Below, piece after piece: positions 1 to 25,528 of a stretch of DNA of 25,528 bases; the first letter of the stretch is position 1, and every line of letters starts with the position of its first letter. This stretch comes from a virus. The stretch is from the IMG/VR virus record IMGVR_UViG_3300025646_000331, positions 1 to 25,528 of that record; one strand, written 5' to 3'. The notes beneath the pieces are model-generated. The model ran no database searches. It was given only the letters and a program-made list of their open reading frames with translations, and was not told the origin of the DNA. Both the position numbers and the translations under genes were made by a program.

Positions 1-3
1 TAT

Positions 4-80
<77 letters not shown>

Positions 81-85
81 ATTAT

Positions 86-162
86 CTCCGTGTAGCGCAA
101 CCGGATAGCGCAACAGCCTTCTAAGCTGTGGGTTGTAGGTTCAAGTCCTACCGCGGAGGCCA
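86..162 (+). tRNA. tRNA-Arg (anticodon TCT)
   Basis: Acceptor stem CTCCGTG/CGCGGAG pairs fully with one G-T (86-92/152-158), and CCA is encoded at 160-162. The anticodon stem ACAGC/GCTGT (113-117/125-129) encloses CTTCTAA, giving TCT at 120-122, which reads AGA. AGA is common in the reading frames here (many Arg codons are aga), so the tRNA plausibly supplements a host with different codon use; that last point is inference. Confidence 0.93.
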
Positions 163-171
163 AAAAGTTTC

Positions 172-248
172 GGGCCTATAGCTCAGTTGGTTAGAGCCGC
201 GCCCTCATAAGGCGTTGGTCCTTGGTTCGAGTCCAAGTGGGCCCACCA
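172..248 (+). tRNA. tRNA with anticodon CAT, probably tRNA-Ile2
   Basis: Acceptor stem GGGCCTA/TGGGCCC (172-178/238-244) with CCA at 246-248; anticodon stem GCGCC/GGCGT (199-203/211-215) with loop CTCATAA, anticodon CAT at 206-208. CAT could mean elongator Met or the lysidine-modified Ile2 that reads AUA. The C4-G69 and C5-G68 acceptor pairs are determinants recognised by TilS, and the variable/T region resembles Ile2, so Ile2 is favoured over Met. The CCA end runs directly into a late-promoter box. Confidence 0.9.
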
Positions 249-255
249 ATAAATA
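249..255 (+). promoter_or_regulatory. Late promoter box ATAAATA overlapping tRNA end
   Basis: ATAAATA matches the T4-type late -10 element (TATAAATA in T4, NATAAATA in marine relatives). It lies immediately after the encoded CCA of the third tRNA and 26 bases before the ATG at 282. A transcript from it would carry the YkuK-like gene and run on into the tmRNA. Confidence 0.55.
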
Positions 256-281
256 GTAATATCATAGAGCGGATATCAATC

Positions 282-767
282 ATGAAAATCTTGAAGGAAC
301 TAAACCTAAACGAAGTAAAAGAATTTATCGACAAACAATCACCTCAAACTAAGATATATCTCGGGTGCGATTCCGAAAGATTCAAATTGTATGATGAATG
401 GTACGCTGATTACACTATTGCTATCTGCGTACACATTGATGGTAGACATGGTTGTAGAGTGTTTGGTGAAGTAACTAGAGAAAGAGACTATGACCAACGT
501 AAAGACCGTCCGTCATTAAGATTGATGAACGAAGTGTACAAAGTAGCAGAAGTGTTCGCTAAACTAAAAGAAGTGATCGCTGACCGCCAGATAGAAGTTC
601 ACTTAGATATCAATCCTGATAAGATTTATGGATCATCTTGTGTAGTACAGCAAGCAGTTGGATACATCCGCGGTACTTGCAACGTGATTCCTTTTGTAAA
701 ACCTGATGCTTTTGCGGCTTCAATTGCGGCTGATAGGGGCATGAGTTTGTTACAACAACAAGGATAG
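282..767 (+). CDS. YkuK-type (DUF458) RNase H-fold protein
   Basis: 161 residues from ATG 282. An in-frame ATG at 222 exists but would place the start inside the third tRNA, so 282 is preferred. Visible are the first-strand motif YLGCDS (D30), a central HLDINPD (D109) and the C-terminal KPDAFAASIAAD (D142, D151), which is the pattern of the DUF458/YkuK family, related by fold to RNase H. The biochemical role of the family is not established; a nuclease or RNA-processing role is inferred from the fold. The gene sits between tRNA genes and the tmRNA acceptor piece, which begins about ten bases after its stop, so it is likely cotranscribed with these RNAs. An involvement in RNA maturation is tempting but unproven. 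Confidence 0.75.
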   Translation: MKILKELNLNEVKEFIDKQSPQTKIYLGCDSERFKLYDEWYADYTIAICVHIDGRHGCRVFGEVTRERDYDQRKDRPSLRLMNEVYKVAEVFAKLKEVIADRQIEVHLDINPDKIYGSSCVVQQAVGYIRGTCNVIPFVKPDAFAASIAADRGMSLLQQQG

Positions 768-775
768 TACGATAT

Positions 776-833
776 TCGTTGAAGCATGTAATAGGAAGTT
801 TGGACGGCGGTTCGATTCCGCCCAGCTCCACCA
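776..833 (+). ncRNA. ssrA: tmRNA acceptor piece (permuted ssrA, 3' half)
   Basis: The segment ends in a T arm GGCGG-TTCGATT-CCGCC (806-810/818-822), acceptor strand CAGCTCC (823-829), discriminator A and CCA (831-833). This is the usual 3' end of tmRNA, but there is no D arm or anticodon arm 5' of it. Its acceptor strand pairs with GGGGCTG at 880-886, over 40 bases DOWNSTREAM, including the G3-U70-type pair (882/827) that specifies alanine. GCATGT at 784-789 can pair with GCATGT at 912-917 to form helix P2. The gene is therefore circularly permuted. The 5' end is approximate. Confidence 0.9.
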
Positions 834-879
834 ATAGTACATTTACTGTACTATATCATACACTAAGTGTATTATTGAT
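834..879 (+). other. tmRNA intervening segment with two hairpins
   Basis: The 46 bases between the CCA end of the acceptor piece and the first G of the coding piece hold two perfect six-pair hairpins: AGTACA/TGTACT (836-841/847-852) and ATACAC/GTGTAT (858-863/867-872). In known permuted tmRNAs such a segment is cut out, giving two RNA pieces. The hairpins may present the ends to RNase P, RNase Z-like or other processing enzymes (inference). Confidence 0.8.
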
Positions 880-1066
880 GGGGCTGACCAGGGTTCGACA
901 GGCGACTGAAGGCATGTGGAGAATCAGTCAAAGCAGAAGACTGTGAGGGTTGGGGATTCCCGGCCGAAGAAGCAAAAAATATAATTGCAAACGACAATTA
1001 TTACACTGAGGAACTTCGCCTAGCGGCGTAAACTCACGGGGCTGGTCACCTTGTAATCAAACGACT
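880..1066 (+). ncRNA. ssrA: tmRNA coding piece (permuted ssrA, 5' half)
   Basis: It starts GGGGCTGACC-AGGGTTCGACAGG, the conserved 5' end of tmRNA with its tRNA-like D loop region, followed by the P2 strand (912-917). A PK1-type stem GGTTGGG/CCCGGCC (948-954/959-965) follows, then the A-rich lead into the resume codon, the tag frame (987-1031) and a further paired region. The ACGACTAAG at 1061-1069 resembles the E. coli sequence just before P2's 3' strand, so the break in the gene falls between that point and P2. The RNA rescues stalled ribosomes together with SmpB, which is presumably supplied by the host because no smpB lies in the window. The 3' end is approximate and runs into the terminator. 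Confidence 0.92.
987..1031 (+). other. tmRNA tag reading frame ANDNYYTEELRLAA
   Basis: From the resume codon GCA (987) the frame reads ANDNYYTEELRLAA and then TAA (1029-1031). The AND start and the LAA end are typical of proteolysis tags; the terminal LAA is the ClpXP-recognised end. The ANDN start is common in alphaproteobacterial tags. Confidence 0.93.
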
Positions 1067-1095
1067 AAGGAAGGGACTTCGGTCCCTTCCTTTTT
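1067..1095 (+). terminator. Rho-independent terminator of tmRNA
   Basis: Perfect 11-pair stem AAGGAAGGGAC/GTCCCTTCCTT (1067-1077/1082-1092) capped by a TTCG tetraloop and followed by a T run. It ends the tRNA/tmRNA transcription unit. Confidence 0.95.
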
Positions 1096-1102
1096 GCCTG
1101 CG

Positions 1103-1109
1103 ATAAATA
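1103..1109 (+). promoter_or_regulatory. Late promoter box ATAAATA
   Basis: ATAAATA 5 bases before the ATG at 1115, and identical in setting to the box before the gene at 1773. It probably drives the lipoprotein gene at 1208. Confidence 0.65.
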
Positions 1110-1161
1110 CAACTATGAATATTACTGAACTCGACAAATTTAAACTTGAAGACGCGGTTAA
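1103..1161 (+). repeat. Direct repeat copy 1 (late promoter + 16 codons)
   Basis: 59 bases matching 1761-1819 with 5 differences (counted by hand). It covers the ATAAATA box, the start codon and the first 16 codons of the nucleotidyltransferase-like gene. The two copies flank the lipoprotein gene. Confidence 0.95.
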
Positions 1162-1195
1162 AATTGCTGTATTAAATGAAATATTAAAAAAATAA
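1115..1195 (+). CDS. 26-residue orphan N-terminus (micro-ORF)
   Basis: The frame reads MNITELDKFKLEDAVK, nearly identical to the first 16 residues of the protein at 1773, then ten unrelated residues ending in LKK before TAA. It may be a remnant of a partial duplication of that gene, or a short leader ahead of the lipoprotein gene, whose ATG is 12 bases after its stop. The reading frame has stayed open and the start lies right behind a late promoter, so expression is possible. No ribosome binding site is visible. Confidence 0.4.
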   Translation: MNITELDKFKLEDAVKIAVLNEILKK

Positions 1196-1207
1196 AGGGT
1201 ATTTAAA

Positions 1208-1714
1208 ATGAAAAAATATGTATTTGTACCAGTAGTACTGGTAGTAAGTTTACTTGCAATTGCAGGTTGTCAAACGCAAAAAACGCAAGTTAACAGCGAT
1301 CCAGTGACATTAGGATTGCAAGTCACTAATAAAGGTGATCAAGCATTCAAATGTAATCAAACATTTGCAGTAGACAAGAAAGATGTTACCACTGTTGTTG
1401 GTGTAGGAGAAACTGTAAATTTGCAGTCTAACACACATGCTCCTTCAGGCTCAATTTTTACGTGTTATATTACTCCACCTACATCAGTAAAACAACCTGA
1501 TCCAGCCAACGGTAATTTTGCAATGTCATATGGTTATTGGAGTAACTCAGCACACGTAACGTGTGACAACAATTGCAACAGAGGTTATCCTACTGAATCT
1601 GTACACTACACAGGTAACAATTGGAAATATACAGCAACTTTTGCTAAACCAGAATCAGAACCTTACAACTCAGTAGTGATTACAACAGGACCCAAAGACT
1701 GGACTGACGAATAA
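1208..1714 (+). CDS. Phage-encoded lipoprotein, function unknown
   Basis: 168 residues starting MKK with a hydrophobic stretch (residues 4-19) and a lipobox I-A-G-C ending at C21, so it should be cleaved by signal peptidase II and lipid-anchored. The mature part has four more cysteines (C49, C86, C119, C123), which could form two disulfides in the periplasm. AAAGGG lies 7-12 bases before the ATG. I do not recognise a family. Phage lipoproteins with late or stand-alone expression are often superinfection-exclusion or lysis factors (spanin-like subunits are shorter), but nothing here proves either. It sits between two copies of a direct repeat, which suggests a moron-like insertion. Confidence 0.8.
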   Translation: MKKYVFVPVVLVVSLLAIAGCQTQKTQVNSDPVTLGLQVTNKGDQAFKCNQTFAVDKKDVTTVVGVGETVNLQSNTHAPSGSIFTCYITPPTSVKQPDPANGNFAMSYGYWSNSAHVTCDNNCNRGYPTESVHYTGNNWKYTATFAKPESEPYNSVVITTGPKDWTDE

Positions 1715-1760
1715 AATTTATGGGGTACGGCCTCCTTTTCTGCATTTAAAACAATAGAGA

Positions 1761-1767
1761 ATAAATA
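1761..1767 (+). promoter_or_regulatory. Late promoter box ATAAATA
   Basis: ATAAATACTATT runs directly into the ATG at 1773. A T4-type late start site about six bases after the box would leave little or no 5' leader. Confidence 0.65.
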
Positions 1768-1819
1768 CTATTATGCAGATTACCGAACTCGACAAATTTA
1801 AACTTGAAGACGCGGTTAA
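1761..1819 (+). repeat. Direct repeat copy 2 (late promoter + 16 codons)
   Basis: Second copy of the 59-base repeat at 1103-1161; this copy leads into the complete gene. Confidence 0.95.
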
Positions 1820-3107
1820 GTTTCACGATGAACTTAATCCCTTATTGTTCCATGGCACTAAGTTAAAGCCTGTTATCAAACATCAGTTACAAGAGATTGC
1901 CAAAGATTTTATAGAATTCATGGGTATTCCAAAATTAGCAATCGAAGATGTGATCATCACAGGTTCTAATGTTGCGTACACATACACTCCCCACTCAGAT
2001 ATCGATCTTCACCTTCTAGTTGATTTCAGTAAACTACCCGATAACGAAGTCTATCAAGAATTGTTTAACGCTAAAAAGAGCCTATACAATAACACTTATG
2101 ATATCACAGTCAGAGATATCCCTGTAGAACTTTACGTACAAGATACAGCACAGCCACACGTTAGTCTAGGTGAGTATAGTCTAGTAAAGGACAAGCTAAC
2201 ACGTATTCCAACAAAGAAACGTGCAAACTTAGATCAAGTTGCAACAGCCGCAAAGTTTGAGAAACTAGAAGAACTGTGCATAGAAGCATTGAAATCTAAT
2301 AGCTTACCAAAAGTTCAAAGAGTGCTGGACGTGATCAAAAGATATAGACAAGCTGGCTTAGACAAGCACGGTGAGTTTGGTCCTGAGAACCTAGCATTCA
2401 AAGCGATACGTAGCAAAGGTTATTTCCAAAAATTACATGACCACAAGAACGCATTAAAGTCCGAGCAACTTTCCATCGAAGAAATGATGAAGCGTAAACG
2501 ATTTGAAGAATCAGTAGGCATCGAAAAGATCCTAAACAAACCCACGCCTACTGTAGACGACCTAGTTAAGAAATATAATGTTACTAGACAAGAAGTGTTG
2601 AAACAGTTAGACGCAGGTATCAAAATAGAAAAAGAACACACTAGTGACCGTGAAGTTGCAAAGCAAATCGCATTAGATCATCTAGGAGAGAAACTTGAGT
2701 ATTATGAGTTGCTATCAAAATTTGATGAATCTATAATGAGATATGGTCCAGAAAAGTTTGATCAATATGGAATGCCTGATTATAGTTTGTACCTGAACCT
2801 GATTGATAAATTAGCAAAGAAAGGGTACAAACGTACAGACATTCTTAAATTCTTAATGTCTAAGTTCGATGAAGTTGATTCACGTGATGCCAGAGAACTT
2901 ATGATTAGATATCAAATTATGAATCCTAGAACTGCTTGGATCAAAGAGGGAGCATCAGGTTATATACCCTCAGAGAAAGAAAAGAATGATCCAAGATTCA
3001 AGATGGCTCTCACGGTAGATATCAAACCCGATACTATGCAAAAGAATGCAAAGAAGCTGGGTTGGAACATCAAGCGTGACGGCAGACCTCCCCTTCTTAG
3101 AAAATAA
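1773..3107 (+). CDS. Nucleotidyltransferase-like protein with DUF5661-type domain
   Basis: 444 residues. Residues 60-125 show a nucleotidyltransferase-fold signature: GS at 64-65, then SDIDLHLLVD with D76 and D78, and a possible third carboxylate E119. Residues about 260-315 match a DUF5661-type motif (AGIKIEKEHT, then AxQIALDHL and YYELL). The C-terminus (420-444) has a KKLGWNIKRDGRPPLLR module found in other marine phage proteins. The family is common in marine T4-type phages, but no substrate is known. The N-terminus MQITEL resembles the start of T4 Alt (MELITEL), a head-packaged enzyme cut by the prohead protease after ITE, so packaging is a reasonable hypothesis. A late promoter directly precedes the ATG. 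Confidence 0.75.
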   Translation: MQITELDKFKLEDAVKFHDELNPLLFHGTKLKPVIKHQLQEIAKDFIEFMGIPKLAIEDVIITGSNVAYTYTPHSDIDLHLLVDFSKLPDNEVYQELFNAKKSLYNNTYDITVRDIPVELYVQDTAQPHVSLGEYSLVKDKLTRIPTKKRANLDQVATAAKFEKLEELCIEALKSNSLPKVQRVLDVIKRYRQAGLDKHGEFGPENLAFKAIRSKGYFQKLHDHKNALKSEQLSIEEMMKRKRFEESVGIEKILNKPTPTVDDLVKKYNVTRQEVLKQLDAGIKIEKEHTSDREVAKQIALDHLGEKLEYYELLSKFDESIMRYGPEKFDQYGMPDYSLYLNLIDKLAKKGYKRTDILKFLMSKFDEVDSRDARELMIRYQIMNPRTAWIKEGASGYIPSEKEKNDPRFKMALTVDIKPDTMQKNAKKLGWNIKRDGRPPLLRK

Positions 3108-3110
3108 TGC

Positions 3111-3139
3111 TTGACTTTTACCCAATGAGGCATTATCAT
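3111..3139 (+). promoter_or_regulatory. Sigma-70-like promoter TTGACT-17-TATCAT
   Basis: TTGACT (3111-3116), 17 bases, TATCAT (3134-3139), preceded by GC as in the other early promoters here. The -10 box touches the ATG at 3141, so its transcript would start at or after the annotated start; it is therefore weaker evidence than the others. Confidence 0.45.
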
Positions 3140-3140
3140 T

Positions 3141-3410
3141 ATGGGTATGAGTGAGACAAAGTTTACAAATGCTATCGAAGCTAGAGCATATCTAGACCAA
3201 GTTTATCGACAGATCAAGGACCTTCCCTTCAATGCTGATATCCGTAGACTTTGGGACAACTGCTCAAAGCAAGTAGAAGTCTTGTCTACTATGGAAGTTT
3301 CTGCTAGACGCACAGGTAAAGACCATAAAGTGCGTGAGTATCTAGCAGATATGCACAAAAACATCGAAAACGTGGAAAAATGGGTAATTATGCTCAAATT
3401 GATGGCTTGA
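3141..3410 (+). CDS. Small helical phage protein, unknown
   Basis: 89 residues, predicted mostly alpha-helical by eye with alternating charged and hydrophobic residues (residues 8-30, 38-60, 65-85). There are two possible starts, ATG 3141 (MGMSE) and ATG 3147 (MSE). TGAGG at 3126-3130 fits 3141 as a binding site but lies inside the spacer of the predicted promoter, so initiation may be leaderless from 3147 or served by read-through. I recognise no family. It lies just upstream of the AAA+ gene but is separated from it by a repeat-bearing promoter region. Confidence 0.65.
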   Translation: MGMSETKFTNAIEARAYLDQVYRQIKDLPFNADIRRLWDNCSKQVEVLSTMEVSARRTGKDHKVREYLADMHKNIENVEKWVIMLKLMA

Positions 3411-3415
3411 GCGTT

Positions 3416-3454
3416 CGTAAGTCATTGATTTTAAATGGACAAAAAGTTGAAAAA
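3416..3454 (+). repeat. Upstream promoter module shared with 24971-25041
   Basis: CGTAAGTCATTGATT (3416-3430) and AAAAAGTTGAAAAA (3441-3454) both recur, in the same order, at 24973-24987 and 25028-25041, again upstream of an early promoter. They may be binding sites for a regulator or an UP-like element. Confidence 0.8.
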
Positions 3455-3469
3455 AATGCTAAAAAAGGC

Positions 3470-3498
3470 TTGACATTACCCCTCGATTCCACTATACT
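3470..3498 (+). promoter_or_regulatory. Early promoter TTGACA-17-TATACT
   Basis: AAGGCTTGACA with TTGACA at 3470-3475, a 17-base spacer and TATACT at 3493-3498. It is followed by GGAG (3521-3524), 8 bases before the ATG of the AAA+ gene. Confidence 0.85.
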
Positions 3499-3532
3499 TA
3501 GTCTTGTAAGTTAAACAAACGGAGTGAAATAA

Positions 3533-4627
3533 ATGTCTCAATTTTCTGATACTCTGACAGTTACAACTGTCCAAGCACGGAAAGCAATCAGCACTGCTTT
3601 CCAAATCAAGCGTCCTATCTTTATCTGGGGTCCTCCCGGTGTTGGTAAGTCTGAAGTTGTTCAGGACATCACTAATGAAATGAACGGTTTCATGATTGAT
3701 CTGCGTATGGCGCAGATGGAGCCAACTGATATTCGTGGTATCCCTTTCTATAACAAAGATTCTGGCAAGATGGATTGGGCTCCCCCAGTCGATCTTCCTG
3801 ATGAAGAACTTGCTAGCCAGTACCCAATCGTGGTATTGTTCCTCGATGAAATGAACTCTGCGGCTCCTGCTGTACAGGCTGCGGGCTATCAGTTGATTCT
3901 CAATCGCAGGATTGGCAAGTACAAACTGCCTGATAACGTTGTTATCGTTGCGGCAGGTAACCGCGACAGCGACAAGGGTGTTACTTATCGTATGCCCATG
4001 CCACTCGCTAATCGTTTCTTGCATATCGAGGTTCGTCCTGACTTTACGTCTTGGCAAGACTGGGCAGTAAACAAAGGCATCCACAAGGATGTTGTTGGTT
4101 ACTTGTCTTTCTCTAAGCAGGACTTGTACGATTTTGATAGCAAGTCTAGTTCACGTGCGTTTGCTACTCCACGTAGCTGGTCGTTTGTGAGTGAACTTCT
4201 TGCAATCGAAGAAGACCACGATACCCTTCACAACCTTATCTCAGGTACTGTTGGTGAAGGTTTGTCTACTAAGTTTCTAGCACACCGCAAGGTAGCAAGC
4301 AAACTACCCAACCCTACTGATGTTCTTTCAGGTAAGGTGACTGAATTGCAAGTCAAAGAGATCAGTGCTATGTATTCACTCACTGTCTCTATGTGCTATG
4401 AACTCAAGGATGCCCTTGAAGTTGACAAGGTAGACAGCAAGAAGTTCCACGAACTGTGCGACAACTTCTTTAAATTCATGATGGACAACTTTGAAACTGA
4501 GTTGGTTGTCATGGGTGCAAAGATCGCACTGAAAACTTACTCGCTTCCGATTGAACCCACACAGTTGAAGAACTTCAACGATTTCTATCAGAAGTACGGT
4601 AAGTACATCGTTCAGACTCCTAAGTGA
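3533..4627 (+). CDS. MoxR-type AAA+ ATPase
   Basis: 364 residues. Walker A GPPGVGKS (33-40), Walker B VLFLDE (101-106), sensor-1 asparagine in AAGN (N143) and a likely arginine finger in LANRF (R161) place it with MoxR/dynein-related AAA+ ATPases, which remodel partner proteins using ATP. Such ATPases are normally encoded beside a VWA-domain partner. The next gene, 4741, has exactly that domain, so the two probably work together. The C-terminal third is helical and not recognised. It has its own early promoter and ends at a strong terminator, so it can be expressed separately from its partner. Its substrate is unknown; a role in takeover of a host metalloenzyme or complex, or in phage assembly, is speculation. 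Confidence 0.88.
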   Translation: MSQFSDTLTVTTVQARKAISTAFQIKRPIFIWGPPGVGKSEVVQDITNEMNGFMIDLRMAQMEPTDIRGIPFYNKDSGKMDWAPPVDLPDEELASQYPIVVLFLDEMNSAAPAVQAAGYQLILNRRIGKYKLPDNVVIVAAGNRDSDKGVTYRMPMPLANRFLHIEVRPDFTSWQDWAVNKGIHKDVVGYLSFSKQDLYDFDSKSSSRAFATPRSWSFVSELLAIEEDHDTLHNLISGTVGEGLSTKFLAHRKVASKLPNPTDVLSGKVTELQVKEISAMYSLTVSMCYELKDALEVDKVDSKKFHELCDNFFKFMMDNFETELVVMGAKIALKTYSLPIEPTQLKNFNDFYQKYGKYIVQTPK

Positions 4628-4635
4628 GTCTAACC

Positions 4636-4677
4636 GGGAGGGCGGGGTCCGAGACATACCTCGCTCTCCCTTCTTTT
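4636..4677 (+). terminator. Rho-independent terminator after AAA+ gene
   Basis: A 12-pair stem with two G-T pairs (GGGAGGGCGGGG at 4636-4647 with CCTCGCTCTCCC at 4659-4670), an 11-base loop and TTCTTTT. It separates the ATPase transcript from the next promoter, which begins 6 bases later. Confidence 0.85.
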
Positions 4678-4682
4678 AAGGC

Positions 4683-4711
4683 TTGACATTTGTCTCCAAA
4701 GGCAGTATAAT
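4683..4711 (+). promoter_or_regulatory. Early promoter TTGACA-17-TATAAT
   Basis: Perfect -35 (4683-4688) and -10 (4706-4711) boxes, 17 bases apart, again within AAGGCTTGACA. It should be a strong promoter for the gene at 4741. Confidence 0.9.
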
Positions 4712-4740
4712 TAGTATATTAAATCGCAATAGAGGTTCAT

Positions 4741-6042
4741 ATGTCTACTATCACTGACAGCATCGACGGTAAAGCAAACGAGTCTAAATTCGCTCACCTT
4801 GTTGGTCCTACTGATCCTAAGGTAGATCATGAAGCACGTGAGCGTTTGATCACTGCCCGTATTGCTCTATTGATGAACCATTCGTTTTTTGGTAATCTCG
4901 CTACTCGTCTCAAGCTGGTAAATGCTGACGAGTGGTGCCCAACTGCCGCTACTGAAGGCAAGCATTTCTACTACAATTCACGTTTCATCATGATGCTGAA
5001 GCCCGGCGAAGTGATCTTTCTGGTCGCTCATGAGGTGCTTCACGTTGTTTACGATCACATGGGTCGCCGTGATGATCGTGATCCTAAACTTTGGAACATT
5101 GCAGATGACTACTGCGTCAACGCTGACCTCAAGAAACATAAAGTAGGTGACTTTATCACTACTGTTCCCTGCTTGTATGATCCTAAGTATGCAGACAAGC
5201 CTGCTGAAGAAGTGTACGATATCCTGTATGAGAATGCAGAAAAGATCGATATCAATGACTTGATCCAGCAATTGCTTGACGAGCATCTTGATGATGATGA
5301 AGATGGTGAAGGTGACGGTGATGCTGACGGTGAGGGCGATGGTAATAGCAAGCGTCCCAAACTGAGCAAAGAGGAGCGTGAGCAACTCAAGCAAGAAATC
5401 AAGCAGGCTATCATTAATGCCGCACAAGGTGCTGATGCAGGTTCTGTTCCTGGTAACGTGCAACGCATGATTAAGCAGATGACTGATCCTGTCATGCCCT
5501 GGCGTGACCTCATTCAATCTAATTTGACTAGCACTCTGTCTAACGATTACTCTTTTAATAAGATTAATCGCAGGGGCTGGCATATGGATGCAATCTTGCC
5601 TGGTATGATTCCCGGTGAATTGATTGACGTTGATATTTTTATTGACTTGTCTGGTTCTATTGGCTACGACCAAGGTTCTGCATTCTTGTCTGAAGTAAAA
5701 GCAATGATGGAATCGTTCACTAACTACAATCTGCACGTACATTGTTTTGATACGGCTGTGTACAATGCTAAGACGTTTAGTAGCGATAACCTAGAGGATA
5801 TCGAAGACTACGAAATGATGGGCGGTGGCGGCACCGACTTTGATTGCATCTTTAACTACCTCAAATCAGAAGGTCGTGTACCCAATCGTTTGATTGTTTT
5901 CACTGACGGTTATCCCTGGGGTAGCTGGGGCGACCCTGACTACTGTGATACTACTTGGATCATTCACGGTGACCCTAACCCGAATCCCCCGTTCGGTACT
6001 TATGCAATCTATGACGACCATAAGCGTAGAAAGGCTGCATGA
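4741..6042 (+). CDS. DUF2201-type putative metallopeptidase with VWA domain
   Basis: 433 residues. The N-terminal domain carries HEVLHVVYDH (H97, E98, H101, with H106), the zinc-binding pattern of the DUF2201 putative metallopeptidases. An Asp/Gly-rich acidic linker (about 184-202) follows. The C-terminal VWA-like domain has a complete MIDAS metal site: DLSGS (D302, S304, S306), T365 in GGGGTDF and D389 in FTDG. In bacteria this architecture is encoded next to a MoxR-type ATPase, as here. Protease activity has not been shown for the family to my knowledge. AGAGG upstream of ATG 4741 serves as binding site. The stop overlaps the next start (ATGA), so downstream small genes are translationally coupled. 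Confidence 0.87.
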   Translation: MSTITDSIDGKANESKFAHLVGPTDPKVDHEARERLITARIALLMNHSFFGNLATRLKLVNADEWCPTAATEGKHFYYNSRFIMMLKPGEVIFLVAHEVLHVVYDHMGRRDDRDPKLWNIADDYCVNADLKKHKVGDFITTVPCLYDPKYADKPAEEVYDILYENAEKIDINDLIQQLLDEHLDDDEDGEGDGDADGEGDGNSKRPKLSKEEREQLKQEIKQAIINAAQGADAGSVPGNVQRMIKQMTDPVMPWRDLIQSNLTSTLSNDYSFNKINRRGWHMDAILPGMIPGELIDVDIFIDLSGSIGYDQGSAFLSEVKAMMESFTNYNLHVHCFDTAVYNAKTFSSDNLEDIEDYEMMGGGGTDFDCIFNYLKSEGRVPNRLIVFTDGYPWGSWGDPDYCDTTWIIHGDPNPNPPFGTYAIYDDHKRRKAA

Positions 6043-6281
6043 CAACTGACTTTAATTGGATCTATGAGTCACCAGACGGGGGTGCAACCGTGTATAGAAG
6101 ACGTGCGGGTGAACCTATCAGTACTAGAGAGTTAGCTAGTGTTAGCCCAGAACACCTAGAAGAAAAAAGGTTCCATGAACGCTGGCACAAGTTTAGAGAT
6201 ATGCTGGAACTAGCAAAAACTAATCCAGCACTAGAAAAGATGTTGCATCAAGCAGAGATGTATTATGAGTTGTCCAAATGA
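6039..6281 (+). CDS. Small conserved phage protein
   Basis: 80 residues; begins with a WIYESPDGGATVYRRR segment seen in small proteins of unknown role in many phages, followed by a charged helical C-terminal half. The start overlaps the upstream stop by four bases (ATGA) and its own stop overlaps the next start in the same way, so it is part of the 4741-6704 operon. No function can be assigned. Confidence 0.8.
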   Translation: MTTDFNWIYESPDGGATVYRRRAGEPISTRELASVSPEHLEEKRFHERWHKFRDMLELAKTNPALEKMLHQAEMYYELSK

Positions 6282-6547
6282 AAATTAGAATCAATCATAA
6301 TTCGTTTTTAAAATCGAAACGCAAATTAAATTTCTGCCCTGAACATTTTACTAAAACTTCTATCAAAGCAGATAGAGATCAGATGCTATGGGTATTTGAA
6401 AACACTAACAACAGGTTTGCAGTCTATAGCCCTGAAAAGGCTACGGATGAAGAAAAGATGGATTTTCTTTTAGCTTTTGAAAACAGATTGCAACTGGCTT
6501 TTGAAGATCCTCAAGAAGCCATGCTATGCGAATTAAAATGGTCCTAA
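6278..6547 (+). CDS. Small phage protein, unknown
   Basis: 89 residues with a basic N-terminus (first 30 residues rich in K, R, H) and an acidic C-terminal half; two cysteines only (C20, C84). Translationally coupled by ATGA to the gene before, and its stop is one base before the start of the Bfd-like gene. I recognise no family. Confidence 0.75.
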   Translation: MKIRINHNSFLKSKRKLNFCPEHFTKTSIKADRDQMLWVFENTNNRFAVYSPEKATDEEKMDFLLAFENRLQLAFEDPQEAMLCELKWS

Positions 6548-6548
6548 T

Positions 6549-6704
6549 ATGTATCTCTGTATCTGTAATGCAGTTAAACAGGGTGAAGTAGACAAGTATC
6601 ATTTGATTGGAACCAAGTGCGGTAAGTGTGTTGAAAATTGTCCAAAAGAAAAACGGGTAACCGAACCCGAGAAAATATTTTTTCAAGCACCTTTAACACA
6701 GTAA
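6549..6704 (+). CDS. Mini Bfd-like [2Fe-2S] protein
   Basis: 51 residues. The N-terminus MYLCICNAV and the later GTKCGKCV match the two cysteine pairs of bacterioferritin-associated ferredoxin (Bfd; MYVCLCNG and GNQCGKCV in E. coli). The four cluster ligands would be C4, C6, C24 and C27. In E. coli Bfd the second pair is at 38 and 41, so this version lacks about 14 residues of the helical segment between the pairs. An additional C31 and a lysine-rich tail follow. Bfd domains carry a [2Fe-2S] cluster and pass electrons, in Bfd itself to bacterioferritin to release iron. The start is one base after the preceding stop, placing it in the AAA+/VWA-associated operon. Whether it binds a cluster at this reduced size is uncertain. 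Confidence 0.75.
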   Translation: MYLCICNAVKQGEVDKYHLIGTKCGKCVENCPKEKRVTEPEKIFFQAPLTQ

Positions 6705-6735
6705 ATACATTAGATAGTTTATACAGGAGAATACT

Positions 6736-7410
6736 ATGAGTTTTTTAAGACACGTTGGTAAACACGGAGATCGCAAAGTAGCGGTAGTATTCCGTGAAGT
6801 TCCAAACGAAGAACATATGTGTTTGGTTGTTTATACTCAACTACTAAACCAAAACATTCATGACCCTATGATGCAGTGCATCGAGGGTGACATTGGTCAA
6901 AATAGTGATGAACTAGCCAATGCATTGAATCGTCAATTCACAAGGGCAGGGGAGCCAATTCTTCAAGTACTGCATCGTGAGGGTATGCTCAAGAAAGTAC
7001 GTACCGAAGAAGTCGTTATGACACCGCAACCTAACACCCAGATTCGGTTAGATGAACTTAACAAGATTCTGCGTGATATGAAAGCAGGTGAGGAAGCAAC
7101 AAAGCGTCTAGCGGAAGCAGATTCGTCATTGGGTCTACAAGATCCTGCTGATGTAAGACGTAGAAAAGAGGGGCTAATCGGGGAAAAAGAGCGTCCAATG
7201 CCAACTGCTGGTACTAATGATGTACTATCTAACGAAGGTCTTGCACAGAACTTAATGGCGCAAGCACAAAAGATGGAAGCAGAAGCAAAAGGGCTCATGG
7301 CTGAATCTAAAAGATTACTAGATGAAGCGAAAGCATTACTACCTAAGCCCGCAAAGGTTACTAAACCTAGGGCAACAACAAAAAAGAAAACGACAGCAGT
7401 AAAAGCGTAA
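6736..7410 (+). CDS. Conserved T4-type marine phage protein, unknown
   Basis: 224 residues. The N-terminal half (MSFLRHVGKHGDRKVAVVFR and on to about residue 85) is a domain I recognise from marine T4-like phages, always without an assigned role. Residues about 165-205 are Ala/Lys/Glu/Met-rich with heptad-like spacing and probably form a long helix or coiled coil, and the end is a basic KKKTT tail. CAGGAG lies at the right distance before the ATG. It is followed after 10 bases by another gene that keeps company with it in such phages. Confidence 0.8.
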   Translation: MSFLRHVGKHGDRKVAVVFREVPNEEHMCLVVYTQLLNQNIHDPMMQCIEGDIGQNSDELANALNRQFTRAGEPILQVLHREGMLKKVRTEEVVMTPQPNTQIRLDELNKILRDMKAGEEATKRLAEADSSLGLQDPADVRRRKEGLIGEKERPMPTAGTNDVLSNEGLAQNLMAQAQKMEAEAKGLMAESKRLLDEAKALLPKPAKVTKPRATTKKKTTAVKA

Positions 7411-7420
7411 AGGAGTTAAA

Positions 7421-7720
7421 ATGTCGAACTCCGTGAACATCCAACAGTGGGAACAGTTGCTTGAGGATGTTGAAAAGCATAAAATTCCTGTAGAGTTTCT
7501 TAAAAAACTTGTAGTAAAGCTAGTAGGAAAGAGACAGATGACTATCAATATTGAAAAGTTGTTTAAGCAAGGTCTTGATCCTGATATGGTTGAACTGTCG
7601 GTTGGAAGGCAATTAGAAGAAATAGAACCAATGATCACTAACATTGATTTTGTTTTGAACGTAGAAAAAATTGCTGAGTCAGTACAACCGCAAACTGATA
7701 TGATCCTTAAGGATCTGTGA
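7421..7720 (+). CDS. Small conserved phage protein, unknown
   Basis: 99 residues, acidic, mainly helical. The pattern FLKKLVVKLVGKRQMTINIEKL followed by a helix with IEPMITNIDFVLNVE resembles short proteins in T4-like cyanophages of unknown function (recalled family resemblance, not a search). AAGGAG precedes the ATG at 8 bases. It probably forms a two-gene unit with the preceding gene. Confidence 0.8.
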   Translation: MSNSVNIQQWEQLLEDVEKHKIPVEFLKKLVVKLVGKRQMTINIEKLFKQGLDPDMVELSVGRQLEEIEPMITNIDFVLNVEKIAESVQPQTDMILKDL

Positions 7721-7731
7721 TTAGTAGTAAT

Positions 7732-7797
7732 ATGCGCTGTAAAATCAAATTGCCCTGGGGGAAACTTCAGGGCGATCCATATAAACCTGGAATATAA
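7732..7797 (+). CDS. Possible 21-residue peptide before thyA
   Basis: An open frame starting MRCKIKLPWGKL fills most of the gap between the 99-residue gene and thyA, ending 4 bases before the thyA ATG. No clear ribosome binding site is visible. It could be a real micro-protein, a leader peptide or chance. Confidence 0.25.
   Translation: MRCKIKLPWGKLQGDPYKPGI
7752..7773 (+). promoter_or_regulatory. Hairpin in the thyA leader
   Basis: Perfect six-pair stem GCCCTG/CAGGGC (7752-7757/7768-7773) with a purine-rich loop, 28 bases before thyA. There is no T run, so it is not a classical terminator; it might affect thyA translation or mark an RNA end. Confidence 0.4.
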
Positions 7798-7801
7798 TCA
7801 A

Positions 7802-8704
7802 ATGAAACAATATCACGATTTGCTTGAAGATATCCTCGCCAATGGCGAACGTAGAGACGACAGAACCGGCGTAGGTACACTCAGTGTATTTGGTCGTCAG
7901 TTACGTTTTGATCTACGTGATAGTTTTCCTGCTATCACTACAAAGAAACTTGCATGGAAAGCATGTAAGGGTGAACTGCTTTGGTTCCTCGAGGGTAGCA
8001 GAGACGAACGTAGACTAGCAGAGATCACACACGGTACAAGAGAAGGTCCTGTCACTATCTGGACTCCTAACGCACTTGCTCCATATTGGAAAGACAAAGC
8101 AGAGTTTGAAGGTGATCTAGGTCCTGTATATGGGGTACAATGGCGTAGTTGGATCACCCACAAGCCTGCAGGTACACCTGATATCGATGACGACTATGGC
8201 AAGTACTGGTCAGACCCGGTGTTTGAGTCTATTGATCAGATTGCAGAATTGATTGAAGGATTGAAAACTAATCCTTATTCACGTAGACATATCTTATCTG
8301 CATGGAACGTATCAGAACTAGATATGATGGCTCTTCCGCCGTGTCACGTGATGTCTCAGTACTACGTAAGCAAGAATAACGAACTAAGTTGTCATATGTA
8401 TCAGAGGTCTGTAGACACGTTCTTAGGGCTTCCTTTCAACATTGCAAGTTATGCTTTGTTGACTCACATGATCGCACAAGTCTGCGACATGAAAGTTGGG
8501 GAGTTAGTTATCTCTACGGGCGATACTCACATTTACAATGATCACGTTGATCAAGTCAAAGAACAGTTAAGCAGAGAAGAATATCCATTGCCTACACTTT
8601 GGTTAAATCCGGGCGTAAAAGATATTGACAAGTTCACTATGGATGATGTAAAATTAGTAAACTATCAAAGTCACGGACCAATCAAAGCAACAATGGCGGT
8701 ATAA
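7802..8704 (+). CDS. thyA: Thymidylate synthase
   Basis: 300 residues, full length for ThyA (264 in E. coli) with family-typical insertions. R21 in RRDDRTGVGT, the phosphate-binding SRRH (R161-R162), the nucleophile C181 in ALPPCH, and QRSVDTFLGLPFNIASY (201-217) are all present, and the C-terminal tail IKATMAV corresponds to the closing loop. It makes dTMP from dUMP using methylene-tetrahydrofolate and supports phage DNA synthesis, as the td gene does in T4. The binding site upstream is weak. Its stop overlaps the next start (TAATG). Confidence 0.98.
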   Translation: MKQYHDLLEDILANGERRDDRTGVGTLSVFGRQLRFDLRDSFPAITTKKLAWKACKGELLWFLEGSRDERRLAEITHGTREGPVTIWTPNALAPYWKDKAEFEGDLGPVYGVQWRSWITHKPAGTPDIDDDYGKYWSDPVFESIDQIAELIEGLKTNPYSRRHILSAWNVSELDMMALPPCHVMSQYYVSKNNELSCHMYQRSVDTFLGLPFNIASYALLTHMIAQVCDMKVGELVISTGDTHIYNDHVDQVKEQLSREEYPLPTLWLNPGVKDIDKFTMDDVKLVNYQSHGPIKATMAV

Positions 8705-8961
8705 TGAAAGACGAAAAAGATGCAGTAGAAATCTTAGTACACAAGATCAGCATGGGTGATGTAGAAGACCCCGATATTATGGTAGCACAGCCCATCTACG
8801 AATGGCAACAAACTGATGCAGGTAAATGGGTCATGGAGAAAAGTAATCCTACTGCTAAATGGGTGAGAGGAAACAACCCTTATACATACGGCCACGAATA
8901 TAAAATATATGGCTACTTTACACCTGAAGAAGCCTGTTTTTGGAGATTGAAGTTTGAATAG
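8704..8961 (+). CDS. Small conserved phage protein beside thyA
   Basis: 85 residues, with a HKISMGDVEDPDIMVAQPIYEWQ segment followed by aromatic-rich YTYGHEYKIYGYFTPEEACF. Similar short proteins occur in T4-like marine phages with no known function. Start and stop overlap both neighbours (TAATG with thyA; 8 bases with the methyltransferase), so it is translated as part of the thyA run. Confidence 0.78.
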   Translation: MKDEKDAVEILVHKISMGDVEDPDIMVAQPIYEWQQTDAGKWVMEKSNPTAKWVRGNNPYTYGHEYKIYGYFTPEEACFWRLKFE

Positions 8962-9574
8962 ACTAGAACTTATTAGTAAGTTAAATCCGCATCTGTTAAA
9001 ATTAATCGACATTGTTAACGATGTGGGTGTTCCTATGGAAGGTAGTTTATTTTTTGACGATCAGGTTAGGGATATTAATATAGATCAAATCGATGTTTAT
9101 AAGTACGAGAAGGCATTATCTCTTTATAGATTTTCACAAGATAAGAGTAACATACTAGAAATAGGTTTCAATTCTGGTTTTAGCGCATTAGTATTCTTGC
9201 TATCAAACGATACAGTCAAAGTTACCTCAGTTGATGTATGCTCATATCCATATATACCGCCGTGTTACGAATATCTTAGAAGTGTGTTTGGAGATAGAAT
9301 AAAATTATTACCCGGTAGTTCTGTTGATGTACTGCCTGATTTATTTAAAGAACAGACCTTTGATAGTTACTTCATCGATGGTGGACATAGTGATGAAGTT
9401 ACCGGCGCAGACTTTAATAATATCATCGATAATGCGACAGATAAGTCAGAAATACTTGTGGATGATTACAACTTTCCACTCATAGAAAGAATCGTACTAA
9501 GGCATGTATTAAACGACCAAATAGAAATATTAACTGAAAATAAAGAAAACATAACTGTAAGAGTAAAAAAATGA
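8954..9574 (+). CDS. SAM-dependent methyltransferase (Methyltransf_24 type)
   Basis: 206 residues from a TTG start. A stop codon lies 6 bases upstream in frame, and the first in-frame ATG (M28) would leave a short N-terminus, so TTG is preferred. Motif I ILEIGFNSG (67-75), an acidic residue in TSVDV (D94) and YFIDGGH (139-145) are typical of class I O-methyltransferases of the Methyltransf_24 group, often sugar or natural-product modifying. It overlaps the previous gene by 8 bases and the next by ATGA, opening the sugar-enzyme cluster. Confidence 0.85.
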   Translation: MNRLELISKLNPHLLKLIDIVNDVGVPMEGSLFFDDQVRDINIDQIDVYKYEKALSLYRFSQDKSNILEIGFNSGFSALVFLLSNDTVKVTSVDVCSYPYIPPCYEYLRSVFGDRIKLLPGSSVDVLPDLFKEQTFDSYFIDGGHSDEVTGADFNNIIDNATDKSEILVDDYNFPLIERIVLRHVLNDQIEILTENKENITVRVKK

Positions 9575-10563
9575 GAATCTTAATCACAGGTGGTCTAGGA
9601 TTGATAGGTCACAACGTAGCTATCAGGTTACTTAAAGCAGGTCATGAAGTTTATATCACAGACACTATGACCAACTATGGAATCATTCCTCAGGATGAGA
9701 TCGAATATCTCACAAGTGAGAGAAGGAAAAAAATCAAAGATAGTTTAGAGGGCGATCAAACATTTGGTTGGTCAACTTACGATATCAGTGATGCTTCTCA
9801 GATGCATACGCTGTTTGATTACTTCAAGCCTAACATTGTGATTCACATGGCAAGTTTCCCTAGACAGAAAGTAGTCAATGCTGATCCAGCTATGGGCGCT
9901 AGAGTGATGAGTGAGGGCTTGCTAAACTTGTTAGAAGCGAGCAAACGTTTCAATGTTAGCAAGTTTGTTTACATCAGTTCTAGCATGGTATACGGCGACT
10001 TCACTGATGATGTTACTGAAGATGCTATCTGCAATCCTCAAGGTCAGTACGGCATCATGAAACTTGCAGGCGAGTGGTTAGTTAAAGACTACAGCCGCAA
10101 AGGGTATTTCAATCACGTGATCATCCGTCCTAGCGCAGTATATGGACCGCTTGATGTAGAAGATCGTGTTATCGCAAAGTTCATGCTTACTGCTATGCGT
10201 GGAGAAGCGTTGAAAGTAAATGGAGCTAGTGAGACATTAGACTTTACTTATGTAGACGATGCCGCAGATGGCATCGTTGCGTCTGCACTAAGTGACAATA
10301 CTAATAACAAAACTTATAATATCACAAAGAGCCATAGCAGAACTTTACTAGATGCCGCACACTTGGCTGTAAAGATTGTGGGTAGTGGAACTATCGAAGT
10401 CAGAGACAGAGATTTAGATTTTCCTAGCAGGGGAGCCCTCAGTATTGAGCAAGCAAGAAAAGACTTTGGATTCAATCCTAAAGTTGATGTGGAAGAAGGT
10501 TTTCAGATTTACTATGATTGGCTATCATCTTCTGCATTCTGGAAAAAGAAACTAAACAGTTAA
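9571..10563 (+). CDS. NAD-dependent epimerase/dehydratase (extended SDR)
   Basis: 330 residues. The dinucleotide-binding TGGLGLIG (6-13), D31 at the end of the second strand, serines in ISSSMVYG (136-142), the catalytic YGIMK (Y160, K164) and RPSAVYGP (186-193) define an extended short-chain dehydrogenase acting on nucleotide sugars. The precise reaction (epimerase, dehydratase or reductase) cannot be read from sequence. Translationally coupled on both sides (ATGA upstream, TAATG downstream) with a methyltransferase and an aminotransferase, consistent with building a methylated amino-sugar. Confidence 0.92.
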   Translation: MRILITGGLGLIGHNVAIRLLKAGHEVYITDTMTNYGIIPQDEIEYLTSERRKKIKDSLEGDQTFGWSTYDISDASQMHTLFDYFKPNIVIHMASFPRQKVVNADPAMGARVMSEGLLNLLEASKRFNVSKFVYISSSMVYGDFTDDVTEDAICNPQGQYGIMKLAGEWLVKDYSRKGYFNHVIIRPSAVYGPLDVEDRVIAKFMLTAMRGEALKVNGASETLDFTYVDDAADGIVASALSDNTNNKTYNITKSHSRTLLDAAHLAVKIVGSGTIEVRDRDLDFPSRGALSIEQARKDFGFNPKVDVEEGFQIYYDWLSSSAFWKKKLNS

Positions 10564-11633
10564 TGCAAATACCTCATTTCGGTGTCCAACGACAGTATAA
10601 CAATCTAAAAGATGAACTGTTAGATGCGTCTGACAGGGCGCTGTCTTCTGGATGCTGGAATAACGGTCCGTATTCTGTAGAGTTTAGTGATTGGTTAGGT
10701 AACAGAACCAAAGCCAACCATGCTATCTTATGTCATAGTGGTACGCAAGCACTAGAGATCATGGCAGAGTACGAGCGAAGAAAATATCTAGAAGATCCGG
10801 ACTATCATAGGATCCGTATACCTAACATAACATTTCCTGCAACAGCAAATGCTTTCTTAAAAGCAGGATTTAAAGTTGAGTTGTGTGACGTAGACAACAA
10901 CGGTATTTTACCCATGAATCAGCCCGGAACTGATATATTACTTTCGTGTTATGTGGGCTTGTATGGTGCACCAATCGATGTACCAAGCTCCAATCAAACG
11001 TTTGCTCTAAATTATATTGACGGGGCACAGCACTGGTTGATTGCAGACGGCAATATCGGTGACGGTATGGCTATCAGTTTCGACCCTACAAAAAATCTAC
11101 CTGCGTCAGGTAACGGTGGTGCGTTAGTCACCGACTCTCATGACCTTGCACTTTTCGCAGATGCTTACGTCAATAACGGAAAACCCTTCAACGCACACTA
11201 CGGCACGAATAGCAAGATCAGTGAGCAAGATTGTGCCCAGCTGTTAGTGCGTACTCAGTATATCGATCAGTGGCAAGAGCGTAGAAAGCAGATCAGATTA
11301 TATTGGATCAACAGATTCAAGAACATACACCCAGACTTAAGATGCATGAGCGCAGGGTTTGATCGTCACGCAGATCAGAAGTTTGTACTACTCACGCATG
11401 AACACAGAGACAGTCTAATGGAACACCTTATGGAAAAGGGTATCGAAATCAGAGTTCACTACGATAGAGTTATATCTGAGATGCCTATAGGTCTTTTGTG
11501 CAACACCAAACCAGACTTTACTAGTAAAAGTCATGTGATTTCTAGGGCAGTTCTTAGCCTTCCTATCTATCCCGAACTTACTGATACTGAAGTAGAATAC
11601 ATCGCAGACAGCGTTATCGAATACTTTCAGTAA
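10563..11633 (+). CDS. DegT/DnrJ/EryC1-type sugar aminotransferase
   Basis: 356 residues from ATG 10563, which overlaps the previous stop (TAATG). An in-frame ATG at 10518 would give 15 extra residues inside the upstream gene and is not favoured. HSGTQAL (58-64), YIDGAQHW with D153 and Q156, and SFDPTKNL with the PLP lysine K177 followed by GNGGALVT mark a PLP-dependent nucleotide-sugar aminotransferase. With the SDR enzyme before it, it would turn a keto-sugar into an amino-sugar. Whether the product decorates the virion, the host surface or DNA is not visible. It ends just before a late promoter. Confidence 0.9.
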   Translation: MQIPHFGVQRQYNNLKDELLDASDRALSSGCWNNGPYSVEFSDWLGNRTKANHAILCHSGTQALEIMAEYERRKYLEDPDYHRIRIPNITFPATANAFLKAGFKVELCDVDNNGILPMNQPGTDILLSCYVGLYGAPIDVPSSNQTFALNYIDGAQHWLIADGNIGDGMAISFDPTKNLPASGNGGALVTDSHDLALFADAYVNNGKPFNAHYGTNSKISEQDCAQLLVRTQYIDQWQERRKQIRLYWINRFKNIHPDLRCMSAGFDRHADQKFVLLTHEHRDSLMEHLMEKGIEIRVHYDRVISEMPIGLLCNTKPDFTSKSHVISRAVLSLPIYPELTDTEVEYIADSVIEYFQ

Positions 11634-11656
11634 ATCCTTATAGCTTTCCCCAAACG

Positions 11657-11663
11657 ATAAATA
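11657..11663 (+). promoter_or_regulatory. Late promoter box ATAAATA
   Basis: ATAAATAC, 23 bases before the ATG at 11687, with GGGAA between as a ribosome binding site. It heads a run of probable virion genes, as expected for late transcription. Confidence 0.75.
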
Positions 11664-11686
11664 CAATATAATATTGGGAACATGCT

Positions 11687-12238
11687 ATGGCACAACAAAT
11701 CATTAACATTGGTACTCTACCCAACGATGGTCAAGGTGACCCGTTAAGAGTTGCGTTTGGTAAGATCAATAACAATTTCAGTCAACTCTATAACACAGGT
11801 TGGTTATCTACTGACTCTTATACTACAGGAAATACTGCTGGTCAGGTGATTTTTGAAGCACCTGCTAATGCTTTTTCTCTAGGTCAGTTCTTTATCAAAT
11901 CAAACGACCCGGGTACTATCAATCAACAAGACATCAAACTAGATGCACAATTGAGTGCTAATAGTACAGCAGTAAAGTTTACTGCTTATGGTACGACACA
12001 ATGGGGAGATCCTGTTGTCACAAATTATGATATGGATGTGTCTGGCGGCAATGTAAGAATTTTAGTATCTCCCAATACAGCAACAGTCTCTAGCCAGTCA
12101 CTTTATCATTTTATCACATACCAAGTTGCATATCAGGGAGACGCTCCTGAAGGCTTGCCTATCGCATTAGACGGATATGTTGATTCATTAATGTCTACAG
12201 AGACAGCAGAACCTATCACAACAGAAGAAACCCCATAA
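11687..12238 (+). CDS. Probable virion structural protein
   Basis: 183 residues. The N-terminus IINIGTLPNDGQGDPLRVAF followed by KINNNFSQLY is a short motif that recurs at the start of tail or neck-associated structural proteins of T4-like marine phages; it looks like an attachment or trimerisation segment. The rest is Thr/Ser/Asn/Val-rich, predicted beta. Late promoter directly upstream. Stop overlaps the next start. Confidence 0.75.
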   Translation: MAQQIINIGTLPNDGQGDPLRVAFGKINNNFSQLYNTGWLSTDSYTTGNTAGQVIFEAPANAFSLGQFFIKSNDPGTINQQDIKLDAQLSANSTAVKFTAYGTTQWGDPVVTNYDMDVSGGNVRILVSPNTATVSSQSLYHFITYQVAYQGDAPEGLPIALDGYVDSLMSTETAEPITTEETP

Positions 12239-12618
12239 TGAGAGCAAAAGAGTTTATAACAGAAGTCAAAAAAGGTTACGTATCTAAACGTCAACGATAC
12301 GCTACTAAAGGTCTTCATAAATTTCAAGATGTCGACGGCAGAGATCGCACCTACGAATTAAATCGTGTAATGATGGCCGCGGCGACCGCTTCAGGTGAAG
12401 GTCCTAATGAAGTAATAGACTTAGATAGCGAAAGCTGGGTAGGTACTTTTAATACAGCAATGCCCTACACTGAAGAAGAAGCAAATATGCTAAAAGCCGC
12501 ATACAAAGCAGTTGGTTCAAAATGGGAAGATATGAACAAGGGCGATTTAGAATCAGTAGAGTTACCTTCTATCAACACAGAAAGTCCAGTAAAACCTTTC
12601 AAGGGTTACAAGAGGTAA
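12238..12618 (+). CDS. Phage protein with FITE-type N-terminus; candidate internal head protein
   Basis: 126 residues starting MRAKEFITEV. T4 internal proteins begin MKTYQEFIAEA and are cut by prohead protease gp21 after E of (L/I)xE, so this start fits a capsid-targeting sequence with a cut after FITE. The body (FQDVDGRDRTYELNRVMMAA, then AMPYTEEEANMLKAAYKAVGSKWEDMNKGDLES) belongs to a conserved small family in marine phages with unknown role. It lies among late virion genes, with TAATG coupling upstream. The family assignment as conserved is fairly safe; the packaging idea is inference. Confidence 0.75.
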   Translation: MRAKEFITEVKKGYVSKRQRYATKGLHKFQDVDGRDRTYELNRVMMAAATASGEGPNEVIDLDSESWVGTFNTAMPYTEEEANMLKAAYKAVGSKWEDMNKGDLESVELPSINTESPVKPFKGYKR

Positions 12619-12621
12619 TAC

Positions 12622-13116
12622 ATGGCATCGATAAATGTCCCAGTCAAAGGCTTAACAGGATTGATAAACATCCTAGCACTAGACACTGCCAATACCATTG
12701 CAGAAGTTGCAACAGCGGCTTCCGCGGCAGAGGGACTTACTGTTGGCTACTATGAAGTGATGTCACTTGAACGCAACCCCGATTCAAATTCAGTAGATGC
12801 ACCCACTGATACTATAGCCTCACTTAATTTTGTAGGTGCGTCAGGTACGGACCCTTTCACTGATATCGATGAAGATACTGATATTTTTTATTTCAAGCCC
12901 CTACAGGCAGGACAGACTAAACAGTATCTACAAGAACAAAGAATAGATATTGCAGAATTAAAACGACAAGGTGGACCTACAGCAAATACAAGTTTGCCCT
13001 GTTATAGAACATTAAACACAGCGAATTTAAGTTTATTGCCCTCTGTTTATGTAGGCAATACTTCTACGCCTAACCCACATCCAAGTGGATTGCAAGAAGG
13101 AAGACCCTGGGAGTAA
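12622..13116 (+). CDS. Probable virion protein, unknown
   Basis: 164 residues, Ala/Thr/Asn-rich, with no motif I recognise. Position between late virion genes and composition (small residues, few charges, one cysteine) suggest a particle-associated protein. AGAGG lies before ATG 12622. Starts 3 bases after the preceding stop and ends 3 bases before the next start. Confidence 0.7.
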   Translation: MASINVPVKGLTGLINILALDTANTIAEVATAASAAEGLTVGYYEVMSLERNPDSNSVDAPTDTIASLNFVGASGTDPFTDIDEDTDIFYFKPLQAGQTKQYLQEQRIDIAELKRQGGPTANTSLPCYRTLNTANLSLLPSVYVGNTSTPNPHPSGLQEGRPWE

Positions 13117-13119
13117 TAA

Positions 13120-14694
13120 ATGGCAGAACCAACACCAGCAGACGTAAAACCTTGGTATTTACGTAACATAACAGAAGCACTAGCACTTGATACTGTTAGC
13201 GGCAATGTCTATCTACGTACAGATTCAAACGTAAGCATAGGTAATGCTAATATCATAGTAGGCAATGTTGGTATCACAAGTTTTGGCAACGTAGACATAT
13301 CAGGAAACACACTTCCTGTCATTATAGATTCGGGTAATGTCACAGTAAGTGGTTCTGTAGATGCCAACATCACAAATGCTAATATTGAAGTCACACAAGG
13401 CACAGATCCTTGGGTAGTGTCTGGTAATGTTGGTATCAGTGGTACTGCCAATGTTATATTAGCAGACGATGCCAGCGTAGTCATCTCGGCATTTAGCGGC
13501 GCAGTAGCAGACGCATTTGGACGATTGAGAACAAGCGAACCTTACACACTATTTGATACACGATCACGATATTATGACCATGGACAGTTCGCAAGCAATA
13601 CATCAGGCACAGCCAATGTAGTATATGTTGCTAACCAAAGTAGTTATCAACTCAATGTAGGTAGTGCTTCAGGTGACAGCGTGTTGCGTGAAACACTCAA
13701 ACCATTCCCTTATCAGCCTGGCAAGAGCCAACTCACATTAAACACATTCTGTATGAACACACCCGAGCCTAACTTGCGTCAGCGTGTAGGCTTGTTTGAT
13801 AGTAATGACGGTGTGTTCTTTGAGAACGATGGTACATATAACTATATGGTCATTCGTTCAGGATCATATGGTTCGGAAGAAAGAGTCAGACAAGATGCGT
13901 GGAACGTTGACACATTAGATGGACTGGGTGGTGCATCTAATCCTTCAGGTATCACATTATATCCAGATCGCACACAGATCATGTTTGCCGATGTTGAGTG
14001 GTTAGGTGTAGGTAGTGTTCGTGTAGGATTTGTGATAAATGGTGCTTATATTATTTGTCATCAGTTCAATCATGCTAACCAAGTTGGCAATACAAAAGTT
14101 TACATGACTACAGCAACATTGCCTATCAGATATGAAATTACTAACACTGGTACAACTACTGGCAATAGCATGATGACACAGATTTGTAGTTCTGTCATCA
14201 GCGAAGGTGGTTTTCAGTTAGCAGGATCAGGCAATCCTAGAGCAGCCTCACATGTGATAGGCACTCCTGTTAGATTACCTAACGATGAAAGTTTCTTACC
14301 TGTACTTTCTATAAGATTGAAAAGCACTAATCTAAACGCTGTCGTCATACCTATGAACTATTCGATAGTTCCCGTGTCAGGAAGTTTGTTCCAATATCGT
14401 GTCTATAAAAAAGCAATCACAAGCGGTGGTAGTTGGGTAAGTTCAGCGGCAGATAGTTCAGTAGAATATAATCTAGCGCCTACAGCATTGGTTAGCGGTA
14501 GCATCGCAGAACAAACTTTTTTGAATAGCACTAATCAAAGTACAGGTGCGCCCATACAAGAACCATTCACTTTTGAATATCAGCTTGAGAGAGATCCGTT
14601 CACAGGCGTAGCATATGAATATACTATAATGATGGCTACAACTGGTACTAACCAAGATGTCTACGCAAGTATTGAGTGGCAAGAAATCACGTAA
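13120..14694 (+). CDS. Large virion structural/adhesin-like protein
   Basis: 524 residues. Residues about 27-125 contain irregular short repeats of the GNVxISG / SGNVTVSG type, suggesting a beta-rich stalk or beta-helix. The following DAFGRLRTSEPYTLFDTRSR (131-150) is a signature common in phage particle proteins. The remaining 350 residues are Ser/Thr/Asn/Gly-rich and beta-type, resembling a tail-fibre or capsid-decorating protein. There is no transmembrane segment or enzyme motif. It is embedded between a sugar aminotransferase unit and an FkbH-like gene, which may be relevant to glycan recognition or modification. Confidence 0.75.
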   Translation: MAEPTPADVKPWYLRNITEALALDTVSGNVYLRTDSNVSIGNANIIVGNVGITSFGNVDISGNTLPVIIDSGNVTVSGSVDANITNANIEVTQGTDPWVVSGNVGISGTANVILADDASVVISAFSGAVADAFGRLRTSEPYTLFDTRSRYYDHGQFASNTSGTANVVYVANQSSYQLNVGSASGDSVLRETLKPFPYQPGKSQLTLNTFCMNTPEPNLRQRVGLFDSNDGVFFENDGTYNYMVIRSGSYGSEERVRQDAWNVDTLDGLGGASNPSGITLYPDRTQIMFADVEWLGVGSVRVGFVINGAYIICHQFNHANQVGNTKVYMTTATLPIRYEITNTGTTTGNSMMTQICSSVISEGGFQLAGSGNPRAASHVIGTPVRLPNDESFLPVLSIRLKSTNLNAVVIPMNYSIVPVSGSLFQYRVYKKAITSGGSWVSSAADSSVEYNLAPTALVSGSIAEQTFLNSTNQSTGAPIQEPFTFEYQLERDPFTGVAYEYTIMMATTGTNQDVYASIEWQEIT

Positions 14695-14699
14695 CGTGA

Positions 14700-16067
14700 A
14701 TGATAAAACTAATCATTTGGGACTTAGATGGCATATTATGGGAATCTAGTGTAGGTGAAACAAACTCTACTGGTGACATAAATCATAAAGCCATACAATT
14801 CATAAAACAAACCGAAGAATGCGGAATAATACATTCTGTCTGTAGTAAAAACAATCTAGCGAAAACTAAACCCTTCTTAGAATCATTAGGCATATGGAAT
14901 TTATTTGTTTTTCCTGTCATCGAATATTTGCCTAAAGGACCCGCAGTAAAGAAAATAATAGAAAGCTGTCAATTAAACGAAACTCATGTATTGTTCGTAG
15001 ATGACAATACAATAAACACCAATGAAGTAAAATACTTTTGTCCAGATATCAGTGTAGAAAATACTACTGACTTTATTGACTCGTTTGATATACCTCAAGG
15101 TAAATCAAGAACAGAACAGTATAAGATATTAGAGTTAAAATCATTTGATAAAGATAATCTTACCTTCTTGCAAGACAGTGATATAAAAATCTCTATAACT
15201 AATAATAACAATTGTTTTTTATTTTACGATAGAATATGTGAATTAGTTAATAGATCAAATAGACTGAACTTTACTAAAACAAGATTTCCATGCATCGATG
15301 ATCATTTAATGCCCTATGCACATATTCAGAACAGAAAGAATTATGTAGTATTTGCATGGGACAAGTATGGTTATTATGGATTGATTGGTTATTTCTCTAC
15401 GGACGAGGCTCTACAACAAATAGAGCATTTTGTTTTTTCTTGTAGGGTATTAGATATGGGGATAGAAAATTATTGTGCAGATTATATCAAGCATACCCTT
15501 AAAATACCTTTTGATATTAATATACCTCACCGAGATGTATCTTATATAGAACATGTTGATTTTGAAATTGCTAGCAAAATAATAGATACCAAAGAAGAAC
15601 TAAAATTTAGCAGTGATGAGCCAAAAGTAAAAATATATGCGGGATGCCTGTCTTTGCCGATATGGTCTAGTTGTAAAACTAATTACATTATACAACCTAT
15701 GAATTTTGGTTATCAGCCACATCACAGCAATATAGAAGATAACCCAGAGTTGATTATTATAAGTATAATGAATGAATTAATGATTGATCCTGGATCGTTA
15801 TCTGATTACATATACAGATGTAACCGTTTTATCGAAATTGCTATTGAGCATAAGAAATCTATATTGCTTCTTATTCCCGAAAGTTTAGGGAAAAACTATA
15901 CTAACACAGAGTTAGAAATCTATGATTTTTGGAATAAATTAAATTTGGATAGTATCTATGTACCTTTATCCTCTGAAATAGATCATACACATTTCACTAG
16001 ACACGTTTTGGCTAAACTAGGGTTAAAAATCGATGCCTGGGTAAAAAATAAATTATCACTCACGTAA
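14700..16067 (+). CDS. FkbH-like HAD-superfamily protein with unknown C-terminal domain
   Basis: 455 residues. The N-terminal HAD phosphatase-type domain has DLDGILW (D8, D10), SKNN (49-52), the motif III lysine in LPKG (K79) and FVDD (D101, D102). ELVNRSNRLNFTK (about 186-198) matches the linker region of FkbH-type proteins, which load three-carbon glyceryl units onto carriers in polyketide or glycan pathways. Residues about 320-455 (KIYAGCLSLPIWSSC onward) form a domain I do not recognise; an SGNH-hydrolase-like fold is possible. The coding sequence is more AT-rich than the neighbouring virion genes, suggesting recent acquisition. No clear ribosome binding site. Follows the adhesin-like gene after 5 bases. 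Confidence 0.82.
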   Translation: MIKLIIWDLDGILWESSVGETNSTGDINHKAIQFIKQTEECGIIHSVCSKNNLAKTKPFLESLGIWNLFVFPVIEYLPKGPAVKKIIESCQLNETHVLFVDDNTINTNEVKYFCPDISVENTTDFIDSFDIPQGKSRTEQYKILELKSFDKDNLTFLQDSDIKISITNNNNCFLFYDRICELVNRSNRLNFTKTRFPCIDDHLMPYAHIQNRKNYVVFAWDKYGYYGLIGYFSTDEALQQIEHFVFSCRVLDMGIENYCADYIKHTLKIPFDINIPHRDVSYIEHVDFEIASKIIDTKEELKFSSDEPKVKIYAGCLSLPIWSSCKTNYIIQPMNFGYQPHHSNIEDNPELIIISIMNELMIDPGSLSDYIYRCNRFIEIAIEHKKSILLLIPESLGKNYTNTELEIYDFWNKLNLDSIYVPLSSEIDHTHFTRHVLAKLGLKIDAWVKNKLSLT

Positions 16068-16073
16068 CATCCA

Positions 16074-16080
16074 ATAAATA
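16074..16080 (+). promoter_or_regulatory. Late promoter box ATAAATA
   Basis: CCAATAAATA just after the FkbH-like stop and 29 bases before the ATG at 16110, with TTAGGAG between as ribosome binding site. Confidence 0.7.
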
Positions 16081-16109
16081 TCTACAGCACATCATGATTA
16101 GGAGCAAAG

Positions 16110-16805
16110 ATGGAAATCCCTTACGATATTAACAAAACGCTAGACTTGATCAAACTAAAATTCTATAACGAATGGTTGTACACTGCCCACATTTACGATG
16201 AAGGCGACAGTCAATTTCATAAATCACTTACTGCACAAGTAGTCACAGAATATATCGATCCTCTTAACGTTGCTAAAGACGCTAAGATTTTAGATATGGG
16301 TTGTGGCCCCGGTTACTTTTTAGACGAGATGAAATCTCGAGGGTATACTGATGTTACTGGCGTGACATTAAGCCCGGGCGATGTAAAAATCTGTAAAGAT
16401 AAAGGTCATACTATCAAAGGATACGACCTTTCTTTCTTGCCTCAAGGTGAAGGATACTATGATGAAAGTGTAGACTTTATCTTTTGCCGTCACGCATTAG
16501 AGCATAGCCCCTATCCTATCTTTACTCTGATGGAGTACAATCGTGTGCTAAAACAAGGTGCCAAGATGTATATCGAAGTGCCTGCTCCTGATTGTGAACG
16601 TAGACATGAATTCAATTTGAATCATTATAGCATTCTAGGAACACAACAACTAGCCGCATTGTTGATGCGTACAGGTTTTAAGATCGATCTATTCAACAAT
16701 ATGGAGTTTGAATTGAACGTTCCTGTTGGAGATGAAGAACAGAGAGTCAAAGAACATTATTATTGCATCGTAGTGACTAAGGCTAAACCATTGGATATAA
16801 AATGA
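16110..16805 (+). CDS. Class I SAM-dependent methyltransferase
   Basis: 231 residues. Motif I LDMGCGPGYF (61-70), then VTGVTLSPGD (82-91), FIFCRHALEHS around residue 125 and a VLKQGAKMYIEVPAPD strand are typical of Methyltransf_11/23 enzymes on small molecules or sugars. The histidine-rich NLNHYSILGTQQL segment is also common to these. It has its own late promoter and strong binding site and lies directly before the terminase. Substrate unknown; it may belong with the FkbH-like and sugar genes. Confidence 0.88.
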   Translation: MEIPYDINKTLDLIKLKFYNEWLYTAHIYDEGDSQFHKSLTAQVVTEYIDPLNVAKDAKILDMGCGPGYFLDEMKSRGYTDVTGVTLSPGDVKICKDKGHTIKGYDLSFLPQGEGYYDESVDFIFCRHALEHSPYPIFTLMEYNRVLKQGAKMYIEVPAPDCERRHEFNLNHYSILGTQQLAALLMRTGFKIDLFNNMEFELNVPVGDEEQRVKEHYYCIVVTKAKPLDIK

Positions 16806-16852
16806 TTTGGCAAATTTAGACAATTTCATTCAGCCGTCTTTTTCGGATAGCA

Positions 16853-16859
16853 ATAAATA
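16853..16859 (+). promoter_or_regulatory. Late promoter box ATAAATA
   Basis: GCAATAAATA 18 bases before the terminase ATG, with AAGGGAAG between as binding site. Confidence 0.75.
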
Positions 16860-16877
16860 TTTTGAAAAGGGAAGACG

Positions 16878-18422
16878 ATGGCAACAGAATCATTAATCAA
16901 AACGCCTTATCAGAAAACAATATTCAAAACTGATAAGGACTTAGAAGATTTTATCAAGTGCTGTGACCCTGAAACGGGTTACTTACACTTCATGGATAAT
17001 TTCTTTTACATCCAGCATCCTACTAGGGGTAGTATTCAATATCACCCTTATAAGTATCAGAAACGCTTAATCGACACCTATCATAACTATCGATCATCTA
17101 TCGCACTGATGCCTAGACAGTCAGGTAAGACTACAAGCGCCGCAGGTTATTTGTTGTGGTATGCTATGTTTATTCCTGATTCTACTATTCTTATTGCCGC
17201 ACACAAATACGCCGGCGCACAAGAGATCATGCAACGTATCAGATATGCATATGAAAACTGTCCTACACATATCAAAGCAGGTGTCGTAACTTATAATAAA
17301 GGTTCGCTCGACTTTGAAAATGGTTCACGAATTGTAAGTGCTACTACAACTGAAAACACAGGTCGTGGTATGTCTATCACGTTATTATATCTTGACGAGT
17401 TTGCGTTCGTAAGACCCACTATCGCACAAGAGTTTTGGACTTCTATCACTCCAACACTAGCAACAGGTGGTAAATGTATCATCACTTCTACTCCTAACTC
17501 AGACGAAGATCAGTTTGCATTGATCTGGAAGCAAGCAAACAAAATGATCAATTCTCAGGGTGAAGAACAAGAAGTTGGTGTGAATGGTTTCAGAGCGTAT
17601 CGTGCATACTGGAATGAACAGCCCGGAAGAGATGAAAAATGGGCAGAGGAAATCAAAGCTAAATTAGGAGAAGACAGATTCAATCGTGAGATTGGTTGTG
17701 AATTTATTATTGCTGATGAAACTCTGATCAATCCTAATACATTGTTTAAATTAGAGGGCATTGACCCGATCGAAAAGCAAGGTCAGATCAGATGGTTTCA
17801 AAAACCTAAAAAAGATCGGGTGTATGTAGTAGGCTTGGACCCGTCGTTAGGTACAGGTTCTGATCCTTGTGCTATCCAAGTGTTCGAAGCAAACACAACT
17901 ACTCAGATTTGCGAATGGACAAACAATAAAACAGACATTCCAAATCAGATCAAATTACTAAAGCAGATAAACGAATATATCGTAGAGTGTACAGGTCAAC
18001 CAAACAACTTGTACTACTCTATCGAAAACAATAGCATCGGTGAAGCCGCATTGATCTCATTAAGAGAGTTTGGTGAGTCTAATATTCCTGGCATCTTTAT
18101 CAGCGAACGGGGCAAGAAGCGTAAAGGCTACACAACTACACAAAAAGTAAAATTATCGGCTTGTGCCAAGTTTAAAACCCTACTTGAAAGCAACAAATTG
18201 CGAGTAAATAGTAAAGCACTTATAAGCGAATTAAAAACATTTGTTGCGTCTGGTGGCAGTTATGCAGCCAAGATCGGTGATACAGACGATCTGGTAATGG
18301 CTACACTATTAATAATTCGGATATTACAAGATATCGCAGACTATCATCAAGACTTGGGCGAACAGATCAGAGATCACGATGAAGTGATTCCTCCACTTCC
18401 GTTCTTTGCCGTCATTAACTAA
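16878..18422 (+). CDS. 17: Terminase large subunit (gp17 type)
   Basis: 514 residues. The packaging ATPase domain has a terminase-type Walker A PRQSGKTT (79-86), Walker B LLYLDE (D173, E174) and coupling motif TSTPN (203-207). The nuclease domain has GLDPSLG (D321), SIENNS (E383) and GDTDD (D470/D471), matching the acidic triad of T4 gp17. It cuts concatemeric DNA and pumps it into the prohead together with the small subunit and portal, neither of which lies in this window. Slightly shorter than T4 gp17 (610 residues), mostly at the ends. Own late promoter. Confidence 0.97.
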   Translation: MATESLIKTPYQKTIFKTDKDLEDFIKCCDPETGYLHFMDNFFYIQHPTRGSIQYHPYKYQKRLIDTYHNYRSSIALMPRQSGKTTSAAGYLLWYAMFIPDSTILIAAHKYAGAQEIMQRIRYAYENCPTHIKAGVVTYNKGSLDFENGSRIVSATTTENTGRGMSITLLYLDEFAFVRPTIAQEFWTSITPTLATGGKCIITSTPNSDEDQFALIWKQANKMINSQGEEQEVGVNGFRAYRAYWNEQPGRDEKWAEEIKAKLGEDRFNREIGCEFIIADETLINPNTLFKLEGIDPIEKQGQIRWFQKPKKDRVYVVGLDPSLGTGSDPCAIQVFEANTTTQICEWTNNKTDIPNQIKLLKQINEYIVECTGQPNNLYYSIENNSIGEAALISLREFGESNIPGIFISERGKKRKGYTTTQKVKLSACAKFKTLLESNKLRVNSKALISELKTFVASGGSYAAKIGDTDDLVMATLLIIRILQDIADYHQDLGEQIRDHDEVIPPLPFFAVIN

Positions 18423-18429
18423 ATTGGAC

Positions 18430-18435
18430 TAAATA
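18430..18435 (+). promoter_or_regulatory. Degenerate late promoter CTAAATA
   Basis: CTAAATA differs from the consensus box at its first base and lies 5 bases before the ATG at 18441, the same tight spacing as at 1761. No ribosome binding site is visible upstream of 18441. Confidence 0.35.
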
Positions 18436-18440
18436 TCTAT

Positions 18441-21143
18441 ATGGCCATTGATCAAGAATCTTTTAATACTAGACTATACGAACTCTTAAAGGTGCGGGGC
18501 TACGATCCTGTACCTAAAAATTCTAAAAACGAGCGATCTAACCCGCAACAAGCTGATGTCTTTGAGTTTACCTTCAAAAAAGACGGTGAAAGCTATGGTA
18601 AAGCGTGGGCAACTATAGATCAAGCCTCGCAATTAAAACTATATTACGATGACGAGCAAGCAGAAAGCCCTCCTGGGAAGACTAAAGGGCTTGACTATGA
18701 TGATTCTTGGTCTGGCTTCTTAAAGCATTTGAAACAATGGACATTATCTAAGCAACTAGACTTTGACTTACAAAACAGTGATCGTTTAGGTGATGACATG
18801 CGTCAACGGGACTACTACAAAATGAAAGAAAAAATGAATGAGGGATATCACCCTATCAACAAACAAACAAGTTATAGCGATAGCGTACCAAACGTAAAAA
18901 TCATTATTCAACATGATAAGAAACTTGAGGAAACTGATCAACGTTTCAGAAATATCGCTAAGATTTTTGTTGAGAACCAAGAAGGTGAGAGATTTGTAGT
19001 TCCCACTAAGCGTCCCGGTATCGCACGTGTATATGGTCGTCACGTAGCAGAAGGTGGTACTCCTTATGACGAGCGTGGCCGTCACATCACTCAATTAGTA
19101 GAAGAATTTACCAAGATGGCTGGCTTTGTACGTGCTACCAAGAACGGCGAGTTTACAGAATCAGTACAGCAATTAGTGAATGAGGGTGTTAAACATCACC
19201 AGTCATTAAAAGAAACACTACAAAAGATGCAAAGCCATAGAGGCTACAGTCATTATTTTGAGTCTTGGACTCCAACACTTATGGAAGACGAGTCTGATCC
19301 TACAATCGCTGAAATGTTTTCTACAGAAACTATCGATCCAAGAATCGAAAGTGTATTACCTATCTTAAACAAATTAAACAGACAAGTTGTTTCTGAGATT
19401 GCAGAAGTAAATGAACTAGCCGCTTGGGCAGAAGAACTTACTGAAGGCGAATCTGAAGAACGTCCTTATATCTGCGTACATGCCAAGAAAGGCAAGCACG
19501 AATGTACGGCTAGTTCATCATATGAAGCCGCAAAGAAAGCCGCGGAACATTGGAAATTAAAATCAACTGCTGGTATCGATGCACACTTAGCAGACGTTAA
19601 GCACTCTACTCAACACATTGAAGAAGCAGAAAAAAGAGATACACACTGCTCAGACAAGTGCTGTGGTTCGGACGTTAAACGAGAAGACTGTAACTGTCCA
19701 CCAGACTGTAAAGGTTGTAACTGCAATGCAAAGCTAAATGAATCTGCACCTTATGAACCTTCTATCAGTCAAATGAGTGATGAAGATTTAGCCGAGTATA
19801 TTTTTAAAGACACAATTGATACACCAGATACATACAAAAAAGCAGTTATGTGGGTTAAGCAAAATAGAGAAGAAGCAGAAGAAGCCGCTAACGAAATCTC
19901 TATGGATCATGCTGAACCGGGTGACGAACTTAACGAAGGTTCAGTCCATGTCATGTATATTAACGGCAAACCGATAACAAAATATGCTAGTATTAGTGAT
20001 GCCGAACGTGATCTAAATTACATGACCGGAAAATATCCTAAGCATAATATAGAACTCAAAATAGAAAAAGACCCTGCTGATAAAAAGACCGCCGGCCTTG
20101 TAGGTGAAGCGCAATTGCTTGAGCAAGGATTATTATCAGATAGTGATATAGCAGAAAAAGTCAGTAAATTTATTGATGAGATCAATTCAAAGCATAAAGA
20201 ATCAGACCGTGCCGCAGTGATTAAAGAAAAGATCAAGTGGTTAAAGCAAGAAGCAAAGCGTACTAAAGACAATGCACATAGAAGCAATCTTGCGAAAGAA
20301 GTAAAACTGCTAGGAGCATACTTACAAAGCGGAGAGATTCCTAATACCGGTGCTCAAAGCGCATATGATGCCGCAGTCTCAGCCGCTGATAAAAAGATTG
20401 GTAGAGGAGCACAAGATAGGGAATCCGAAGGTCCAACTAAAGGACATGTAAGTATCGCTAGAGCATTGTCTGGTATCATTGGAGCCGCTACTGGAATGCC
20501 AGTAGGTGTAGCAGAAGAACAAGTAGACGAGTTTGATATGTCTGGTTGGGAAGATGATCGCCCTAAGAAATATAACCCTCGACTAGTAGACAAAGACACT
20601 GGTGAAGAGATCAAGTTACCTGCTAAACTTAAAGACTTTAGAGGAGACGAAGTTATTGTTGTAAGTTTTCAAGCTCCTCACAAACCAAGTTCGACAGGCA
20701 GAGTTTATACTAAAGACGGTGGTTCTTTCTTCCCTAGCGTAGTCAATGCTAAGATCGTAGATCATGAGTGGGACGATCCTGACAATCTAGATGAAGAAGT
20801 TGAACAGATTGATGAAATTTCGGCAGACCTTGCAAGAAGGGCGGCCGACAAAGCATACACTAAAGCTGATGTAGCAAGCAAGAAAACTTATCCTGCTCAA
20901 AGTGATGCCGAAAAGAAAGCAAACATTCAGGGTCGTAAGTTTGATCGCTATGCAAACAAAAAGCAAGATGCGATGGACGAACTTGAAGAAGATTTAGATG
21001 CTAATCAGAAACGTGCAGGACAACTTGGGCCTACCGAAAAAGTTAAAAACAACAACATCGGCAAACTCGTAGGCAATGAGAGTGTAGAAAGATTCGATGA
21101 GAGCGAAAAAGCACTCGAGGATATTCTGAGATTAATTCGTTAA
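18441..21143 (+). CDS. 900-residue mosaic phage protein; candidate internal virion polyprotein
   Basis: Modular, highly charged protein. Residues 1-330 are mixed alpha/beta and unrecognised. Residues 343-387 contain PYICVHAKKGKHECTA and then AAEHWKLKSTAGIDAHLAD, a short module seen in other phage structural proteins. Residues 402-428 are a compact cluster with eight cysteines (C403, C407, C408, C417, C419, C423, C426, C428), a likely metal site. Residues 501-541 form a small beta-alpha unit, 560-660 are helical, and 705-780 include a GRVYTKDGGSFFP beta domain. L-(N/T)-E-(G/S) sites at 333-336, 432-435 and 497-500 sit in linkers and fit the T4 prohead protease rule (L/I)xE. Adjacent to terminase and probably late. 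No enzyme motif; function unknown. Confidence 0.8.
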   Translation: MAIDQESFNTRLYELLKVRGYDPVPKNSKNERSNPQQADVFEFTFKKDGESYGKAWATIDQASQLKLYYDDEQAESPPGKTKGLDYDDSWSGFLKHLKQWTLSKQLDFDLQNSDRLGDDMRQRDYYKMKEKMNEGYHPINKQTSYSDSVPNVKIIIQHDKKLEETDQRFRNIAKIFVENQEGERFVVPTKRPGIARVYGRHVAEGGTPYDERGRHITQLVEEFTKMAGFVRATKNGEFTESVQQLVNEGVKHHQSLKETLQKMQSHRGYSHYFESWTPTLMEDESDPTIAEMFSTETIDPRIESVLPILNKLNRQVVSEIAEVNELAAWAEELTEGESEERPYICVHAKKGKHECTASSSYEAAKKAAEHWKLKSTAGIDAHLADVKHSTQHIEEAEKRDTHCSDKCCGSDVKREDCNCPPDCKGCNCNAKLNESAPYEPSISQMSDEDLAEYIFKDTIDTPDTYKKAVMWVKQNREEAEEAANEISMDHAEPGDELNEGSVHVMYINGKPITKYASISDAERDLNYMTGKYPKHNIELKIEKDPADKKTAGLVGEAQLLEQGLLSDSDIAEKVSKFIDEINSKHKESDRAAVIKEKIKWLKQEAKRTKDNAHRSNLAKEVKLLGAYLQSGEIPNTGAQSAYDAAVSAADKKIGRGAQDRESEGPTKGHVSIARALSGIIGAATGMPVGVAEEQVDEFDMSGWEDDRPKKYNPRLVDKDTGEEIKLPAKLKDFRGDEVIVVSFQAPHKPSSTGRVYTKDGGSFFPSVVNAKIVDHEWDDPDNLDEEVEQIDEISADLARRAADKAYTKADVASKKTYPAQSDAEKKANIQGRKFDRYANKKQDAMDELEEDLDANQKRAGQLGPTEKVKNNNIGKLVGNESVERFDESEKALEDILRLIR

Positions 21144-21144
21144 A

Positions 21145-21546
21145 TTAATTACGACCGCCGAAGGCTTTTCCAGCTTCGGCGATACCAAATGATCCTAAAG
21201 TAACTATTACGAAAGAAGTATAGATGGTGTCAGAGATAACAAAGTCTCTGCCCATATAAGCTGTTACTAAGTCAACAATACCAAACGCAACCATCATAAA
21301 GAATGACACGAATCCAATAATAGATTTCTCATTTATATGGTTGTCATCCATGAACAACCCACCAATACGAAACTTCTCTTTGGGTTTAGCCTGCAAAGCC
21401 GCTACTTTAAGTTCCTTGGTCAAGGCTTCCATCTCTTTAATCTTGTCATTTGCTTCATCTAATTTCAAAAGCAAGTCGGTGTACTTGTCAAGATCCAAGT
21501 TTTCAATCACATTTTTGTTGTCGTTATCGGTGACCGTATCGCTCAT
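21145..21546 (-). CDS. Two-helix membrane protein, holin-like
   Basis: 133 residues on the minus strand, the only such gene in the window. An acidic N-terminus and a coiled-coil stretch (about 20-52) are followed by two hydrophobic helices (76-98 and 106-124) joined by a short loop, then a short C-terminus. Size and two-helix topology fit a class II holin or another phage inner-membrane protein; similar NEKSIIGFVSF-type proteins occur in marine myophages. It converges on the 900-residue gene with one base between stops. A minus-strand ATAAATA box at 21672-21666 lies about 120 bases upstream and could make it late. The holin role is inference. Confidence 0.82.
   Translation of the reverse strand: MSDTVTDNDNKNVIENLDLDKYTDLLLKLDEANDKIKEMEALTKELKVAALQAKPKEKFRIGGLFMDDNHINEKSIIGFVSFFMMVAFGIVDLVTAYMGRDFVISDTIYTSFVIVTLGSFGIAEAGKAFGGRN
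21157..21180. other. Hairpin at the convergent gene junction
   Basis: GCCGAAG/CTTCGGC (21157-21163/21174-21180), a perfect seven-pair stem inside the 3' end of the minus-strand gene, 14 bases past the stop of the converging plus-strand gene. No T run follows on either strand, so it is not a standard terminator but could block run-through or protect 3' ends. Confidence 0.45.
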
Positions 21547-21569
21547 TTTGTTACCCTAAATGTATTCAA

Positions 21570-21639
21570 AGACGCAAATAAAATTTTCAGGTCACTGTGA
21601 ACGCAATAAATATGATTGCATTGAGTGACTCTTGCGTCT
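21570..21639. repeat. Nested inverted repeats around a late promoter box
   Basis: Three nested inverted pairs: AGACGCAA/TTGCGTCT (21570-21577/21632-21639), GTCACT/AGTGAC (21591-21596/21624-21629) and GCAAT/ATTGC (21603-21607/21615-21619). The ATAAATA box overlaps the innermost arm and loop. Confidence 0.7.
21606..21612 (+). promoter_or_regulatory. Late promoter box ATAAATA (plus strand)
   Basis: GCAATAAATATG inside the nested inverted repeat, about 290 bases before gp32. No gene starts close by, so it is either a distal late promoter or chance. Confidence 0.4.
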
Positions 21640-21665
21640 GTAATGTTAAAAAGTTCTCGCAAAAC

Positions 21666-21672
21666 TATTTAT
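21666..21672 (-). promoter_or_regulatory. Late promoter box on minus strand
   Basis: TATTTAT on the plus strand reads GATAAATA on the minus strand, pointing at the holin-like gene that starts at 21546. Confidence 0.5.
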
Positions 21673-21756
21673 CCATTCTTTCGCAAGGGTTATATGCATA
21701 TTTTTTGTGTAAACACCCAAAATCAATCGAAAAACTGATAAATGGGCGAATAAGGA

Positions 21757-21763
21757 ATAAATA
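21757..21763 (+). promoter_or_regulatory. Late promoter box before gp32
   Basis: GGAATAAATATG, 142 bases before gp32 and directly ahead of the TTGACA box. Together they give gp32 both early and late transcription, as for T4 gene 32. Confidence 0.55.
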
Positions 21764-21767
21764 TGTA

Positions 21768-21796
21768 TTGACACAAAGAGAAATCTATTATAGACT
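21768..21796 (+). promoter_or_regulatory. Sigma-70-like promoter for gp32
   Basis: TTGACA (21768-21773), 17 bases, TAGACT (21791-21796). The predicted start near 21803 gives a leader of about 100 bases. The 17-base spacing equals that of the other early promoters, but the preceding AAGGC is missing. Confidence 0.7.
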
Positions 21797-21837
21797 ATCT
21801 AAGTGTTAAAAGTTTTCTCAATGAAAGCGAAACAAGT

Positions 21838-21853
21838 AAGATGATGGCATCTT
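21838..21853 (+). promoter_or_regulatory. Small hairpin in the gp32 leader
   Basis: AAGATG/CATCTT (21838-21843/21848-21853) with a four-base loop, followed by about 40 largely unstructured A/C-rich bases up to TTAGGAG. T4 gene 32 uses a 5' pseudoknot plus unstructured RNA for autogenous repression; this arrangement is similar in outline only. Confidence 0.4.
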
Positions 21854-21905
21854 GCGACAACACAAACTTAACTAAACTTAGGCACATACAATTAGGAGAA
21901 ACAAT

Positions 21906-22889
21906 ATGGCAAGTCTAGCAGACATTCGTGCCCGTCTAGCGGCACAAGAAAATCGTTCTACACAGAACTATCCCCAATCAGACGGAGCAATCTATCCTCA
22001 CTGGAAAATGGACGAAGGTGCAACTGCATCTATTCGTTTCTTGCCAGATGCGGACGGAAACAACTCTTTCTTTTGGGTAGAGCGTCAAATCATCAAGCTC
22101 CCATTCAACGGAGTCAAGGGTGATCCTAACATGAAACAAGTCACAGTTCAAGTACCATGCGTTGAAATGTTTGGTGAAAACTGTCCTGTTCTTGCAGAGG
22201 TTCGTCCTTGGTACAAAGATGAGACACTTAAAGAGATGGCTAACAAGTATTGGAAGAAGCGTTCTTATATCTTCCAGGGCTTTGTTCGTCAAAATCCTAT
22301 CGGTGATGATACTACTCCTGCAAACCCAATTCGTAGGTTCGTCATTTCACCACAAATCTTCCAGATCATTAAATCTTCATTGATGGATCCTGAGATTGAA
22401 GAATTGCCAACTGACTTGATGCGAGGTCTGGACTTTAATGTTCGTAAGACTTCAAAAGGCGGTTACGCTGATTACGGTACATCTTCATGGGCACGTAAAG
22501 AATCTGCTCTTACTGAAGTTGAACAAGCCGCAATCGAAGCACATGGTCTTTTCAATCTAGCAGACTTCTTGCCCAAGAAGCCAAGCGAAGCAGAACTGCG
22601 TGTCATTAAAGAAATGTTCGAAGCATCAGTAGATGGTCGTCCATACGATAATGACAAGTGGGGTGCATACTATCGTCCATATGGACTAGAAGCACCAGCT
22701 GGTAGTGCAAGTTCAGATGATTCTGACTCTGACTCAGCTCCAGCGACATCTGCACCCGTAGCCCAGGCACCTGCCCCGGCTCCAGTAGCAGAACCTGCTC
22801 CCTCGACTGCTCAAGCATCAGGACCTTCTAGCGACAAAGCACAGGATATTCTTGCAATGATTCGTGCAAGACAGCAAAACGCTAGCTAA
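21906..22889 (+). CDS. 32: Single-stranded DNA-binding protein gp32
   Basis: 327 residues. The N-terminal basic/helical segment (MASLADIRARLAA, for cooperative binding), the OB-fold core (28-240; PHWKMDEGATASIRFLPD, FVRQNP, FVISPQIF) and the acidic, Ala/Pro-rich tail (265-310) ending in a conserved SSDKAQDILAMIRAR tip are in gp32 order. Only two cysteines (C85, C93) lie in the region where T4 gp32 has its His-Cys3 zinc site, so zinc binding is doubtful. It coats single-stranded DNA in replication, recombination and repair and recruits UvsY and others through its tail. TTAGGAG precedes the ATG. A strong terminator follows. Confidence 0.95.
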   Translation: MASLADIRARLAAQENRSTQNYPQSDGAIYPHWKMDEGATASIRFLPDADGNNSFFWVERQIIKLPFNGVKGDPNMKQVTVQVPCVEMFGENCPVLAEVRPWYKDETLKEMANKYWKKRSYIFQGFVRQNPIGDDTTPANPIRRFVISPQIFQIIKSSLMDPEIEELPTDLMRGLDFNVRKTSKGGYADYGTSSWARKESALTEVEQAAIEAHGLFNLADFLPKKPSEAELRVIKEMFEASVDGRPYDNDKWGAYYRPYGLEAPAGSASSDDSDSDSAPATSAPVAQAPAPAPVAEPAPSTAQASGPSSDKAQDILAMIRARQQNAS

Positions 22890-22895
22890 AGAGTG

Positions 22896-22920
22896 TGGGG
22901 GAGGCAACTCCCCCATTTTT
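22896..22920 (+). terminator. Rho-independent terminator after gp32
   Basis: Perfect stem TGGGGGAG/CTCCCCCA (22896-22903/22908-22915), GCAA loop of GNRA type, then TTTTT. Confidence 0.95.
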
Positions 22921-22937
22921 GATTAGGAGATTTTAAA

Positions 22938-23171
22938 ATGACATTACCAGACGAAAGATTTCGAGCTTTAAAGCAAGGAAAGAAACTTTTAGAGGAACTT
23001 TGCGATCCAGGTAAGACTCCTAGAGTACCCAGCGTAGTTAGAGACAGGGCTCGCGGAGCACTGAGGCATTATCCTAGTGATTATGATTTAGATCAAATCG
23101 CAGATAATTGCCCAGATATCCTTGACAAAGTTTCATTTGCAGATAGACTAGCACAATCAAATAACCGATAG
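22938..23171 (+). CDS. BPSL0761-like small protein
   Basis: 77 residues. The order TLPDERFRAL, a helix, VPSVVRDRARGALRHYPSDYDLDQIAD matches the BPSL0761 family pattern (xPDERTRA ... RxARxLLRHYPxxxDL) found in betaproteobacterial genomes and phages; function unknown. TTAGGAG lies before the ATG. It is the first gene after the gp32 terminator and 8 bases ahead of uvsX, so it is probably cotranscribed with uvsX. Confidence 0.7.
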   Translation: MTLPDERFRALKQGKKLLEELCDPGKTPRVPSVVRDRARGALRHYPSDYDLDQIADNCPDILDKVSFADRLAQSNNR

Positions 23172-23179
23172 GAGGAAAA

Positions 23180-24256
23180 GTGGCTAAACCTTTTGATGTT
23201 TCCAAATTTAGGAAAGACATAACCAAGTCCATCGAAGGACTAAGTATTGGATTTAATGATCCAACAGACTGGGTTTCGACTGGTTCATACGCACTCAACT
23301 ACCTTATCTCAGGAGACTTTCACAAAGGTATCCCTCTAGGTAAGGTAACAGTGTTTGCGGGTGAATCTGGCTCAGGCAAATCATATATTTGTTCAGGCAA
23401 CTTAGTGCGTCATGCACAACAACAAGGCATCTTTGTAGTCCTTGTTGACTCAGAGAACGCACTAGATGAAGACTGGCTGAAAGCGATCGGTGTAGATACT
23501 TCAGAAGATAAACTTTTGAAACTGTCTATGTCAATGATCGATGACGTTGCAAAAACTATTTCAACCTTTATGAAAGATTACAAACTTTTGGATGAGAATG
23601 ATCGACCAAAAGTATTGTTTGTAATCGACTCACTAGGTATGTTGCTGACACCGACTGATGTTGACCAGTTCGATAAGGGTGATATGAAAGGTGACATGGG
23701 TCGTAAGCCCAAGGCACTGACTGCACTTGTTCGTAACTCAGTCAATATGTTTGGTGCACACAACGTTGGACTAGTAGCAACTAATCACACTTATGCATCG
23801 CAAGATATGTTTGACCCTGACGACAAAATCTCAGGTGGTCAAGGATTCATCTATGCATCTTCTATCGTAGTAGCAATGAAAAAGTTGAAACTCAAAGAAG
23901 ATGAAGATGGTAACAAGATCAGCGAAGTACGTGGTATCAGAGCCGCTTGTAAGGTGATGAAAACACGTTACGCAAAACCGTTCGAGGGTGTACAAGTTAA
24001 GATTCCATATGAGACAGGTATGAATCCTTATTCTGGACTAGTTGATTTGTTTGAGAAAGCAAATCTTCTTAAGAAAGAAGGCAACAGGCTCACATACGTA
24101 GCACAAGACGGTACCGAACTGAAGTTTTTCAGAAAGGGCTGGGAATCTAATAGTGAAGGATGTTTAGACAAAGTTATGGCTGAATACTCTACTGTAAAAA
24201 CTCAACTTGATTCAATAAATAACGAAGTTGAAGAAATTACAGAAGAGGAAGCATAA
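23180..24256 (+). CDS. uvsX: UvsX, RecA-like recombinase
   Basis: 358 residues from a GTG start with GGAGGAAAA directly upstream. Walker A GESGSGKS (61-68), a catalytic glutamate in DSENALD (E92) and Walker B VLFVID (145-150) are in place, as is the DNA-binding loop region around ISGGQGFIYASS. It forms filaments on DNA coated by gp32, with UvsY as loader, and drives strand invasion for recombination-dependent replication. Its C-terminus is acidic (EVEEITEEEA). The next gene starts one base after its stop. Confidence 0.96.
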   Translation: MAKPFDVSKFRKDITKSIEGLSIGFNDPTDWVSTGSYALNYLISGDFHKGIPLGKVTVFAGESGSGKSYICSGNLVRHAQQQGIFVVLVDSENALDEDWLKAIGVDTSEDKLLKLSMSMIDDVAKTISTFMKDYKLLDENDRPKVLFVIDSLGMLLTPTDVDQFDKGDMKGDMGRKPKALTALVRNSVNMFGAHNVGLVATNHTYASQDMFDPDDKISGGQGFIYASSIVVAMKKLKLKEDEDGNKISEVRGIRAACKVMKTRYAKPFEGVQVKIPYETGMNPYSGLVDLFEKANLLKKEGNRLTYVAQDGTELKFFRKGWESNSEGCLDKVMAEYSTVKTQLDSINNEVEEITEEEA

Positions 24257-24257
24257 C

Positions 24258-24515
24258 ATGAATCTAGTTGATTTAAACGAAATTTGGTCTTTGATCAAAC
24301 CCAGTCTCAGAGACGGCGACCCAAGAGAAGCCGCAGACCTAGTTGTACAACATCTTATCGATGTTGAAGGTCATACTTTTGCAGAGATTAAGAAAGCATT
24401 TGGTAACGATCCAGATATCAAAGAAGCACTTTCTTACTTTACTACAGAAGAGGAGTACGAAGAGGAAGAAGACTGGGGTGACGAGGATGATGAAGACGAA
24501 CTTGAATTTGAATAA
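24258..24515 (+). CDS. Small acidic protein between uvsX and uvsY
   Basis: 85 residues from ATG 24258; an in-frame ATG at 24228 lies inside uvsX and is not favoured. A helical N-terminal part (residues 1-62) is followed by a stretch of almost only Glu and Asp (64-85). It lies one base after uvsX and 3 bases before uvsY, so it is made together with the recombination proteins. The acidic tail could mimic DNA or bind a basic partner; no family is recognised. Confidence 0.75.
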   Translation: MNLVDLNEIWSLIKPSLRDGDPREAADLVVQHLIDVEGHTFAEIKKAFGNDPDIKEALSYFTTEEEYEEEEDWGDEDDEDELEFE

Positions 24516-24518
24516 TCT

Positions 24519-24977
24519 ATGAATTGGTACACACGCATCACACACGATCTTTCAGTAATTCCTGACTTCATCAGTCATTACGAAAATGAATTGATTTCAT
24601 CTAAATCCGATGTCAGGGTAAGCGGCGTTGTTGAAAAACAAATTGCCGCTTTACCCGGCATTACCGAACACCGATTTAATCAATTGCAAGAGATTGAAGC
24701 AGTCTTAAATTATCTTAATATCAGATTAAGAAAAATCCGCAGAACACATTTCCAGAAATATCTGGAGAAATATAACAGGGCCCTTACTAGCCGTGATGCT
24801 GAAAAGTATACTGACGGTGAGGACGAAGTTATCGACTTTGAATACCTAATCAACGAAGTAGCATTATTACGTAACAAGTATCTTGGTGTAATGAAAGGCT
24901 TAGATGCTAAACAGTGGCAACTGGGTCATATCGTCAGACTGCGTACCGCGGGCATGGAAGACGTAACCGTATCGTAA
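24519..24977 (+). CDS. uvsY: UvsY-like recombination mediator
   Basis: 152 residues (T4 UvsY is 137). The LPGITEHRFNQLQEIEAVLNYLN segment (45-67) followed by a basic helix RLRKIRRTHFQKYLEKYNRAL matches UvsY of marine T4-like phages. UvsY displaces gp32 and loads UvsX on single-stranded DNA. Position just after uvsX and the acidic gene supports this. Its stop codon lies inside the first unit of the tandem repeat at 24971. Confidence 0.85.
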   Translation: MNWYTRITHDLSVIPDFISHYENELISSKSDVRVSGVVEKQIAALPGITEHRFNQLQEIEAVLNYLNIRLRKIRRTHFQKYLEKYNRALTSRDAEKYTDGEDEVIDFEYLINEVALLRNKYLGVMKGLDAKQWQLGHIVRLRTAGMEDVTVS

Positions 24978-25020
24978 GTCATTGATTCTAATAGGATCGT
25001 AAGTTGTTGATTCTATTAGG
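24971..25020 (+). repeat. 25-base tandem repeat after uvsY
   Basis: Two units (24971-24995 and 24996-25020) with 3 differences by hand count. Each contains CGTAAGTCATTGATT or a variant and ends TATTAGG/TAATAGG. The first unit includes the uvsY stop codon. The core recurs at 3416-3430. Confidence 0.9.
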
Positions 25021-25066
25021 AATCCAAAAAAAGTTGAAAAATATCCAAAAAAGTGGATAAAAAGGC

Positions 25067-25095
25067 TTGACTTTGGGTTGGATTGGGTTCATAAT
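25067..25095 (+). promoter_or_regulatory. Early promoter TTGACT-17-CATAAT
   Basis: AAAGGCTTGACT with TTGACT at 25067-25072, 17 bases, CATAAT at 25090-25095, preceded by the AAAAAGTTGAAAAA element (25028-25041). Followed by ACGGAG before ATG 25127. Confidence 0.75.
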
Positions 25096-25126
25096 GTGTA
25101 CATAGACTGAGAAAACGGAGATCGTT

Positions 25127-25468
25127 ATGACTACTGCAATCACTGAAACCCAAGTTCTTGACATTCACGTAGAGGCTCTTCAGGCCGCTAAAAAAGCAGA
25201 ATCAGACTTTATCTCAAAGCACGGTGAACCTTGGTACTGTGGCTTTGCTTGGGTCGATGTTTACGGAGTTCGTTCTAACAGCAAGTTGGGCAAAGCCCTG
25301 CAGGCTGTAGGTTTTGATCGTTCATCTTATAGCAAATCTCTCAAACTTTGGAACCCGGGCGGTTCTGGTACCCAGTCAATGGACGTTAAAGAAACCGGAG
25401 CCCGCGCATATGCTGATGTCCTTCGCAAGTATGGCATCCAAGCATATATGGGTTCAAGAGCCGATTAA
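25127..25468 (+). CDS. Small conserved phage/bacterial protein, unknown
   Basis: 113 residues. GEPWYCGFAWVDVYGVRSNSK and the C-terminal QSMDVKETGARAYADVLRKYGI with a final GSRAD form a pattern found in many phage and prophage proteins of unknown function. It has its own early promoter and a good binding site (ACGGAG), so it is made at the start of infection. No catalytic motif can be identified. Confidence 0.82.
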   Translation: MTTAITETQVLDIHVEALQAAKKAESDFISKHGEPWYCGFAWVDVYGVRSNSKLGKALQAVGFDRSSYSKSLKLWNPGGSGTQSMDVKETGARAYADVLRKYGIQAYMGSRAD

Positions 25469-25473
25469 AAGGC

Positions 25474-25502
25474 TTGACATTGGTTCCAAAATCCATTATA
25501 AT
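25474..25502 (+). promoter_or_regulatory. Early promoter TTGACA-17-TATAAT
   Basis: Perfect boxes TTGACA (25474-25479) and TATAAT (25497-25502) with a 17-base spacer inside AAAAGGCTTGACATT. The window ends in ACACACGGAG, which looks like the ribosome binding site of the next gene, outside the window. Confidence 0.88.
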
Positions 25503-25528
25503 TATATCTTACACTGACACACACGGAG

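Follow-up and report, generated by a model that had tools for sequence, protein, structure and literature searches.

Two-piece tmRNAs of phages are already known as such from publications: 53 unique examples, 50 of them aquatic, were found among 18,146 phage genomes, with that of the OM43 phage Melnitz treated in detail (PMC9004378), a 2025 database holds 79 phage tmRNAs (PMC11915505), and both tmRNAs and SmpB have been reported from huge phages (PMC7162821). Discussion of the two-piece form in phages has so far been mostly about Melnitz, which is of the alpha type. The locus described here leads to a much larger set of the beta (betaproteobacterial) type, which nearly all large records from one group of jumbo phages carry. 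It lies in the window, that is the whole stretch of 25,528 bases analysed, a metagenomic fragment held as an IMG/VR record, and very probably represents a functional, phage-owned, beta-type two-piece tmRNA in the tRNA/translation-support region of a jumbo myophage related to PA5oct and Phosso.

Anatomy and phage setting of the locus

The features of the locus are as follows, with coordinates in the window.

4..248, + strand: end of a tRNA array, with tRNA-Ile(gat), tRNA-Arg(tct) and tRNA-Met(cat) (ARAGORN, Rfam)
282..767, + strand: gene for an RNase H-like protein of 161 aa (Pfam PF04308, 1.6e-16; phrog_11311, 2.7e-57)
771..833, + strand: acceptor half, with the P2 3′ strand within 771-789; mature 5′ end approximate (RF04321 alignment, sequence, covariation)
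806-822, + strand: T arm, T stem 806-810/818-822
823-829, + strand: acceptor 3′ strand (CAGCTCC), followed by A73 at 830 and an encoded CCA at 831-833
834..879, + strand: intervening sequence (IVS), 46 nt, no ORF, with a conserved TGAT at 876-879 directly 5′ of the coding half
880..1066, + strand: coding half, with the acceptor 5′ strand at 880-886 (GGGGCTG) and the D-loop region (RF04321 and RF01850 alignments)
912-930, + strand: part of the coding half that contains the P2 5′ strand
about 926-970, + strand: P3/PK1 region of the coding half, PK1 read by eye
987..1031, + strand: tag reading frame, GCA to TAA, encoding ANDNYYTEELRLAA and a stop (ARAGORN, sequence)
1045-1070, + strand: PK2-like element (GTC/GAC with CCTT/AAGG), read by eye
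1067..1096, + strand: terminator hairpin of 11 bp with a UUCG loop, then a T run (fold)

The original prediction of a permuted two-piece tmRNA is borne out by two programs: ARAGORN calls a permuted tmRNA (tmRNA*) at 741-1122, and the Rfam model RF04321 (tmRNA_permuted) matches 771-1031 with 104.2 bits (E 1.2e-19; cut-off 47). The older model beta_tmRNA (RF01850) matches 727-1093 with 77.9 bits (E 7.5e-24), just below its cut-off of 84, which is likewise missed by the closest relative, L194 (77.3 bits), and reached by 17 of the 20 relatives scanned. Among the overlapping clan matches in the window the best one kept is RF01850 and not alpha_tmRNA (RF01849), and the T loop reads TTCGATT, the alpha-type T loop being absent.

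The T arm/CCA half precedes the coding half, and strands 823-829 and 880-886 pair over seven positions, the third pair being G882-U827 (G3-U70), all where they had been predicted. The two-piece nature of the window tmRNA is supported by homology. The predicted extent of 776 to 1066 proved too short at both ends, as pairing begins at about 771, 3 bases after the RNase H-like stop codon (767), and the gene reaches the terminator at about 1096. The terminator hairpin folds at -19.2 kcal/mol (z -5.4); a consensus scan did not list it. No promoter of its own was seen for the window tmRNA, and a T4-type late promoter, TATAAATA, was considered 5′ of the gene and rejected, as it is absent in the window and TATAAAT occurs nearby in only a few relatives. 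Just 3′ of the tmRNA, a 26-codon ORF (1115-1195; MNITELDKFKLEDAVKIAVLNEILKK) repeats the start of a 444-aa gene at 1773 (MQITELDKFKLEDAVKFHDELNP..., 1773-1850), a partial gene duplication.

Conservation of the stems was assessed in 14 phage sequences, all distinct. The acceptor (P1) and T stems are paired in 100% of cells, and although sequences were extracted only with six or more of the 7 acceptor pairs and four or more of the 5 T-stem pairs, a bias toward pairing, all have 7/7 and 5/5. Both-sided changes occur in 7 of the 12 pairs, with a covariation of 0.49 against 0.11 in shuffled data, and G3-U70 is invariant (14/14, the window also). The GCATGT strands at 784-789 and 912-917, from which P2 had been predicted, are present; the pairing itself is putative, as a partner-swap test between the pieces was weakly positive (own partners -15.06 kcal/mol, shuffled -13.99 +/- 0.44, about 2.4 sd). 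The tag frame of the window has a resume codon and a stop and ends in A-A, as do the tags of nearly all relatives, diverged ones included. Tags of about 25-33 residues, for example ANFNALDNVTFVDFSRAKDYVANEDFALAA, are seen in some phage tmRNAs (L199, L090 and others). Alpha-like T loops (for example GGGGGCAGTGCCC) are carried by the phage tmRNAs L190, L312, L313, L316 and L325; apart from this, L190, L312 and L313 have beta-type scores, and here an exchange of the acceptor half is possible.

The window tmRNA is a phage gene, as originally proposed. Other genes of the record code for a UvsX-like recombinase, a single-strand-binding protein and a terminase that shares about 50% identity with the terminases of the jumbo phages PA5oct and Phosso. 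The RNase H-fold gene predicted just upstream is confirmed by its Pfam match; it has the tRNA array on its 5′ side and the tmRNA on its 3′ side. An independent sister contig (L083/L095) has the same tmRNA 3′ of 24 tRNA genes, together with the same RNase H-like gene, and the arrangement in IMGVR_UViG_3300007960_000602 matches that of the window; megablast of the region against phage records gave no match. That the gene is bacterial and sits on a mis-assembled or contaminating contig, a thought invited by a 25.5-kb metagenomic fragment, is barely credible in view of the phage genes on the record, the same arrangement in IMGVR_UViG_3300007960_000602, and the same kind of gene in the isolate phages Phosso, BUCTxx99 and FBPa45.

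The intervening sequence and the protein genes nested in it in relatives

The ends of the IVS pair with each other and prolong the acceptor helix, such that A73, C75 and A76 of the precursor are base-paired to the TGAT before the coding half, a motif that nearly every phage has at this place. Over 28 phage loci, the first nine IVS positions form a mean of 8.64 pairs; when the partners are swapped, the figure is 5.73 +/- 0.23. The precursor hairpin of the window folds at -30.9 kcal/mol (z -7.8), a stability reached by 0 of 500 shuffled versions of the IVS. The helix is present in most beta-type bacteria and absent from most alpha-type ones, and the IVS measures mostly 23-382 nt in phages versus 5-42 nt in the sampled beta-type bacteria. 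Two permuted phage tmRNAs, L185 and L310, have an IVS of only 4 nt and no extended helix. The IVS helix may serve processing, for example as a substrate of RNase III.

In four relatives (L186, L192, L193 and L201) the IVS holds an ORF, the start of which is preceded by an SD-like sequence beside the CCA and the end of which is provided by the conserved TGA. The 122-aa ORF of L201 recurs with 91-100% identity in 13 contigs (L315-L327; for example L315:801-1169), and in all 13 it lies exactly between the two tmRNA halves. Its differences at first, second and third codon positions number 5/4/27 between L327 and L315 and 7/1/21 for L324, so that most fall at third positions and the ORF is therefore under selection at the protein level. 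The T arms flanking this ORF are of three types, which suggests recombination between the cargo and the tmRNA arms. The protein has a QSKGLG motif that is GNAT-like by eye; neither Pfam nor PHROGs identified the nested ORFs, and the 122-aa ORF has no Pfam match. A domain 67% similar to it occurs in L328 within a longer open frame, outside any tmRNA. A literature search, mostly outside subscription journals, found no description of protein genes in a tmRNA IVS; protein genes inside a discarded segment of a tmRNA gene, as seen in these relatives, would constitute a new gene architecture.

Distribution and origin of the beta-type family

The tmRNA belongs to a large, little-described beta-type family in giant phages. 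In a survey of 50 records related to the window through the terminase or the RNase H-like gene, RF04321 exceeds its cut-off in 27, and in 21 of the 23 that are at least 100 kb long. RF01850 is the best older model at all 20 relatives' loci scanned, whereas phage L198, Phosso and Melnitz are of the alpha type. An unpermuted copy, named by the original prediction as what would speak against it, was sought in the same 50 records: no one-piece tmRNA exceeds the RF00023 cut-off, and the weak RF00023 matches fall on tRNAs or on one or other half of the permuted gene. No permuted tmRNA was found in PA5oct, Vibrio phage 2.275.O or CBB.

The family extends to isolates. Both beta-type isolate records examined, Stenotrophomonas phage BUCTxx99 (OR529408.1, L310) and Pseudomonas phage FBPa45 (ON857939.1, L311), carry a permuted tmRNA that is unannotated in GenBank, as does the Phosso record (PV764938.1, L226/L243). 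The Pseudomonas phages SM1, PaMx31 and UF_RH6 share a T-arm match and are known from that match alone. The hosts of FBPa45 and BUCTxx99, Pseudomonas and Stenotrophomonas, can be cultured, which makes it possible to test what benefit a phage draws from having a tmRNA of its own. Both of these bacteria normally use a one-piece tmRNA.

A decaying passenger acquired from a host and without function would be in keeping with a diverged sequence that stays below the RF01850 cut-off, yet this reading is very improbable: the same gene recurs on an independent contig, pairing is perfect with compensatory changes across phages, the IVS helix is strongly non-random, and the gene is near-universal in large relatives.

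In trees the window and L194 are sisters (100/99), with the L194 tmRNA 73-79% identical, and the window groups with beta-type sequences, split 100/100 from alpha. On this split and the retention of RF01850 as the best match, an alpha or SAR11 origin is rejected. The original prediction also held that the phage had captured the gene from a host whose own tmRNA is permuted; the tree places a phage, L194, nearest, without a close bacterial relative, and the bacterial sequences nearest to the window tmRNA are distant. As there is no close bacterial donor and relatives occur in phages of Pseudomonas and Stenotrophomonas, capture from a host of this kind is unproven. The trees conflict on which group is basal: an early tree placed the bacteria inside the phages, changed sampling reversed this, and AU tests reject neither phages nor bacteria as one clade (p 0.25-0.34). 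A phage-to-bacteria direction is thus dropped, and because the trees depend on sampling and the AU tests do not decide, no direction of transfer is claimed.

Among bacteria, a strong permuted match is found in at least 17 of 399 sampled genomes of the order of Thauera (G058), a lower bound given the strict filters. A full one-piece tmRNA (177-230 bits) is present as well in eight of the 16 bacterial genomes that have the permuted form: four of Variovorax/Roseateles (L252-L255), two of Stenotrophomonas (L250-L251), L291 and L293. A permuted copy beside a full one-piece gene indicates that the permuted one was gained horizontally, and the eight genomes suggest a mobile gene. Some two-form genomes have odd tags, for example ANDSFYLKQA or ANADYYDQNEQKELLAA.

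A wider proposal can be put forward tentatively. The beta-type permuted tmRNA might be mainly a mobile gene disseminated by phages, found in most of the large records from a group of jumbo phages as well as in phages of one-piece hosts, and transferred to bacteria, in which it would be an additional or sometimes the sole copy; its IVS, cut out in maturation, would be a helix-closed cargo slot for phage protein genes, with one transcript yielding both a rescue RNA and an mRNA, and the window copy would be an empty slot.

Proposed function and comparison with known systems

The gene probably shares a transcript with the upstream tRNA array and RNase H-like gene, with transcription ending at the terminator. 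In the predicted precursor the acceptor stem and the IVS would form one long hairpin, from which host tRNA-processing enzymes would remove the IVS, with RNase P acting at G880, 3′ trimming to CCA833 and perhaps cleavage of the long helix by RNase III. The products would be two pieces, acceptor and coding, joined through P1 and P2. Charging by host AlaRS would occur via G3-U70, and with host SmpB and EF-Tu the charged tmRNA may enter stalled ribosomes and add ANDNYYTEELRLAA, the LAA end of which should be a ClpXP degron. The most likely role is ordinary trans-translation, presumably of benefit to a phage that keeps its own tRNA set too.

The original prediction spoke of the phage's own ribosome rescue, which would need host SmpB; as no SmpB match was found in the 50 related records (positive control: 10 of 14 genomes), activity would depend on the host protein. 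The lack of SmpB in relatives would also suit a decoy or inhibitor, a folded RNA that titrates host SmpB or AlaRS and so blocks host trans-translation, and there is a parallel in mycobacteriophage DS6A, which has little beyond the tRNA-like domain, a similar molecule inhibiting tmRNA (PMC4131195; PMC11915505). Such a role is improbable for the window tmRNA, however, as the tag frame with its stop is intact, the PK1 and PK2-like regions have been retained, and the A-A tag ends persist in diverged relatives, a feature for which a pure decoy would have no use. Ordinary trans-translation remains the preferred reading.

Four systems invite comparison. L194 (IMGVR_UViG_3300021962_008382), the closest relative, has GCATGT P2 strands identical to those of the window, whereas its T stem is GGGGG/CCCCC instead of GGCGG/CCGCC, its tag is ANDDVYNLALAA, and about 3 kb separate its tmRNA from its RNase H-like gene. 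The bacterial beta_tmRNA (RF01850, for example in Thauera) shares with the window the best older model, the normal TTCGATT T loop, a PK2-like CCTTGT..AAA motif and a helix-forming IVS; it differs in that the window falls below its cut-off (77.9 versus 84 bits) and has a longer tag, and in that the phage IVS is longer. Sinorhizobium phage Phosso is likewise a jumbo phage with a related terminase (50%) and a permuted tmRNA (113 bits), unlike the window in being of the alpha type (RF01849, 108 bits), with an IVS of 410 nt and a GenBank record without tmRNA annotation.

The tmRNA of the OM43 phage Melnitz (PMC9004378) resembles that of the window in being phage-borne and permuted, with an ANDN- tag and a match to RF04321 (113 bits). 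It is of the alpha type (RF01849, 106.7 bits), whereas the window is of the beta type, and its IVS is 142 nt long versus 46 nt. No riboswitch in the window reaches its Rfam cut-off, in line with the original prediction, which had, however, reversed the comparison by taking the Melnitz riboswitch to lie upstream: a glutamine riboswitch is located downstream in Melnitz (L223, 2612-2660), after the tmRNA match at 2227-2559. Unlike that of Melnitz, the window tmRNA lies in the tRNA region of a jumbo phage.
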